From positions 2,420,501 through 2,484,500 of the forward strand of contig NZ_JASPFK010000001.1 of the NCBI RefSeq assembly GCF_036855935.1: a stretch of DNA of 64,000 bases. The letters run 5' to 3'. This stretch comes from Sphingomonas sp. LR60. Its GTDB lineage: Bacteria > Pseudomonadota > Alphaproteobacteria > Sphingomonadales > Sphingomonadaceae. Of this stretch, positions 1-64,000 are shown piece after piece. Both the position numbers and the translations under genes were made by a program. The notes beneath the pieces are model-generated. The model had not been told where the DNA came from. It saw nothing but the letters and a program-made list of their open reading frames with translations, and ran no database searches. Numbering within the stretch: position 1 is the first letter of the stretch; every line of letters begins with the position of its first letter.

Positions 1-29
1 GGGCAAGGTGCTGGGGCAGCATCACACTT

Positions 30-105
30 CGTCATTGCGAACGCAGTGAAGCAAACCAGGGCGTCGCGCGGAACACTGGATTGCTTCGCTGCGCTCGCAA
101 TGACG
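30..105. repeat. Dispersed palindromic repeat, family A, copy 1
   Basis: Imperfect inverted repeat of about 76 bp. The left arm begins CGTCATTGCGAACGCAGTGA and the right arm ends GCTCGCAATGACG, with CCAGG and CTGGA near the centre. It is the most diverged full-length copy in the window; others lie at 34802, 46230, 54003, 59763 and 62738, with shortened ones at 26285, 46087 and 55819. All copies are intergenic. It resembles the non-coding palindromic repeats common in sphingomonad chromosomes. The function is unknown; the transcript would fold into a long hairpin. Confidence 0.85.
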
Positions 106-191
106 AGGGAGGTTATCTCTACCACCCGATCTTGGCTGGCGATCCGCCAGCGGGCATGTCATGGCGCGGAACTTCGACAGCGAAGAAGAAA

Positions 192-1526
192 ATGCAACGG
201 ACTCTCATCGGCCTGGCGGGCATTGCCGTCATCCTGCTGCTCGCGGTGCTGTTGTCGGCCGACCGGCGCGCGATCCGGCTGCGGATCGTCGCCAGCGCCT
301 TTGCGCTGCAAGCGACGATCGCGACGATTGTGCTCTACTGGACGCCGGGGCGCGCGGCGCTGGCCGGCGCTTCGTCGGGGGTCGCGGCACTGCTCGGCTA
401 TTCGCAGAAGGGCACCGAATTCCTGTTCGGCAATCTCGCCAGCCCCGCGGTCGGCGGGCAGAGCTTCGCGATCGCGGCGCTGCCGGTCATCATCTTCTTC
501 GCCAGCCTCGTCTCAATCCTCTATTATCTGGGCGTGATGCAGTTCGTGGTCCGCTGGATCGGCGGCGCGATCGAAAAAGTCATCGGGACCAGCAAGGTCG
601 AGAGCCTGTGCGCGGCGGCCAATATCTTCGTCGGGCAGAGCGAATCGCCGCTGGTGATCCGCCCCTACCTTGCGGGGCTGACCCCGGCGCAGGTGTTTAC
701 GGTGATGACCAGCGGGATGGCGGGCGTCGCGGGGACGATCCTCGCGGCCTATGCCTCGATGGGGATCAGCATCGACTATCTGCTCGCCGCCAGCTTCATG
801 GCTGCGCCCGGCGGGATCCTGATGGCGAAGATCATCATGCCCGACCGCGTCGTCGCGCCGGAAGGTGAGTTGCCGCTCGGCGACCTGCCGGACGAACAGC
901 GCCAGATCGAGCTGGCCGAGGCGCGGATCAGCGGGCGCGGCCCTGCCGCGCTGCTGCCCGAGGGCACGCCGGGCGAGCCGTTGCCCGACGCGACGCATGA
1001 CGAGGAAAAGCCCGCCAATCTGATCATGGCCGCCGCACAGGGCGCACAGACCGGCGTCAAGCTGGCGGTGGCGGTTGGGGCGATGGTGCTGGCGTTCGTC
1101 GCACTGGTGGCGCTCGCCAACGGGCTGCTCGGTGCGGCGGGCGGGTTGATCGGGATGCCGGGGCTGAGCTTCCAGGGCCTGCTCGGCTATGTCTTCCAGC
1201 CGGTCATGTACCTGCTGGGCGTGCCGTGGAACGAGGCCGGGATTGCGGGCGGGCTGTTTGGTGAAAAGATCGTGCTCAACGAATTCGTTGCGTACATCGA
1301 CCTCGGCAAGCAGGCGGCGGCGCTGTCGCCGCGGACGATCGCGGTGGTGACCTTCGCGCTGTGCGGATTCGCCAATTTCAGCTCGATCGCGATCCAGATG
1401 GCGGTGACCGGCAGCCTCGCTCCCAATCAGCGGCCGACGATTGCGCGGCTGGGGCTGCGTGCGCTGGCGGCGGGCAGCCTCGCCAATCTAATGAGCGCGG
1501 CGCTGGCGGGGCTGCTGATCGGCTGA
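192..1526 (+). CDS. NupC/CNT-family nucleoside permease
   Basis: This 444-residue polytopic inner-membrane protein matches the concentrative nucleoside transporter family, which moves nucleosides inward with H+ or Na+. Visible signs are the conserved stretch [15 protein letters not shown] around residue 147, [12 protein letters not shown] around 358, and [15 protein letters not shown] around 388, all in the family's expected order, plus many hydrophobic segments. I chose the ATG at 192 because the protein then starts with a membrane segment; the frame stays open further upstream only into the palindromic repeat. The length is slightly above the usual 400-420 because of a hydrophilic insert at about residues 220-275. 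The family call is firm; substrate preference is not readable. Confidence 0.9.
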
Positions 1527-1710
1527 GCCGGTCGAAGTTGTCGAAGTTTGCGCCTAACGGCTCCTGTGCGCGCACGGGTGGCGGCACGATGGCGTGCGCC
1601 TCGCCTATGCTGGCAGATGTTGGACGGTGTAGGACAGCGCCGTGGCGGTGGAGCGGTCCTCGACGCCTGACGCTGCGGGGTGACGACGGCTGGCGGAGTA
1701 TGACGCACAA

Positions 1711-1742
1711 GGAAAAGGCCGCCGGATCGCTCCGACGGCCTT
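1711..1742 (-). terminator. Rho-independent terminator of the PEP-CTERM gene
   Basis: AAGGCCGCCGG (1715-1725) pairs with CCGACGGCCTT (1732-1742) apart from one G-T wobble. Read on the minus strand the hairpin is followed by TTTTCCTT. It lies 25 bp beyond the stop of the minus-strand gene ending at 1767. Confidence 0.75.
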
Positions 1743-1766
1743 CCGCACGCTAAAGGTAAAGCCGGA

Positions 1767-2579
1767 TTAGACCAGCTGGGTCTTGCCGCTGGTGCGACGG
1801 CGGCGAGCCGCTGCGCCGATCATGCCGAAGCCCAGGATCATCGTCATCCAGGTGGTCGGCTCGGGAACCGCGCTGGTCACCGCGATCGAGTTCAGCTTGA
1901 ACGCGTCGTTCTTGTTGTCCGGACCGAAATACGAGCCGCCAATGACCCAGACGTTGCCGCCCTTGCTCGGCGAAAGGTTGTACGTCTGCTTCGCCGCGCC
2001 GTTATAGTCGTCGCTGTTGCTGTTGAACCAGGCGTCGCCCGACTGCTTGGAGGTGTCGACGTTCAGCCCGGCTGCGAAGGTCGACAGCGCCGATGCGGTC
2101 ATCGCCGTGCTGAAGCCGAGCGTACCGCGCGCGATGAACGCGTCGTTGTCGGAATAGTTGTTGCCGCTCAGCTGGTACGGGTTGAGCACCGCCGACTGGA
2201 GCGAGACCGCCTGATCGAACTGCAGGACCAGGAATTCCCAGCCGTTCTTGTTGTCGATCGTGTGCAGGTTGCCGCTGGCGGTCTCGTTTGCCTGGTAGAT
2301 GCCCAGACCGTTCGAGCCCCACGACCCGATCTGCGCGGCCTGATAGGTGCCGTTCGTCAGCAGCGTCCATGCGGTCGCCCGCACGTTCAGCGTCGACTTG
2401 CCGTCCGACGACTTCACCGCATAGTTGACGGTGTCGTATGCATAACGGCTGTCGTTGCTGACGATGGTCTTGCCGTTCGACGTGCCCGTCGCGGTGTTGA
2501 TGACGAAATCGGCGGCCTGCGCCGGCATGGCGGCGAAAAGCGCACCGGTAGCGATCGCGAGTTGCGCGAAACGAGTCAT
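1767..2579 (-). CDS. PEPxxWA-type PEP-CTERM sorting domain protein, secreted
   Basis: A 270-residue exported protein. The start MTRFAQLAIATGALFAAMPA is a clear signal peptide (cleavage after AQA, about residue 22) and follows an AGGGGA ribosome-binding site. The C-terminus carries the sorting tail: VPEPTTWM near residue 238, a hydrophobic helix, then the basic cluster AARRRR. In the PEP-CTERM/exosortase scheme such a tail directs membrane insertion and cleavage, often for exopolysaccharide-associated proteins. The central region is Ser/Asn/Gly rich and predicted beta-structured; I recognise no enzymatic motif. No exosortase gene lies in this window. The role is unknown beyond secretion. Confidence 0.85.
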   Translation of the reverse strand: MTRFAQLAIATGALFAAMPAQAADFVINTATGTSNGKTIVSNDSRYAYDTVNYAVKSSDGKSTLNVRATAWTLLTNGTYQAAQIGSWGSNGLGIYQANETASGNLHTIDNKNGWEFLVLQFDQAVSLQSAVLNPYQLSGNNYSDNDAFIARGTLGFSTAMTASALSTFAAGLNVDTSKQSGDAWFNSNSDDYNGAAKQTYNLSPSKGGNVWVIGGSYFGPDNKNDAFKLNSIAVTSAVPEPTTWMTMILGFGMIGAAARRRRTSGKTQLV

Positions 2580-2736
2580 TTTCCTGATTTCCCCTTTACT
2601 TGTCGAAAACCGCCATTCCTCATCTGGATCAGCGCCGCAATCGGCTTGCGTAACGACCCCGTCCCTGATCGGAACAGTTCCAGACACTTACGGACAGGAG
2701 TGGAATCGCCCGCGCTTGTCCCCTAAATGCGCCGGC

Positions 2737-3600
2737 ATGACCGAGATCACCGTCGCCGCGCTCCAGCTCGCCTTTTCCGCCGATATCGATGCGAATATCG
2801 CCAAAGTATCCGACGCGGTGCGTGAGGCACATGCGCGCGGCGCGCAGGTGATCCTGCCGCCCGAGCTGTTCGAGGGCGAATATTTCTGTCGGGTCGAGGA
2901 CGAATCGCTGTTCGCGAACGCCGCGCCGGTCGGCGAGCACAAGGCGGTGCTGGCGATGCAGGCGCTCGCCGAGGCACTGAAGGTATATATCCCGACCAGC
3001 TTCTTCGAGTTGGACGGACCGCATCACTATAATTCGCTCGCGATGATCGGTCCGGACGGCGAGGTGCAGGGCGTCTATCGGAAGAGCCACATTCCCGATG
3101 GACCGGGCTATGAGGAGAAGTTCTACTTCCGCCCCGGCAACACCGGGTTCAAGGTGTGGAACGGGCCGCGCACCCGAGGGCATCAGACCAAGCTGGGCGT
3201 CGGCGTCTGCTGGGATCAATGGTATCCCGAGACCGCGCGCGCGATGATGCTAATGGGTGCGGAGCTGTTGTTCTATCCGACCGCGATCGGGAGCGAGCCG
3301 CACGACACCTCGCTCGACACCGCGCGCCTGTGGCGGCGTGCGATGGTCGGCCATGCGGTGTCGAACGTGGTGCCGGTGATCGCCGCGAATCGGGTCGGGG
3401 TCGAACATGACCAGACCTTCTACGGCACCAGCTTCATCACCGACGAGCGCGGCGATATCCTGGCCGAACTGGACCGCGAGGAAGAGGGCGTGATCGTCGC
3501 GACGCTCGATCTCGACCGCGTGCGGCGTCATCGCGCGGCGTTCGGCTTCTTCCGCGACCGTCGTCCCGAGCTGTACGGGCGACTGGTGCAGGATATCTGA
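2737..3600 (+). CDS. aguB: N-carbamoylputrescine amidase
   Basis: Nitrilase-superfamily enzyme of 287 residues that hydrolyses N-carbamoylputrescine to putrescine, CO2 and ammonia, the last step of the agmatine route to polyamines. The catalytic triad is visible: Glu43 in LPPELFEGEYF, Lys116 in YRKSHIPDGPGY and Cys158 in GVGVCWDQWYPE. The length and the FYFRPGNTGF segment are those of the AguB subfamily rather than generic nitrilases. The ATG at 2737 starts the domain exactly; the frame is open upstream but codes for nothing recognisable. No agmatine deiminase (aguA) lies next to it here. Predicted cytoplasmic homo-oligomer. Confidence 0.93.
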   Translation: MTEITVAALQLAFSADIDANIAKVSDAVREAHARGAQVILPPELFEGEYFCRVEDESLFANAAPVGEHKAVLAMQALAEALKVYIPTSFFELDGPHHYNSLAMIGPDGEVQGVYRKSHIPDGPGYEEKFYFRPGNTGFKVWNGPRTRGHQTKLGVGVCWDQWYPETARAMMLMGAELLFYPTAIGSEPHDTSLDTARLWRRAMVGHAVSNVVPVIAANRVGVEHDQTFYGTSFITDERGDILAELDREEEGVIVATLDLDRVRRHRAAFGFFRDRRPELYGRLVQDI

Positions 3601-3618
3601 GATCGTTCGACGGCTATC

Positions 3619-3645
3619 GTCGCCCCGGACTTGGTCCGGGGCGAC
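3619..3645. terminator. Perfect 12-bp hairpin between convergent genes (repeat family C)
   Basis: GTCGCCCCGGAC, a TTG loop, then GTCCGGGGCGAC. It sits between the convergent ends of aguB (3600) and the uracil-DNA glycosylase (3650), so it can act on both transcripts, although no T-run follows. The core CCCCGGAC-TTG-GTCCGGGG is a widespread sphingomonad palindrome; a second copy is at 53969. Confidence 0.6.
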
Positions 3646-3649
3646 GGAG

Positions 3650-4309
3650 TCAGCTGGGCCGCAGTTCCAGCGCCTTGGCGAAGACGCTTTCGAACATCTC
3701 CGCGGTCAGCCGCCCGGTGTTCTGATTGTAGCGCGAGCAGTGATAGCTATCGATCAGCACCCGCCCGTCCGGCACGCGGTGCACCGCGCCATGTTCGAAG
3801 CGTGCCTTGGGCAGCTTGCCGCCGAGCACCTTGACCACCGACTGGTGCGCGACCTGCCCCAGCGCGATATAGACGCGCGCGGTCGGGAGAGCGTCCACCT
3901 GCCCTTCTAGGAACGGGCGACAGGTGCGGACTTCCTCGGGCGTGGGCGCGTTGCCCGGCGGCAGGCACTTGACCGCGTTGAGGATGATCGCGCCGTCGAG
4001 CGTGATGTCGTCCTCCCGGCTGCCGGTGAAGGTACCGTGCGCCAGCCCGAATTTTGCGAGCGTGCCATAGAGGAGCGCCCCTGCCCCATCGCCGATGAAC
4101 GCACGCCCGGTGCGATTCGCGCCCTTCATTCCCGGCGCGAGCCCGACGATCGCCAGCCACGCCTGCGGGTCGCCGAACGCGGGCACCGGCGCGTTCCACC
4201 ATTCGGGGTGTTGCGCGCGCATTTCGTGGCGGAGGTCGACGAGGCGGGGACAGCGCGGGCAATCGAGCGGCGGTTCGGTCGCGGGAAGCGAAGAAGGTGC
4301 GAAGGTCAT
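3650..4309 (-). CDS. Uracil-DNA glycosylase, family 5 (UDGb)
   Basis: 219-residue DNA-repair enzyme that removes uracil, and in this family also hypoxanthine or other deaminated bases, from DNA. Motif A GLAPGMKGANRTGRAFIGD (residues 56-74) and motif B SYHCSRYNQNTGRLT (188-202) identify family 5. Four cysteines at 17, 20, 115 and 130 have the spacing of the [4Fe-4S] cluster of family 4/5 glycosylases. Motif A lacks the Asp/Asn of family 1, as expected for UDGb. I chose the ATG at 4309; another in-frame ATG at 4342 would overlap folK. The start codon lies only 23 bp from that of the divergent folK. Confidence 0.9.
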   Translation of the reverse strand: MTFAPSSLPATEPPLDCPRCPRLVDLRHEMRAQHPEWWNAPVPAFGDPQAWLAIVGLAPGMKGANRTGRAFIGDGAGALLYGTLAKFGLAHGTFTGSREDDITLDGAIILNAVKCLPPGNAPTPEEVRTCRPFLEGQVDALPTARVYIALGQVAHQSVVKVLGGKLPKARFEHGAVHRVPDGRVLIDSYHCSRYNQNTGRLTAEMFESVFAKALELRPS

Positions 4310-4332
4310 CGGGGTGCGATAGGCGCTTGCGG

Positions 4333-4830
4333 ATGCCTGCATCAATCTTTCTCCTCGCCTTGGGCTCCAATCGGTGCGGCCGGCATGGGACGCCGCGCGA
4401 CGAAGTGGCGGCGGCATTGCGACTGCTGGGCGGGCGTTCGTCGCCGATCATCGCGAGTGAGCCGCTCGGTCCGTCGACGCGCACCTTCGCCAACAGCGCG
4501 GTGCTGATCGAGAGCGACGAGACGCCGCCAGCCCTGCTGGCGCGCCTGAAGGCGATCGAGCGCAGCTTCGGACGGCGGCGCGGGCGGCGTTGGGGCGCAC
4601 GGGTGATCGACCTCGACATCATCCTGTGGTCGGGCGGCGCGTGGCGGAGCCCGACGCTGACGATCCCGCATCCGGCGTTCCGCGCGCGCGCGTTCGTGCT
4701 GGGGCCGGCGACGGCGATCGCGCCGGATTGGCGTCCGCCGGGCAGCGCGTTGACGCTGCGACATCTCCATGCCCGGTTGACCCGCGCGCGCGCCGCCCTA
4801 ACCGGCTTCGATCCGCGTGAGGGTCCGTAG
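4333..4830 (+). CDS. folK: 2-amino-4-hydroxy-6-hydroxymethyldihydropteridine pyrophosphokinase
   Basis: 165-residue HPPK. It transfers pyrophosphate from ATP to 6-hydroxymethyl-7,8-dihydropterin in folate synthesis. Seen: the N-terminal LLALGSN pterin-binding strand and RRWGARVIDLDIILW with the two Mg2+-binding aspartates Asp93 and Asp95. The length is typical. The start at 4333 places the first beta strand directly after the initiator. The stop codon TAG (4828-4830) lies inside the following tRNA-Lys gene, so the last codons and the tRNA acceptor stem share DNA. No other folate gene is adjacent. Confidence 0.92.
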   Translation: MPASIFLLALGSNRCGRHGTPRDEVAAALRLLGGRSSPIIASEPLGPSTRTFANSAVLIESDETPPALLARLKAIERSFGRRRGRRWGARVIDLDIILWSGGAWRSPTLTIPHPAFRARAFVLGPATAIAPDWRPPGSALTLRHLHARLTRARAALTGFDPREGP

Positions 4831-4896
4831 CTCAGTCGGTAGAGCAAGCGACTTTTAATCGAGAGGTCCCGGGTTCGAGCCCCGGCGGACCCACCA
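4821..4896 (+). tRNA. tRNA-Lys (anticodon TTT)
   Basis: 76-nt cloverleaf: acceptor GGGTCCG/CGGACCC, D-arm GCTC...GAGC, T-arm CCGGG TTCGAGC CCCGG, encoded CCA. The anticodon loop CTTTTAA gives TTT (lysine). The anticodon stem is AGCGA/TCGAG, so the two pairs farthest from the loop (27-43 and 28-42) are A-G and G-A mismatches; TCGCT would be fully paired. The first 10 nt overlap the end of folK, whose TAG stop is tRNA positions 8-10. Identity is clear; functionality is slightly in doubt because of the stem. Confidence 0.9.
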
Positions 4897-5196
4897 CGCG
4901 GAGCTTATCACTGTTGCGCGCTTACGTTGTCGCTGGTGGCGCTCTGGTGACACGGGCGCGAGCAGAGGATCACCGTGACCCGCGCTGACGAGGTTTGGCG
5001 ATAGCCGATCATACCGGCCATGTTTGATATCACTGCGCTCCTGACCACGGCCAGGCTGGATCACCATCTCCCCGCCCTGATGTAGTCGGGGAAGCCGAAC
5101 GGCGATCAGGCGTACAACGGGACGCGACAGGTGCCGAAGCTTTACGCCGCCAATCGGCTCCCATCCCCTCAGCGTGACCTCAATTGACGAACTTCC
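4897..5196. other. Gene-free stretch downstream of tRNA-Lys
   Basis: About 300 bp with no supported gene on either strand. A short plus-strand frame begins at the ATG at 5020, stops after about 20 codons at TAG and continues open for about 35 codons after it, which could be a decayed coding remnant, but I recognise no family. No integrase, attachment-site duplication of the tRNA 3' end, or terminal repeat was seen. Confidence 0.4.
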
Positions 5197-5240
5197 TTGC
5201 CATCCACCCTGAAAATCATATAATTCATCACAATCGATTG
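5197..5240 (+). promoter_or_regulatory. Sigma-70 promoter with LacI-type operator for the alpha-galactoside locus
   Basis: A -35 TTGCCA (5197-5202), 16-bp spacer and perfect -10 TATAAT (5219-5224) precede the GH36 gene. Seven bases after the -10 lies the perfect palindrome CAATCGATTG (5231-5240), whose AATCGATT core has the central CG typical of LacI/GalR operators and would cover the transcription start. A repressor bound there would block initiation; this is inferred from position and symmetry. No LacI-family gene is present in the window. Confidence 0.6.
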
Positions 5241-5273
5241 CGAACTAAGAGATTCGCGAAGATAGAGGGGGTT

Positions 5274-7517
5274 ATGCGACACGGATGGTGTACGACTGCG
5301 GCAGCGTGCGCAGCGATGACGAGCGCGGTTCCCGCCGTCGCCAAGGTCACCGCGGATCCGGCGTCGCGCGTGTTCCGTCTCGACGGCGGTGGCGTCACCT
5401 ATGCGCTCGGCGTCGATGACAAGGGATATCTCCAGCCGCTTTATTGGGGATCATCGCTGGCCGCCAACGACCCGCTCGTGTCGACCGACCCGGTCAAGAC
5501 CGGCGATCCGGTGCTGGTGAAGGCGCCCGGCGAACTATCGGGCTTCGACCCCGCCGGATCGGTGACGCTGCAGGAATTTCCCGGACAAGGCGAAGGGCTG
5601 GTCAGCGATCCCGGCATCAAGGCGATCTTCGCCGACGGCAATCGCGACCTCGTCCTCAAATACCGGTCGCACCGCGTGGACGGCGAGACGCTGTACGTCG
5701 AACTCGCCGACATCCGTCGCCCGCTGACCGTCACGCTGCGCTACACCATCGATCCCGACACCGGCGTGCTGGCGCGCTCCGCCTCCGTCCGCAATGGCGA
5801 CCGGCGCGCCGTGCGCGTCGACCAGATCGCCTCGGCGGTCTTCACGCTGCCGGTCGGCGACGATTACCGGCTCCACTATCTCACGGGGCGTCACGCCGCG
5901 GAATGGACCAAGAAGGAGGTCGGCATCACTCCCGCGCTGACCGTGCTGGAAAGCCGCCGCGGGTCGACCGGGCATGGCAACAACCCCTATTTCGCGATCG
6001 GTAAGGATGGGCTGACCACCGAGGAGCACGGCCCGGTCTGGTACGGCGCGCTGGCGTGGTCGGGATCGTTCCGGATCAGCGTCGGGCAGGACAATCTCGG
6101 CCGCGTCCGCATCATGACCGGCTACAACCCCTATGACTTCTCCTGGTCGCTGAAGCCGGGTGAGACGCTGGACACGCCGGTCTTCTACGCCGGCTATTCC
6201 ACGGGCGGGCTGGGCGCGGCGTCGCGTACCTTCCACACGTTTGAGCAGGCGCACATCGTTCCCGGCGGCCAGAAGGCGCGGCTACGTCCGGTCCTCTACA
6301 ACAGCTGGGAAGCGACCGCCTTCGACGTGACCGAAGCGGGGCAGGAAGCGCTCGCCGAAAAGGCCGCGAAGATCGGCGTCGAGCGCTTCGTCGTCGACGA
6401 CGGCTGGTTCGGCGCGCGCAACAGCGACAAGGCGGGGCTCGGCGACTGGACCGTCAACCCGACCAAATTCCCGAACGGCCTGAAGCCGCTGATCGACAAG
6501 GTCTATACGCTCGGCATGGACTTCGGACTGTGGGTCGAACCCGAGATGGTCAACGTCGACAGCGACCTGTACCGCGCGCACCCCGACTGGGTCCTCAACT
6601 ACACCGGCCGTCCGCGGACCGAGGGGCGCAACCAGCTGGTCCTCAACCTCGCGCGGCAGGATGTTCGCGACCATCTGCTCGGCGTGCTCGACCGGCTGGT
6701 CACGCAGAACGATGTCGCGTTTCTCAAGTGGGATTATAACCGCAACTGGACCGAGGCGGGCTGGCCCGGGGTGCCGGTCGCGGACCAGCAGCGCGTCTAC
6801 GTCCAATACGTCGGCAACCTCTATTACATCCTGTCCGAGCTTCGTCGCCGCCATCCGAAGCTGGAGATCGAGGCGTGCTCCGGCGGCGGTGGGCGCGTCG
6901 ACCTCGGCATCATCGGCCTGACCGACGAAGTCTGGCCGTCCGACAACACCGACCCCGCGGACCGGCTGATGATCCAGGACGGCTTCACCCAGGTGTATCC
7001 GGTTTCGGTCATGATGGCGTGGGTGACCGACAGCCCCAATTGGGCGAACACCCGCGCGACCTCGCTCGACTACCGCTTCCTGTCGTCGATGCAGGGCGGG
7101 TTGGGGATCGGGGCCAATCTCGACAAATGGCAGGCCGAGGACTTCACGACCGCCCGCAAGTGGGTCGCCGCCTACAAGACGATCCGCGAGACGGTGCAGC
7201 GCGGGGCGCTCTATCGCATCGATCCGCCCAGCAACGACAATGCGTCATCGGCGACGATGTACGTGTCGCAGGATCGCCGCCAGGGCGTCATGTTCCAGAT
7301 GCTGCATTCGTCGATGTGGCGCGACAATCCGGCAGCGCAGCATCCGCAGGGGCTCGATCCGGCGCAGGTCTACGCCGTTCGCGTGCTGGGCGGTGGCGCC
7401 TTGCCGGACGGCGTGCCAGCGCGCGCCAGCGGAGCCTATTGGATGGAGCACGGATTGCGCGCGCCGCTCAAAGGCGATTTCGTCGGTACCGCCTTCGTCT
7501 TCGAAGTGGCACAGTAA
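5274..7517 (+). CDS. Alpha-galactosidase, GH36
   Basis: 747-residue exported glycoside hydrolase that releases terminal alpha-galactose from oligosaccharides such as melibiose and raffinose. The start at 5274 gives a signal peptide (MRHGWCTTAAACAAMTSAVP, ending near AKV) and follows AGAGGGGG. Layout: N-terminal beta-sandwich to about residue 320, then a TIM barrel with FVVDDGWFGARN, nucleophile Asp487 in FLKWDYNRNW, EACSGGGGRVDLG, and acid/base Asp557 in WPSDNTDPADR, then a C-terminal sheet domain. All GH36 signature residues are intact. It is followed after 81 bp by a TonB receptor in the same direction, forming a small oligosaccharide-use locus with the second GH36-like gene. Predicted periplasmic. 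Confidence 0.93.
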   Translation: MRHGWCTTAAACAAMTSAVPAVAKVTADPASRVFRLDGGGVTYALGVDDKGYLQPLYWGSSLAANDPLVSTDPVKTGDPVLVKAPGELSGFDPAGSVTLQEFPGQGEGLVSDPGIKAIFADGNRDLVLKYRSHRVDGETLYVELADIRRPLTVTLRYTIDPDTGVLARSASVRNGDRRAVRVDQIASAVFTLPVGDDYRLHYLTGRHAAEWTKKEVGITPALTVLESRRGSTGHGNNPYFAIGKDGLTTEEHGPVWYGALAWSGSFRISVGQDNLGRVRIMTGYNPYDFSWSLKPGETLDTPVFYAGYSTGGLGAASRTFHTFEQAHIVPGGQKARLRPVLYNSWEATAFDVTEAGQEALAEKAAKIGVERFVVDDGWFGARNSDKAGLGDWTVNPTKFPNGLKPLIDKVYTLGMDFGLWVEPEMVNVDSDLYRAHPDWVLNYTGRPRTEGRNQLVLNLARQDVRDHLLGVLDRLVTQNDVAFLKWDYNRNWTEAGWPGVPVADQQRVYVQYVGNLYYILSELRRRHPKLEIEACSGGGGRVDLGIIGLTDEVWPSDNTDPADRLMIQDGFTQVYPVSVMMAWVTDSPNWANTRATSLDYRFLSSMQGGLGIGANLDKWQAEDFTTARKWVAAYKTIRETVQRGALYRIDPPSNDNASSATMYVSQDRRQGVMFQMLHSSMWRDNPAAQHPQGLDPAQVYAVRVLGGGALPDGVPARASGAYWMEHGLRAPLKGDFVGTAFVFEVAQ

Positions 7518-7533
7518 TCAGGGTAATCTCGGA

Positions 7534-7553
7534 TGAGCCCACCAAGAGGCTCA
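7534..7553 (+). other. Intercistronic stem-loop
   Basis: TGAGCC, an 8-nt loop, then GGCTCA, lying between the GH36 stop and the receptor start, with no following T-run. Such loops often stabilise or punctuate operon mRNA; that role is inferred. Confidence 0.35.
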
Positions 7554-7598
7554 CCGGGTCGCAATCGACAACGACTGCATAACAGGGAGGATGACCAC

Positions 7599-10442
7599 AT
7601 GAGAACGTCTTTGAAGGCCGTGCTGTTGGCCGGTGGGATGATGCTGGCGATGCCGGCGCTGGCGCAGGACGCCACGCAACCCGCCGCCGGTGCACCGCAA
7701 ACCAGCCCCGACGGCATTCCGCAGGAACCGACCCCGCCCGCCGCGCAGGTCGGCCAGGCGAGCGACGACATCGTGGTCACCGGCATCCGCGCAAGCCTCG
7801 CGTCCTCGGCCCGCGTCAAGCGCGAGGCCAACCAGATCGTCGACACGATCTCCGCCGAAGATGTCGGCAAGTTCCCCGACGCCAACATCGCCGAATCGCT
7901 CCAGCGCATCACCGGCGTCGCGATCGACCGGTCGGGCGGCGAAGGGCAGTTCATCACCGTCCGCGGCCTGGGGCCGGAATTCAATACGGTGCTGGTCAAC
8001 GGCCGCGTGATGGCGACCGACAATCCGGGGCGCGAATTCTCGTTCGACGTGCTGTCGTCGAACATGATCCAGCGCACCGACGTCTATAAGTCGAGCGTGC
8101 CGGAGTTGCAGGAAGGCGGGATCGGGGCGACCGTCAACATCATCACCGCACGTCCGCTCGACGGCAAGAGCGGGTTCCATGTCGCGGCCTCCGCGGGCGG
8201 CATCTACGACACGCTGCGCGAGAAGCTGAGCCCGGACTTCTCGGCGGTCACCTCGCTCACCAACGACGCCAAGACGCTGGGGATCGTGCTGTCGGGATCA
8301 TACACCGACCGCCGCAGCCAGCTCGATTACGTGCAGACCGACGGCTGGCTGTTCGGGCAGCAGAACGTCGTCAACGGCACCGCTTCGTCGACCGGGCTGC
8401 AGCCGCCGCTTGGCCGGACCGCGGTCGTCAACGTACCGCAGAACCTGGCGTTCGCACGGCAGCAGGATCGTCGCCGCCGCATCAACGTGGCAGGAGCGGT
8501 GCAGGCGCAGCTCAGCGATCAGCTGCTGCTGACCGTCGACGGCATCTATTCGAAGTTCGACGTCTTCAGCTCGCGTAACGTCTTCGCCAACTTCTACTCG
8601 GCGCCCTACATCGGGCTCGAGGTCGACAGCACCAATTCCGCCACCGGCTTCAACCGACCGGGCCAGCAGTTCCTGGCGGCGAACCCGGCCTTGAACGGCC
8701 TCGTCTCGTTGTCGCAGAACGACAACATCGTCGACAACAACAACCGCCTGACGCAGACGTACCAGATCGGTGGCAACCTGAAGTGGAATCCGACCGACGA
8801 CATCGAGGTACGGTTCGATGCCTCCACCTCGCGCGCGAAGCAGCGCAATCCGACCCAGTTCGTCGTTGTCGGCTCGCTGGCGCAGACCAGCCCGCGCTTC
8901 GACCTGAACAAGGGCGAGGACCTGCCGATCGCGTCGAACTTCGGCAACATCACCGACCCGTCGCTGATGCGGGCGCATTATACCGGCGTGGGCAACAACC
9001 GGGTGAGCGATCGTAGCTCCGAGTATCACCTCGACACCGACTACAAGATACAGGACAGCATCCTGAAGTCGGTGCGGATCGGCATGGCCTATTCGGATCG
9101 CACGAAGGAACGCCGTTTCTTCAACAACGCCGACGGCGGCTGTGCCTATTGCGGCTACGACATTCCGGTCGATACGTCGCTGCTGTCGCCCTTCAAGCTG
9201 AACAACTTCCTGCCGGGCGTCTCGGGCAGCGAGAACGTTCCGCAGCAATTCTTCACCTACAATGCCGATGCGGTGATCGCCTTCCTGTCGAACCCGACCA
9301 ATCTGGCGCGTGCGCGCCAGGGCCGTACCGCGGCGGAGCAGGCGGCGGAGGCGGCGCGGCTGCTCGCGCTGCCGGGCGGGCCATACGGTGTGCGCGAGAA
9401 CCTCGGCAGCCTGCTGAACGTCAACGAACGCCTGCTCGCCACCTATGTCGCGATGACCTTCGGGGGTGACAATTGGAGCGCCAACGCCGGCGTCCGCGTC
9501 GTGCGCACGGAGACGGTGTCGCGCGGTTTCGAGCAGCCCGTCATCGACATCACGAACACGCGCGGCGACGATACTTTGGTCTACACCTACGGCAACTCCA
9601 CGCCGGTTTCGGTGCGCAACAGCTACGTCAACGCCCTGCCGTCGGCGAACATCAAGGTGAACGTCACCGACAAGCTGATCACCCGCGCCGCCTTCTCGCA
9701 GACGGTGACGCGCCCCACGCTGACCGATCTGGGTGTCGACAATTCGTTTGGAGGCCGTATCTCCGTGCCGCTGTCGAGCGGCGGCAATCCGACGCTGGAG
9801 CCGTTCAAGTCGACCAACTACGATCTGTCGATCGAATATTATCTTAACGCCGTCAGCTACTTCAGCGCCGGCGCCTTCTACAAGACGCTCGACAACTTCC
9901 TCGAATTGCAGACGGTACCGGTCCAGCGCTTCGGCCGGACGTTCCAGGACACCCGGACCCGCAACGGACAGAGCGGCTATATTCGCGGCATCGAAATCGG
10001 CGGCCAATATGCGCTCGACTGGTTGCCGGGCGTCCTGTCGGGCTTCGGCGTGGCGGGCAACTACACCTATGTCGAGAGCAAGGCCGAGCGTGACTCGTCG
10101 CTCGCCGATTACGAATGCGGGTACAACGGCCTTTCCCCGCACTCCGCCAACGGCAGCGTCTTCTTCGAGAAGTTCGGGCTGTCCGCGCGCGGATCGTACA
10201 ACTGGCGCTCCGAGTATCTGCGCGCATGCCGCTCCGACCAGGGACGTCCGCGCAACCGCTCGAGCTACGGGCAGTTCGACTTCAACGTCGGCTACGACAT
10301 CACGGAGAACTTCCAGGTGTACGTGCAGGGCGTGAACGTCACCAACCAGCGCATCCACGAATGGTCTGCGATCGAGGAGCGCTTCCTGCTGCTCCAGGAA
10401 ACGGGCGCCCGCTACAATTTCGGCGCACGCGTCAAGTTCTGA
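7599..10442 (+). CDS. TonB-dependent outer-membrane receptor, oligosaccharide type
   Basis: 947-residue receptor that takes up substrate across the outer membrane using TonB energy. The start follows AGGGAGG and gives a signal peptide ending MPALAQDA. After a Pro/Ala-rich linker comes a TonB box-like stretch DDIVVTGIRASLASS (about 67-82) and a plug domain with SLQRITGVAIDRSGGEGQ and TVRGLGPEFNTVLVNGR. The rest is a beta-barrel ending in the aromatic strand ARYNFGARVKF, as needed for outer-membrane assembly. The arrangement is that of the TonB-Xanth-Caul family used for plant oligosaccharides. Sitting between two alpha-galactosidase-type genes, its likely cargo is alpha-galactosides (inference). 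Confidence 0.92.
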   Translation: MRTSLKAVLLAGGMMLAMPALAQDATQPAAGAPQTSPDGIPQEPTPPAAQVGQASDDIVVTGIRASLASSARVKREANQIVDTISAEDVGKFPDANIAESLQRITGVAIDRSGGEGQFITVRGLGPEFNTVLVNGRVMATDNPGREFSFDVLSSNMIQRTDVYKSSVPELQEGGIGATVNIITARPLDGKSGFHVAASAGGIYDTLREKLSPDFSAVTSLTNDAKTLGIVLSGSYTDRRSQLDYVQTDGWLFGQQNVVNGTASSTGLQPPLGRTAVVNVPQNLAFARQQDRRRRINVAGAVQAQLSDQLLLTVDGIYSKFDVFSSRNVFANFYSAPYIGLEVDSTNSATGFNRPGQQFLAANPALNGLVSLSQNDNIVDNNNRLTQTYQIGGNLKWNPTDDIEVRFDASTSRAKQRNPTQFVVVGSLAQTSPRFDLNKGEDLPIASNFGNITDPSLMRAHYTGVGNNRVSDRSSEYHLDTDYKIQDSILKSVRIGMAYSDRTKERRFFNNADGGCAYCGYDIPVDTSLLSPFKLNNFLPGVSGSENVPQQFFTYNADAVIAFLSNPTNLARARQGRTAAEQAAEAARLLALPGGPYGVRENLGSLLNVNERLLATYVAMTFGGDNWSANAGVRVVRTETVSRGFEQPVIDITNTRGDDTLVYTYGNSTPVSVRNSYVNALPSANIKVNVTDKLITRAAFSQTVTRPTLTDLGVDNSFGGRISVPLSSGGNPTLEPFKSTNYDLSIEYYLNAVSYFSAGAFYKTLDNFLELQTVPVQRFGRTFQDTRTRNGQSGYIRGIEIGGQYALDWLPGVLSGFGVAGNYTYVESKAERDSSLADYECGYNGLSPHSANGSVFFEKFGLSARGSYNWRSEYLRACRSDQGRPRNRSSYGQFDFNVGYDITENFQVYVQGVNVTNQRIHEWSAIEERFLLLQETGARYNFGARVKF

Positions 10443-10454
10443 CGTCCTCCCCCT

Positions 10455-10486
10455 GGCCCGACGCCGCGTGCGTCGGGCCTTTTTTT
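10455..10486 (+). terminator. Rho-independent terminator after the TonB receptor
   Basis: GGCCCGACGC (10455-10464) pairs perfectly with GCGTCGGGCC (10470-10479), followed by seven T residues. This is the best terminator in the window. It separates the GH36-receptor transcript from the next glycosidase gene, although partial readthrough is possible since that gene starts 69 bp later. Confidence 0.9.
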
Positions 10487-10554
10487 GGCGCACGTAAACT
10501 ATGCACCGGTACGCCGGTGACGCGCGACGGCAACGCCGTACGAGGAGAGCGGAC

Positions 10555-12417
10555 ATGAAGCGTTGGGTAGCCGCGGCGGCATTCTCCGTCTGCTTGTGGC
10601 CCGGAGTCGCCGCCGCGCAAACGGGCGCGCCCGCGCCGACCGAGACGCGCCGCAGCGTCACCGTTGCGGGACTCGAACTTACCATCACGGGCGCGCTCGA
10701 CGGTTTTACACTCGACGTCCGGGCCGAGCCGATCGCACCGGGGGTCGCCCGCGCAGTGCTGACGCTGACCCGCGCCACGCCCGCCCCGCCGCCGCGGCTG
10801 ACGATCCGCTGGTCGCAGCCCTCGGTCGACATGGCCGGCATGTGGACGCCGGATGCCGGGCTTGGACGGACGATCGTGCCCGACTTTGCGTCGACGCGAC
10901 TGCGCTCGACGCTCACCGCCGCGGCCCCGGTGTTGACGCTCTACGGGCGCGGCGAGCAGAACCGGCTGACGGTGGCCGCCGAAGACGCCGTGAATCCGGT
11001 GCTGATCGCCGCCAGGCTGCGCGAGGAGGACGTGCGCGTATACGGCAGCGTGGAGCTGTTCAGCGAACGGCACGCACCGCTGACCCGCTACACCACCAGC
11101 ATCCGCTTCGACACGCGTGCGGTCCCCGTCCCGGCGGCGCTGGGGGACGTCGCGGCCTGGTGGTCGCGCCAACCGGGCAAGCAGCCCGTTCCCGCGCCGG
11201 CCAGCGCGCGCGAGCCGCTCGACTCGACCTGGTACAGCTATCACCAGGCCGTCGACGAGGCGACGGTGCTGGCCGAGGCCGAAGCGGCGGCACGGCGCGG
11301 CTTCAAGGTGATGATCGTCGACGATGGCTGGCAGACGGGTGACGGCAATCGCGGCTACGCGCATGCCGGCGACTGGCAGCCCGAACGGCTGAGGCGCATG
11401 CGTGCCGTCACCGACGCGCTGCACGCCCGCGGGATGAAGGGGATGCTGTGGTTCTCGGTGCCGCTGGTCGGCGACGAGGCGGCGGTGCTGCCGCGGTTCC
11501 GCGGCAAGATCCTGCACCATTGGGCCGACCAGCGAACCAACGTGCTCGATCCACGCTATCCCGAGGTTCGCGCCTATCTGATCGAGACCTTCAGGCGCGC
11601 GGTGCGCGACTGGGGCTGGGACGGGCTGAAGCTCGACTTCATCGACATGTTCAGCAGCGACGAGACGACCGTGCTGGATCGTGCCGACGGGCGTGACATC
11701 GCTTCGGTCTACGAGGCGGTCAATCGGCTGATGGTCGACGTCATGGCGGAGCTGCGCGCCGTGCGGCCCGACGTGATGATCGAGTTCCGTCAGCCGTACA
11801 GCGGGCCGGTGATCCGGACCTTCGGCAACATGCTGCGCGCATCGGACGCGCCGAACAGCTCGATCCTCAACCGGCAGCGGATCGTCGACCTGCGACTGCT
11901 CGCCGGCGCCACCCCTGTCCACGCCGATCCGATCGTGTGGAATGCCGACGAGCCGAGCGACAAGGCGGCGTTGCAGCTGCTCGACACGTTGTTTGGGATG
12001 CCGCAGGTGTCGATGCGGCTCGACGCGCTCAGCCCGGCGCACGCCGCGATGCTGACGCATTACCTTGCCTATTGGCGCGCCAACCGCGACGTGCTGCTCG
12101 ATGGGCGCTTCAGTCCGGAGGGGATCAATGCGCAATATGAAATCGTCCGCGCGGTGAACGCCGACAAGCAGATCGTCGCCGCCTATGCCGACCGCGCGAT
12201 CACGCTGAGCGAGGCGACGCCCAAGATCGATCTCGTCAACGCCACCGCGGCATCGCGGCTGCTGGTTGAGGCGACGCGTGACCTCGGCCGCTACGAGGCG
12301 CGGGCGATCGATGCGGAGGGGCGGACGGTGTCGCGGATGTCCATCGACCTGTCGCGCGGCGCACACGTCGTCGCGCTGCCGCCGGCAGGGATCGTCGAGC
12401 TGGTGCGACGCCCGTGA
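10555..12417 (+). CDS. GH36-like (melibiase-type) alpha-galactosidase, secreted
   Basis: 620-residue protein with a signal peptide (MKRWVAAAAFSVCLWPGVAA, then AAQ). It belongs to the same clan as the enzyme at 5274 but is clearly a different subfamily. Seen: FKVMIVDDGWQTG around residue 250, KGMLWFSVPLVG, candidate nucleophile Asp361 in WDGLKLDFIDMF and candidate acid/base Asp431 in LRASDAPNSS, then a C-terminal sheet domain. The N-terminal about 190 residues are a shorter beta domain than in classic GH36. The substrate is probably a different alpha-galactoside linkage from that of the first enzyme. The start follows GAGGAGAG. The next gene overlaps its stop by 4 nt. Confidence 0.85.
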   Translation: MKRWVAAAAFSVCLWPGVAAAQTGAPAPTETRRSVTVAGLELTITGALDGFTLDVRAEPIAPGVARAVLTLTRATPAPPPRLTIRWSQPSVDMAGMWTPDAGLGRTIVPDFASTRLRSTLTAAAPVLTLYGRGEQNRLTVAAEDAVNPVLIAARLREEDVRVYGSVELFSERHAPLTRYTTSIRFDTRAVPVPAALGDVAAWWSRQPGKQPVPAPASAREPLDSTWYSYHQAVDEATVLAEAEAAARRGFKVMIVDDGWQTGDGNRGYAHAGDWQPERLRRMRAVTDALHARGMKGMLWFSVPLVGDEAAVLPRFRGKILHHWADQRTNVLDPRYPEVRAYLIETFRRAVRDWGWDGLKLDFIDMFSSDETTVLDRADGRDIASVYEAVNRLMVDVMAELRAVRPDVMIEFRQPYSGPVIRTFGNMLRASDAPNSSILNRQRIVDLRLLAGATPVHADPIVWNADEPSDKAALQLLDTLFGMPQVSMRLDALSPAHAAMLTHYLAYWRANRDVLLDGRFSPEGINAQYEIVRAVNADKQIVAAYADRAITLSEATPKIDLVNATAASRLLVEATRDLGRYEARAIDAEGRTVSRMSIDLSRGAHVVALPPAGIVELVRRP

Positions 12418-13601
12418 GCGGTGCGATGCAGAGCGCGCTGAGCGAGGCTCAGCCGGCAGCAGCGGCGGCGACGTCAACGGACGCGACCGCGCCGGGGAAG
12501 AGCCATTATGTCGTGCTCGACGGGTTGCGCGGCGTCGCGGCGCTGATGGTGGTGATGTTCCACACGTTCGAGGCCTATGCCGACGGCGACCCGACGCGGC
12601 AGATCATCAATCACGGGTATCTGGCGGTCGACTTCTTCTTCCTGCTGTCGGGGTTTGTCATCGCCTACGCCTATGATGATCGCTGGGGGCGGATGCGGCA
12701 GGGCGAATTCTACCTGCGCCGCCTGATCCGCCTCCAGCCGATGGTGGTGCTGGGCAGCCTGATCGGCGCGGCGCTCTTTTATCTTCAGGCCGGTGGGCTG
12801 TTCCCGAAAATCGCGGCGACCCCGGTGTGGCAGATGCTGCTGATGATGCTGCTAGGCTGCACGCTGTTGCCGCTTCCCAAGCAGCTCGACATTCGCGGCT
12901 GGGACGAGATCCATCCCCTCAACGGCCCGGCCTGGTCGCTGTTCTACGAATATGTCGCGAACGTCGCCTACGCGCTCGTGCTGCGGCGTTTGTCGTCGCG
13001 CGTGCTGATGATCCTGGCGCTGCTCGCGGCGGCGTTGCTGCTCGACGTCGCGTTGCTGGGCGAGCGGCGCGACCTGATCGGCGGCTGGTCGCTTGACGCC
13101 GCCGGCATTCATGTCGGCCTTGCGCGCCTCTGCTATCCGTTTCTCGCGGGGATGCTGTTGATGCGCTCGGGCTGGCGGCTCCAAAGCCGGTACGCTTTCC
13201 CGATCAGCGCCGCGCTGCTCATCGTTGCGCTGGCGCTGCCGCGGATGGGCGACACGCCGCACCATTGGAGCAACGGCCTGTACGACGCCGCGTGCGTACT
13301 GCTGCTATTCCCGCTGGTCGTGGCGATCGGCGCCGGCGACAAAAGCGCGACGGGCGCGGGCGTGCGCGTTGCGCGGTTCTTCGGCGACCTGTAATTCCCG
13401 CTCTACATCACGCATTATCCGTTGATCTACGTCTACACCGCATGGGTGGTCGATCATAAGGTGCCCGCGTGCGTCGGCGGGCCGATCGGCGCGGGTCTCG
13501 TGGTCGCAGCGGTGGCGATCGCCTATGTGAGCCTCAAGCTCTACGACGAACCAGTACGGCGCTGGCTCAGCCGACGCCTTCTTGCTCGCTGCGATCGTTG
13601 A
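12414..13601 (+). pseudogene. Acyltransferase family 3 membrane protein, interrupted by TAA
   Basis: O-acyltransferase of the OafA/NodX type: residues 34-50 read VLDGLRGVAALMVVMFH with the conserved Arg and His50, followed by many membrane helices. The intact frame stops at TAA 13392-13394 after 326 residues, just after FFGDL. The same frame then continues FPLYITHYPLIYVYTAWVV to a TGA at 13601, which is the conserved family end; DLSFPLYI is the expected text, so a single TCA-to-TAA change explains it. The full protein would be 395 residues and lacks its last helices as it stands. GTG start at 12414 overlaps the glycosidase stop; ATG 12426 is an alternative. Confidence 0.8.
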
Positions 13602-13801
13602 ACGCAGCTTCATGGCATTGTGACGATGGAGGAACGCCACAGTGTTTCCCCGGGGTCCCGCTCATTGTTGCGGGTGGCGACCAGAGGCGGGATACGGAAG
13701 CTGGTGGCCGCCGCGGCGAAGCCGCGTCGTCGGTCGGGGCGGTGCCCCGCCGGCCGGTCTTGGGCGAGGTCGGCCCGGCGCGGGCCGTCCCGCCCTGCGA
13801 C

Positions 13802-15244
13802 CTAGAAGTCCGACCATTCCTCGTCCGCCACCGCCAGCGCGGTGCCGCGTGTGCCGGTGACCGGGCGGCGGGCGGTGCGGGCGAGGTCGCGGCCGGCCTG
13901 CGCGGCGCGCGCCTGAAGGTCGTGGACCGACGCAGCGGGCGTGGTCGCGGCAAGGACCGGGCGCGGCGCGGCGGCAGTGCGGAAGCGCGAGACCTCGGTG
14001 GTCAGCCGGTCAGCTTCCTCGGCGAGGCTGCGCGCGGCGGCGGTCGCTTCCTCGACCATCGCGGCATTCTGTTGCGTGACGCCGTCCATCTCCGACACCG
14101 CGGTGTTGACCTGCTGCAAGCCGGTCGCCTGCTGCTCGGCGGATTGCGCGATCGTCGAGACGAGCGTGCTGATCTCACCGATCCGCGTGATAATCCGCTG
14201 GAGCGCCTTGCCGGTCTCGCTGACCAGCGTCACGCCGGACTCGACCTGCTGCGACGAGGCGAGGATCTTGGTCTTGACGTCTTTGGCGGCGTCCGCCGAG
14301 CGCTGCGCGAGTGCGCGGACTTCGGAGGCGACGACTGCGAAGCCCTTGCCCGCGTCGCCTGCGCGCGCCGCCTCGACCCCGGCGTTGAGCGCGAGGAGGT
14401 TGGTCTGGAAGGCGATCCCGTCGATGACGCTGATGATCTCACTGATTTCCGACGACGCACGCTCGATCCCGCCCATCGCGTCGACCGCGCGGCGGACGAC
14501 GTCGCCCGAGCTTTCCGCCTCGGTGCGCGCCTCGACCACCGCGTCATTGGCGCGACGTGCGCCGGCCGCGGTCTCGCGAACGGTCGTGGTGATCTCGTCC
14601 ATCGCAGCGGCGGTTTCCTCGAGCGAGGCGGCCTGCTGTTCAGTGCGCTGCGACAGGTCATCGGACGCCTGGCGAATGTCCGAGGCGCCGCTGTTGATGC
14701 CGTTGGCGGCGATCGTCACTGCGCCGATCGCGTCGGATACCGCCGCCATCGCGCGGTTGAAGTTGTGACGCAGCCCTTCGTAGTCGGCGGTGAACGGCTC
14801 TTCGATCTTGAATGTCAGATCGTTGTCGGCGAGCCGGCCGAGCCCGGTGCCGAGCGCCTCGACCACCGTATGCTGCGCCGCGGAGGAAATCGCGAGCGAC
14901 TTGCCGTTGCCGCGGAACACCTCCATCGCCTTGGTCATGCGGCCCACGCAGTCGCGCGCATCGGTGTAGCGGATCGGGCTGTCGTAATCGCCACGCGCCA
15001 ATGCTTCCATCCGCACCACCGTGTTGACGTACGGATCGCAGACCAAAGTGCGCGACACGAGCGCGACGATCGCGACCACGCCGACCGCGGTGCCGGCGAC
15101 CGCCAGCGCGAGGGTCGCGCCGACCACCCCGAACGCCAAGGCAGCGGTGGCGGCCAGCGACACCAGCGCGAGACCAACGTAGATGAAGGCGAGCGCAAGG
15201 AACTTCGTCCGTACCGGCGCGACATCACGAAACCAGGTAATCAT
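13802..15244 (-). CDS. Methyl-accepting chemotaxis protein without periplasmic domain
   Basis: 480-residue chemoreceptor. Two adjacent membrane helices (about 14-37 and 39-62) leave almost no periplasmic loop, so any signal is sensed in the membrane or cytoplasm. A HAMP-like region follows ([20 protein letters not shown], about 85-110, with a second repeat). The signalling hairpin tip [20 protein letters not shown] (about 265-285) and flanking methylation helices with Gln/Glu pairs are intact. The C-terminus ends EEWSDF, fitting the xWxxF tether that binds CheR/CheB. I chose ATG 15244; no other chemotaxis gene is near. Probable partners are CheA and CheW encoded elsewhere. Confidence 0.92.
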
Positions 15245-15410
15245 CGGCAAACTCTCCGCAGCCCATGACGCATCGCTGAGCACGGCAGCCGCTATAAGCC
15301 GCGTAACTAAACATTAGATAAATGATGCAGATCACATTCGCCTCGCGCGGGGTGGGTGCAACCTCCGGGTGGGTGCGCGGTTCAATCGTCAAACCTCCTG
15401 GAGTTTCTTG

Positions 15411-15818
15411 ATGTTACGGTCGATCCTGATGGGCGCGGTGGCGGGTGCCCGCGCGATGACGCCGCTCGCCGCACTGGCGGCGACGCGTGGCGGCGGGCGC
15501 GCGCCGGTATTTTCCGCGGGATCGATGATGTTCGCGGCGGGCGAAATAGCGGGCGACAAGCTGCGCAACGCACCCGACCGGATCGGCGCGGCGGGGATCG
15601 CCGGGCGGCTGCTGAGCGGTGCGATCGCCGGAGCGGCGTGCGCGCACCGCGACGATCGCGTGGCGGGGGCGCTGCTTGGCGCGGCCTCGGCGGTGGTGGC
15701 GTCGCACCTGACCTTCCGGCTCCGGAAGGCGGCGACGCGACGCTGGGGCGCGACGGCGAGCGGGGTGATCGAGGACGGTCTGGCGATCGCCAGCGCCGTG
15801 GCACTGGCGCGCGGCTGA
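15411..15818 (+). CDS. DUF4126-family membrane protein
   Basis: 135 residues, rich in Ala and Gly, with hydrophobic segments compatible with three to four membrane passes. The pattern GARAMTPLAALAA near the N-terminus and AAGEIAGDKL in the middle matches the DUF4126 family of small membrane proteins of unknown function. The ATG at 15411 follows CTCCTGGAG. It is divergent from the chemoreceptor and followed after 87 bp by the DUF2934 gene. No function can be assigned. Confidence 0.75.
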   Translation: MLRSILMGAVAGARAMTPLAALAATRGGGRAPVFSAGSMMFAAGEIAGDKLRNAPDRIGAAGIAGRLLSGAIAGAACAHRDDRVAGALLGAASAVVASHLTFRLRKAATRRWGATASGVIEDGLAIASAVALARG

Positions 15819-15905
15819 TCAGGCTCGGTTGATTTTCTTGGCGGCGACTGCGACGATCCTTGCCTTCGCGAGTTTTGCGGTCAGGGATCATCTGGGGAAA
15901 AGCGC

Positions 15906-16241
15906 ATGGCCGACGATCGTCACGCACGCATCAGCGAACACGCCTATCGGCTCTGGCAGCAAGAAGGCGAGCCGCACGGCCGCGACCAGGCGCATTGGGA
16001 CGAGGCGGAGCGCGCCTTCGCAGGCGAAGGTCCGGTCGCGGACGAGCCCGATCCGCAGGCCGGTGATCCGCAGGCCAGTGATCCGCAGGGCGCGACGGTC
16101 GCCGACGAGCCGGCCGCCGGTGCCGCTCCGTTCAGCGCGCCCGAGCAACCCGTGAGCGAGGCGGAAAAACCGGCGGCCACCCCGGCCACCAAGCCGACGG
16201 CGGCGAAGAAGCCGGCGACGCGGCGCAAGCGTACCACCTGA
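15906..16241 (+). CDS. DUF2934 domain protein with basic tail
   Basis: 111 residues. The N-terminal about 35 residues (RISEHAYRLWQQEGEPHGRD followed by QAHWDEAERAF) are the DUF2934 helix pair. The middle is low-complexity with repeated DPQ units (GDPQASDPQ). The C-terminus is Lys/Ala/Pro-rich, ending KKPATRRKRTT, like a histone-tail or nucleic-acid-binding extension. It lies 72 bp upstream of glgX in the same direction; small DUF2934 proteins often accompany glycogen/trehalose genes, which suggests co-expression under osmotic or general stress (inference). The biochemical role is unknown. Confidence 0.8.
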   Translation: MADDRHARISEHAYRLWQQEGEPHGRDQAHWDEAERAFAGEGPVADEPDPQAGDPQASDPQGATVADEPAAGAAPFSAPEQPVSEAEKPAATPATKPTAAKKPATRRKRTT

Positions 16242-16313
16242 CGCGCGGCGCGGCGCGCTCCGACGCGCCACCCGGACCTATCGTCCCCTTTTCCTCCTGA
16301 CGGGAGCACATCG

Positions 16314-18410
16314 TTGCACGACTTGCCGGACCGGCTCTTGCCGGGATCGCCCTATCCGCTTGGCGCCACGTTCGATGGCGAGGGCGTCAATTTCGCGGTC
16401 TTCTCCGCCAACGCCGACGCGATCGAGCTGTGCCTCTTCGACAGCGCAGGCAAGCGCGAGCTGCAGCGGTTGCCGTTGACCGAATGCACCGACGAGGTCT
16501 GGCACGGCTACCTGCCCGACGTCGGGCCGGGGCTGGTCTATGGCCTGCGCGCGCATGGCCGCTATGCGCCCGAGGACGGCCATCGCTTCAACCCCAACAA
16601 ATTGCTGCTCGATCCCTATGCGCGCCGCATCCAGGGTCAGATCAAATGGACCGACGCGCTGCACGGTTATCGCATCGGGCACCGCAAGGAGGATCTGTCG
16701 TTCGACAAGCGCGACAGCGCGCCGGCGATGCCGAAGTCGGTGGTGGTCGACGATCACTGGGACTGGTCGCGCGACCGGCGGCCGAACACGCCGTGGTCGG
16801 AGACGGTGATCTATGAAGCGCACGTCAAGGGACTGACCAAGTTGATGGAGCTGGTCCCGGCGCGCGAGCGCGGCACCTATGCCGCGCTGGGGCATCCGGC
16901 GGTCATCAAGCACCTGCAACGCACCGGCGTGACCGCGATCGAGCTGTTGCCGATCCACACCTTCACGCAGGATCGCTTCCTGCAGGAGAAGGGGCTGCGC
17001 AATTACTGGGGTTACAACACGCTCAGCTTCTTCGCCCCCGAGCAGAGCTATATGGCGACCGAGCATCAGGACGAGCTACGACGCGCGGTCCACCGACTGC
17101 ACAAGGCCGGGATCGAGGTGATCCTCGACGTCGTCTACAATCACACCTGCGAGGGCAGCGAGAAGGGCCCGACGCTGTCGTGGCGCGGGCTCGACAACGC
17201 CAGTTACTATCGGCTGGTCAAGGACAATCCGCGTTACACGATCAACGACACCGGCACCGGCAATACGCTGAACATGAGCAAGGCGCGCGTGATCCAGATG
17301 GTCGCGGACAGCCTGCGTTACTGGGCGACGAGCTTCGGGATCGACGGCTTCCGCTTCGATCTCGGGCTGACGCTCGGGCGAGAGGAGACTGGGTTCGATC
17401 CGGGTTCGGCTTTCTTCGACGTGTTGCGGCAAGATCCGGTGCTGGGCCGGCTCAAGCTCATCACCGAGCCGTGGGACGTCGGGCCAGGTGGCTATCAGCT
17501 CGGCAATTTCCCACCGGGCTTCGCGGAGTGGAACGACAAGTATCGCGACACGGTGCGCGAATATTGGCGCGGCGAGCCGGGCAAGCGCCCCGATCTGGCG
17601 GCACGGCTGGCGGGATCGGGCGACCTGTTCGATCGGCGTGCGCGGCGGCCGTGGGCGAGCGTCAACCTGCTGGCGGCGCATGACGGCTTCACGCTCGCCG
17701 ACACCGTCATGTACGAGGAGCGGCACAACGAGGCCAATGGCGAGGACAATCGCGACGGCCATTCGCACAACGCCTCGTGCAACTGGGGCGTCGAGGGACC
17801 GACCGACGATCCGGCGATCAACGACGCGCGCGGGCGCGTGATGCGGTCGATGCTGACGACGCTGATGACCTCGCTGGGGACGCCGATGCTGGTCGCAGGC
17901 GACGAATTCGGACGGACGCAGCAGGGCAACAACAACGCTTATTGCCAGGATAACGAGATCAGCTGGCTCGATTGGAAGGCGGCGAACACGCCCGAGGGGC
18001 AGGCGCAGATCGACTTTACCGGACGGCTCGCCGAACTCAGGCGGCGGTTCGTGGTGCTGCGCAGCCCGACCTTCCTCTACGGGCAGGAAACCGCCGAGGG
18101 CGGCATCAACGATATCGAATGGTGGGACGAGCGTGGCGAGCAATTGTCGCCCGAGGACTGGCAGAACCCCGACGGCCGTGCCCTGATGATGCGGCGGGCG
18201 GCGCGGACCGAGGATGGCGCGATCGAGGCGGTGTCGTTGCTGCTCAACGCCTCGGGCGATCCGGTGACGTTCACCCTGCCCCCGCCAGAGGTGAAGCGGA
18301 TCGTGCTGATCGACAGCGCCAGGCCCGAGCAGGGTGAGGTCGAGATCGACAACAGCTACGAGGTCGCGCCGCAGGGCGCGGTGCTGGTGACGTGGACCAG
18401 CGCACCGTGA
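16314..18410 (+). CDS. glgX: Glycogen debranching enzyme GlgX
   Basis: 698-residue GH13 isoamylase-type enzyme that cuts alpha-1,6 branches of glycogen limit dextrins. Domains: N-terminal CBM48 (about 10-105), GH13 barrel, C-terminal sheet domain. Catalytic residues are present: Asp349 in GFRFDLG, Glu385 in LITEPWDVG and Asp457 in AAHDGFTL. I place the start at TTG 16314 because it follows GGGAGCACATCG with good spacing and begins LPDRLLPGSPYPLGAT as in relatives; no ATG fits. It heads an operon with treZ, malQ and treY, so its linear glucans can feed trehalose synthesis. Confidence 0.93.
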   Translation: MHDLPDRLLPGSPYPLGATFDGEGVNFAVFSANADAIELCLFDSAGKRELQRLPLTECTDEVWHGYLPDVGPGLVYGLRAHGRYAPEDGHRFNPNKLLLDPYARRIQGQIKWTDALHGYRIGHRKEDLSFDKRDSAPAMPKSVVVDDHWDWSRDRRPNTPWSETVIYEAHVKGLTKLMELVPARERGTYAALGHPAVIKHLQRTGVTAIELLPIHTFTQDRFLQEKGLRNYWGYNTLSFFAPEQSYMATEHQDELRRAVHRLHKAGIEVILDVVYNHTCEGSEKGPTLSWRGLDNASYYRLVKDNPRYTINDTGTGNTLNMSKARVIQMVADSLRYWATSFGIDGFRFDLGLTLGREETGFDPGSAFFDVLRQDPVLGRLKLITEPWDVGPGGYQLGNFPPGFAEWNDKYRDTVREYWRGEPGKRPDLAARLAGSGDLFDRRARRPWASVNLLAAHDGFTLADTVMYEERHNEANGEDNRDGHSHNASCNWGVEGPTDDPAINDARGRVMRSMLTTLMTSLGTPMLVAGDEFGRTQQGNNNAYCQDNEISWLDWKAANTPEGQAQIDFTGRLAELRRRFVVLRSPTFLYGQETAEGGINDIEWWDERGEQLSPEDWQNPDGRALMMRRAARTEDGAIEAVSLLLNASGDPVTFTLPPPEVKRIVLIDSARPEQGEVEIDNSYEVAPQGAVLVTWTSAP

Positions 18411-20095
18411 CGCGCTGGGGCCCGGAGCCGATCGCTGGCGGCGGGACACGCTTCCAGCTGTGGGCGCCCGATGCCGAGGGTGTGACGGTGGAAATCGACG
18501 GCGGCGAGGCGTTGGCGATGGAGCGTGGCGCGGACGGCTGGTACGCGCTCGACCGCGCCGAGGGACCGGGGACGCGCTATCGCTTCCGAATCGGCGAGCA
18601 GGTGGCGCCCGATCCGGCGGCACGGTTGCAGGCGGGCGGGGTCCACGGCTGGAGCGTGGTCCCGGACACCACCTACGACTGGCAGCATCCCGAATGGCGT
18701 GGCCGCGCGTGGCACGAGATGGTGATCCTCGAATGTCACGCCGGGACGCTCGGCGGCTTTGCCGGGGTGATCGAGCGGCTGCCGGTGATCGCCGCGGCGG
18801 GCATCACCGCGATCGAGCTGATGCCGGTCGGTGCGTTCGGCGGCACGCGCGGCTGGGGCTATGACGGCGTGCTGCCCTATTCGGTGCAGGAGGATTATGG
18901 CTCACCCGCCGAGCTGCGGCGGCTGGTCGATACCGCGCACGGGCTGGGCGTCAGCGTGTTCCTCGACGTCGTCTACAATCACTTCGGACCGGACGGGAAT
19001 TACCTCGGCGCCTATGCCGCACACTTCTTCGATGCCGAGGTCCATACGCCGTGGGGCGGCGCAGTGGCGGTCGCGCGGGCGCCGGTTTCGCGCTTCTTCG
19101 TCGACAATGCGTTGATGTGGCTGCGCGACTATCGCATCGACGGGCTACGCTTCGACGCGGTGCATGCGATCGGCGATCCGGCGTTCCTCGACGCGATGGC
19201 GGCGGAGATCCGCGCCTCGCTGCCGAACCGTCACGTCCATCTGATGCTGGAGAACGAAGAGAATGACGCCGCGCGGCTGCGCGACGGCGGGTTCGATGCG
19301 CAATGGAACGACGACTTCCACAACGTCATGCATGTCTTGCTGACCGGCGAGACGAGTGCCTATTACGCCGACTTCGCGGATCGCCCGGCCGAGCGGCTGG
19401 CGCGCTGTCTGGCGGAGGGGTTCATCTACCAGGGCGAAGGTTCGGCCAACCACGACGGCACGCCGCGTGGGAGCGCGAGCGCGCATCTCGCGCCGACGCG
19501 GTTCGTGTCGTTCCTCCAGAACCACGATCAGGTCGGAAACCGCGCGATGGGCGAGCGGCTGATCGCACTGACCGACAAGGCCAGGCTGCGCGCCGCGACT
19601 GCGTTGCTGCTGCTGTGCCCGCAGGTGCCGCTGTTGTTCATGGGCGAAGAGGATGGAAGCGAAACACCGTTCCTGTTCTTCACCGATTTCCATGACGAGC
19701 TGGCAGATGCGGTGCGCGAGGGGCGGCGCAAGGAATTCGCCAAGTTCGACGCCTTTGCCGATCCGGACGCTCGGGCGCGTATTCCGGATCCCAACGCCCG
19801 AACGACGTTCGACGCGTCAGTGCCGCAGCCGGGACCGGAGGCGGACGAGTGGCGGTCGTTCTATCGGGAATTGCTGACGTTGCGGCGCGAGCGGATCGTG
19901 CCGCATCTCGTCGGCGCGGTGTCGGTCGGGGCGCAGGTGCTGGGCGAGGCGGCGGTGGTCGCGCGCTGGCGGCTGGGTGACGGGACGACGCTGGGGGTGG
20001 CGATCGATCTGGCGGACGAGCCTGCGACGCTGCCGGGTGGCGCGGACCCGTTGTTCGTCGAGGGCGAGCGGTTCGTCGCGTGGATCGAAGCGTGA
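18407..20095 (+). CDS. treZ: Malto-oligosyltrehalose trehalohydrolase
   Basis: 562-residue GH13 enzyme that releases trehalose from maltooligosyltrehalose made by TreY. The N-terminal CBM48-like domain (FQLWAPDAEGVTVEID) leads into the barrel with IELMPVGAFGG, VFLDVVYNHFGPDGNYLG, nucleophile Asp250 in GLRFDAVHAI, acid/base Glu282 in LMLENEEND, and FLQNHDQVGNRA. I prefer the GTG at 18407, which makes a GTGA overlap with the glgX stop; GTG 18392 in the same frame is possible. It is the second gene of the operon. Cytoplasmic; works in compatible-solute synthesis. Confidence 0.92.
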   Translation: MTRWGPEPIAGGGTRFQLWAPDAEGVTVEIDGGEALAMERGADGWYALDRAEGPGTRYRFRIGEQVAPDPAARLQAGGVHGWSVVPDTTYDWQHPEWRGRAWHEMVILECHAGTLGGFAGVIERLPVIAAAGITAIELMPVGAFGGTRGWGYDGVLPYSVQEDYGSPAELRRLVDTAHGLGVSVFLDVVYNHFGPDGNYLGAYAAHFFDAEVHTPWGGAVAVARAPVSRFFVDNALMWLRDYRIDGLRFDAVHAIGDPAFLDAMAAEIRASLPNRHVHLMLENEENDAARLRDGGFDAQWNDDFHNVMHVLLTGETSAYYADFADRPAERLARCLAEGFIYQGEGSANHDGTPRGSASAHLAPTRFVSFLQNHDQVGNRAMGERLIALTDKARLRAATALLLLCPQVPLLFMGEEDGSETPFLFFTDFHDELADAVREGRRKEFAKFDAFADPDARARIPDPNARTTFDASVPQPGPEADEWRSFYRELLTLRRERIVPHLVGAVSVGAQVLGEAAVVARWRLGDGTTLGVAIDLADEPATLPGGADPLFVEGERFVAWIEA

Positions 20096-20108
20096 CTCTC
20101 CTGTTCTC

Positions 20109-20196
20109 GTCACCCCCGCGGACGCCGGGTTTAAGTTGGGGGACGTTGGCGATCTTTCATGGGGGTTGCGTGACTGGACCCCGGCGTTCGCCGGGG
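20109..20196. repeat. GC-rich palindromes between treZ and malQ (family D)
   Basis: CCCCGGCG-TT-CGCCGGGG at 20179-20196 is a perfect palindrome preceded by CTGGA; a related half-element, CACCCCCGCGGACGCCGGGT, starts at 20111. The type is common between sphingomonad genes. Lying inside the operon, it may attenuate or protect the transcript between treZ and malQ; no T-run follows. Confidence 0.5.
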
Positions 20197-20243
20197 CGGT
20201 TGCCTGGTGAAAGGCTGCCACCTCTTCATGACAGTTCCTTCCC

Positions 20244-22106
20244 ATGACGCTGTCCGAACGCGCCTCCGCCTTCGGCCTCTCACGCGATTGGGAGAATGCC
20301 GACGGCCGTCCGCAGCGCCTCGCTGACGAGGTGTTGGAGGCGATCCTCGCGTGCCTCAACACCACTCCGCCCGAGGTGCCGTTCCTCTCCGCCGATGCCG
20401 GTCGCGCGATTGCGTTGCCGGACGGGGTGACCGGCGACGCCGAGTTGCTGCTCGATGACGGCAAGCGGCTTGCCTTGACGATCGCTGCTGATGGCACGCT
20501 GCCGCCGGTCGAGCGCGTCGGCTATCATCGGCTGATCGCGGGCGGGCGCGACTATACGCTGGCAGTCGCCCCGCGACGCTGCGCATTGCCGAAGCGCGGT
20601 TGGGGCGTAGCGGTGCAGGTGCCGAGCCTGCGCGCGAGCACCGACAGCGCCTTCGGCGATGCGGGCGCGCTGGTCGAGGCCGCCGCGTCGTTCGGGCGGA
20701 TCGGCGCGCAAGCGCTGGCGATCAGCCCGACCCATGCGCTGTTCCCCGCCGACCCGACGCGCTTCAGCCCCTATTCGCCGTCGACGCGGCTGTTCCACAA
20801 CGTGCTGCTCGCCGACCCGTCGCTGATCGGTGTGCCGCTGCCCCCCGCCCGCGCCACGACGTTGATCGACTGGCCGCAGGCGGCGCGCGAGCGGATCGCG
20901 CAGTTGCGCACGTCCTTCGATCTGGCCAGCGAAGGCGCCTTGTCGGCGGCGCGGGCCTATCGCCGGCAGCGCGGTGCGGCATTGGAGGCGCATGCGCGGT
21001 TCGATGCGCTGCATGCGACGCTGGGCGGGCATGGCTGGCAGGACTGGCCCGCGGCCTATCACGATCCGAACGGCGAGGCCGTGATCCGCTTCGCTGCCGA
21101 GCATGAGCGCGACATCGCCTTCTACGCTTTCCTGCAATGGCTCGTCGATCTCGGGCTGGCGACCGCGCAGCGTACCGCGCGCGAGCGAATGAGCACCGGT
21201 ATCGTCGCCGATCTCGCGGTCGGGATGGACGCCGGGGGTAGCCATGCGTGGAGCGCGCGTGACGAATTGCTGACCGGGCTGACGGTCGGCGCGCCGCCCG
21301 ATCCGCTGGGGCCGGACGGGCAGAATTGGGGGATCACCGCGCTCGACCCGTTCGCGATGCAGCGCACCGGCTTCCGCGCCTTCATCGAGACGCTGCGTGT
21401 CGCGCTCGCACATGCCGGCGGGATACGGATCGACCATGCGCTGGGGCTGGAACGCCTGTGGGTCATTCCGGCCGGCGCAGACGCGAGCCAGGGGGCCTAT
21501 CTGCGGATGCCGGGCGACCATCTGCGGCGGATCGTCGCGATCGAGGCGCATCGCGCCGACGCGGTGGTGATCGCCGAGGATCTCGGCACCGTGCCCGCCG
21601 GCTTCCGCGATACGCTGGCGACGCGGTGTATGCTCGGGATGCGCGTACTGCCGTTCGAGCGTGATGCGGAGGGCGGGTTCGTGCCGCCGGCCGAATGGGA
21701 CGAGGCGGCGGTGGCGATGACCGGCACGCACGACACGCCGACGCTCGCCGGCTGGTGGAAGGAGCGCGATATCGACTGGGCGGAGAAGCTTGGGCGCAGT
21801 GGTGCGGATCGCGACCGCCGCGCCACCGAGCGCGCCGCCTTGTGGAAGGCGATGGACAAGCCCGGCGATCCACCCGCCGCGCCGCCGATCGATGCGATGA
21901 TCGCGCATGTCGCCAGCGCGCCCTGCCCGCTGGCGATCGTGCCGCTCGAGGATCTGCTCGGGCTTGAGGAACAGCCCAATCTGCCCGGCACGATCGACGA
22001 ACATCCCAATTGGCGGCGGCGGATGGACGCGCCCACCCCCAACCTGCTGGCGCGCCGCGACGTCGCGCGCCGCATCGCCCTGCTCAACGCGGAGAGACAC
22101 GCATGA
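20244..22106 (+). CDS. malQ: 4-alpha-glucanotransferase (amylomaltase)
   Basis: 620-residue GH77 enzyme that transfers maltooligosyl segments between alpha-1,4-glucans, making chains long enough for TreY. Catalytic residues by motif: nucleophile Asp397 in GIRIDHALGL, acid/base Glu445 in VIAEDLGTV and Asp497 in TGTHDTPTLAGWW. The N-terminal about 130 residues form the extra domain seen in proteobacterial MalQ. The ATG at 20244 is the only reasonable start. The stop overlaps the treY start as ATGA. Cytoplasmic. Its placement between treZ and treY supports a role in trehalose formation rather than maltose use. Confidence 0.93.
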   Translation: MTLSERASAFGLSRDWENADGRPQRLADEVLEAILACLNTTPPEVPFLSADAGRAIALPDGVTGDAELLLDDGKRLALTIAADGTLPPVERVGYHRLIAGGRDYTLAVAPRRCALPKRGWGVAVQVPSLRASTDSAFGDAGALVEAAASFGRIGAQALAISPTHALFPADPTRFSPYSPSTRLFHNVLLADPSLIGVPLPPARATTLIDWPQAARERIAQLRTSFDLASEGALSAARAYRRQRGAALEAHARFDALHATLGGHGWQDWPAAYHDPNGEAVIRFAAEHERDIAFYAFLQWLVDLGLATAQRTARERMSTGIVADLAVGMDAGGSHAWSARDELLTGLTVGAPPDPLGPDGQNWGITALDPFAMQRTGFRAFIETLRVALAHAGGIRIDHALGLERLWVIPAGADASQGAYLRMPGDHLRRIVAIEAHRADAVVIAEDLGTVPAGFRDTLATRCMLGMRVLPFERDAEGGFVPPAEWDEAAVAMTGTHDTPTLAGWWKERDIDWAEKLGRSGADRDRRATERAALWKAMDKPGDPPAAPPIDAMIAHVASAPCPLAIVPLEDLLGLEEQPNLPGTIDEHPNWRRRMDAPTPNLLARRDVARRIALLNAERHA

Positions 22107-24406
22107 CGACACCCCGCGCCACCTATCGCTTCCAGTTCCACAAGGATTTCACCTTCGCCGATGCCGAGGCGCTGGTGCCGTATCTCGACGATCTCGGCAT
22201 CAGCCACGTCTATGCCTCGCCGGTGACCACCGCCGCGCCGGGATCGACGCACGGCTATGACGTGGTCGACCCGACGACGATCAGTCCCGAGCTGGGTGGA
22301 GAAGACGCGTTCCGGTCGCTGATCTCCGCGCTGCGCGCGCGCGGGATGGGCATCATCATCGACATCGTGCCCAACCACATGGGCGTCGCGGCCGACAGCA
22401 ATGCCTGGTGGCAGGATGTGCTCGCGCGCGGGCCGGACAGCGAACACGCTGCGGTGTTCGACATCGACTGGCGCGAGCGCGTCGTGCTGCCGGTGCTCGG
22501 CGCGCCCTTGTCCGATGCGCTGGCAAACGGCGACCTGACGCTGGAGCGGCATGATGGGCGCTGGTCGATCGTCGCTTATGGCGAGCATCGTTTCCCGGTG
22601 CGTGACGCGGATCAGGACGACGCCGAGGCGCTGCCGCTCGCCGAGCTGCTCGCGCGCCAATATTATCGGCTCGCCTATTGGCGCGTCGCGAACGACGAGC
22701 TGAACTGGCGGCGGTTCTTCTCGATCAACGAGCTGGCGGGAGCACGGATCGAGGACCCGGCGGTGTTCGAGAAGACCCACGCGCTTTATTTCCGGCTGCA
22801 CGACGAAGGCTTGATCGACGGCGTGCGCGTCGATCACGTCGACGGGCTGACCGACCCGATCGGCTATTGCCGGGCGCTGCGTGCGCGGCTCGGCGACGAC
22901 GCGTGGATCGTGATCGAGAAGATCCTTGCCACTGACGAACCGCAACCGCTCGGCTGGGGCGTCGATGGCACGAGCGGCTATGACTTCATGGAACAGGTCG
23001 CGAGCCTGCTCCACAATCCCGCCGGTGCCGAGCCGCTCGGCGCCTTGTGGGAGGAAATCAGCGGGCGCAGCGCGTCGTTCGAGCCAGAGGAATTCCAGGC
23101 GCGGCAGGACCTGCTGTCGTGGCAGTTCAGCGGGCAGCTCCACGCGTGCGTCGCCGCCTTCCATGCAGTCGCGCCGGAGGGCGTGACCGCTGCGATGCTA
23201 CGCCGCGCGATCGAGCGGTTGCTGTGGGTGTTCCCGGTCTATCGCACCTATGGCCCCGATGCGCCCGCCAGCGACGCCGCGATCCGCACCGAGGCGCGTG
23301 CGCGGGTCGCCGAGTTGATACCGCCGGGTGAGGTTCATGTCGTCGACTTGGTGCTGGCGTGGCTCGCGGGCGATGGTCCGGTTGAGGCGGCCGATGCGGT
23401 GCGACGCTTCCAGCAACTCTCCGCGCCGATCGCGGCCAAAGCGGTCGAGGATACCGGCTTCTATCGCTATGGCCGCCTGCTGTCGCGCAACGACGTCGGC
23501 TTCGATGCTGAGCGCATGGGCATGTCGACCGCCGACTTCCACGCGCTGATGCAGGCGCGCGCGCGCGATGTTCCACAGGCGATGCTAACCACCGCCACGC
23601 ACGACCACAAGCGCGGTGAGGATACGCGTGCGCGGCTCGCGGCGATCAGCGCGCATCCCGACGAATGGCGCGACGCGGCGCTGGCATGGCTGGAGCGCGA
23701 TGACGGTGGGGTCGACGATGCTGACCGCTATATGCTGTTCCAGACTTTAGTCGGCGCGTGGCCCGAGGATGGAGCGACCCCGGACTTCGTGGAGCGCGTG
23801 ACCGCCTGGCAGCAGAAGGCGCTGCGCGAGGCCAAGCTGCGTTCCTCGTGGGAAGCACCGGACGAAAGCTATGAGGCGGCAGCGGCGGCGCTGGTCGAGG
23901 CGTTGCCGGGCGACGCTGAGGCGCTGGCGCTGATCGCCAAGACGGTCGCGATGCTCGATGCGACCGCGCAGGATAACGCGCTGGCGCAGGTGCTGCTTCG
24001 CTACACCGTTCCGGGAGTGCCGGATCTGTATCAGGGGACCGAGTTCGCCGACCTCAGCCTCGTCGATCCCCACAATCGCCGGCCGGTTGACTACGCGGCG
24101 CGGCGCGTGGCGCTGGCGGGCGATCCTCCGGCCAAGCTGCGGCTGATCGCCGACCTGCTGCGGCTGCGTCGCGACGATCCGCCGCTGTTCACCGAGGGAG
24201 ATTACATCCCCGCGCAGGTCGAAGGGGCTCGCGCGGGGCCGGTGCTGGCGTTCGAGCGGCGGCACGACGGGCGCGTTTTGCGCGTCGCCGTCGCACTCCA
24301 TGGCCAGCGTCCGGGTGCGGACATGCACGTCACCTTCGGATCAGGTCATCGCACCGACGCCGGGACGCTGTTCGGCAGCGCGGCGATCTGGTACGAACGC
24401 GGCTGA
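22103..24406 (+). CDS. treY: Malto-oligosyltrehalose synthase
   Basis: 767-residue GH13 enzyme that isomerises the reducing-end alpha-1,4 bond of a maltodextrin to the alpha,alpha-1,1 bond of trehalose. Seen: N-terminal ATYRFQFHKDFTFADAEALV, then YASPVTTAAPGSTHGYDVVD and DIVPNHMGVA typical of TreY, nucleophile Asp244 in GVRVDHVDGL, and acid/base Glu272 in VIEKILATDE. THDHKRGEDTRARLA and VPGVPDLYQGTEF are also diagnostic. The start is ATG 22103, sharing ATGA with the malQ stop. It completes the TreY-TreZ route; treS and otsAB are not in the window. Confidence 0.94.
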   Translation: MTTPRATYRFQFHKDFTFADAEALVPYLDDLGISHVYASPVTTAAPGSTHGYDVVDPTTISPELGGEDAFRSLISALRARGMGIIIDIVPNHMGVAADSNAWWQDVLARGPDSEHAAVFDIDWRERVVLPVLGAPLSDALANGDLTLERHDGRWSIVAYGEHRFPVRDADQDDAEALPLAELLARQYYRLAYWRVANDELNWRRFFSINELAGARIEDPAVFEKTHALYFRLHDEGLIDGVRVDHVDGLTDPIGYCRALRARLGDDAWIVIEKILATDEPQPLGWGVDGTSGYDFMEQVASLLHNPAGAEPLGALWEEISGRSASFEPEEFQARQDLLSWQFSGQLHACVAAFHAVAPEGVTAAMLRRAIERLLWVFPVYRTYGPDAPASDAAIRTEARARVAELIPPGEVHVVDLVLAWLAGDGPVEAADAVRRFQQLSAPIAAKAVEDTGFYRYGRLLSRNDVGFDAERMGMSTADFHALMQARARDVPQAMLTTATHDHKRGEDTRARLAAISAHPDEWRDAALAWLERDDGGVDDADRYMLFQTLVGAWPEDGATPDFVERVTAWQQKALREAKLRSSWEAPDESYEAAAAALVEALPGDAEALALIAKTVAMLDATAQDNALAQVLLRYTVPGVPDLYQGTEFADLSLVDPHNRRPVDYAARRVALAGDPPAKLRLIADLLRLRRDDPPLFTEGDYIPAQVEGARAGPVLAFERRHDGRVLRVAVALHGQRPGADMHVTFGSGHRTDAGTLFGSAAIWYERG

Positions 24407-24591
24407 GCCGGTATCCGGACGTCGTCCCGATCGGGGGCGATGACGGACGGCACGGGAGACGGAATGCGCCCGCCGCGGCTCCTGAGTCACGCAATTGTCT
24501 TACATGACGTGCACGGCCCAGCTCGGCCATCCGGTACGATCGTGTCCGGAACGGCGCAGCTATTCTCTAGATTTGTTCGGGATGGAGTTTG

Positions 24592-25236
24592 ATGTTCGCC
24601 TGGTTCCAGCGACTGTTGCCGAAGACCGGCAATTTCTTCGAACAATTCGAAGGACATGCCGCCATCGGCCTGGCCGCCGCGCGCGCCACGGCGCACTTGC
24701 TGGACGGCGGGCCGGATCGTCCCGCGTTGCTCGTCGAAATCAACAAGCGCGAAAATGAGGCCGACGAAATCACCCGCGACGTGCTGAAAAGCGTTCGCGC
24801 GACGTTTTTGACGCCGTTCGATCGCGGTGCGATCACCGCATTGATCGGCGCGCTCGACGATACGATCGACGAAATGTACGCCGCCGCGTCCGCGATCGAC
24901 CTGTACGGGCTGACCGAATTCGCACCCGAGATGCGCGAGATGGCGCAGGTGGCGGTCGATGCCGCCGGGCTGGCGGTCGAGGCGATGCCGCTGCTGCGCG
25001 ACGTCAGCCGCAACGGCCCGCGCCTGCACGAACTAACCGAGCAGTTGATCCGGCTGGAAGGCCGCGCCGACGATTGCCACGCCGCCGGGCTGCGCCGCTC
25101 GCTGGAGCAATATGGCAAGAGCGACACGCTGCGCTTCGTCGTCGAGCGGGAGATCTACAAGCATCTGGAGCGGATCCTCGATGCGTTCGAGGATGTCGCC
25201 GACGAGATCGACGGCATCGTCATCGACCACGCCTGA
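24592..25236 (+). CDS. DUF47 (PhoU-like) phosphate-transport accessory protein
   Basis: 214 residues, almost wholly helical, of the DUF47/YkaA family of PhoU-like proteins. Such proteins are usually encoded directly upstream of a low-affinity phosphate transporter, as here: pit begins 18 bp after its stop. Family-typical features are the N-terminal MFAWFQRLLPKTGNFFEQFE and the metal-binding-like EINKRENEADEITRDVL (about 51-67) and ERILDAFEDVADEIDGIVI near the end. The ATG at 24592 follows GGAG. The likely role is regulating or assembling the Pit permease (inference from family and pairing). Confidence 0.88.
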   Translation: MFAWFQRLLPKTGNFFEQFEGHAAIGLAAARATAHLLDGGPDRPALLVEINKRENEADEITRDVLKSVRATFLTPFDRGAITALIGALDDTIDEMYAAASAIDLYGLTEFAPEMREMAQVAVDAAGLAVEAMPLLRDVSRNGPRLHELTEQLIRLEGRADDCHAAGLRRSLEQYGKSDTLRFVVEREIYKHLERILDAFEDVADEIDGIVIDHA

Positions 25237-25254
25237 CGCCCGGTCGACGCACCC

Positions 25255-26268
25255 ATGCACGAACTAGCCTTTCCCTTGCTGGTCGGCCTCATCCTGGTCG
25301 CGCTGGCGTTCGATTACCTGAACGGGCTCCACGACGCCGCCAATTCGATCGCGACGGTGGTCGCCACGCGGCTGCTGTCGCCGGTCAAGGCGGTGGCGTT
25401 CGCCGCCTTCTTCAACTTCGCCGCCTATTTCCTGACACTTGCGTTCCCCAGCCTCCACGCGGTGGCGGAGACGATCGGCAAGGGCTTGATCGACAAGGAT
25501 GTCATCACCCCCGCGGTAATCTTCGGTGCGCTGGGCGGGGCGATGACGTGGAACGTTATCACCTGGCTGAAGGGCATTCCGTCGTCGAGCAGCCACGCGC
25601 TGGTCGGCGGGCTGGTCGGTGCAGGCGTCGCGCACGCCGGGATCACCGGGGTGAAATGGGCCGGGCTCAACAAGACGCTGCTGGCGATCGTGCTGTCACC
25701 GGTGATCGGCATGTTCCTCGCGATGCTGGTGATGCTGCTGTCGAGCTGGGCGTTGCGCCGGTCGACCGCGCCGCAGGCGGAGCGCAGCTTCCGCGCGCTG
25801 CATCTCGCGTCCTCGGCGGCCTATTCGCTGAGCCACGGGCTCAACGACGCGCAGAAGACGATGGGGATCATCACCGTCCTGCTCTATTCGACCGGCTATC
25901 TGAGCGGGCCGTTCGAGGTGCCGCACTGGGTGGCGATCAGCTGCTATATCGCGATCGCGCTCGGCACGATGACCGGCGGGTGGCGGATCATCGAGACGAT
26001 GGGCTCGCGGATCACGCGGTTGTCGCAGCATCAGGGGTTCAGCGCGTCGCTGGCCGGTTCGATCGTGGTGTTCAGCGCCTCGACGCTCGGCATCCCCGTG
26101 TCGACCACGCATACGATCACCGGATCGATCATCGGCGCGGGCGTCTCGCGCCGGGCGACGGCGGTGCGCTGGGGCGTGGCGAAGAACGTGGTGGTGGCGT
26201 GGGTGATCACGATCCCGGCGTCGGCGGTGGTCGGCGCGCTGGTGTATTCGACCACGTTATTGTTCTAA
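25255..26268 (+). CDS. pit: Low-affinity inorganic phosphate transporter (PiT)
   Basis: 337-residue inner-membrane permease of the PiT family, symporting metal-phosphate or Na+/H+ with phosphate. The two inverted-repeat signatures are present: FDYLNGLHDAANSIATVVAT near residue 18 and SHGLNDAQKTMGIITV near 197. About ten hydrophobic helices are evident. It is an operon partner of the DUF47 gene. The length is at the short end of the family (PitA of E. coli has about 500) because the central cytoplasmic loop is brief. Intact. Confidence 0.93.
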   Translation: MHELAFPLLVGLILVALAFDYLNGLHDAANSIATVVATRLLSPVKAVAFAAFFNFAAYFLTLAFPSLHAVAETIGKGLIDKDVITPAVIFGALGGAMTWNVITWLKGIPSSSSHALVGGLVGAGVAHAGITGVKWAGLNKTLLAIVLSPVIGMFLAMLVMLLSSWALRRSTAPQAERSFRALHLASSAAYSLSHGLNDAQKTMGIITVLLYSTGYLSGPFEVPHWVAISCYIAIALGTMTGGWRIIETMGSRITRLSQHQGFSASLAGSIVVFSASTLGIPVSTTHTITGSIIGAGVSRRATAVRWGVAKNVVVAWVITIPASAVVGALVYSTTLLF

Positions 26269-26284
26269 AACCCCAAAACGTCAC

Positions 26285-26314
26285 CGTCGTTGCGAGCGCA
26301 GCGAGGCAATGACG
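26285..26314. repeat. Family A repeat, shortened copy 2
   Basis: CGTCGTTGCGAGCGCAGCGA followed at once by GGCAATGACG: the left arm joined to the last bases of the right arm, with the central CCAGG...CTGG portion deleted. It lies between pit and the DUF4403 gene. Confidence 0.7.
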
Positions 26315-26380
26315 GATGGCAAGGCGGATCGAAACCGGCCGTTACGGATTGGTAACGTCGATCAGGTGACGGAGACCGGC

Positions 26381-27840
26381 GTGCGGCGCGTGTTGCTTAT
26401 TTTCGTGCTGCTCGCCGCTGGATGTGCGCGGCATGAACCCTCCCCGCCCCGCCGCGCGTCGAAAGCGCGATCGCGCCGTTCCCCGACCAGACGTCGACGA
26501 TCGTCGTGCCCGTCACCGCGCGGCTCGACCAATTGGAACGCGGGCTCGACAAGCGCACGCCCAAGGTGCTGTGGACGATCGACGAACATCGCGACAAGTG
26601 CGTCAAGGGCAAGCGCGTCGACCTCGGCATCGGCAAGGTTAAGGTGACGCCCGATCTTGGGTGCCGACTGGTCGGGCAGGTCACCCGCGGCACGATCCGC
26701 GTGGCGGGGCGTGGCGAGCGGCTGGACATCACCATGCCGGTCTCCGCCGTGATCCATGTCCGCGATATCGGCGGGGTGTTGGGCGAGACCGTCACCGCGC
26801 GTGCGATGGTGCACGCGACCGGCAAGCTGGCGATCGTCGGCGACTGGCAACCACGTGCGACGCTCGATCTCGCTTATGGCTGGCGCGAGCCGCCAGGGAT
26901 CGAGATCGCCGGGCAGCGGATCACCTTCACCAGCCGCGCCGACCAGAAGCTGAAACGCGTGGTTGAGAAGCTGGAACGCGACTTGCCCGGCGAAGTGGCG
27001 AAGCTCGACCTGCGCGGGCAGCTCGCGGGCGCGTGGCAACATGGCTTTACGGTCATCGAACTCAGCAAGCGCAATCCGCCGGCGTGGATGCGCGTCGCTC
27101 CGCGAACTCTTGGTGTCGGCGGCTATCGGATCACCGGGCGCGAGCTGCAGTTGACGCTGGCAGCCGAGGCATTGACGCAGACCTTCGTCGGCAAACGTCC
27201 GGACGACCCGACGCCGACCCCGCTGCCACGACCGTCGCGGATCGCCGGTCAGCCGGGCCTACGCTTCTTCATCCCGGTGCTGGCCGATTACGCGCAGCTT
27301 GAGCCGGTGGTGCAGCGCACGTTGCGCAAGCTGGCGGCGAAGGGCATCTCGCTGACCGCCGTCGGGCCGGTCGACGTCGATTTCGGAAAGGTCACCGTCT
27401 ACGCAACCGCCAACAATCGACTGGCGGTGGGCGTGACCGCGCGCGTCGTGCCGCGCGACCGCCGCTTCCCGGCGACCAGCGGCGAGGCGTGGCTGACGGC
27501 CCAACCCTATAACGAGGAAAACTCGCAGCTGGTGCGCGCGCGCGATGTGCAACTCGCCGCCGACACCGATTCGGATGCGGTCGACCTGATCGTCAGCCTA
27601 CTCGACGCCACGCAGGTCCAGCAGGCGGTAGCGGTGGCGTTGCAGCACGACTTCGCGCCGGATTATAAGCAGGTGCTTGCCAAGGCGCAGGCGGCGATCG
27701 GTGCGCGACAGGAGGGCGACTTCTTCCTGTCGACCGATGTGGCGCGCGTGACAACCGGCCGGTTGCAGGTGACCGGCGCCGGGCTGTTCCTGCCGGTGCG
27801 TGCGGAGGGCGCGGCGCGGATCGCCTATCGGCCACGCTGA
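26381..27840 (+). pseudogene. DUF4403 family lipoprotein, frameshifted after the signal peptide
   Basis: The DUF4403 body (about 450 residues) is intact from about 26461 to 27840, with VGGYRITGRELQLTLAAEAL and LRFFIPVLADYAQLEPVV typical of this envelope protein family of unknown function. The expected lipoprotein signal, VRRVLLIFVLLAAGCARHEP with lipobox LAAGC, starts at GTG 26381 behind GGAGACCGGC but in another frame. Adding one C to the run at 26442-26445 joins them as HEPSPAPPRVESAIAPFP, giving 486 residues. As written, only a version from GTG 26506 lacking the export signal can be made. It is either a sequencing error or a real loss of secretion. Confidence 0.75.
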
Positions 27841-27885
27841 TCCGCGCCGCGATCGGCGGCGCCGAGCGCTGACGAACGACGGCGC

Positions 27886-29373
27886 TCAGAAGCCAGCGTA
27901 ATCCGAGAAGCGGGTGATCGTCGGGTCGAACTTGAGCACCACCTTGCCCGTCGCGCCGTGGCGCTGCTTGGCGACGATCAACTCGGCCAAGCCATAGACG
28001 CGCTCCATGTCGGCGGCCCAGCGCGCGTGATCCTCGAACACCTTGGCCTCGTCGCCTTCCATCGGGCGCTTGGGCTCGCGCTGCGCGGTGTAATAATCCT
28101 CGCGGAACACGAACCACACCATGTCGGCGTCCTGCTCGATCGACCCCGATTCGCGCAGATCCGAGAGCATCGGGCGCTTGTCCTCGCGGCTTTCGACCGC
28201 GCGGCTGAGCTGCGACAGCGCCAAGACGGGAACGTTCATGTCCTTGGCCAAGGTCTTGAGCCCACGCGAAATCTCCGAAATTTCCTGCACGCGGTTGCCA
28301 TCGCCCTTGCCCGACCCGGTCAGCAGCTGGAGATAGTCGACCACCACCAGCCCGATCTCGTTATTGTGTCGCCGCTGGAGCCGCCGGACGCGGGTGTGCA
28401 GCGAGGCGATCGTCAGGCCGCCGGTGTCGTCGATGAAGAAGGGCAAGTTCTCCAGTTCCGCCGCGGCTGCCGCGAGCTGCTCGAACTCGGCCTTGCTGAT
28501 CTTGCCCATGCGCAGCGCCTCGGAACTGATCCGCGACTGTTCGGCGAGGATACGCGTCGCGAGCTGGTCGGCGCTCATTTCGAGGCTGAAGAACGCGACT
28601 TTCGCGCCGACCGACTTGGACGGCGGAATGCCGTCGCGCATGTCGCGCATCCAGCGTTGCGCAGCGTTGAAGGCGATGTTGGTGGCCAGCGACGTCTTGC
28701 CCATACCGGGACGGCCGGCAAGGATCATCAAGTCCGAATGGTGCATACCGCCGATCTTCGAATTGATCGAGTCGAGCCCGGTGGTGACGCCGCTGAGGTT
28801 GCCGCCCCAATTCAGCGCCTTCTCGGCCATCTTGACCGCCATCGTACTGGCTTGCGCGAAGCTCTTGACGCTGTTCTCGGCTCCGCCGTCGGCGGCGACG
28901 CGGTACAGCTCTTCTTCCGCGGCCTCGATCTGCGCGCGCGGATTTACCTCCTCGCTGGTGTCCATCGCGCGGTCGACCATCGAATGCCCGACCGAGACGA
29001 GCGTGCGCAGCATCGCGAGATCATAAATCTGCGTCGCGAACTGTCGCGCGCCGATCAGCCCCGCGCCCGACCCGGTCAGGGTGGCGAGATAGGCGACCCC
29101 GCCCAGCTCCTTCATCCCCTCGTCAGCCTCGAACATCGGCCGCAGCGTGACGGGCGTGGCGAGCATGTCCTGTGATCGAAGTGACTTGATCGCGGCGAAG
29201 ATGCGCCCGTGCACCGGCTCGTAGAAGTGCATCGGCTCGAGCCGGTCGACGATGTCGTCGGCCAGCCGGTTGTCGATCATCATCGCGCCGAGCATCGCGG
29301 CCTCCGCCTCGACGTTGCGGGGCAGATGGACGGGTTCGGCCGAAGCCGGTTGCGGGAATGCCAGAGTCGCCAT
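27886..29373 (-). CDS. dnaB: Replicative DNA helicase DnaB
   Basis: 495-residue hexameric helicase that unwinds DNA ahead of the replisome. The N-terminal domain (about 18-120) is followed by the RecA-like domain with Walker A AGRPGMGKTS (219-228), Walker B VVVDY (343-347), the FFSLEMS motif and DLRESGSIEQDADMV. The length is typical and there is no intein. I chose ATG 29373 because it begins MATLAFPQP shortly before the conserved PRNVEAEAAMLGAM; the frame is open far upstream but that part is the antisense of the divergent gene. It is convergent with the DUF4403 gene and divergent from the UPF0262 gene. Confidence 0.95.
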   Translation of the reverse strand: MATLAFPQPASAEPVHLPRNVEAEAAMLGAMMIDNRLADDIVDRLEPMHFYEPVHGRIFAAIKSLRSQDMLATPVTLRPMFEADEGMKELGGVAYLATLTGSGAGLIGARQFATQIYDLAMLRTLVSVGHSMVDRAMDTSEEVNPRAQIEAAEEELYRVAADGGAENSVKSFAQASTMAVKMAEKALNWGGNLSGVTTGLDSINSKIGGMHHSDLMILAGRPGMGKTSLATNIAFNAAQRWMRDMRDGIPPSKSVGAKVAFFSLEMSADQLATRILAEQSRISSEALRMGKISKAEFEQLAAAAAELENLPFFIDDTGGLTIASLHTRVRRLQRRHNNEIGLVVVDYLQLLTGSGKGDGNRVQEISEISRGLKTLAKDMNVPVLALSQLSRAVESREDKRPMLSDLRESGSIEQDADMVWFVFREDYYTAQREPKRPMEGDEAKVFEDHARWAADMERVYGLAELIVAKQRHGATGKVVLKFDPTITRFSDYAGF

Positions 29374-29457
29374 TTCCCCGGCTATAGTCGATCGTGGCGC
29401 CTCGCATAACCGGGATCGACGTTGTCGCGGCGCGACTTCGGCTTTAACGGCACACGG

Positions 29458-29940
29458 ATGGCCGATCCGCGGATCATCGACATCGAACTCGACGAGCGCA
29501 CGATCCTGTGGCGCTCGGCGGATATCGAGCAGGAACGGCGGATCGCGATCTTCGACCTGATCGAGGACAATCATTTCGCGCCGCAACGCGAAAATGCCGA
29601 CGGTTATGCGGGACCGTATCGCGTCAAGCTGGGCGTCGAGGAAGGGCGGCTGGCGATTCATATCGCGCGCGAGGACGGGACGCCTCTGGAGACGCTGGTG
29701 CTGGGTCTGGCGCGATTCCGGCGACCGATCCGCGACTATTTTGCGATTTGCGACAGCTACTTCCAGGCGATCCGCCAATCGACACCCGCGCAAATCGAGA
29801 CGGTCGACATGGCGCGGCGGGGGATACACAATGAGGCGGCCGAGCTGCTCCGCGAGCGGCTGGACGGCAAGATCCATATCGATTTCGACACGGCGCGGCG
29901 GCTGTTCACGCTGATCTGCGTCCTGCACATCAAGGCTTGA
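29458..29940 (+). CDS. UPF0262 family protein
   Basis: 160 residues matching UPF0262, a conserved alphaproteobacterial family of unknown function. Seen: the N-terminal DPRIIDIELDERTI, EQERRIAIFDLIEDNHFAP and RRGIHNEAAELLRERL. The ATG at 29458 matches family starts; TTG 29422 upstream in frame is less likely. It is divergent from dnaB and followed after 10 bp by the GH25 gene, so the two are probably co-transcribed. No catalytic motif is evident; cytoplasmic by lack of any signal. Confidence 0.88.
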   Translation: MADPRIIDIELDERTILWRSADIEQERRIAIFDLIEDNHFAPQRENADGYAGPYRVKLGVEEGRLAIHIAREDGTPLETLVLGLARFRRPIRDYFAICDSYFQAIRQSTPAQIETVDMARRGIHNEAAELLRERLDGKIHIDFDTARRLFTLICVLHIKA

Positions 29941-29950
29941 GTTACTGATT

Positions 29951-30646
29951 ATGTGGGGTTTGGGACGGCTCGTGCTGGTTCTGGCCGCGTTGGCGCTGGC
30001 CGGTGTGGCGGGGTGGCGGCTCGCGGTGCGCTGGGCGCCGGGGATCGAGAAATATCCGCTGCAGGGCGTCGACGTGTCCGAAAATACGGGCACGATCGTG
30101 TGGCCGGTGCTCAAGGGTGCGTCAGGAGCGCGCTTCGGCTACGCGGTGGCGACGGTCGGTGCCACGACGCGCGACCGCAACTTCCAGGCGAACTGGGATG
30201 CGATGGCGAAGGTCGGGCTGACGCGCGGCGCGGTGCACGTCTTCTCCTTCTGCCAGTCGCCGCGCGTGCAGGGCGACGTGTTCAACACCGTCGTGCCGCG
30301 CGACCTGAAGGCACTGCCGGCCGCGATCGCGTTCGATTACGACCCGACCTGCCCCGACCGGCCCGAGCGCGCCGCGCTGATCGCCGGGGTGCGGGCGATG
30401 ATCGAGCGGATCGAGGCGCATATGGGCAAGCCGGTGGTGCTGCGCATCGCCGGCCGGGTCGAGGACGATTACCGGCTGACCGAGGCGCTCAACCGCAAAT
30501 GGTGGGCGATGGGCAATTTCCTGAAGCCGGGCTATGGCACGCGGCCGTGGTCGATGTGGCGCGCCAGTGACATGCGCGGCGTCGACGGGGTCGACGGGCC
30601 GGTCAATTGGGATGTCGCGACAGAAGGAGCCTTCGAGAATGAGTGA
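29951..30646 (+). CDS. GH25-family lysozyme-like protein, membrane-anchored
   Basis: 231 residues: an N-terminal membrane helix (about 4-22) and a GH25-type domain expected to cleave peptidoglycan in the periplasm. Seen: QGVDVSENTGTIVWPVL (about 38-54) with the catalytic-type Asp41, FDYDP at 128-132, and the C-terminal PVNWDVATEG. At the second active-site position the family normally has DxE; here it is Asp129-Tyr-Asp131, so the usual glutamate is an aspartate and activity may be altered. Two plausible structural cysteines occur at 101 and 134. The stop overlaps the presumed cdd start. Confidence 0.78.
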   Translation: MWGLGRLVLVLAALALAGVAGWRLAVRWAPGIEKYPLQGVDVSENTGTIVWPVLKGASGARFGYAVATVGATTRDRNFQANWDAMAKVGLTRGAVHVFSFCQSPRVQGDVFNTVVPRDLKALPAAIAFDYDPTCPDRPERAALIAGVRAMIERIEAHMGKPVVLRIAGRVEDDYRLTEALNRKWWAMGNFLKPGYGTRPWSMWRASDMRGVDGVDGPVNWDVATEGAFENE

Positions 30647-31084
30647 CGCCCCCGGCTGATCGCCGCCGCCCGCGATGCGGCGCGCCATGCGCACGCGCCT
30701 TACTCGCGCTTCGCGGTCGGGGCGGCGGTGTTGCTGACCGACGGCAGCGTGGTGACCGGGGCGAATGTCGAGAATGCCAGCTACGGCCTGTCGCTGTGCG
30801 CGGAGACGGTGGCGATCGCGACCGTCGCCGCGCAGGGTCGGCTGCGCGAGGTGGTCGCGGTGGGCGTGATCGGTGGTGCGATGGATGCCGAGGGGCGCGC
30901 GCGCGGCGATCAGCCGGTGCGGCCTTGCGGGCGGTGTCGGCAGGTGCTCAACGAGGCGGCGCAGCTCGGCGGGCGCGATGTGGCGGTGCATTGCGCGGGC
31001 GCGGAGGGCGAGGCGGTGGCGAGCTATCGGCTGAGCGAACTTTTGCCCGATGCGTTCGGGCCGGGGGATCTGGGGATTTCGTGA
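30639..31084 (+). pseudogene. cdd: Cytidine deaminase with a frameshift in codon 5-6
   Basis: Zn-dependent deaminase of cytidine and deoxycytidine in pyrimidine salvage. The domain is complete: APYSRFAVGAAV, NASYGLSLCAETVAIATV with the Cys-Ala-Glu site, and PCGRCRQVL with the two other Zn cysteines. The natural start is ATG 30639, overlapping the GH25 stop, but it reads MSDAPG then TGA. Adding one C to the five-C run 30649-30653 gives MSDAPRLIAAARDAARHAHA and a 148-residue protein of normal size. As written, only a start at GTG 30728 is available, which would lack the first helix. A sequencing error or a recent loss. Confidence 0.8.
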
Positions 31085-31110
31085 CGCGAACCGCAGGACA
31101 CTCGCCCCCC

Positions 31111-31190
31111 CGTTCGTGCTGAGCCTGTCGAAGCACGTGAGAGAAGCGCAGCGCCTGCAACACGCACTTCGACAAGCTCAGTGCGAACGG
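31111..31190. repeat. Dispersed inverted repeat, family B, copy 1
   Basis: CGTTCGTGCTGAGCCTGTCG at the left is matched by CTTCGACAAGCTCAGTGCGA at the right, ending ACGG. It belongs to the second palindromic family of the window (others at 46020, 46360, 47159 and 53834). It lies directly after cdd. Confidence 0.75.
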
Positions 31191-31273
31191 ATCGGATGGT
31201 TGTCCGGTTGGGATGGCTGACACATGCACCGCCTGCCCGTGGCGATCCGCTCGCTGAACTCGACAGACATGGG

Positions 31274-31291
31274 CCCCTGCCTTCGCAGGGG
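31274..31291. repeat. Short hairpin CCCCTGC-CTTC-GCAGGGG (family E)
   Basis: Perfect 7-bp stem with a 4-nt loop, 21 bp beyond the 3' end of tRNA-Leu on the minus strand. It could serve as the tRNA terminator, but no T-run follows on that strand. Confidence 0.5.
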
Positions 31292-31311
31292 CGACCGGCC
31301 TTTTGTCTGGG

Positions 31312-31395
31312 TGGTGCGGGCGGTCGGACTCGAACCGACATGTATTGCTACGGCAGATTTTGAGTCTGCTGCGTCTACCATTTCGCCACGCCCGC
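31312..31395 (-). tRNA. tRNA-Leu (anticodon CAA)
   Basis: 84-nt class II tRNA on the minus strand. Acceptor GCGGGCG/CGCCCGC with discriminator A and encoded CCA; anticodon stem GCAGA/TCTGC around loop CTCAAAA, giving CAA; a long variable arm CGTAGCAATACAT with a GTA/TAC stem; T-arm GTCGG TTCGAGT CCGAC. All stems are fully paired. Confidence 0.95.
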
Positions 31396-31470
31396 GCGTG
31401 CGACCGGCGGCGCTATAGGACAGCAATTCGGCGCTGGCTAGGTGTCGCTGTCTTGACCCATCACCCGCTC

Positions 31471-31736
31471 AGGGTCTGTACTCAATCGCCAAAAGGATCG
31501 TGATCGCCGGTGGAAGGCCGCCCACAAGGAGCGCAGCGCAGCCGGGTAGCAGAGCTACCCGCAAGCAAGCGACGATGCTGGGCGGTCTTCCACCGGCGAC
31601 CGCGAGCGGCGGGCGGCTTTGGCGCCAAGCGGCGTCGCGCGTCGGTCACGATGCGAGAGCATCGCTCCCTCCTTGCTCCTGGCCTGGCGCCAAAATCCGC
31701 TCCGTCACGACCTTGTGGCGATTGAGTACAGACCCT
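31471..31736. mobile_element. MITE-like element with 20-bp perfect terminal inverted repeats
   Basis: 266 bp bounded by AGGGTCTGTACTCAATCGCC (31471-31490) and its exact reverse complement (31717-31736); with a one-base gap the similarity extends about 13 bp further inward. The interior holds more inverted repeats: GCCGGTGGAAGGCCGCCCA (about 31507) against a one-mismatch complement near 31579-31597, GGGTAG-CAGAG-CTACCC, TTTGGCGCCA against TGGCGCCAAAA, and ATGC-GAGA-GCAT. No coding frame is credible. No target-site duplication is visible. It is probably a non-autonomous transposon moved by an insertion sequence elsewhere, or a structured repeat transcript. Confidence 0.7.
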
Positions 31737-31769
31737 AGGCGTCATCGCAGGTCGCCATAGGAGAGCTGC

Positions 31770-33697
<1,928 letters not shown>

Positions 33698-33762
33698 GGG
33701 ATGGATCCCCCTCCCCTTCAGGAAAGGAGCTTGTTTCGATCACGGTGACAAGCACACGAGAC

Positions 33763-33827
33763 TTGGCAACCCCTCGAAGTTAGCGCTATCTTTTTCCGGC
33801 TCGCCGCGGCGGGACGCGAAAAAGATA
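33763..33827 (+). promoter_or_regulatory. Promoter with LacI-type operator and leader inverted repeat
   Basis: -35 TTGGCA (33763-33768), 18-bp spacer, -10 TATCTT (33787-33792). The near-perfect palindrome GTTAGCGCTATC (33779-33790) overlaps the -10; TTAGCGCTAA-like sites are known LacI-family operators of sugar genes in Caulobacter and sphingomonads. TATCTTTTTC (33787-33796) and GAAAAAGATA (33818-33827) form a 10-bp inverted repeat around a GC-rich centre, so the leader may fold. Regulator not in the window. Confidence 0.5.
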
Positions 33828-33844
33828 ACGATGGAGGGATGGCC

Positions 33845-34783
33845 ATGACGAGGCGCAAGGTTCGTAACGGGTGGGTCGCAGGCTGCGCGGTGTTGCTGCT
33901 GTCAGGGGCGGCGTCGACCGCGCTGGCACAGGCTGACAAGATGACGCCGATCGAAGCTCCGGCGCAGCCGACCGCGATCACGCTCGACACCGGGCCTTTG
34001 CCCGATGCGCCGAACAAGGAAGCGTGGCACCGGCAATATGGCAGCACCTTCACGCGCAACGTGACGGTGGCGACGCTGACGCCGTTCCTCCCCGCCCCCG
34101 GCACTGCGACCGGCGCGGCGGTGGTGGTCGCGCCGGGCGGCGGCTTCCGCACGCTGTCGATGGAGAATGAAGGCTGGGATGTCGCCAAGGCGCTGGCGAA
34201 GCGCGGCGTGGCGGCGTTCGTCCTCAAATACCGGCTGAACCAGACGCCCGCCGATATGCCGGGCTTCGAGAAGTCGATGGGCGAGATCTTCTCCAGCTCC
34301 GCACCCCGTCCGCGCGTCGATCCGACCGCAATGACCGCTCGGCTCGGGCCGCAGATCGCCGATGCGCGCGCCGCCTTCACGCTGATCCGCCGCCGCGCCG
34401 CCGAATGGAAGGTCGATCCCGATCGGATCGGCATGATCGGTTTTTCGGCGGGTGCGATGCTGACGATGGCGACGACGCTCGCCGGCGGGGACGCGAAGCC
34501 GGCGTTCGTCGCGGATATCTATGGCCCGCTCGGCGCGATGGACGTGCCCGCCGATGCCCCGCCGCTGTTCATCGCGCTGGCGGCGGACGATCCGTTCTTC
34601 GCCAACGACGGGATCGGGTTGGTGGACAAGTGGCGCGCGGTGAAGCGGCCGGTCGAGTTCCACCTCTATGAGCAGGGTGGGCACGGTTTCGGCATGTACC
34701 AGAAGCCGACGACGAGCACCGGCTGGTTCGACGCCTATGTCCGCTGGTTGGGGATGCACGGGTTGCTGGCGGCGAAGAAGTAA
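33845..34783 (+). CDS. Secreted alpha/beta-hydrolase (acetylxylan-esterase/peptidase S9-like)
   Basis: 312-residue exported esterase-type enzyme. A twin-positive N-terminus and hydrophobic core (MTRRKVRNGWVAGCAVLLLS) ending in AQA form the signal peptide. Seen: GGGFRTLSMENEG oxyanion region, nucleophile Ser201 in GMIGFSAGAML, acid Asp248/249 in AADDPFF and His280 in GGHGFGMY. The pattern matches bacterial BD-FAE/endo-xylanase-associated esterases that remove acetyl groups from xylan-type polysaccharides. I prefer ATG 33845 over 33839 because GGAGGG then has correct spacing. The upstream LacI-type operator supports a sugar-regulated role (inference). Confidence 0.82.
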   Translation: MTRRKVRNGWVAGCAVLLLSGAASTALAQADKMTPIEAPAQPTAITLDTGPLPDAPNKEAWHRQYGSTFTRNVTVATLTPFLPAPGTATGAAVVVAPGGGFRTLSMENEGWDVAKALAKRGVAAFVLKYRLNQTPADMPGFEKSMGEIFSSSAPRPRVDPTAMTARLGPQIADARAAFTLIRRRAAEWKVDPDRIGMIGFSAGAMLTMATTLAGGDAKPAFVADIYGPLGAMDVPADAPPLFIALAADDPFFANDGIGLVDKWRAVKRPVEFHLYEQGGHGFGMYQKPTTSTGWFDAYVRWLGMHGLLAAKK

Positions 34784-34801
34784 CCGCTAGCGAGCCGCGC
34801 T

Positions 34802-34877
34802 CGTCATTGCGAGCGTAGCGAAGCAATCCAGGGCGTCCTGGTCCGGCTCTGGATTGCTTCGCTGCGCTCGCAATGAC
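34802..34877. repeat. Family A repeat, copy 3
   Basis: Full-length copy: CGTCATTGCGAGCGTAGCGA, centre CCAGGGCGTCCTGGTCCGGC, right arm CTGGATTGCTTCGCTGCGCT to AATGACA. It occupies the gap between the convergent esterase and TonB receptor genes and could terminate both by hairpin. Confidence 0.85.
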
Positions 34878-34887
34878 AGCGGGAGCG

Positions 34888-37716
34888 TCAAAGGCGGAAG
34901 CGGATGCCGAGCGAGTAATAGCGCCCTTCCTCGCGGACATCGACCGGATAGCCGGCGTCGGCGGCGAAGTTGCGGTAGTTGCGCCACGGCTGCGCGAGGA
35001 TGTTGCTGACGTCGGCGGTCAGCGTGATGTTCTCGAACGGCGTGTAGGAGGCCGAGAAGTCGAGCCGCGAGATCGGCCGCACCGTCACGCCCGCGAACTG
35101 CGCCTCGTCCGGATTGCGGGTGAAGCTCTCCACATATTCGGAGCGGCGATTGTACGAGAGCCGCGCGGAGATCGGGCCCTTTTCGTAGAAGCCGGTGGCA
35201 TTGTACGTCCACTTCGACACGCCGGTGATCGGCACGGTCGGCGCCGCCTCACCCAGCGACGACGGCAATTGGTTGGTGCCGTCAAGATAGGTGACGTTGA
35301 GCTGCGTGCCGAAGCCGCTGAGCAGGCCGGGCAGGAAGTCGAAGAAGGTCTGGAAGTTGGCCTCTGCGCCCTTGATGCGTCCCGAGCCGGCATTTTCCGG
35401 GCGCGAGACTTGCAGGCGACCATAGGTCGGGTCCTGCACGATCGACGTATAGTTGCTGATGAAGCCGAACAGGTCGCGGTAGAAGACCGAGGCGGTAAAC
35501 GAGCCGGTCGGCGCGAAATACCATTCCAGCGTCGCGTCCCAGTTGTTCGAGGTCAGCGGCACCAGATCGGGGTTGCCGCCGCTGCCGGCCGCATCGAACG
35601 CGCCGCCGGTGACGGTGCTGCGCGTGATGTTGAACGCCGGGTTCAGCTGACCGAAGTTCGGGCGCGTCCGCGTCTCGGTATAGGCGAGGCGGGCCTGCAG
35701 CTTCGGCGTGAACTTCAGCCGCGCGCCGAACGACGGCAGCACGTCGACGTAATTCTGCCGGTTGATCTGCGACAGGAACGAGATGACGTTGTCGGTGTTG
35801 AGCCGCGTCACGCCGCGATAGGTGCCGTCGTTGTTGACGACGCGGACACCCGCGGTGCCGTCGACCTCGATCCCCGCGACGGTGAAGTCGTAGTTCGCCA
35901 TCGCATAGGCGGCGTAGGTGCTTTCCTGCGCGCTGAACCCGCCGTCTTCACGAAGTGCGATCTCTTCCTGGCCGAAGCGCGCCACGCTGTCGCGCAGGTC
36001 GCCGTTGTTGGGATCGCGCGCGATGAGTTGCGGGCCGACCGAATAGGCCAGCGCGCGCAACGCATCGAAGTTCGAACGGATCGCGGCGCGCGACGGCATC
36101 AACCAGTTGCGGAACTGCGCGGCGGGCTGGCGGAAGCCGTCCTCGACCTTCTCGAGCGCGCCGGTCGGCAGGCTGGCGAGCGGGATGCCGAGCGCGTCGG
36201 TGGCGAGGTAGCGGTCGCCCTGCTCGAGCTTCGCGGTGCGCGACACCCAGCGGACGCCGAAGTCGAGCCGCTTGATCAGCGGCAGCTCGGTATCGAGCTG
36301 GAGATCGGCGCGCCACTGATGCCCGCCGCCGGTCGCGTGGTAGCGCTTCTGGTAGAAGCCGCGCCAGATGTAGTTGTCGGGGTTGAGCGCGTCGAAGCCG
36401 GGGAAGGCGAACGATGCGCCACCGTCGCGGTCGAACTCGACATCGACCTGCGGCGACGAGGCGAAGCGCGCGTCGAGGCTGTATTCTAGCTGCGAATAGG
36501 TGCTGTAGGTATAGGCGTAATCGCTGCTGATCTTCGCGCGGTCACCCTTCCATACGAAGCCGATCGCACCCTGATAGGTGTCGGTTCGGTCGTTGAACGT
36601 CGAGCGGAACTGCTGCGGGGCGAGGCCGCCAGTCTTGGTGAGGCTGCGCACCTTGCGCGGGTCGCTGGGGTCGAGGACGACGTTGCTGAGCGTCGGGCGC
36701 GTGCCGTTCTGGCCGGGCAGCGCGAGCGTCTCCGCCTCAAGCAAGGCGGTGAAATTCTCGTTCGACTGTTCGCCGCGATACGCCTGCCACAGCCCGTCGG
36801 CATAGACTTCGAGCCGATCACTGGGGCGCCATTGCAGGCTGCCGTTGACCGACGGACGCGTGCGCGTGCCGGTCGCGAAGTAATTGCCGACCGAATTGGG
36901 GATGCGGAAATCGGTGCCGACGCCCGGCGTCGTGACGTTCAGATCGTCGGTGGCATTGTTGACGTCCCCGATCGGGGTGCGGGTCGTCTGGTCGTTGAAG
37001 CGGACCGCGTTGCGATAGCGGGTGCGCGTGACCGCGACATTGACCAGCGCGCCGATCTCGCCGATCCCGGTGTCCCAGCGATCGGTGATCAGGATGTTGC
37101 CTACGGGATCGAGCTTGCCCGACTGGTCGTTGTACGCGCCGCGGATCCCGCCCGCGATCTCGAAGCCGGTGAAGTCGAACGGACGACGCGAGCGGACGTT
37201 GACCAGCCCGGCCAGACCCGGCTCGATCAGGTCGGCGGTGCCGGACTTGTAGACCTCCAGCGCGGCGAGTGCGCCGGCCGGGAAGTCCTGAAGCGCGACG
37301 CCGCGGTTCTCGGCAGTGAAGATCTCGCGATTGTTGAAGGTGGTGCTGATATCGCCAAGCCCGCGGATCAGCACGCCGTTCGCTTCGTCGTTCGAGCGGT
37401 TGACCTGCACACCGGTGACGCGCGCCAGCGCCTCGGACGCGTTGTTGTCGGGCAATTTGCCGATGTCCTCGGCGACGACGGCATCGAGGATCGACGTCGA
37501 ATCCCGCTTGAGCGCCTGCGCCGAGCGAAGGCTGGCACGCACGCCGGTCACGACGATGTCGTCGGCAGCGGGACCGGTCGACGCGACGGACGACGTCGGC
37601 GCGACCGCACTTGCCTCCTGCGGCAACGGTGCATCCTGTGCGGCAGCGAGACCCGGCGTCAGCGCCGTTCCGGCGAGCAACGCCGTCCGGAACAGGGTTT
37701 TCATCGTCGCCTTCAC
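34888..37716 (-). CDS. TonB-dependent receptor
   Basis: 942-residue outer-membrane receptor. Signal peptide from the GTG start at 37716 (behind GGGAGAG; ATG 37704 in frame is the alternative), cleaved near AAAQDA. TonB-box-like DDIVVTGVRASLRSAQALK, plug with RVTGVQVNRSNDEANGVLIR and GVALQDFPAGALAALEVYKS, then a large barrel ending EEGRYYSLGIRFRL with the terminal aromatic/Leu signature. It belongs to the same carbohydrate-type class as the receptor at 7599 but is only distantly similar in the barrel. No neighbouring enzyme reveals the substrate. A strong promoter with a palindrome lies upstream. Confidence 0.92.
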   Translation of the reverse strand: MKATMKTLFRTALLAGTALTPGLAAAQDAPLPQEASAVAPTSSVASTGPAADDIVVTGVRASLRSAQALKRDSTSILDAVVAEDIGKLPDNNASEALARVTGVQVNRSNDEANGVLIRGLGDISTTFNNREIFTAENRGVALQDFPAGALAALEVYKSGTADLIEPGLAGLVNVRSRRPFDFTGFEIAGGIRGAYNDQSGKLDPVGNILITDRWDTGIGEIGALVNVAVTRTRYRNAVRFNDQTTRTPIGDVNNATDDLNVTTPGVGTDFRIPNSVGNYFATGTRTRPSVNGSLQWRPSDRLEVYADGLWQAYRGEQSNENFTALLEAETLALPGQNGTRPTLSNVVLDPSDPRKVRSLTKTGGLAPQQFRSTFNDRTDTYQGAIGFVWKGDRAKISSDYAYTYSTYSQLEYSLDARFASSPQVDVEFDRDGGASFAFPGFDALNPDNYIWRGFYQKRYHATGGGHQWRADLQLDTELPLIKRLDFGVRWVSRTAKLEQGDRYLATDALGIPLASLPTGALEKVEDGFRQPAAQFRNWLMPSRAAIRSNFDALRALAYSVGPQLIARDPNNGDLRDSVARFGQEEIALREDGGFSAQESTYAAYAMANYDFTVAGIEVDGTAGVRVVNNDGTYRGVTRLNTDNVISFLSQINRQNYVDVLPSFGARLKFTPKLQARLAYTETRTRPNFGQLNPAFNITRSTVTGGAFDAAGSGGNPDLVPLTSNNWDATLEWYFAPTGSFTASVFYRDLFGFISNYTSIVQDPTYGRLQVSRPENAGSGRIKGAEANFQTFFDFLPGLLSGFGTQLNVTYLDGTNQLPSSLGEAAPTVPITGVSKWTYNATGFYEKGPISARLSYNRRSEYVESFTRNPDEAQFAGVTVRPISRLDFSASYTPFENITLTADVSNILAQPWRNYRNFAADAGYPVDVREEGRYYSLGIRFRL

Positions 37717-37764
37717 TGCATCTCTCCCACCTCCGCGATCCCGCTCGCGGCGTTTATTAATCAG

Positions 37765-37793
37765 ACATAATGCGGGGAGGATTGACGCGTCAA
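37765..37793 (-). promoter_or_regulatory. Promoter of the TonB receptor with palindrome over the -35
   Basis: On the minus strand TTGACG (37793-37788), 17-bp spacer, TTATGT (37770-37765; TATGTC with an 18-bp spacer is equivalent). The -35 is half of the perfect 12-bp palindrome TTGACGCGTCAA (37782-37793), a plausible operator. The start codon is about 50 bp downstream. Confidence 0.6.
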
Positions 37794-37954
37794 CATCATC
37801 AAGCCTTCACATAGCGTGAAATTGCAAGATTTAGCGGCGTGATTGTAGCTTGTTAACCACACGTAACAGCAGCGGGAGCGGCGGGAAACGGATCGGCTTG
37901 TCTGACATTCAGCGCATGTGAGCGCAGAGTTCAGGAGGGGAGAACCTCCGACGA

Positions 37955-38119
37955 TCAGCTTCGAAACTCGGCGACGACCGAGGCGGCGCGATCGGCCTTC
38001 GCGCGATAACCCGCGGCCATGGAGTCCAGGAACGCGCTGTCGCCGCGTGTATCGAGATGACGTGCCAACCGGCTGTAGCGGTCAGCCTGTGCGCGCAAAT
38101 GAGAGATAACAGTTTCCAC
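37955..38119 (-). CDS. Small helical protein of about 54 residues
   Basis: A frame from GTG 38119 to TGA 37955 reads VISHLRAQADRYSRLARHLD and then GDSAFLDSMAAGYRAKADRA. The heptad-like pattern of Arg/Ala/Leu resembles the many small helical hypothetical proteins of alphaproteobacteria of the type LREQAxRYRxLA...DPxxxxALxxLAxExExxAA. It lies 45 bp after the glcB stop in the same direction. There is no convincing ribosome-binding site at the GTG, and the frame is open upstream into the glcB stop region, so the start is uncertain; translation could be coupled to glcB. Function unknown. Confidence 0.4.
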   Translation of the reverse strand: METVISHLRAQADRYSRLARHLDTRGDSAFLDSMAAGYRAKADRAASVVAEFRS

Positions 38120-38164
38120 AAATGCGCAGCGGATGAAGAAAGATTCCGTTCCTGATGCTCGCCG

Positions 38165-40261
38165 TTATGGGTCACCAACCAATTTACCATTACGGCGATA
38201 TTCATGGAGCACCGGCTCGGTATAGCCATTCGGTTGCGCCAACCCTTTGAAAACAAGTGATCGTGCCGCCTGCATCGCCAAACTATCAGATGTGAGCGGA
38301 CGATAGATCGGATCCGCGGCATTTTGCTCATCGACCCGCGCCGCCATGCGCGTGAAGGCCGCATCGACCTGCGCGGCGGTGGCGACACCGTGATGCAGCC
38401 AGTTGGCGAGATGCTGCGACGCGATGCGCAACGTCGCGCGATCCTCCATCAGCCCGACGTCATGGATGTCGGGGACCTTCGAACAACCGATGCCCTGATC
38501 GATCCAGCGCACGACATAGCCGAGGATGCCCTGCGCATTGTTGTCGAGTTCGTCGGCGACCTCCTGCGCCGACCAGTTGTGCCCCGCCGCGAGCGGGATC
38601 GTCAGCAGCGCGTCGAGCGGCGCGACCGGCTCGATCGCCCGCGCCGCCTGGCGTGCGGCGACCGACACGCGATGATAATGGGTGGCGTGGAGCGTCGCGG
38701 CGGTCGGTGACGGCACCCAGGCGGTGGTCGCTCCGGCACGCGGGTGCGCGATCTTCTGTTCGAGCATGTCGCGCATCCGATCGGGCGCGGCCCACATCCC
38801 CTTGCCGATCTGCGCCCGTCCCGCGAAGCCGCACGCCAACCCGATCTGGACGTTGCGATCCTCATAGGCAGCGATCCACGCGGCATCCTTCATCTGCGCC
38901 TTGCGAACCATCGCGCCCGCCTGCATCGACGTATGGATCTCGTCGCCGGTGCGATCGAGGAAGCCGGTGTTGATGAAGACGACACGGTCGCGCACCGCAT
39001 GGATGCAGGCGGCCAGATTGGCGCTGGTGCGGCGTTCCTCGTCCATCACGCCGACCTTGATCGTGTGGCGCGCGAGCCCGAGCAGATCCTCGACCGCATC
39101 GAACAACCGGTCGGTGAACGCCGCCTCGTCACGGCCGTGCATCTTCGGCTTGACGATATAGATCGCACCGGCGCGCGAATTGGCCCGCGCACCGCCGAGA
39201 TCGTGGAGCGCGATCAGGCTGGTGAGCGCGGCGTCGAGGATCCCCTCCGGCGCTTCGCTGCGATCGGGCAGCAGGAGCGCGGGGGTGGTCATCAGGTGCC
39301 CGACGTTGCGGACGAACAGCAAGGCGCGCCCCGGCAGCGTGAACGGCGTGCCGTCGGGCGCGACATAGGCGCGGTCGGCGGCGAGCCGGCGCGTGAGCGC
39401 CGCGCCGTTCTTGGTGAAGGTTTCCGCCAGATCGCCGCGCATCAGCCCCAGCCAGTTGGCGTAGGCGGCGACCTTGTCCGCGGCATCGACCGCCGCAACC
39501 GAATCCTCAAGGTCGCAGATCGTGGTCAGCGCCGATTCGAGGATCACATCGCTCAGCCCCGCCGGATCGTTGCGGCCGATCGGATGCGCACGGTCGATGA
39601 CCAGTTCGATATGCAGCCCGTGATGGCGCAGCAGCCAATTGTCGCCGGCCCGCCCCGCAAGCTGTGTCGGGTCGGCAAGCGCGGGCGCGTCCCCTGCCCA
39701 GTCGCGCCAGCTTCCGTGTGCGAGCGGCAACGCATCGTCGAGGAAGTCGCGCGCCCAGCCGATCACCTGCGCGCCGCGCGCCGGATCGTAGCCGGGGCCG
39801 GCGGGCGTGCCCGGCAACGCGTCGGTGCCGTACAGCGCATCGTACAGGCTGCCCCAGCGCGCGTTCGCCGCGTTGAGCAGGAAGCGCGCGTTGAGGATCG
39901 GGACGACGAGTTGCGGCCCGGCGACGCGCGCCACTTCGTCGTCGACCGCACCGGGCGCGATCGTGAACGGCGCGGGTTCGGCAACAAGATAGCCGATCTT
40001 GCGGAGGAACGCCTGATAGCCGGCGTGGTCGTGCGGCTGCCCGGTGCGCGCACGATGCCACGCATCGATTTGCGCCTGCAACGCGTCGCGATGCCGGAGC
40101 AGCACAGCATTCTCGGGGGCGAAGCGCGCGTAGAGGGCGGCCAGGCCGCGCCAGAAGGCGTCGGCGGCGATGCCGGTGCCGGGCAGCGCACGGTCTTCGA
40201 CGAAGCTGGCGAGTTCGGCGGCGACATTCAGTCCGGCGCGATCGGCATAAGGGTCGGTCAT
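38165..40261 (-). CDS. glcB: Malate synthase G
   Basis: 698-residue monomeric enzyme condensing glyoxylate with acetyl-CoA to malate in the glyoxylate bypass or glycolate use. Diagnostic G-isoform text: [68 protein letters not shown], and [20 protein letters not shown] containing the catalytic-base aspartate Asp607. I chose ATG 40261: AGGAGG lies 9 nt before it, while the ATG at 40270 directly abuts the Shine-Dalgarno. It is divergent from a LysR regulator that probably controls it or an adjacent function. Confidence 0.95.
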
Positions 40262-40353
40262 CGTCCACATCCTCCTGACCGACAGCCTTAACCGGCTTGC
40301 GATCCTGTCGGTAGCAGGCAAAGGTTCCAAACACCTTTTCCCGTGGAGAACGA

Positions 40354-41298
40354 ATGCTCGATCCCGATTACGTGCTGTTCGCGCAAGTGATCGAGGCCGG
40401 CAGCCTTTCGGCGGCCGCGCGCGCGCTCGGTATCTCGCCCGCGATGGCGTCGAAGCGGCTGGCGCGGCTGGAGGCACGGTTGGGCGTGCGGCTGATCCAG
40501 CGCACGACGCGGCGGCTGGCCGCGACGGATGCGGGCGAGCGTTTCCATGCCGACGTCAGCGCGATCCTGCACGAGATCGCCGCGGCCGAGGCGCGGGTGA
40601 CAGGCGTCCGCGACGAACCGGCCGGAGTGCTGCGCGTCTCCGCGCCGACCTCGTTCGGACGGTTGCACATCGCGCCACGTCTCCACGACTTCCTGCGCGC
40701 CGCCCCGCGCGTGTCGCTGGAGCTGAACCTGACCGATGCCAATGTCGATCTGGTCGCCGAGCGCGTCGATGTCGCGGTGCGGATCGCGCGCGACATCCCG
40801 CCAAGCCTGACCGCGCACCGGCTCGGCAGCAGCCCGCGGCTGTTGTGCGCCGCGCCCGCCTATCTCGCCGAACATGGCCAGCCGCGCACGCCCACCGACC
40901 TGCTGCGACACCGGCTGCTTGCCGCCGAGGGACAGTGGCCGTGGCAATTGGTCAACGGGCGGCGGCGAGAGGCGATCGACGCACAGAGCCATGTCCGCAC
41001 CAATTCCAGCGAGATCGTGCGCGAGCTGGCGCTGGCCGGAGTCGGGATCGCGTTGCGATCGATCTGGGACGTCGGCGATGCGCTGGCAGCGGGGCGGCTG
41101 GTCGCGGTGCTGCCCGGTTGGGAAGGCCCGCGCGATCTCGCGATCCACGCGCTGCACCCCCGTGCGCCCGCGGTGCCGGCGGCAGTGACGGCATTCGTCG
41201 CGTTCCTGAAGAAGACGCTCGACCCGGCGCCGTGGTCAACCGGGGGCGTAGCGGGAGATCGGGATCGCGATCAGGCAGCGGACGCCATCCGCGCCTAA
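40354..41298 (+). CDS. LysR-family transcriptional regulator
   Basis: 314 residues. N-terminal winged helix-turn-helix (about 1-60: [20 protein letters not shown] and [20 protein letters not shown]), then a periplasmic-binding-protein-like effector domain ([20 protein letters not shown]...). It is the CrgA/PA-type LysR group with short linkers. The gene is divergent from glcB across 92 bp, the standard arrangement for a LysR regulator and its target; glyoxylate or C2 metabolism is therefore a reasonable guess. The last about 20 codons overlap the 3' end of the convergent kinase gene by 63 nt and look like non-conserved tail. Confidence 0.9.
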
Positions 41299-43850
41299 CG
41301 CGAACGAGGTTCGCGCGCCGAGTTGATAGGGCAAGGCGCGCTCGATCAGTTCGCGGCCCTCGCCCGAGCCGAGCGGCGCGGTATCGGCCGGCGGCATCGC
41401 AACGCCGGTCTCATGCCAGTCGATGTGCAGCCAAGGCGTCTGATCCTCTGCCGGCACGACCGCCCAAGTGATCGACAAGCGCCCGCCCGCCGCGCCGAGC
41501 GCGCCATATTTCACCGCGTTGGTGGCGAGTTCGTGGAGCGCCATCGCCAGCGTCTGGACGATCGACGACCGCAGGCGCACGCCCTTCGGCCCGGCGCGCG
41601 TGACCGCGGTCGCCTCGCCGTCGAGCGCCGCCAGCTCCGCGTCGAGCAGGCTGTCGAAGGTGACGCGATCATCGTCGGACAATCGCGACAACAAGCCCTG
41701 CACGCGCACCAGCGCCTGCAAGCGATCGCCGAAGCGTTGGCGGAAATCGGGCAGGTCACGGCTCGACCGCGCGCTCTTGTCCGCGATCACGCGCACCACG
41801 CCGATCAGGTTGCGGGTGCGGTGCTGGAGCTCGGCGATCAAGACCTGCTGGCGCTCTGCCCAGGCGCGCCGTTCGGTGACGTCGATGATCGCGCCGACCA
41901 TCCGCACCGGCTGCGCGGCCTCGTCGAAGAAGAAGCGCCCGCGCGCGGAATGCCAATGGAGCGAGCCATCGGGATGGACGACGCGGAACTCCTGCGCATA
42001 GGGACGCCCCCGCCCATCGCTTCCTCCATCAGCGTCTCCGCCTCGGCGCGATCGTCGGGATGGAGGCGCGCCAGCCATGCGTCATAGCTTGGCTCGACCG
42101 AGCCGACCGCATAGCCCTGAAGCTGGTAGTGTTCGGCCGACCAATGGACCTCGTCGGTGGCGACGTTCCAGTCCCACAGGCCGATCCCGCCGACCTCGAC
42201 CGCGTTGCGCAGCCGCTCCTCGCTGCGGGTCACCGCCTCGCGCGCGTGGCGCGACGCGGTCACGTCGGAGGTGATGCCGCCGATCAGCACCACCTGCCCC
42301 TTCGCGTCGCGGATCGGGAATTCGGTGGTCCGCAACCAACGGGTCGCATCGTCGGACGCGCAGCGGATCCGGTAATCGACCGTGACATGCTCGCCACCGC
42401 GCACCCGCGCGACCGCCGCTTCGACGCGCGCGCGGTCCTCGGGCAGGATCAACGCCAGCCAGTTGCGATAATGGTCGCCCGTCAGCACCACGCTGCGCCG
42501 CTGGCCGTAGATCGTGCGGAACGCCGGAGTGACGTAGCGCCAGCGCAACGTGTCGGCATCGCGGATCCACAAGGCGTCGCGCGAGGCGTCGCCGAACAGC
42601 CGCAGCAATTCCTCACGCTCGCGCAGCCGTTCGGTCGCCTGCCGCTGTTCGGTGACGTCGAAGACGACGCCGTGCAGGATGCGCGTATCCGGCCCGTCCG
42701 CACGCCCGCGCCACCGCAGCCAGCATCCCGCGGTCGGGCCGGCGACGATTTCCAATTCGCCATCCAGCTCTTCGCCCGGCACGATCCTGCGTTCGATGAA
42801 GCCGTTGACGGCGGCACGCCCGACCGGCGACAAACGGGCGCGGAATTCCGCCGCCGCGCGCGGCTCGTCGCTGGCCGGCATGCCCCACAAGGCGAAGAAG
42901 CGCGCATCGCCGCGCACCTCGCCGCTCGCGAGGTCGACGCGCCACGCCCCCATGCCGCCGCCGTCCAGCGCGATGCGGCGCATTTCCTCGCTGCGCCGGA
43001 CGACCTCGGCGGCGGTGCGGCGCGCGGTGACGTCGATCCCGCTGCCGAACCATTCGATGACCTGGCCCTGCGCATCGACGACCGGTAACGCGCGTGACGC
43101 GACCCAGCCGATCGAGCCGTCGGGGCAGCGGATGCGATGCTCCAGCTCGAACATCGACGGCCCGTCCAGTGCGGTGGCGATCGCGGCGAATACTGCGCCG
43201 CGATCCTCGTCAGGGATGAAGCGCTCCACCCAGTCGCTGACCGGCGCATCGACGTCGAGCAGCATCTCGCGCCCCTCCAGCCGCAGCAGCTGGCTCCAGT
43301 CGGCGCTCATCCGGAACAGCATGTGGCGGCCGGTCGCCGCCATCATCCGGAGCTGCGCCTCGCGGTCGCGCAATTCCGCGGTGGTGCGACGGTGATCGGT
43401 GACCTCGACCAGTTGCTGCAACGCGCCGGCGACCGCCCCGTCCGCATCGCGCACCGGGATCCAGGTGAGATCGAAGGTGCGGCACTGGAACTCGCCGTTC
43501 GCATCGCGCAGCGCTGCCTCGCGCCCGGCGACCTCCACCGCCTGCCCCGTCCAGACGGTCGCTAGCCGGCGCGCGACCTCCTGATTGTAGATCTCGCTCC
43601 ACCCCTCCCACACCGGGCGGCCGAGCAACGCCGGATGCCGGTCACGCGCGATCTCGATATAGGCGTCGTTATAGAGTTGCAGCAGCGCGTCGCCCCACAG
43701 CAACGTCGCGGGACGCGGCATCGCGAGCATCGTCTCGATCGCCGACATCAGCTCGGCAGGCCAGTCGGTGAGTGCGCCCAGCGCGGTGGCCGACCAGTCG
43801 AAGGCGCGGATGCGCGCCGCCATGTCTCCGGTGCCGAACGGTCGCGTCAT
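41236..43850 (-). pseudogene. HWE-family PAS-domain sensor histidine kinase, frameshifted
   Basis: Multi-PAS cytoplasmic kinase. The first frame (ATG 43850 behind GGAG) has at least four PAS/PAC units (for example RIRAFDWSATALGAL, FELEHRIRCPDGSIGW, VDYRIRCASDDATRW, GGIGLWDWNVATDEVHWS). At the five-C run 42007-42011 (G run on the coding strand) the frame breaks; one added base reads EEAMGGGRPYAQEFRVVHPD and continues through PAS to the HWE kinase core: LIAELQHRTRNLIGVVRVIA with the phospho-His, HELATNAVKYGAL, and the IDWHETG (W-x-E) motif. Corrected length 871. As written sensor and kinase halves are separate. No cognate regulator is adjacent except the OmpR pair divergent upstream. Confidence 0.82.
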
Positions 43851-43986
43851 CACTGGCTCCATCCCGTCAGCAAAGCGCCAACATTAAACTTTAGCAAGAT
43901 AAGCCTTTGGCGCTGCAAGCATGATAGCCGTCCGGCCGCCGATCCGATAGTGTCGGTGACAGTCATCAACATGGCGAAAACCGATC

Positions 43987-44664
43987 ATGAAGCTGCTGAT
44001 CGTCGAGGACGACGTCGAATATGCCACGGCGCTGCAGGCCGAACTGGCGCAACGCGATCACCAGGTCACGATCGCGGAGACGGGGCCGAGCGCGCTGACC
44101 GCTGTCGAGCGCGATGCGTTCGATGCGATGATCCTCGACTCGATGCTGCCGCAACTCAGCGGCGTGCGCGTGGTCGAGCGGTTGCGTGATGCCGGGCACA
44201 ATCTGCCGGTGCTGATGCTCTCCGCGCTGGGACGCTCGGCGGAGAAGATCGGCGGCCTGACCGCGGGCGCCGACGATTATTGCGTCAAGCCGACCCCCGC
44301 CGCAGAGATCGAGGCGCGGCTCAACGCGCTGTTGCGCGCGCGCGGCTGGACCGCCGTCGGCGAGGGCGACATGCTACGCGCCGGCGACATCGTCATCAGC
44401 CCCGGCCAGCATCGCGCGTGGCGCGGCGAGGAACCGCTCGACCTGACGCGACTCGAATTCGGGCTGCTGACCGAGTTGGTCCGCCACGCCGGCAGCTATC
44501 TGACGCGCGCGATGCTGATCGAGCGAGTCTGGGGCTATGATTTCGAGCCGGGCACCAACATCGTCGACGCGCAGGTGAGGCTGCTCCGCCGCAAGCTGAC
44601 CGCGGGCGGCGGCGACGATCCGATCGCCACCAAGCGCGGCGTCGGTTACATGCTGCGCGCGTGA
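43987..44664 (+). CDS. OmpR-family response regulator
   Basis: 225 residues: receiver domain 1-115 with acidic pocket Glu7-Asp8-Asp9, phospho-acceptor Asp51 in MILDSMLP and Lys in DYCVKP; winged-helix DNA-binding domain from about 128 to 225 ending KRGVGYMLRA. Its histidine kinase starts 1 nt after the stop, so the two are co-translated. The typical AxDY..KP motif is ADDYCVKPTP. The gene lies divergent from the PAS kinase across 136 bp. Target genes are unknown. Confidence 0.94.
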   Translation: MKLLIVEDDVEYATALQAELAQRDHQVTIAETGPSALTAVERDAFDAMILDSMLPQLSGVRVVERLRDAGHNLPVLMLSALGRSAEKIGGLTAGADDYCVKPTPAAEIEARLNALLRARGWTAVGEGDMLRAGDIVISPGQHRAWRGEEPLDLTRLEFGLLTELVRHAGSYLTRAMLIERVWGYDFEPGTNIVDAQVRLLRRKLTAGGGDDPIATKRGVGYMLRA

Positions 44665-44665
44665 C

Positions 44666-45997
44666 ATGCGGCTGCTGGAGGCGTCGCTCGGGCGGCTGAC
44701 CGCGCTGTTCCTCGGTGCGTTCGGTGCCGCGACCGCGCTGACCGGCTATGCCAGCTATTCGGCGTCGCGACACACGATCGAGACGTTGGTCGACCGCCGT
44801 CTCGACGAAGTCAGCCGCGCGCTGCTCGACGAATCGCTGCGGGGAAATGCGGCCGCGATCCTGGCGCGGATCGCGGCCTTGTCCACGCAGCGCGAGACGG
44901 GCGACCTCGGGTTCGAGCTGACCGACGCCAAGGGACAGCGGCTGGGCGGCAACGTGAACGTGTCCGGGCCGGTGCCGCCGGGCTTCTCGACGCTGGGCGA
45001 CAGCGTGCTGCCCGGCACCGCGACGTTCCGGATGCAGCGTCGTGACGCAGGCGGCGGCTTGCACCTGGTGACGCTGGTCGAAACCGAACCGATCGAGGGT
45101 TTCGCCGCGGTGTGGCTGCGCAGCTATGCGCTTGGCTTCGGCCTGATCGTCCTCATCGTCGTCGCGGGCGCGGTGTCGTTCAGCACGATCGTGCGGCGAC
45201 GGATCGGCGAACTGCGCACGACCGCCGAGGCGATCATCGACGGCGACCTGACGCAACGCGTCCCGGTCGAGCCGGGTAGCGGCGCCTTTGCCGGACAGGC
45301 AGCGACCTTCAACCGGATGCTCGACCGGATCGCGGCGCTGGTCGAAAGCCTGCGCCACGTCGGCGGCGATGTCGCGCACGATCTGCGCACGCCGCTGGCA
45401 CGGCTGCGCAGCCGGTTGGCGCTGATCGTCGCCGAAACGCCGACTCCCGCGCTCGAGGCGACGCTGGAGCAATGCGACGAATTGCTCGCGATGTTCTCGG
45501 CGATCCTGCGCATCTCCGAGGTCGAGGGCGGCGAGCGGCGGACGGCCTTCCGCGCCTTTTCGCTGGCGGGGGTGGCAACCGATGTGACCGAAACGCTCGC
45601 GGCGAGCGCCGACGACAGTGGCCATGTCCTGACGCTGACGGCGATCGAGGACGGCGAGATCGAGGGCGACCGGCAATTGTTGACGCAGGCCGCGCTCAAT
45701 CTGGTCGGCAATGCGCTGACGCACAGCCCACCGGGGACGCGGGTGACGGTGGCAGTGACGCGCGCGGCGGCGCAGATGCGGCTGACGGTGACCGACAACG
45801 GACCGGGCATCCCGGCGGAAGGACGCGCGACCGCGTTGCGGCGCTTCGGCCGGCTGGATGCGAGCCGCCATCGTCCCGGGCACGGGTTGGGCCTGCCGCT
45901 GGTCGAGGCGATCGCGCGGATGCACGGCGGGACGCTGTCGTTGGAGGATGCCGGGCCGGGGTTGTGCGCGACGATCGCGGTGCCGGTGGCGGGATAG
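44666..45997 (+). CDS. Two-component sensor histidine kinase (HisKA, HAMP)
   Basis: 443 residues. Membrane helices at about 11-32 and 153-175 flank a periplasmic sensor of about 120 residues; HAMP follows (about 175-228, RRRIGELRTTAEAIIDGDLT). HisKA H-box HVGGDVAHDLRTPLARLRSR with phospho-acceptor His238, then N-box NLVGNALTHSPPGTRV, G1 DNGPGIP and G2 HGLGLPLVEAIARMHGG. It is paired with the OmpR-type regulator one base upstream. The stimulus is unknown. Confidence 0.93.
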   Translation: MRLLEASLGRLTALFLGAFGAATALTGYASYSASRHTIETLVDRRLDEVSRALLDESLRGNAAAILARIAALSTQRETGDLGFELTDAKGQRLGGNVNVSGPVPPGFSTLGDSVLPGTATFRMQRRDAGGGLHLVTLVETEPIEGFAAVWLRSYALGFGLIVLIVVAGAVSFSTIVRRRIGELRTTAEAIIDGDLTQRVPVEPGSGAFAGQAATFNRMLDRIAALVESLRHVGGDVAHDLRTPLARLRSRLALIVAETPTPALEATLEQCDELLAMFSAILRISEVEGGERRTAFRAFSLAGVATDVTETLAASADDSGHVLTLTAIEDGEIEGDRQLLTQAALNLVGNALTHSPPGTRVTVAVTRAAAQMRLTVTDNGPGIPAEGRATALRRFGRLDASRHRPGHGLGLPLVEAIARMHGGTLSLEDAGPGLCATIAVPVAG

Positions 45998-46019
45998 TCG
46001 GTGGGGCGTCGTATGGGGC

Positions 46020-46049
46020 ACGCCCTTCGACAGGCTCAGGGCGAACGGG
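46020..46049. repeat. Family B half-copy 2
   Basis: CGCCCTTCGACAGGCTCAGG followed by GCGAACGGGG: the right arm only, downstream of the histidine kinase gene. The 410-bp gap 45998-46407 holds this, copies A4 and A5 and half-copy B3, and no gene that I can support. Confidence 0.6.
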
Positions 46050-46086
46050 GGAGTTAGATCAGGATGCCGTCGAGCCGACGCACGTT

Positions 46087-46115
46087 CGTCATTGCTTCGC
46101 TGCGCTCGCAATGAC
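46087..46115. repeat. Family A repeat, shortened copy 4
   Basis: CGTCATTGCTTCGCTGCGCTCGCAATGACG: the outermost bases of the left arm joined to the right arm. It is followed by a GTTATGTCATCGCACTGC flank that recurs in similar form after copies A5 and A8. Confidence 0.7.
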
Positions 46116-46229
46116 GGCTCCGGTTCGAAGTTATGTCATCGCACTGCAAAGGCGTCGGTCCGGCACGGAGGCTGAAGGACCCGCGCATCGACAGGTTTGG
46201 GTCGTGATGGAAACGCGTTTACCCAGCAT

Positions 46230-46306
46230 CGTCATTGCGAGCGCAGCGAAGCAATCCAGGGTCGGACCAGGACGCCCTAGATTGCTTCGCTGCGCTCGCA
46301 ATGACG
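46230..46306. repeat. Family A repeat, copy 5
   Basis: Full-length, with left arm CGTCATTGCGAGCGCAGCGA, centre GTCGGACCAGGACGCCCTAG and right arm to AATGACG. The left flank (GATG...CGC...TACC.AGCAT) and right flank (ATGTCATCACACTC) resemble those of copy A8 at 62738, showing that a longer unit was duplicated. Confidence 0.85.
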
Positions 46307-46359
46307 GCTGGGCGCAATTCATGTCATCACACTCGTGGCAAACGGAGGTGTACCCCCAC

Positions 46360-46386
46360 CGTTCGTGCCGAGCCTGTCGAAGCACC
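46360..46386. repeat. Family B half-copy 3
   Basis: CGTTCGTGCCGAGCCTGTCG followed by AAGCACC: the left arm only, just past the queH stop. Confidence 0.6.
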
Positions 46387-46407
46387 TGCCCGATGCGCCT
46401 CGCTGTC

Positions 46408-47073
46408 CTACTCCGCCTTCGTCTCTTCGCCGTAGAACAGCTCGCCCCGCCGGATCTCTTCGCGGCCCTGCGAGACGCGATGCGCGTTGGTGTCGCGCAG
46501 CGAATAGACGCAGCCGCAATATTCCTGCTGGTAGAAATGCTCGCGCTTGGAGATTTCGATCATCCGCGCCGCGCCGCCGGCCTTGCGCCAGTTGAACGTC
46601 CAATAGGCGATATCGGGATAATGCGCCGCGGCCCGCTCGCCGCAATCGTTGATCTGCGCCATGTTCTTCCAGCGCGAGATGCCGAGCGACGAGGTGATGA
46701 CGGGGAAGCCGTGCTCATGCGCGTAAAGGGCGGTCCGCTCGAACCGCATGTCGAAGCACATCGTGCAGCGCAGCCCGCGCTCCGGCTCGAACTCCATCCC
46801 GCGTGCGCGCTTGAACCAGTTGACCGTGTCGTAATCGGCATCGACGAACGGAATGTCGTGCTTCTCGGCGAAGCGGATATTCTCCTCCTTGCGAAGGACA
46901 TATTCCTCCTTGGGGTGGATGTTCGGATTGTAGAAGAAGATCGTGTAGTCGATCCCGCTCGCGGTCATTGCCTCCATCACCTCGCCCGAACAGGGCGCAC
47001 AGCAGGAATGGAGCAGCACTTTCTTCTGCCCGTCGGGCGGGGTCAGCAGCGGGCGGTCGTATTCGGTCGTCAT
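46408..47073 (-). CDS. queH: Epoxyqueuosine reductase QueH
   Basis: 221-residue iron-sulfur enzyme performing the last step of queuosine tRNA modification, reducing epoxyqueuosine to queuosine. It belongs to the QueH (formerly DUF208) type, non-orthologous to QueG. Conserved cysteines: HSCCAPCSG (24, 25, 28), [10 protein letters not shown] (103, 106) and EYCGCVYS (186, 188), which ligate the cluster and adjacent metal. The ATG at 47073 begins [10 protein letters not shown]; the frame open upstream is not conserved-looking. It is flanked by repeats and probably transcribed alone or with the upstream ATPase gene. Confidence 0.93.
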
Positions 47074-47158
47074 GCGCGCCGCCTTAGCGGAAAATGGGCG
47101 GATGGTCAGCGGGGTTTCCGGGAGCAAGCGAACCATCATCGATGATTTGGATGGAGAC

Positions 47159-47224
47159 CGTTCGTGCTGAGCTTGTCGAAGTACGTGCCCGGAACACGTC
47201 CTTCGACAAGCTCAGGACGAACGG
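47159..47224. repeat. Family B inverted repeat, copy 4
   Basis: CGTTCGTGCTGAGCTTGTCG at the left and CTTCGACAAGCTCAGGACGA at the right, ending ACGG, around ACGTGCCCGGAACACGT: an almost perfect 66-bp palindrome. It lies between queH and the HerA-like gene and ends 9 bp past the stop codon of the latter. Confidence 0.85.
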
Positions 47225-47232
47225 CGGGTTTT

Positions 47233-48870
47233 TCAGCGCCGCATCAACCCGCCGAGCACGCCGCGCACCACCTGCCCCAGCAAGCCGCCGCTGCTGGCAC
47301 CGCGCCGCGAGCCACCGAACACCGCCTTGGTCACTTCGTTCGCCACCGCGCGTCCGACCGCCGACGAAGCCGAGCGCGACGCCGAGGTCATCGCGCGGTT
47401 CCACGGATCGCTCGACGACTCGCGCTCGGTCGCACGGCGCGCGCGGTCTTCCTCGCGGGCGGCGCGATCCGCCTCGCGCGCGGTACGCGCATCTTCCTTC
47501 GCCTGTGCCGCCGCCGTCTTCTCCGCATCGGTCGACGCACGCGCTGCGGCCGCCGCAGCGGCGGCCTCCTGGGTCTTGGCGGCGAGCAGTTCCTCCGCCG
47601 ACTCGCGATCGACCAGCGTGTCGTACTTCGTGCCGATCGCATCGGTCTGGATCAGCGCGCGACGCTCCTCAGGCGTCACCGGGCCGACGCGGCTCGACGG
47701 CGGCCGGATCAGCGTGCGCTGCACCGGCGACGGCGCGCCGTCGCGCTGCAGCAACGACACCAGCGCCTCGCCGGTGCGCAACTCGGTGATCGCGGTCGCG
47801 ACATCGACGCCGGGGTTGGCGCGGAACGTCTCGGCCGCGGCCTGCACCGCCTTGCGGTCGCGCGGGGTGAAGGCGTTCAGCTTGTGCTGGATGCGGTTGC
47901 CCAATTGCCCCGCGACGCTGTCGGGCACGTCGATCGGGTTCTGCGTGATGAAATAGACGCCGACGCCCTTCGAGCGGATCAGCCGCACCACCTGTTCGAT
48001 GCGGTCCATCAACGCGGGCGGCGCCTCGTCGAACAGCAAGTGCGCCTCGTCGAAGAAGAAGCATAGCTTCGGCTTGTCGGCGTCGCCGATCTCGGGAAGG
48101 AATTCGAACATTTCGCCGAGCAGCCACAGCAGGAACGTCGAATAGAGCTGCGGCGATGCCATCAACTTGTCGGCGGCGAGGATGTTGACCAGCCCCCGCC
48201 CGTTGTCGTCGGTGCCGAACAGGTCCGCCAGCGCCAGCGCAGGCTCGCCGAAGAAATGCTCCGCCCCCTGTGCGCGCAATTGCAGCAGCGCGCGCTGGAT
48301 CGCACCGACCGATTGCTTCGAGACGTTGCCGTAGCGGGTGGTCAGTTCCTCGGCACGCTCGGCATAATGCGCGAGCATCGCTTGCAGATCGTCGAGATCG
48401 AGCAGCAACAGCCCTTCCTCGTCGGCGACGTGGAAGGCGATCGTCAGCACGCCCTCCTGCACCGCATTCAGCCCCATCAGCCGCGCGAGCAGCAGCGGCC
48501 CCATCTCGCTGATCGTGGTGCGGACCGGATGGCCCTGCTCGCCGAACAGATCCCAGAATTGCACCGGCGTATCGGCATAATGCCAGTCGCTCGCCCCGAT
48601 CTCGGCAGCGCGCGCGGCGAAGGCTTCGTGCGTCTTGGCGGTCGCTGCGCCGGGCATCGCGAGTCCCGACAGATCGCCCTTCACGTCGGCGAGGAAACAG
48701 GCGACCCCGGCGTTCGAGAAGCCCTCGACGATCCCCTGCAAGGTCACGGTCTTGCCGGTGCCGGTCGCGCCAGCGATCAATCCGTGGCGATTGGCGCGCG
48801 CCAGGTCGAGCCGCTGCGGATCGGCCCCGCCCTCGCCTGCGCCGATCAATATGGTGCCGCCGTCCGCCAC
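47233..48870 (-). CDS. HerA-like ATPase (DUF853 family)
   Basis: 545 residues. P-loop GATGTGKT (34-41), HADVKGDLSG-type segment FLADVKGDLSGLAM, Walker B FFFDEAHLLFDEAP, and FITQNPIDVPDSVAGQLGNR mark the DUF853 family, which is related to HerA/FtsK translocases; the cellular role is unsettled, probably DNA or protein translocation. A long Ala/Arg/Glu-rich segment (about 420-500, with AAAAAAAARAS and EEDRARRATERE) is predicted coiled coil, and the Gly-rich C-terminus ends GQVVRGVLGGLMRR. I chose GTG 48870 because GGGAGAGAAAGC precedes it. Full-length for the family. Confidence 0.88.
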   Translation of the reverse strand: MADGGTILIGAGEGGADPQRLDLARANRHGLIAGATGTGKTVTLQGIVEGFSNAGVACFLADVKGDLSGLAMPGAATAKTHEAFAARAAEIGASDWHYADTPVQFWDLFGEQGHPVRTTISEMGPLLLARLMGLNAVQEGVLTIAFHVADEEGLLLLDLDDLQAMLAHYAERAEELTTRYGNVSKQSVGAIQRALLQLRAQGAEHFFGEPALALADLFGTDDNGRGLVNILAADKLMASPQLYSTFLLWLLGEMFEFLPEIGDADKPKLCFFFDEAHLLFDEAPPALMDRIEQVVRLIRSKGVGVYFITQNPIDVPDSVAGQLGNRIQHKLNAFTPRDRKAVQAAAETFRANPGVDVATAITELRTGEALVSLLQRDGAPSPVQRTLIRPPSSRVGPVTPEERRALIQTDAIGTKYDTLVDRESAEELLAAKTQEAAAAAAAARASTDAEKTAAAQAKEDARTAREADRAAREEDRARRATERESSSDPWNRAMTSASRSASSAVGRAVANEVTKAVFGGSRRGASSGGLLGQVVRGVLGGLMRR

Positions 48871-49097
48871 GCTTTCTCTCCCAAGCAAAGGGCCACCGCA
48901 TCATGCGATGCGATGGCCCGATTGGCTAGGACTTCGTCGCCTCGTTCACTTCGTCACTCCGGAGTTGTTCCGGGGTCCACCGTTCCGCGCACTTGATGGC
49001 TTTGTGCGTCGCGTCGCCGTGGATGCCGGAACACGTCCGGCATGACGGAGGAAGTTCGGTGGCGGTTTAGATCACAGCCTCTGTGACAGCAAAGGCG

Positions 49098-50651
49098 TTA
49101 CTTGATCTTCACCGCAACGAAACCACCGGTCTGGCGACCGCGGGTTAGGCTGAGCAATACCGAGGGCCGGCCTGCCGCCTTGGCCGCGGCGACGATGCGC
49201 GCGACATCGGCGCCGGTCCGCACCGGCTGCGAGTTGACTGCCGAAATCACGTCGCCGCGCTTCAGCTTCTGCCCCGCATCGCTCGACGGGTCGACGCCCG
49301 CGACGACCACGCCCTGCACGGTAGAATCGACGCCGATCGAGCGCGCGATCTGCGGGGTGAGCGGCTGGACCGAGATGCCGAGCGAGCTCGATCCCGGTGT
49401 CGCCTGCGCGCCGCTGTCATCGTCGGGCAGCCCGTCGTCACCTTCGCCGTCGCCGTTGATCGCGGCAAGCTGATCGTCGGTCGGACGCGTCGCCACGACG
49501 GCGTTGAGCGACTGGCGCTTGCCATCGCGAATTACGTCGAGCTTGATCGTCGAGCCCGGCGCGGCATCAGCGACCAGTGACGACAGCGTGCGGTCCGGCG
49601 TCACCGCCTGGCCGTTGATCGCAACTACGACGTCGCCCGCGCGCAGCCCGGCCTTGGCACCCGGGCCGCCCGGCTCGACCCGGCCGATGATCTCGCCCTG
49701 ATCCTTAGGCAGACCCAGCGCGCCGGCAATGTCGTCCGTCATCCGCTGGATGCTGACGCCCAGATAGCCGCGCTTGACCACTTCGCCCTTCATCAGCGTG
49801 GCGAGGATCGGCTTGGCCTCGGTTGCCGGGATCGCGAAGCCGATGCCGATGTTGCCGCCCGACTGCGAATAGATCTGGCTGTTGATGCCGATCACTTCGC
49901 CGTTCAGGTTGAACATCGGGCCACCCGAATTTCCCTGATTGATCGCGGCATCGGTCTGGATGAAGGTATCGAACGGACCGCCGCCGGTCTGACGATGCAC
50001 CGCCGAGACGATGCCCGCGGTCACGGTGCCGCCGAGCCCGAACGGCTGCCCGATCGCGACCACCCAGTCGCCGACGCGCGCACGGCTCGAGTCGCCGAGC
50101 TTCACGAACGGCAGCGGGGTCGGCGAGGTGATCTTGAGCACCGCAAGGTCCGAGGTCGGATCGCGGCCGATCAGCTTGGCCTTGTATTCCTTCTTGTCCT
50201 GCAGCGTGACGGTGATCGACTCGACCGTCGCACCCTTCGCCGCCGGCGCGATGACGTGATTGTTGGTCACGACATAACCGTCCGCCGAGATCAGGAAGCC
50301 CGACCCGAGCGACTGGCCCTCGCGCGTGACCGGCGCGCCGCCGCCGCCACCGCCACCGCCGCCGCCGAACTGGCCAAACAGGTCGCCGAACGGTGTGCCC
50401 GCGAACGGGTTCGGCTGCTGCTGCACCGTCACCTTCTGCGTGGTGGAGATGTTGACCACCGCCGGCTGAAGCTTGGCGACCATGTCGGCGAAGCTCATCG
50501 GCGCACCGGCGCGCGGCGCCGCTGCGCTGATCGCCCCCGGCTCGTTCTGCGCGATCTGCGCGGTGGCCGGGTTCTGGAGCGCGAGCGACGCGGCCGTGCC
50601 GCCTAGCAGCAGGGCGCCGGTCAGGGCGTAAGCGTAACGCACGGTTTTCAT
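49098..50651 (-). CDS. degP: Periplasmic Do-type serine protease (DegP/HtrA)
   Basis: 517-residue envelope quality-control protease. The N-terminal hydrophobic segment (about 8-25) is a signal peptide or anchor. The trypsin-like domain has His132 (VVTNNHVIAP), Asp168 (TSDLAVLK) and Ser242 (NQGNSGGPMF); two PDZ domains follow (LGVSIQRMTDD... and LGISVQPLTPQ...). An unusual run of ten glycines (96-105) lies in the LA loop before the catalytic domain. It is downstream of hflC in the same direction (100 bp), an arrangement common in alphaproteobacteria that links membrane and periplasmic proteolysis. Confidence 0.94.
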   Translation of the reverse strand: MKTVRYAYALTGALLLGGTAASLALQNPATAQIAQNEPGAISAAAPRAGAPMSFADMVAKLQPAVVNISTTQKVTVQQQPNPFAGTPFGDLFGQFGGGGGGGGGGAPVTREGQSLGSGFLISADGYVVTNNHVIAPAAKGATVESITVTLQDKKEYKAKLIGRDPTSDLAVLKITSPTPLPFVKLGDSSRARVGDWVVAIGQPFGLGGTVTAGIVSAVHRQTGGGPFDTFIQTDAAINQGNSGGPMFNLNGEVIGINSQIYSQSGGNIGIGFAIPATEAKPILATLMKGEVVKRGYLGVSIQRMTDDIAGALGLPKDQGEIIGRVEPGGPGAKAGLRAGDVVVAINGQAVTPDRTLSSLVADAAPGSTIKLDVIRDGKRQSLNAVVATRPTDDQLAAINGDGEGDDGLPDDDSGAQATPGSSSLGISVQPLTPQIARSIGVDSTVQGVVVAGVDPSSDAGQKLKRGDVISAVNSQPVRTGADVARIVAAAKAAGRPSVLLSLTRGRQTGGFVAVKIK

Positions 50652-50751
50652 GTCCTCTTGGTCACCCGATCCGAAAGTGAAGAATACATTGCCCCATGTG
50701 CGGCAATCCTGATGAACGGCGTTTGAATATGAACGGCGCGCTCATCGTCGA

Positions 50752-51627
50752 TTAACGACCACCGCCTTCGAACGCGCGAAGATAGCCATTGTTCGGGCTC
50801 ATGATGATATTGGTCGAACCTTCCGGCTGCGGCCCGCCATCGGCACCGAACGTATGGCGATAGCTCTGCATCGCACGATAGAAGTCATAGAAATCAGCAT
50901 CCTTGCTGAACGCCTCGGCATAGATGCGCGCGGCTTGCGCATCGGCCTCGGCGCGGACGATCTGCGCCTGCTTCTGACCCTGCGCGCGGATCGTGTTCGC
51001 CTCCTGCTGCCGCGCGGTCCGCATCCGCTGAAGCGCGCTGTCGAGCGGGCTGCCCTCGGGCAGGTCGGCATGCTTGATCCGCACGTCGACGATCTCCGCA
51101 CCATATTGGCGCGCCGAGCCCTGCAACGAATTCTGGATCGCATCCATGACCGCGCCGCGTTCCGGGCTGAGCAACACCGCGAACGGCACCTTGCCGAGTT
51201 CGTTGCGCAGCGCCGTACCGAGCAGCGGGCGCAGCTGATCCGCCACGCGCTCCTCGGTGTTCGAGGTGCTGCCGGTCGACGTCACCGCCTTCAGCGGATC
51301 GACGATGCGGAAGCGCGCATAGGCGTCGACGTTGAGCCGCAGCTGATCGGTCGACAGCACCAGCGTATTGTCGAGATCGGCGTCGAGCACGCGCTTGTCG
51401 ACCCAGACGATCTTGTCGATGAACGGCACGCGCGCGATCACGCCCGCGCCGGTGTTGCCGATCATCTGCCCCGGTTGCCACTGGTTGACCAGCCGCACCG
51501 GATTGTTGAGCCGCAGGACCACAGCCTGCTGCGTCTCGGGCACGATCGCGAAGGTCGCCGCGGCGAGGATCGCCAGCACCAGCGCCAGCATCCCGATCGC
51601 GATCGGGTTACGCATCACCTGGTGCAT
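50752..51627 (-). CDS. hflC: HflC, modulator of FtsH protease
   Basis: 291-residue SPFH-domain membrane protein that with HflK forms a cage around FtsH. An N-terminal membrane helix (about 9-28) is followed by the SPFH/band-7 domain (VVLRLNNPVRLV...) and a helical region (LQRMRTARQQEANTIRAQGQ, AEADAQAARIYAEAF). ATG 51627 has AGGAGG 9 nt upstream and overlaps the hflK end by 20 nt; ATG 51615 is possible. The last residues (NNGYLRAFEGGGR) are typical of the alphaproteobacterial HflC tail. Intact. Confidence 0.94.
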   Translation of the reverse strand: MHQVMRNPIAIGMLALVLAILAAATFAIVPETQQAVVLRLNNPVRLVNQWQPGQMIGNTGAGVIARVPFIDKIVWVDKRVLDADLDNTLVLSTDQLRLNVDAYARFRIVDPLKAVTSTGSTSNTEERVADQLRPLLGTALRNELGKVPFAVLLSPERGAVMDAIQNSLQGSARQYGAEIVDVRIKHADLPEGSPLDSALQRMRTARQQEANTIRAQGQKQAQIVRAEADAQAARIYAEAFSKDADFYDFYRAMQSYRHTFGADGGPQPEGSTNIIMSPNNGYLRAFEGGGR

Positions 51628-52738
51628 CAGCGCTGCCCTCCTGCGCGGGGGCGGTCGTCGTGGTCGTGGTCGTGCTTCCCTGCGTCGGCTCGACCAGCTT
51701 CTTCGCGCGATCGAGCGGCAGATACGGCGTGACGCCGGGTGTCTCGACGATCGTCTTGTCGGTCTTGGCCAGCACGGCCTCCATCGTCTCGTAATACATG
51801 CGGCGACGCGTCACCTCTGGGGCGAGGCGATATTGCGCATAGACCTGGTCGAAGGCCGACGCCTCACCCTGGGCGCGCGCGATCACCTGCTGCGAATAGC
51901 TGCGCGCGTTGTTGAGGTTGCCGACGGCTTCCTGCTGAGCGGCGGTGACGGCGTTGAAGTCGTCGACCAGGGCCGCAGGCGGCGACGCCTGCTTGATCGA
52001 GACGCCCTGCACGCGCACCCCGGCCTGATAGCTGTCGAGGATCTGCTGCATGACCTGCGTCACGCGCGCCTCGATCAGCCCACGCCCTGCACCGATCGCG
52101 TCGTTCATCCGCGTCGTGGCCAGCACCGCGCGCATCGCGCTCTCGGCGGTCGCGCGGACGGTTTCCTGCGGGTCCTTGATCTCGAACACGTAATTGCGCG
52201 GATCGGACACGCGCCAGCGCACCGTATAAGCAAGGTCGATGATGTTCTGGTCACCGGTCAGCACCGTTTCCCCGCCGTCCTGCGGGAATTCGTCGGTGCG
52301 CACCTGCTCGACGTCGACCTTGGTGACGTTGACGATCGGCGCAGGAAGGGTGACGCGGATGCCGGGCTCCAGCATCCCGGAATATTTGCCGAAGTAGGTG
52401 ACGACCCCGCGCTGCTGCGGCCCGATCTGGTGGAAGGACGTGAGCAGCAGCCAGACCGCGATCAGCAATCCGACGCCGATCAGCCACAAGGTTCGCGCCG
52501 ACGTGCCGAGCGGCAATTGCGGACGACCGCCGCCCCCGCCGCCACCGCCGCCGACGCGCGTCTTCTTGAGGAATTCGTCGAGCGCGGTCGGCTTCGACGA
52601 ACCGCGCCGCCCACCCGGGGGCACCGACCACGGATTGCGCGGGCCGGCACTGTCGTCGCCGCCGCCTCCCCACGGTCCATTATTGTTGTCGGCAGCAAGG
52701 ATGATCGGGCGCCGGAGCCAGCGTCGCAGGATGGTCAT
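51608..52738 (-). CDS. hflK: HflK, partner of HflC
   Basis: 376 residues: a disordered Gly/Asn-rich N-terminus (GPWGGGGDDSAGPRNPW, then nine glycines at about 63-71), one membrane helix (about 85-100), the SPFH domain (QRGVVTYFGKYSGMLEPGIR), a helical part, and a low-complexity Thr-rich tail (STTTTTTTAPA). It forms the membrane HflKC complex that regulates FtsH. It is divergent from mrp with 71 bp between starts, and the first gene of hflK-hflC-degP. Confidence 0.93.
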   Translation of the reverse strand: MTILRRWLRRPIILAADNNNGPWGGGGDDSAGPRNPWSVPPGGRRGSSKPTALDEFLKKTRVGGGGGGGGGRPQLPLGTSARTLWLIGVGLLIAVWLLLTSFHQIGPQQRGVVTYFGKYSGMLEPGIRVTLPAPIVNVTKVDVEQVRTDEFPQDGGETVLTGDQNIIDLAYTVRWRVSDPRNYVFEIKDPQETVRATAESAMRAVLATTRMNDAIGAGRGLIEARVTQVMQQILDSYQAGVRVQGVSIKQASPPAALVDDFNAVTAAQQEAVGNLNNARSYSQQVIARAQGEASAFDQVYAQYRLAPEVTRRRMYYETMEAVLAKTDKTIVETPGVTPYLPLDRAKKLVEPTQGSTTTTTTTAPAQEGSADAPGDA

Positions 52739-52809
52739 GTGGTCTTTATAGGTGCGCCGTTCACGAAAAACAGTGGCAAGCGGCCTGCACGCGCCTACGG
52801 ATCGCCGCC

Positions 52810-53755
52810 ATGGACCAGAAAGATGTGGCAGCAGCCGTCGCCTCGGTGGCCGGAACCCGTGCGACCGTCCGAATCGAGGGACAGCGGATCGGCGTGGTGA
52901 TCGACGCCGCAGGGCTCGACGCGACCGCGCGCGACGCGCTGGAAGCGAGCGTGCGGATGGCGGCGGAGCGGCCGGGCTATGAGGTGCGCACCGTCGTCAC
53001 CGCAGAGCGTGTCGCGCGCCGGATCATCGCGGTCGCCAGCGGCAAGGGCGGCGTCGGCAAGTCGACGCTGTCCGCGAATCTTGCGATCGCGCTGGCCAAG
53101 GCCGGGCGGCGCACCGGGCTGGTCGATGCCGACATCTATGGTCCGTCGCAGCCGCGGCTGATGGCGGTGGAAGGCACCCGACCCGAGGCGCGCGACAAAG
53201 TGTTGCTGCCGGTCGCGACGCCTTATGGCGTGCCGCTGTTGTCGATGGGGCAGTTGGTCGAGCCCGGCCGCGCGATCGCGTGGCGCGGACCGATGACCGC
53301 GGGCGCGCTGGGGCAGTTGATCGATGCCGACTGGGGCGCGACCGACACGTTGGTGGTCGACCTGCCCCCCGGCACCGGCGACGTGCAACTGACGATGGTG
53401 CAGAAGCATCGCCCGGCGGGTGCGGTGATCGTCTCGACCCCGCAGGACCTCGCGCTGATCGACGCACGCCGCGCGATCGACCTGTTCGAAAAGGCAGGCG
53501 TGCCGATCATCGGGCTGGTCGAGAATATGGCGGGCTATTCCTGCCCGCATTGCGGCGAAGTGTCGGATCCGTTCGGTCACGGTGGTGCGGAGGCGGCGGC
53601 GCGAGAGGCGGGGATTGCGTTTCTGGGGCGCGTGCCGCTGGATATCGCGATCTCGCACTGCCTCGGACGCGGGGCAGCCGCCGGCGGCGCTGGCGGACGA
53701 CCGCGTGTTCGCTCCGATCGCGGCGCAGGTCGCGGCGTGGCTGGCGGCGGGGTGA
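52810..53755 (+). pseudogene. mrp: Mrp/ApbC-type Fe-S cluster carrier ATPase, frameshifted near the C-terminus
   Basis: P-loop NTPase that delivers [4Fe-4S] clusters. Seen: N-terminal MIP18-like part, deviant Walker A SGKGGVGKST (77-86), DIYGPSQPRL, AWRGPMTAGALGQLIDADWG, VVDLPPGTGD and cluster-binding Cys245/Cys248 in GYSCPHCGE. After LDIAI the frame runs into SHCLGRGAAAGG. Removing one T at 53653 gives IRTASDAGQPPAALADDRVF and a normal end AAQVAAWLAAG at 53755, 314 residues. As written the product reaches 53781 with an altered last about 40 residues; the essential core is intact, so it might still function. Sequencing error or recent mutation. Confidence 0.85.
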
Positions 53756-53833
53756 GTGGGTGTGTGCCGCTGCGGAGTTGATCCGGGGGCTGTTGTTCGT
53801 GCGGTGGGGCGGTCGAACATCATGCGCGCGCGG

Positions 53834-53866
53834 CGCACGTCCTTCGACAATCTCAGGACGAACGGG
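53834..53866. repeat. Family B half-copy 5
   Basis: CGCACGTCCTTCGACAATCT followed by CAGGACGAACGGG: the right arm of the family B palindrome. The 360-bp gap 53756-54115 holds this, a family C hairpin and family A copy 6, and no gene. Confidence 0.65.
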
Positions 53867-53968
53867 GTGGGGGAAACCCGGCACCTATGGTGAGGGCGAG
53901 GCATCTCCTCACACGTCACCCCAGGCTCCCACTTCCTCTTTCACGCGCGTGAGGAAAAAGAAGCGGGG

Positions 53969-53987
53969 CCCCGGATCAAGTCCGGGG
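53969..53987. repeat. Family C hairpin CCCCGGATCAAGTCCGGGG
   Basis: 7-bp perfect stem with a 5-nt loop, the same element as the hairpin at 3619. TGACG follows, as in many sphingomonad copies. Confidence 0.65.
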
Positions 53988-54002
53988 TGACGAGGACAAG
54001 AT

Positions 54003-54107
54003 CGTCATTGCGAGCGTAGCGAAGCAATCCAGGGCCGGATCAGGACGCCCTGGATTGCTTCGCTACGCTCGCAATGACGGGACTAACCCAATTGCTCGCA
54101 ATGACGG
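54003..54107. repeat. Family A repeat, copy 6, with an extra right half
   Basis: A full copy at 54003-54079 (arms CGTCATTGCGAGCGTAGCGA and GCTCGCAATGACG, centre GGCCGGATCAGGACGCC identical to copy 7) is followed by an additional ATTGCTCGCAATGACGG at 54091-54107, a partial second unit. Confidence 0.85.
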
Positions 54108-54115
54108 CCCGAACC

Positions 54116-54817
54116 TTACTCCTTGGCGGGCGGCGTTGCGCCCAAGGCCTTGTCGCCCTTCGCGGCCGGATCGATCGACGGCGCGCCCGAGGCCGGGGTG
54201 CCGGTGTTGGCGAGATCGGCGGTGTCGCCCTTCGTCGCTTCGGTCACGTTGGCGACTGCCGGGTCGGTCGGCGCCGCCGCGCCAGCCGCCGGGGCAGCCG
54301 GCAGCGGCAGGTTCGATCCCTGCTGGTTCAGATAGGCGATGATGTTCGCGCGGTCCTGCGCGTTGCCGAGCCCGGCGAAGGTCATCTTCGTGCCGTTGGC
54401 GAACTTGCGCGGGCTGGTCAGCCACGCGTTCATCTTGTCGAAGTTCCAGTTGCCGCCGACGCTCTTCAGCGCATCGGAGAAGGCGAAGCCGCCCTTGCCC
54501 TGCCCGATCGGCTCGCCCAGCGTGCCGTACAGGTTCGGGCCGATGCCGTTCGCGCCACCCTGATTGATCGTGTGGCAAGCCGCGCACTTCTTGAAGACCT
54601 CGGCACCCTTGGCCGGATCGGCGCTGCCCAGCAGCGAAGCGATCGGCACCTCGGCCGCGCCACCGCCGCCGCCGGCCTCTTCGACGCCCTCGATCGCATA
54701 GCCCTTCTTCTCGGGGTTCTCGCCATGAAACATCATGCCGCCCGCGATCGACAGCCCCAAGGCCGTCCCCGCCGCCGCCAGCGCCCAGCCGAAAATCGTG
54801 TTGGTCCGATCGTCCAT
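54116..54817 (-). CDS. Membrane-anchored class I cytochrome c (CycM-like)
   Basis: 233 residues. An uncleaved N-terminal helix (about 8-27) anchors the periplasmic cytochrome domain; haem attachment CAACH (Cys78, Cys81, His82), axial Met146 in GTKMTFAG. It is of the cytochrome c552/CycM type that carries electrons between the bc1 complex and aa3 oxidase. After the haem domain there is an unusual Ala/Pro/Asp-rich tail of about 65 residues (PAAPAAGAAAPTDP...), likely disordered. The ATG at 54817 follows GAGGGGCG. It is divergent from pheA. Confidence 0.92.
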   Translation of the reverse strand: MDDRTNTIFGWALAAAGTALGLSIAGGMMFHGENPEKKGYAIEGVEEAGGGGGAAEVPIASLLGSADPAKGAEVFKKCAACHTINQGGANGIGPNLYGTLGEPIGQGKGGFAFSDALKSVGGNWNFDKMNAWLTSPRKFANGTKMTFAGLGNAQDRANIIAYLNQQGSNLPLPAAPAAGAAAPTDPAVANVTEATKGDTADLANTGTPASGAPSIDPAAKGDKALGATPPAKE

Positions 54818-54917
54818 GTCGCCGTTTCGCCCCTCTTCCGTGCCCGTTCCATAGAAAGGGCTCCCGCACACCGCAAGCGCTTGAGCGGCGCGACGCGCTC
54901 TTCTAGTCGCTTGGGCC

Positions 54918-55808
54918 ATGCAAAGTTACGCCGCCCCCGCCCGTCCGATCGTCGCCGCCATGGCTGCCGCCGCCGCCGCCGAGCCGTCGCGGGCAGTCGC
55001 TTTTCAGGGCGCGCCGGGCGCAAACAGCCATGTCGCTGTGCTGGAAGCCTTTCCCGATGCGCTGCCGCTGCCGTGCTTCAGCTTCGAGGATGCCCTGGAT
55101 GCGGTGAAGACCGGCGCCGCCGATTGCGCGATCATCCCGATCGAGAATTCGCTGCACGGCCGCGTCGCGGACATGCATTTCCTGCTGCCCGAATCCGGAC
55201 TGGTCATTACCGGCGAACATTTCCTCGCCATCCGCCACGCACTGATCGGCTGCGGCCCGCGCGACGGCGTGCGGCAGGCGATGAGCCATCCGCAAGCGCT
55301 CGGGCAATGCCGTCACTGGTTGAAGGCGCACCGCATCGCGCCGATCAACTACCCCGACACCGCCGGGGCGGCGGCGGTGGTCGCCGAGCTGCGCGACCCG
55401 AGCGTCGCGGCGCTCGCCCCGCCGGGTGCGGCGGCGATCTATGGGCTGGATCTGCTGGCGACGGACATCGCCGACGCCGAACACAATACCACGCGCTTCG
55501 TCACCCTGGCGCGCGGCGCGCGGCCCTTGTCGGGCGAAGGGCCGTGGATGACGACCTTCATCTTCGCGGTGAAGAACATCCCCGCCGCGCTCTACAAGGC
55601 GATGGGCGGGTTCGCGACCAACGGCGTCAACATGACCAAGTTGGAAAGCTACCAGCGTGGCGGCAGTTTCGCGGCCACCGAATTCTATTGCGACATCGAG
55701 GGCCGCCCCGGCGATCCGGCATTCGACCGCGCGATGGAGGAACTCGGCTTCCACACCAAATGGGTGCGGGTGCTGGGGACGTATGCGCAGGCGCGCAAGC
55801 GCGGGTGA
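54918..55808 (+). CDS. pheA: Prephenate dehydratase
   Basis: 296-residue monofunctional enzyme converting prephenate to phenylpyruvate in phenylalanine synthesis. Catalytic domain about 26-210 (AVAFQGAPGANSHVAVLEAF, IPIENSLHGRV) with the conserved catalytic motif NTTRF near 193; C-terminal ACT domain with GGFATNGVNMTKLESYQ that binds Phe for feedback control. There is no chorismate mutase domain. The N-terminal about 25 residues are Ala-rich and variable; the start could be ATG 54918 or 54960. It is divergent from the cytochrome gene. Confidence 0.94.
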   Translation: MQSYAAPARPIVAAMAAAAAAEPSRAVAFQGAPGANSHVAVLEAFPDALPLPCFSFEDALDAVKTGAADCAIIPIENSLHGRVADMHFLLPESGLVITGEHFLAIRHALIGCGPRDGVRQAMSHPQALGQCRHWLKAHRIAPINYPDTAGAAAVVAELRDPSVAALAPPGAAAIYGLDLLATDIADAEHNTTRFVTLARGARPLSGEGPWMTTFIFAVKNIPAALYKAMGGFATNGVNMTKLESYQRGGSFAATEFYCDIEGRPGDPAFDRAMEELGFHTKWVRVLGTYAQARKRG

Positions 55809-55818
55809 AGGTTCGGTC

Positions 55819-55853
55819 CGTCATTGCGCGCGTATCAACGCTCGCAACGACGG
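55819..55853. repeat. Degenerate family A repeat, copy 9
   Basis: CGTCATTGCGCGCG and CGCTCGCAACGACGG around TATCAA: outer arms of family A with the centre deleted, between pheA and the small membrane protein gene (convergent). Confidence 0.55.
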
Positions 55854-55866
55854 GAAAAGGTTCGGA

Positions 55867-56073
55867 TCAGATCGCCATCGCCGAATCGGTGATGACGCCC
55901 CATGCCGCATAGCTGGCGGCCATCAGCGCCACCGAACAGGTGATCCCGAAAAGCACGTAGCCAATGTAGTTGAGCACCGGCGGGTTCGCACGCTCCAGCT
56001 TGCGATTGCGCGATGCGCCGCTCAGCACGAAACTCAACAGCATCCCATACGTTAGTGCAACGGCTTCGATCAT
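55867..56073 (-). CDS. Small two-helix membrane protein
   Basis: 68 residues with two hydrophobic helices (about 3-20 and 34-60) separated by a basic loop (GASRNRKLERAN). The ATG at 56073 follows GAGGGCGGGTA. It is similar in layout to small inner-membrane hypothetical proteins conserved in sphingomonads; I recognise no domain. It lies alone between pheA (convergent) and the HAD gene (divergent). Function unknown. Confidence 0.65.
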   Translation of the reverse strand: MIEAVALTYGMLLSFVLSGASRNRKLERANPPVLNYIGYVLFGITCSVALMAASYAAWGVITDSAMAI

Positions 56074-56212
56074 TACCCGCCCTCGGCTCCAGCTAAAGTT
56101 GCGCACGCCCCCGGTGTCCGTGCGGGGTTAACCATAGCTTCGGTCCGTCACGAAGTCGTTAACGCGCGCCTCGCCGCTTGCCTCCCACGCTTCGCCGACT
56201 AACAGGCGTGAC

Positions 56213-56872
56213 ATGCCCATCAAACTTGCGGTTTTCGATTGTGACGGCACGCTCGTCGACAGCCAGGCCAACATCTGCCGCGCCATGGAACAGGCATTTG
56301 CCACGCTCGGGCTGGCGGCACCGCCGCGCGCGGCGACTCGCGCGATCGTCGGGTTGAGCCTCGTCGAGGCGATGGCGCTGCTTGCCCCCGACCTCGACGC
56401 CGCGACGCATCTGGCGCTCAGCGATGCATATAAGGCGACGTTCCGGCGGATGCGCGAGGCGGGCGAGCTGGATGCCGAGCCGCTGTACGACGGGCTGGTC
56501 GAGGCGCTCGATGCGCTGGCGACGGACGGGTGGTCTTTGGGGGTCGCGACCGGCAAGTCGGATCGCGGCCTCGCGCATGTGCTGGCGGTGCATGGCTTTA
56601 CCGAGCGCTTCGTTACGCTCCAGACCGCCGACCGTCATCCGTCGAAGCCCCATCCCGCGATGCTGCACGCCGCGATGGCGGAGGCGGGCGCGCTGCCCCA
56701 TATGACCGCGATGATCGGCGACACGAGCTTCGACATGGCGATGGCCAAAGCGGCAGGCGTGCACGCGATCGGCGTGAGCTGGGGCTATCACCGCGAAGCG
56801 GCGCTGTGGCAGGCGGGAGCTGCGCGTATCGCGCACCGCTGCGCCGATCTGCCCGCGTGCCTGGCGGCATGA
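56213..56872 (+). CDS. HAD-superfamily phosphatase, phosphoglycolate-phosphatase-like
   Basis: 219 residues. HAD motif I VFDCDGTLVDS (nucleophile Asp9, acid Asp11), motif II in GVATGKS, Lys in HPSKPHP, motif IV IGDTSFDMAMAK; cap domain inserted after motif I (about 17-85) as in the Gph/PGMB group. The product is cytoplasmic and dephosphorylates a small metabolite; phosphoglycolate is typical but not provable. It heads an operon: ATGA overlap with the next small membrane gene and GTGA overlap into ATP12. Confidence 0.9.
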   Translation: MPIKLAVFDCDGTLVDSQANICRAMEQAFATLGLAAPPRAATRAIVGLSLVEAMALLAPDLDAATHLALSDAYKATFRRMREAGELDAEPLYDGLVEALDALATDGWSLGVATGKSDRGLAHVLAVHGFTERFVTLQTADRHPSKPHPAMLHAAMAEAGALPHMTAMIGDTSFDMAMAKAAGVHAIGVSWGYHREAALWQAGAARIAHRCADLPACLAA

Positions 56873-57075
56873 GCGATCCGGCACGCGCCCGCTGGGCAGC
56901 GATCGTCGCGACCCGGTTGGCGGGGACCGCCGGCGCGCTGATGGGCGTGGTGTTGCTCGGGCGTGCGCAGACGCTGGCGCCGAAGCTGCTGGGCATTGCA
57001 ATCGTCGTCAGCGCCTTGTGGATGATCGCCATTGTGCCGCGCGCGCTGGCACGGCGGTGGAGAAGCCCGAAGTGA
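56869..57075 (+). CDS. Small membrane protein between HAD and ATP12 genes
   Basis: 68 residues: a basic N-terminus (SDPARARW), a helix about 14-27 (TRLAGTAGALMGVVLLG) and a second about 40-58 (LLGIAIVVSALWMIAIVP), then RRWRSPK. It overlaps its neighbours as ATGA and GTGA, so it is translated with them. This triple arrangement of HAD, small membrane protein and ATP12 suggests a conserved role in ATP synthase assembly or membrane homeostasis, but that is inference. I recognise no domain. Confidence 0.7.
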   Translation: MSDPARARWAAIVATRLAGTAGALMGVVLLGRAQTLAPKLLGIAIVVSALWMIAIVPRALARRWRSPK

Positions 57076-57761
57076 AGCGCTTCTGGACCGACGTCACGGT
57101 GGATGCCGACCGCGCGATCCGGCTCGACGCGCGTCCGGTGCGGACACCGGGGCGGGCGCCGCTCGCGCTGCCGACCGGCGCGTTGGCCGAGGCGGTAGCG
57201 GACGAATGGCGTGCGGTGGGCGAAACGCTCGACCCGCGCGCGATGCCGCTGACCGGGCTTGCCAATGCCGCGATCGACCGCATCGCTGCGGCGCCCGACG
57301 GCTATGCCGCCGGGCTGGCCGCTTATGCCGAAAGCGACCTGCTCTGTTATCGCGCCGATGCGCCCGCCGCGTTGGTCGCGCGGCAGGCGGCGGCGTGGGA
57401 CCCGCTGCTCGACTGGGCGCGTGATCGCTATTATGTGCATTTCGAGATCGTCACCGGGGTGATGCATCGTGCGCAGCCGCCTGCGACGATTGCGCGTTTG
57501 GCCGATGCCGTGGCGAGCCGCGACGCCTTCCACCTCGCGGCGCTCTCGCCGCTGGTCACGCTGACGGGTACGTTGGTTGGCGCGCTGGCCTTGGCGGAGG
57601 GAGCGGTTTCGGCCGACGAATTGTGGCGGGCGGCGATGGTCGACGAGGACTGGCAGGTGGAGTGTTGGGGCGAGGACACGCTCGCCACGCAGGCGCGCGA
57701 GGGCAAACGGCGCGATTATGACGCCGCGGTGTGTTTCGTTTCGCTGCTGGAGAATGGCTAG
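57072..57761 (+). CDS. ATP12-family F1-ATPase assembly chaperone
   Basis: 229 residues of the ATP12 family, the alphaproteobacterial/mitochondrial chaperone that binds the F1 alpha subunit during assembly. Family-typical text: the N-terminal KRFWTDVTVDADRAIRLDARPVRTP-like start (split here: RFWTDV, RLDARPVRTPGRAPLALPT), ADEWRAVGETLDPRAMPLT, and the helical C-terminus with DLLCYRADAP and WDPLLDWARDRY. GTG 57072 overlaps the previous stop. It is cytoplasmic; the atp operon is not in the window. Confidence 0.92.
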   Translation: MKRFWTDVTVDADRAIRLDARPVRTPGRAPLALPTGALAEAVADEWRAVGETLDPRAMPLTGLANAAIDRIAAAPDGYAAGLAAYAESDLLCYRADAPAALVARQAAAWDPLLDWARDRYYVHFEIVTGVMHRAQPPATIARLADAVASRDAFHLAALSPLVTLTGTLVGALALAEGAVSADELWRAAMVDEDWQVECWGEDTLATQAREGKRRDYDAAVCFVSLLENG

Positions 57762-57927
57762 AGCCAGTTCACGATCACGACAGGCCCCATCGCCGCTTTC
57801 TGTAGCGCTATGACATCCGATCAAACCGGCGTCGCAATGACGAAAGTGGGTCAGTTCGCTGTCGTCTTTATCTAGGAAGCCATGACCCAGCAGCTACAGC
57901 TACGCGAATAGCAATCGGGAGGAACGA

Positions 57928-58122
57928 ATGCTGCTGATGATGGCGCTGGCACTCGCGGTGCCGACATCCTGTACCGACGTGAAGCGCGTCTGCCGCGCCT
58001 GTCCGATTGGCGGCAATGCCGCACGATGCTCGAACATCGGCATCGCCTGTCAGCCGTCGATCCGTATCTGTCGAACTGAGACGCTCGCCCGCAGCACATC
58101 GACGAAGAAGCGGGGAAGCTAA
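57928..58122 (+). CDS. Small Cys-rich exported peptide
   Basis: 64 residues from ATG 57928, with an excellent GGGAGGA at 57917-57923. It begins with a hydrophobic export signal (MLLMMALALAVPTSC) in which Cys15 could be a lipobox cysteine or the first of six cysteines (15, 22, 25, 34, 41, 48). The pattern C-x6-C-x2-C-x8-C-x6-C-x6-C in TDVKRVCRACPIGGNAARCS and NIGIACQPSIRICR suggests a disulfide-stabilised or metal-binding mini-domain. The C-terminus is basic. No family recognised. It sits alone, about 166 bp after ATP12. Confidence 0.65.
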   Translation: MLLMMALALAVPTSCTDVKRVCRACPIGGNAARCSNIGIACQPSIRICRTETLARSTSTKKRGS

Positions 58123-58189
58123 CGGCCCGCGTCGGCGGGCCCGGACGCACAGGTTCTCGCGCCAGCCACTGGCATCAGAGATTCTTGAG

Positions 58190-58206
58190 TCCCGCCTGCG
58201 CTGGGA
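58190..58206. repeat. Short imperfect palindrome (family F)
   Basis: TCCCGCCTGCGCTGGGA preceded by GATTCTTGAG and followed by TGACGATG: a decayed copy of the widespread CCCGCxTxxGCGGGAATGAC repeat. It lies just past the gmk stop and may help terminate that gene. Confidence 0.45.
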
Positions 58207-58215
58207 TGACGATGA

Positions 58216-58875
58216 CTATCCCGCGGGCGTGCGCAGCTTGCGGATGAAGCCGATCAGGCCGGTCTGACGCGAGCGCTTCAGGCGCTCGGCGGCGAGGATC
58301 GTCTTCACCTTCGCGAAGCACGATTCGACGTCGTCGTTGACCAGCACATAATCATAGCCGTCCCAATGGCTGATCTCGGCATCGGCGCGGCTCATCCGGC
58401 GCTCGATGATCTCCTGTGCGTCGGTGGCGCGGCCTTCCAGCCGGCGGCGGAGTTCCTCCATCGACGGCGGCAGGATGAACACGCGCACCACGTCGCCGCC
58501 CGCGATCTGGTGGAGCTGCTGCGCGCCCTGCCAGTCGATGTCGAACAGCACGTCCTTCCCGTCCGACAGCATCGCATCGACCGGCGCGCGCGGCGTGCCG
58601 TACCGCTGGTCGAAGACGTGCGCCCATTCGAGGAACTCGTGATTCGCCGCCATCTCGCGGAACTGGTCGAGCGAGACGAAGTGGTAATCGCGCCCGTCCT
58701 CCTCGCCCTTGCGGATCGCGCGCGTGGTCGCGGACACCGACAGCGACAATTCGGCCTCGCTGGCGAGCAGCATCCGCGCGATCGTCGACTTCCCCGCACC
58801 GGAGGGCGAGGACAGGACGAACAACAATCCGCGACGCTTCATATGGTGCGGGTCGGCGGTCAGGCGATCGGGCAT
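58216..58875 (-). CDS. gmk: Guanylate kinase
   Basis: 219 residues; phosphorylates GMP to GDP. P-loop SSPSGAGKST, GMP-binding TTRAIRKGEEDGRDYHFVS and FLEWAHVFDQRYGTPR, DIDWQGAQQL, and the lid region ERRMSRADAEISHWDGYDYV are all present. I give the first ATG 58875; ATG 58842 (MKRRGLLF) would also leave a complete enzyme. It is followed on the same strand by nothing; the upstream neighbour is fghA, 31 bp away, so readthrough from that operon is likely. Confidence 0.95.
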   Translation of the reverse strand: MPDRLTADPHHMKRRGLLFVLSSPSGAGKSTIARMLLASEAELSLSVSATTRAIRKGEEDGRDYHFVSLDQFREMAANHEFLEWAHVFDQRYGTPRAPVDAMLSDGKDVLFDIDWQGAQQLHQIAGGDVVRVFILPPSMEELRRRLEGRATDAQEIIERRMSRADAEISHWDGYDYVLVNDDVESCFAKVKTILAAERLKRSRQTGLIGFIRKLRTPAG

Positions 58876-58906
58876 GGGGGCTGATGCCCCGCCCCGCCCG
58901 CTTGCG

Positions 58907-59737
58907 TCAAGCGCGCAGCCGCGCCGCGTGCCACGCCAGATGGTCGGCCATGAAGGTCGAGATGAAGTGATAGCTGTGATCGTAGCCCGGCTGCATCCGA
59001 AGCATCAGGTCGATCCCCGCAGCGGCGCAGGCGGTCGCGAGCAGTTCGGGACGGAGTTGCTCGGCCAAGAACGAATCGGCATCGCCCTGATCGACCAGGA
59101 TTTCGGGGACGCGCGCGCCATCCTCGATCAGCGCCACTGCATCGTGGCAGCGCTTGGCGGCCACATCGTCGCCCAGATAGCGATCGAGCGCCTTGCCCCA
59201 CGGCACCTGCGTCGGGGCGACGATCGGCGCGAACGCCGACGCCGCGCGGAACCGCTCCGGGTGGTGGAGCGCGACGGTCAGCGCACCATGCCCGCCCATC
59301 GAATGCCCCATGATCGACTGGCGCGCCATGTCGACGGGAAAATGCGCGCCGACCAGCGCGGGCAGCTCCGCGGTGACATAGGACCACATGCGGTAATGCG
59401 TCGCCCACGGCTGCTCCGTCGCATCGACGTAGAAACCCGCGCCTTTGGCGAAGTCCCACGCGTCCTCGTCGGGCACCTCGTCGCCGCGCGGGCTGGTGTC
59501 GGGTGCGACGAAGATCAGCCCGTGCTCGGCGCAGGCGCGGCGGAACTCGCCCTTGTCGGTGACATTGGCGTGGGTGCAGGTCAGCCCCGACAGATACCAG
59601 ACCACCGGCAGCACCGTTCCGGGCGCGTGATCGGGGACATAGACTGCGAAGGTCATGTCGGTGCCGGTGGCGGTCGAACGGTGGCGATACACGCCCTGCG
59701 TGCCGCCGTGCGCGCGGGCGGTGGAGACGGTTTCCAT
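58907..59737 (-). CDS. fghA: S-formylglutathione hydrolase
   Basis: 276-residue esterase-D enzyme that hydrolyses S-formylglutathione to formate and glutathione, the second step of glutathione-dependent formaldehyde oxidation. Catalytic Ser146 in MGHSMGGHG, Asp221 in VDQGDADSFL, His254 in GYDHSYHF; the oxyanion-side WYLSGLTCTHAN and the redox-type Cys54 are conserved. It follows frmA and a VOC gene on the same strand, with a family A repeat in between. Length and start are typical of the family. Confidence 0.95.
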   Translation of the reverse strand: METVSTARAHGGTQGVYRHRSTATGTDMTFAVYVPDHAPGTVLPVVWYLSGLTCTHANVTDKGEFRRACAEHGLIFVAPDTSPRGDEVPDEDAWDFAKGAGFYVDATEQPWATHYRMWSYVTAELPALVGAHFPVDMARQSIMGHSMGGHGALTVALHHPERFRAASAFAPIVAPTQVPWGKALDRYLGDDVAAKRCHDAVALIEDGARVPEILVDQGDADSFLAEQLRPELLATACAAAGIDLMLRMQPGYDHSYHFISTFMADHLAWHAARLRA

Positions 59738-59762
59738 GATGATCCTTCTCGTTGACCTGTTT

Positions 59763-59839
59763 CGTCGTTGCGAGCGTAGCGCAGCAATCCAGGGCCGGAT
59801 CAGGACGCCCTGGATTGCTTCGCTACGCTCGCAATGACG
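59763..59839. repeat. Family A repeat, copy 7
   Basis: Full length, with left arm CGTCGTTGCGAGCGTAGCGC and a centre identical to copy 6. It is inserted between the VOC gene and fghA, inside the putative formaldehyde operon, so the palindrome would be transcribed. Confidence 0.85.
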
Positions 59840-59846
59840 GCGTCAC

Positions 59847-60230
59847 TCACGCCGGTACGCGATACGCACCGCACAGCTTGTTGCCGTCAGGGTCGCGCAG
59901 ATAGGCAAGATAGAGCTGGCCGAACGGGCTGGTCCGCACGCCCGGCGCGTCCTCGATCGCGGTGCCGCCGTTGGCGACGCCGGCGTCATGCCACGCCTGT
60001 GCCTGTTCCGGGCCAGTCATGCGAAAGCCGATCGTCCCGCCATTGGCATGGCACGCGGCCTCGCCATCGATGGGACGCGAGATCATGAACAAAGCACCGT
60101 CATGCGCATAGACGACGCGGCCCTTGTCATCCTGCCGCCCCTCGCGGCCGCCCAGCGCGGCGAACAGCGCGTCATAGAACGTCTTGGACCGCGCCACGTC
60201 GTTCGACCCGACCATCACATGACTGAACAT
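59847..60230 (-). CDS. VOC (glyoxalase/dioxygenase-fold) family protein
   Basis: 127 residues in two beta-alpha-beta-beta-beta modules: FSHVMVGSNDVARSKTFYDALF at the start and GQLYLAYLRDPDGNKLCGAY at the end. Candidate metal ligands are His4 and Glu/His residues of each half, but they are less clear than in glyoxalase I, so activity is unsettled. It starts 14 bp after the frmA stop in the same direction; in many alphaproteobacteria such a VOC gene accompanies the formaldehyde dehydrogenase, suggesting a function with a glutathione-adduct or aldehyde. Confidence 0.88.
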   Translation of the reverse strand: MFSHVMVGSNDVARSKTFYDALFAALGGREGRQDDKGRVVYAHDGALFMISRPIDGEAACHANGGTIGFRMTGPEQAQAWHDAGVANGGTAIEDAPGVRTSPFGQLYLAYLRDPDGNKLCGAYRVPA

Positions 60231-60244
60231 CGCCGTCCGCTCCC

Positions 60245-61351
60245 TCAGTAAACCACGACGCTGCGGATGCTCTCGCCGGCATGCATCAGGTCGAAGCCCT
60301 TGTTGATCTCGTCCAGCGTCAGCCGATGCGTGATCATCGGGTCGATCTGGATCATGCCGTTCATATACCAGTCGACGATCGTCGGCACGTCGGTGCGCCC
60401 GCGCGCGCCACCGAAGGCGGTGCCCTTCCAGACGCGCCCGGTAACGAGCTGGAACGGCCGCGTGCTGATCTCCTTGCCCGCTTCCGCGACACCGATCACG
60501 ATCGACTCGCCCCAGCCGCGATGGGCCGATTCGAGCGCCTGCCGCATCACGACGGTGTTGCCGGTGCAATCGAACGTATAATCCCCGCCGCCGTCGGTCA
60601 TCGCGACGAGATGCTGGACGATATCGCCGACTTGCTTCGGGTTGACGAAGTCGGTCATCCCGAACTGGCGCCCCCATGCCTCGCGGTCGGGATTGAGATC
60701 GACGCCGATGATCCGCGCCGCCCCGGCCAGCTTCGCGCCCTGGATGACGTTGAGCCCGATCCCGCCGAGCCCGAACACGATCACCGTCGCGCCGACCTCG
60801 ACCTTGGCGGTGTTGACCACCGCGCCGACCCCGGTGGTGACGCCGCAGCCGATGTAGCAACTGGTGTCGAACGGCGCGTCGGGGCGGATCTTGGCGACCG
60901 CGATCTCGGGCAGCACCGTGAAGTTCGAGAAGGTCGAGCAACCCATATAATGGTAGATCGGCTGCCCCTTGTAGCTGAAGCGGGTCGTGCCGTCGGGCAT
61001 CAACCCCTTGCCCTGCGTGGCGCGGATCGCGGTGCACAAATTGGTCTTGCCGCTGAGGCACGACTTACACTGGCGACATTCGGGGGTGTAGAGCGGGATG
61101 ACGTGATCGCCCGGCGTCACGCTGGTCACCCCCGCGCCGACCTCGCGAACGATGCCGCAGCCCTCATGGCCCAGCACGCTCGGGAACAGCCCCTCGCTGT
61201 CTAGCCCGTCCAGCGTATAGGCGTCGGTGTGGCAGATGCCGGTCGCCATGATCTCGACCAGCACTTCGCCGGCCTTTGGCCCTTCGAGATCGAGTTCGAC
61301 GATCTCCAGCGGCTTCTTCGCCTCGAACGCGACGGCGGCGCGGGTCTTCAT
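60245..61351 (-). CDS. frmA: S-(hydroxymethyl)glutathione dehydrogenase, class III alcohol dehydrogenase
   Basis: 368-residue Zn-dependent dehydrogenase that oxidises the formaldehyde-glutathione adduct with NAD+, also acting as GSNO reductase. Catalytic Zn ligands Cys40, His62 and Cys169; structural Zn Cys92, Cys95, Cys98 and Cys106 ([16 protein letters not shown]); Rossmann [24 protein letters not shown]. The class III signature Asp in [12 protein letters not shown] is present. It is first gene of frmA-VOC-fghA. No FrmR/HxlR regulator is adjacent. Confidence 0.95.
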
Positions 61352-61493
61352 GGGAGCAACCTCTTCGTGACTGTCGCGCCGGGTCTTAGGCGGCGCAGGC
61401 GGAACTGTTCAAGGCTCACCGTGGCCGACTGACCCGATCCGATCGTGCACGCGAACGGTTTGGATCTGGCGCTCGCTGTTCTAGACAAACCCG

Positions 61494-62645
61494 ATGACCC
61501 ATCGCCCCCTTGCCGGCCTGCGCGTCCTCGAACTCGCGCGCATCCTCGCCGGTCCATGGGCCGGGCAGTTGCTCGCCGATCTGGGCGCGGACGTCATCAA
61601 GGTCGAGCGGCCCGGCGAAGGCGACGACACCCGCCACTGGGGTCCGCCGTTCGTCGCGGACACGCCCGGCGAACGCGGCTCGGCGGCTTATTATCATGCC
61701 TGCAACCGCGGCAAACGGTCGGTCGCGATCGACATCGCCACGCCCGAGGGTCAGGCGCAGGTGCGCGCGCTCGCCGCCGGGGCGGACGTGGTGATCGAGA
61801 ATTACAAGGTGGGCGGGCTCACCAAATACGGGCTCGACCCCGCCGCGCTGCGCGCCGCCGATCCGCGGCTGATCGTGTGTTCGATCACCGGCTTCGGGCA
61901 GGACGGCCCCTATGCGCAGCGCGCCGGCTATGACTTCATCATCCAGGGGATGGGCGGGATGATGTCGATCACCGGCGAGCCCGACGGCCCGCCGCAGAAG
62001 GGCGGCGTCGCGCATGCCGACCTGTTCACCGGCGTCTATGCGACGGTCGCGATCCTCGCCGCGGTGGTGGCGCGGGCATCGAGTGGCGTCGGCACGCATA
62101 TCGACATGGCGCTGCTCGACACGCAGGTGGCGGTGCTCGGCAACCAGGCGCTGAACTGGATGGCGAGCGGCGTGGTGCCGCAGCGGCTCGGCAACGGCCA
62201 TCCGAATCTCGCGCCATATCAGAGCTTCCCAACCAGCGACGGCGACCTGATCGTCGCGGTCGGCAACGATCGCCAGTTCGCGCGATTGTGTGCAGTGCTG
62301 GAGGTGCCGGGGCTGGCGGAGGATGCGCGCTTCGCGACCAACCCGGCGCGGGTTGCCCATCGCACCGCGCTGCTCCCGCTATTGGTGGCGCGCACCGTCC
62401 TGTGGCGCGCCGCCGACCTGCTCGCCGCGCTGGAGGTAGCGGGGGTGCCGGTCGGCCCGGTCAACCGCATCGATCAGGTCTTCGCCGACTCGCAGGTGAT
62501 CGCGCGCGGGATGCAGCTGGCGATGGCCGGCATCCCCGGCCTCGCCTCACCGATCCGCTACGACGGCGAGCGCGCGGTGGCGGCACGGCCGAGCCCGCGG
62601 CTGGGCGAACATGCGGGTGCGGAGTGGATCGCGCGAGAAGAATAG
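61494..62645 (+). CDS. CaiB/BaiF family CoA-transferase
   Basis: 383-residue class III CoA-transferase that moves CoA between a carboxylic acid and an acyl-CoA. Seen: N-terminal LAGLRVLELARILAGPWAGQ, LADLGADVIKVERPGEGDDT, catalytic Asp176 in GGVAHADLFTGVYA, and the interlocked C-terminal domain (TPRLGEH-like SPRLGEHAGAEW). Close in style to formyl-CoA:oxalate and succinyl-CoA:mesaconate types, but the substrate cannot be read. It is divergent from frmA (142 bp apart) with no evident partner gene. Confidence 0.9.
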   Translation: MTHRPLAGLRVLELARILAGPWAGQLLADLGADVIKVERPGEGDDTRHWGPPFVADTPGERGSAAYYHACNRGKRSVAIDIATPEGQAQVRALAAGADVVIENYKVGGLTKYGLDPAALRAADPRLIVCSITGFGQDGPYAQRAGYDFIIQGMGGMMSITGEPDGPPQKGGVAHADLFTGVYATVAILAAVVARASSGVGTHIDMALLDTQVAVLGNQALNWMASGVVPQRLGNGHPNLAPYQSFPTSDGDLIVAVGNDRQFARLCAVLEVPGLAEDARFATNPARVAHRTALLPLLVARTVLWRAADLLAALEVAGVPVGPVNRIDQVFADSQVIARGMQLAMAGIPGLASPIRYDGERAVAARPSPRLGEHAGAEWIAREE

Positions 62646-62737
62646 GTCGATGAGCCGACCGCTCCCGCTAGTCATTCTGGAACCCGTTTCCTCTCCTCTT
62701 GCCGCTGATTAGAGATGACCTCGCATCTACCGAGCAT

Positions 62738-62815
62738 CGTCATTGCGAGCGCAGCGACGCAATCCAGGGCCACAGCCAAGACGCTCTGGATTGCTTCGCT
62801 GCGCTCGCAATGACG
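62738..62815. repeat. Family A repeat, copy 8
   Basis: Full length (78 bp), with left arm CGTCATTGCGAGCGCAGCGA and right arm ending AATGACG; its flanks resemble those of copy A5. It sits between the convergent CoA-transferase and hisF genes in a 240-bp gap with no gene. Confidence 0.85.
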
Positions 62816-62885
62816 GCTAGGAGCGATCTCACGTCATCATGCGCCAAGGAGCGGGGATCTCAATCACCTCCCGGCGCGATGAAGA

Positions 62886-63653
62886 TCAGATCAGCGGCGA
62901 CCTGACCGGCACCCCCGCCGCCGCCAGCACGGCGTGCGCCTCGGCCACCGTCGCCTGTCCGAAGTGGAAGATCGACGCCGCCAGCACTGCCGAGGCGTGC
63001 CCCTCGACCACCCCCGCGACCAGATCGTCCAGCGACCCGACGCCGCCGCTCGCCACCACCGGCACCGCGGTGCGGTCGGCGATCGCGCGGATCAGGTCGA
63101 GGTCGTAGCCGCCCTTGGTTCCGTCGCGGTCCATCGAGGTGACCAGCAACTCGCCCGCGCCCAGCTCCGCCAGCCGTAGCGCGTGTTCGACCGCGTCGAT
63201 CCCGGTCGCGCGTCGCCCGCCGTGCGTGAACACTTCCCAGCCATCGCCGCTGCGCCGCGCATCGACGCTGGCGACGCAGCATTGGCTGCCGAACCGCTCG
63301 GCGATGTCGGCGACCACTTCGGGGCGCGCGACGGCGGCGGAATTGACCGCGACCTTGTCCGCACCGGCCAGCAGCAGCGCGCGGGCGTCCTCCGCAGTGC
63401 GCACGCCGCCACCGACGGTGAGCGGCATGAAGCACACCGCCGCGGTCCGGCGCACGACGTCGAGGATCGTGCCCCGCGCCTCATGGCTGGCGGTGATGTC
63501 GAGGAAGCACAATTCGTCCGCCCCCGCCGCGTCATAGGCGCGCGCCTGCTCGACCGGGTCGCCGGCATCGACCAGATCGACGAAATTGACGCCTTTGACG
63601 ACGCGGCCACCGGCAACGTCGAGGCACGGGATCACACGGGCGCGAACGGTCAT
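62886..63653 (-). CDS. hisF: Imidazole glycerol phosphate synthase cyclase subunit
   Basis: 255-residue TIM-barrel subunit that with HisH converts PRFAR to IGP and AICAR in histidine and purine metabolism. Catalytic Asp12 ([16 protein letters not shown]) and the Asp of CVASVDARR; phosphate loops [12 protein letters not shown] and [29 protein letters not shown]. The ATG at 63653 begins [12 protein letters not shown] as usual. HisA, HisH and other his genes are not visible and would lie beyond the right edge or elsewhere; the adjacent symporter gene is unrelated. Confidence 0.95.
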
Positions 63654-63693
63654 GCGCGGCTCATGCCCGCCGGGCAACGACGGGGCAAGCAGG

Positions 63694-64000
63694 TCACTCC
63701 GCCCGCTCCGCATAGCGCCGCGCCAGCCAGGCGCAGACGAACAATTGCACCTGGTGGAAGATCATCAGCGGCAGCACGATCAGGCCGACGCTTTGCGGGG
63801 GAAACAGGATCGCCGCCATCGGGATGCCGCTCGCCATGCTCTTCTTCGACCCGCAGAAGACGGTCGCGATCTCGTCGGGCACCGTGAACCCCAGTGCGCG
63901 CGATACCAGCGTCGCCGCGCCGATCACCAGCGCGAGAATCACCAGCGAGACGAGCACGATCGCCACCAGGGTCAGCGGCGAGACATGCTGCCACAGTCCG
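63694..64000 (-). CDS. Bile acid:sodium symporter-like membrane protein, C-terminal part
   Basis: The last about 100 residues of a membrane protein whose frame runs on past the right edge ([18 protein letters not shown] just before it). The C-terminal motif [20 protein letters not shown] and the end [20 protein letters not shown] followed by ARRYAERAE mark the SBF-like (bile acid:Na+ symporter, PF13593-type) family. The substrate is unknown. It ends 41 bp upstream of the hisF start, so the two may be co-transcribed on the minus strand. Confidence 0.85.

Follow-up and report, generated by a model that had tools for sequence, protein, structure and literature searches.

Deletion errors in nanopore sequencing underestimate the length of homopolymer runs, chiefly beyond four to five bases, and in assemblies derived from PacBio data, G/C runs of 4-10 bp have been found one base short (PMC11649196). 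Assembly errors that fragment genes have been described as well, with the deletions lying mostly after runs of four to five bases (PMC12007338), and in nanopore assemblies of Brucella two errors are potentially linked to the motif GANTC (PMC12392509). The assembly of Sphingomonas sp. LR60 is like the homopolymer errors of nanopore and PacBio data as described in PMC11649196 and PMC12007338, in that runs are one base short, more often so above four to five bases, and in that there are frameshifts and extra gene fragments. It differs from the assembly profiled in PMC12007338, for which most deletions are reported from A/T runs, whereas in LR60, which has 67% GC, the larger part of the affected runs consists of C or G, such runs being far commoner. 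It is almost certain that the four genes considered here, which change their reading frame at C runs, are broken by consensus indel errors in an assembly of long reads that was insufficiently polished, and are intact in the organism; as to the platform, nanopore is probably the more likely one as compared to PacBio.

Frame changes in the analysed window

The window, which is the whole stretch of 64,000 nucleotides that was analysed, corresponds to positions 2420501-2484500 of its contig in a genome of 3.94 Mb that is assembled in two contigs and 98.57% complete; many relatives reach 99-100%, and the completeness is only weakly informative either way. The assignment to Sphingomonas follows from the relatives, among which S. 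phyllosphaerae FA2 (L013/G041) has 92% DNA identity over the acs region, and 8AM (L014/G042), the MAG L015 and S. endophytica (L016) have 90-92%. Each genome was given one vote, L002 being the same as L015 (and G020), L013 the same as the FA2 block, and L014 the same as the 8AM block. A protein search gave no second copy from the species of LR60 among the 120 matches listed (537 matches in the 8000 best candidates), and the nearest DUF4403 protein among the matches listed is that of 8AM with 93% identity, the lengths of the listed ones being 440-547 aa. In plasmid records, the 20 listed have 73.9-80.8% identity, and the tally also counts one record at 95-99%.

In a preliminary description of this DNA, four genes were noted that each lack one base at a C run, and the runs are indeed found at these places. 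The gene of a DUF4403 lipoprotein on the plus strand loses its frame at a C4 (26442-26445), with a downstream frame at 26506-27840 that matches PF14356 with 187 bits in a profile search. In cdd, the cytidine deaminase gene on the same strand, the frame changes near the start at a C5 (30649-30653), followed by a piece (30728-31084) that matches PF00383. The acs gene for acetate--CoA ligase (31770-33697, plus strand) has an internal frame change at a C5 (33025-33029), and its N-terminal and C-terminal pieces correspond to positions 22-428 and 426-645 of NF001208. The fourth gene, encoding an HWE histidine kinase on the minus strand (approximately 41236-43862), changes frame at a C5 that is a G5 on the coding strand (42007-42011), and one of its pieces carries PAS_3, the other one HWE_HK. 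The pieces in the window thus match the families that were expected for them, namely both parts of acs, the PAS and HWE parts of the kinase, DUF4403 and cytidine deaminase. The comparison with close relatives that had been proposed agrees with one missing base per gene: LR60 is one base shorter than 5/5 related genomes in the lipoprotein gene, 4/5 in cdd, 5/5 in acs, and 3/3 covering genomes in the kinase gene (FA2, S. endophytica and 8AM; 2/2 in an earlier alignment set). At the cdd site, the fifth genome (L017) has several small gaps in the alignment, with a net of four in one comparison. All four genes are single open frames in FA2 as well as in 8AM. The letter that fills the slot varies between the relatives at the four sites, and a longer C run is not always present there.

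The gene mrp/apbC (52810-53781, plus strand), in which a run of six C had been taken as read correctly, contains a fifth break that had been missed, as there is one extra base at 53653 in comparison to 5/5 related genomes. The extra base is at a GATCTC string, the relatives have no GANTC at that spot, and the match of the ParA domain stops at residue 289 of 323, corresponding to profile position 223 of 246. Intact runs of six bases had been brought forward against an artefact. Such runs are present at full length in the window, with C6 at 20841 and 53365 and a G6 at 33186 and not, as had been given, at 33185, and at all three places the runs are shorter in FA2 and 8AM. As an argument they do not hold, since the length is unchanged in 7 of the 12 C/G runs of six bases that were aligned, and intact ones are thus the remainder that is to be expected.

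Four losses within 16 kb may appear to be a cluster, but the wider sample described below has 41 one-base losses in 417 kb of coding DNA, and at this rate the chance of at least four losses in a given 16 kb is P = 0.075, and with random placement the densest 16 kb contained five or six losses in 1512 of 2000 trials. A local hot spot was therefore rejected. Also a strand bias was considered, as all four events in the window are C on the plus strand, yet the wider sample is even (8 C and 12 G among the coding losses that leave a run of at least four, P = 0.50). As judged from the sequence, the four sites are ordinary members of a wide error class.

One-base indels and run lengths across the sampled chromosome

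The wider sample consisted of the window with the surrounding 400 kb and of a second 400 kb at 0.6-1.0 Mb, two blocks that lie about 1.2 Mb from each other and together make up 864 kb of the 3.94 Mb; it was compared with FA2. The coding DNA aligned with FA2 in both blocks amounts to 417 kb and contains 56 isolated one-base indels, 41 of them losses and 15 gains, and in comparison to 8AM there are 11 in 94 kb. The control comparison of FA2 with 8AM contains not a single one in 91 kb of coding DNA, which against the 56 in 417 kb gives P about 5e-6. Non-coding indel rates are similar in all three comparisons, with 229 (LR60 and FA2), 219 (LR60 and 8AM) and 248 (FA2 and 8AM) per 100 kb. As the coding excess is absent from the control and the non-coding rates are alike, the excess belongs to LR60 and becomes visible where the relatives tolerate no indels.

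The same is found at the level of genes. Against FA2 genes from a simple codon-score prediction, with coverage and identity of at least 80% each and at least 55% of the substitutions at third codon positions, there are 25 frameshift events in 194 comparisons in block one and 13 in 136 in block two, in total 38 events in 330 comparisons that affect 36 genes (26 losses, 12 gains); a looser filter gives 40 events in 227 for block one. Against 8AM genes, 11 events were found in 87 comparisons. Controls gave 0 events in 82 for FA2 against 8AM genes (0 in 90 under the looser filter) and 2 in 66 for 8AM against FA2 genes (8 in 79 under the looser filter); they are thus not entirely clean, and the counts may include a few natural events or errors of the gene prediction. 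When the open frames of LR60 serve as reference, there are 15 events in 218 comparisons with FA2 in block one, 11 in 139 in block two, and 11 in 91 with 8AM, mostly gains in the relative (26/37), which are probably for the most part the same breaks viewed from the opposite side. Events are present in both blocks and in coding as well as non-coding DNA, spread over the sampled chromosome and not restricted to particular genes, and the affected genes include acs and cdd as well as, named after the FA2 proteins, gltB (glutamate synthase), miaA, rodA and clpP.

The lengths of runs with identical flanks show what kind of event prevails. In comparison to FA2, C/G runs are shortened in LR60 in 5/2794 cases at length three, 5/590 at length four, 7/96 at length five, 5/12 at length six and 1/1 at length seven, and among C/G runs of at least three bases only a single one is lengthened, from three to four. 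Among A/T runs, the shortened ones are 3/12 at length five, 3/5 at length six and 1/2 at length seven, and 2/66 A/T runs of length four are lengthened. In comparison to 8AM, 1/23 C/G runs went from five to four and 2/3 from six to five. The control of FA2 with 8AM has two shorter and two longer ones among all C/G runs, and 0/25 at length five. Of the C/G runs of at least five bases in the sample aligned with FA2, 13/109 are shortened and none lengthened, near equally C (6) and G (7), against one shortened and one lengthened of 30 in the control; for A/T runs of that length, 7/21 are shortened and 2/21 lengthened. A shortening that is nearly one-sided and rises with run length, as found here, is what characterizes the indel artefact of long reads. 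Coding and non-coding C/G runs of at least five (7/81 and 6/28 shortened) were set aside as evidence, because natural non-coding indels confound their comparison.

Long runs are also rare in LR60. C/G runs of at least six bases number 65 in 864 kb of LR60, 139 in 800 kb of FA2 and 77 in 400 kb of 8AM, and those of at least seven number 1, 21 and 8 in the same stretches. In 29 acs-region loci of Sphingomonas (12-21 kb each), there are 167 runs of at least six in 579 kb, and 0/29 loci are below the rate of LR60. The whole genome of LR60 has 19 C7/G7 matches, with overlapping matches counted, which is the lowest number among 61 genomes; for 36 other genomes of the genus, the numbers range from 67 to 1958, including one-contig genomes (G010 with 248, G021 with 150). 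With the one-sided shortening that grows with length, equally for C and G and in two blocks, and with this shortage of C7/G7, the homopolymer under-calling proposed in the preliminary description is borne out. Its restriction to losses in C/G runs is too narrow: such runs are shortened, but after 18 of the 41 losses in coding DNA the remaining run has fewer than four bases, A/T runs are affected, and insertions form a second class.

Insertions at GANTC

Among the isolated insertions of LR60 relative to FA2, 7/40 create GATCTC or GAGATC, as compared to 1/93 in the opposite direction (P about 0.001, an optimistic value like all those for this pattern, which was first noticed on the same, overlapping DNA). 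The other genome has GANTC at 6/40 of these insertions and at 0/93 in the opposite direction. Relative to 8AM, 2/6 insertions of LR60 create GATCTC/GAGATC and 1/6 are at GANTC, against 1/27 and 0/27 in the opposite direction, and the controls of FA2 and 8AM have 0/8 and 0/8 one way and 0/14 and 1/14 the other way (8AM against FA2). The raw GATCTC count is hardly higher in LR60 (102.5 per 100 kb, with 96.6 and 100.2 in the relatives); as a test it is too weak to show the effect, and the aligned insertions were used instead.

GANTC is the motif of CcrM. A CcrM-like methyltransferase gene is present in LR60, with N6_N4_Mtase and RAMA domains, and its product covers positions 2-349 of 350 of NF050803 with 615 bits, which is under the cut-off of 830; two additional N6_N4 methylases are encoded. 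Insertions that concentrate at GANTC in a genome with a CcrM-like gene are the pattern of a methylation-linked error, the motif having been noticed on the same DNA, and this suggests that the insertion class represents nanopore miscalling at methylated bases. LR60 would in this respect be like Brucella, as consensus errors are associated with GANTC in alphaproteobacteria with CcrM (PMC12392509). The extent is different, with two potentially linked errors described for Brucella and, in LR60, six of 40 insertions at which one base was added where the relative has GANTC. From the link of the insertions to GANTC, we infer that nanopore reads were used.

Origin of the breaks and consequences

The frameshifts almost certainly arose when a long-read assembly was left without correction by accurate reads, so that consensus errors remained. 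Base calling under-counts homopolymers, the more so the longer they are, and coding C/G runs of about five to seven bases drop one base and change the frame; the raw reads would be expected to contain the runs at full length. A CcrM-type methyltransferase probably methylates GANTC, and the base caller would misread the modified signal and add one base, which would give methylation a role in the insertions.

Core genes are affected as well. Both rodA and clpP are present in two pieces in different frames, an intact second copy was not found for either in the genome, and the only other match for rodA is a relative with 32% identity. These two genes are presumably essential in LR60, and a rod-shaped cell that lacks them is unlikely to live. 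Ferrochelatase was dropped as a further core-gene example, because its break is at residue 13 and possibly reflects start-codon variation. The recurrent loss across the sampled chromosome, including core genes for which no second copy was found, indicates sequencing errors and not biology. Real mutations in a strain with a strong run-slippage bias, for example through a defect in mismatch repair, would likewise increase with run length and leave the copies of the relatives intact, and many genes would be lost by frameshift. This is nevertheless very improbable, as the shortening is almost exclusively in one direction, rodA and clpP are affected, the insertions at GANTC are left unexplained, and the protein matches on either side of the breaks in rodA and clpP still have 87-98% identity to FA2, where dead genes would be expected to show decay. 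Even less credible is a living strain that truly shortens homopolymers genome-wide and survives with hundreds of frameshifted genes, core genes included, by tolerating frameshifts at runs.

The preliminary description had also considered phase-variable genes, and a sensor kinase and a lipoprotein with C runs in their coding sequence are plausible targets for a switch by run length. This contingency is hardly conceivable with runs of only four or five bases at slots that are not conserved as long C runs in the relatives, and with housekeeping genes such as acs, cdd, gltB, clpP and rodA affected by events in both sampled blocks. Programmed frameshifting at C runs, by which the proteins would stay functional, agrees with both frames being recognisable around the breaks; its probability is practically negligible, as a single frame suffices for each of the four proteins in FA2 and 8AM, and insertions occur besides deletions, in differing sequence contexts.

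With the assembly errors as the preferred explanation, the broken genes are an artefact and, with very little doubt, not a real feature of the organism. If the 13.4 isolated indels found per 100 kb of coding sequence are extrapolated, several hundred false frameshifts are probable in the LR60 assembly, and claims of gene loss, pseudogenes or missing pathways based on it, such as the lack of acetate activation or of cytidine deaminase, are probably wrong. Assemblies of this kind can be detected without reads by means of a matrix of run lengths, a comparison of C7 counts within a genus, and the test for insertions at GANTC.

Further differences in base number

Relative to Sphingomonas phyllosphaerae FA2, a related genome, the sequence is also shortened by one base at window positions 189, 4796, 38184, 52740 and 56108, each of the first four lying inside a doubtful open frame of FA2; all five sites may be intergenic. 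A gain of one base compared to relatives is found within mrp/apbC, in the string GATCTC at 53653, and the C-terminal frame of the gene is lost. An intergenic C7 run lies at 31105-31111, the only C/G run of at least seven bases in an 864 kb sample of the LR60 genome (the window and 400 kb around it, plus another 400 kb at 0.6-1.0 Mb).

A short dispersed repeat

The short repeat at about 53954-54090 (approximately 78-130 bases) is a member of a dispersed, REP-like family: a 3 kb query containing it gave 91-107 matches for each of six genome labels (five genomes searched), many among the matches listed having 97-100% identity. By eye, a similar motif is seen at about 34800-34880.

Six-base words

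In the 864 kb sample, GCATGC occurs 158 times, against 322 and 324 expected from FA2 and the related Sphingomonas sp. 8AM, respectively, half as often as in these two genomes, and CCATGG, with 288 occurrences, is much commoner than for FA2 (108) and close to 8AM (255). Restriction-site avoidance is a possible explanation of these counts.
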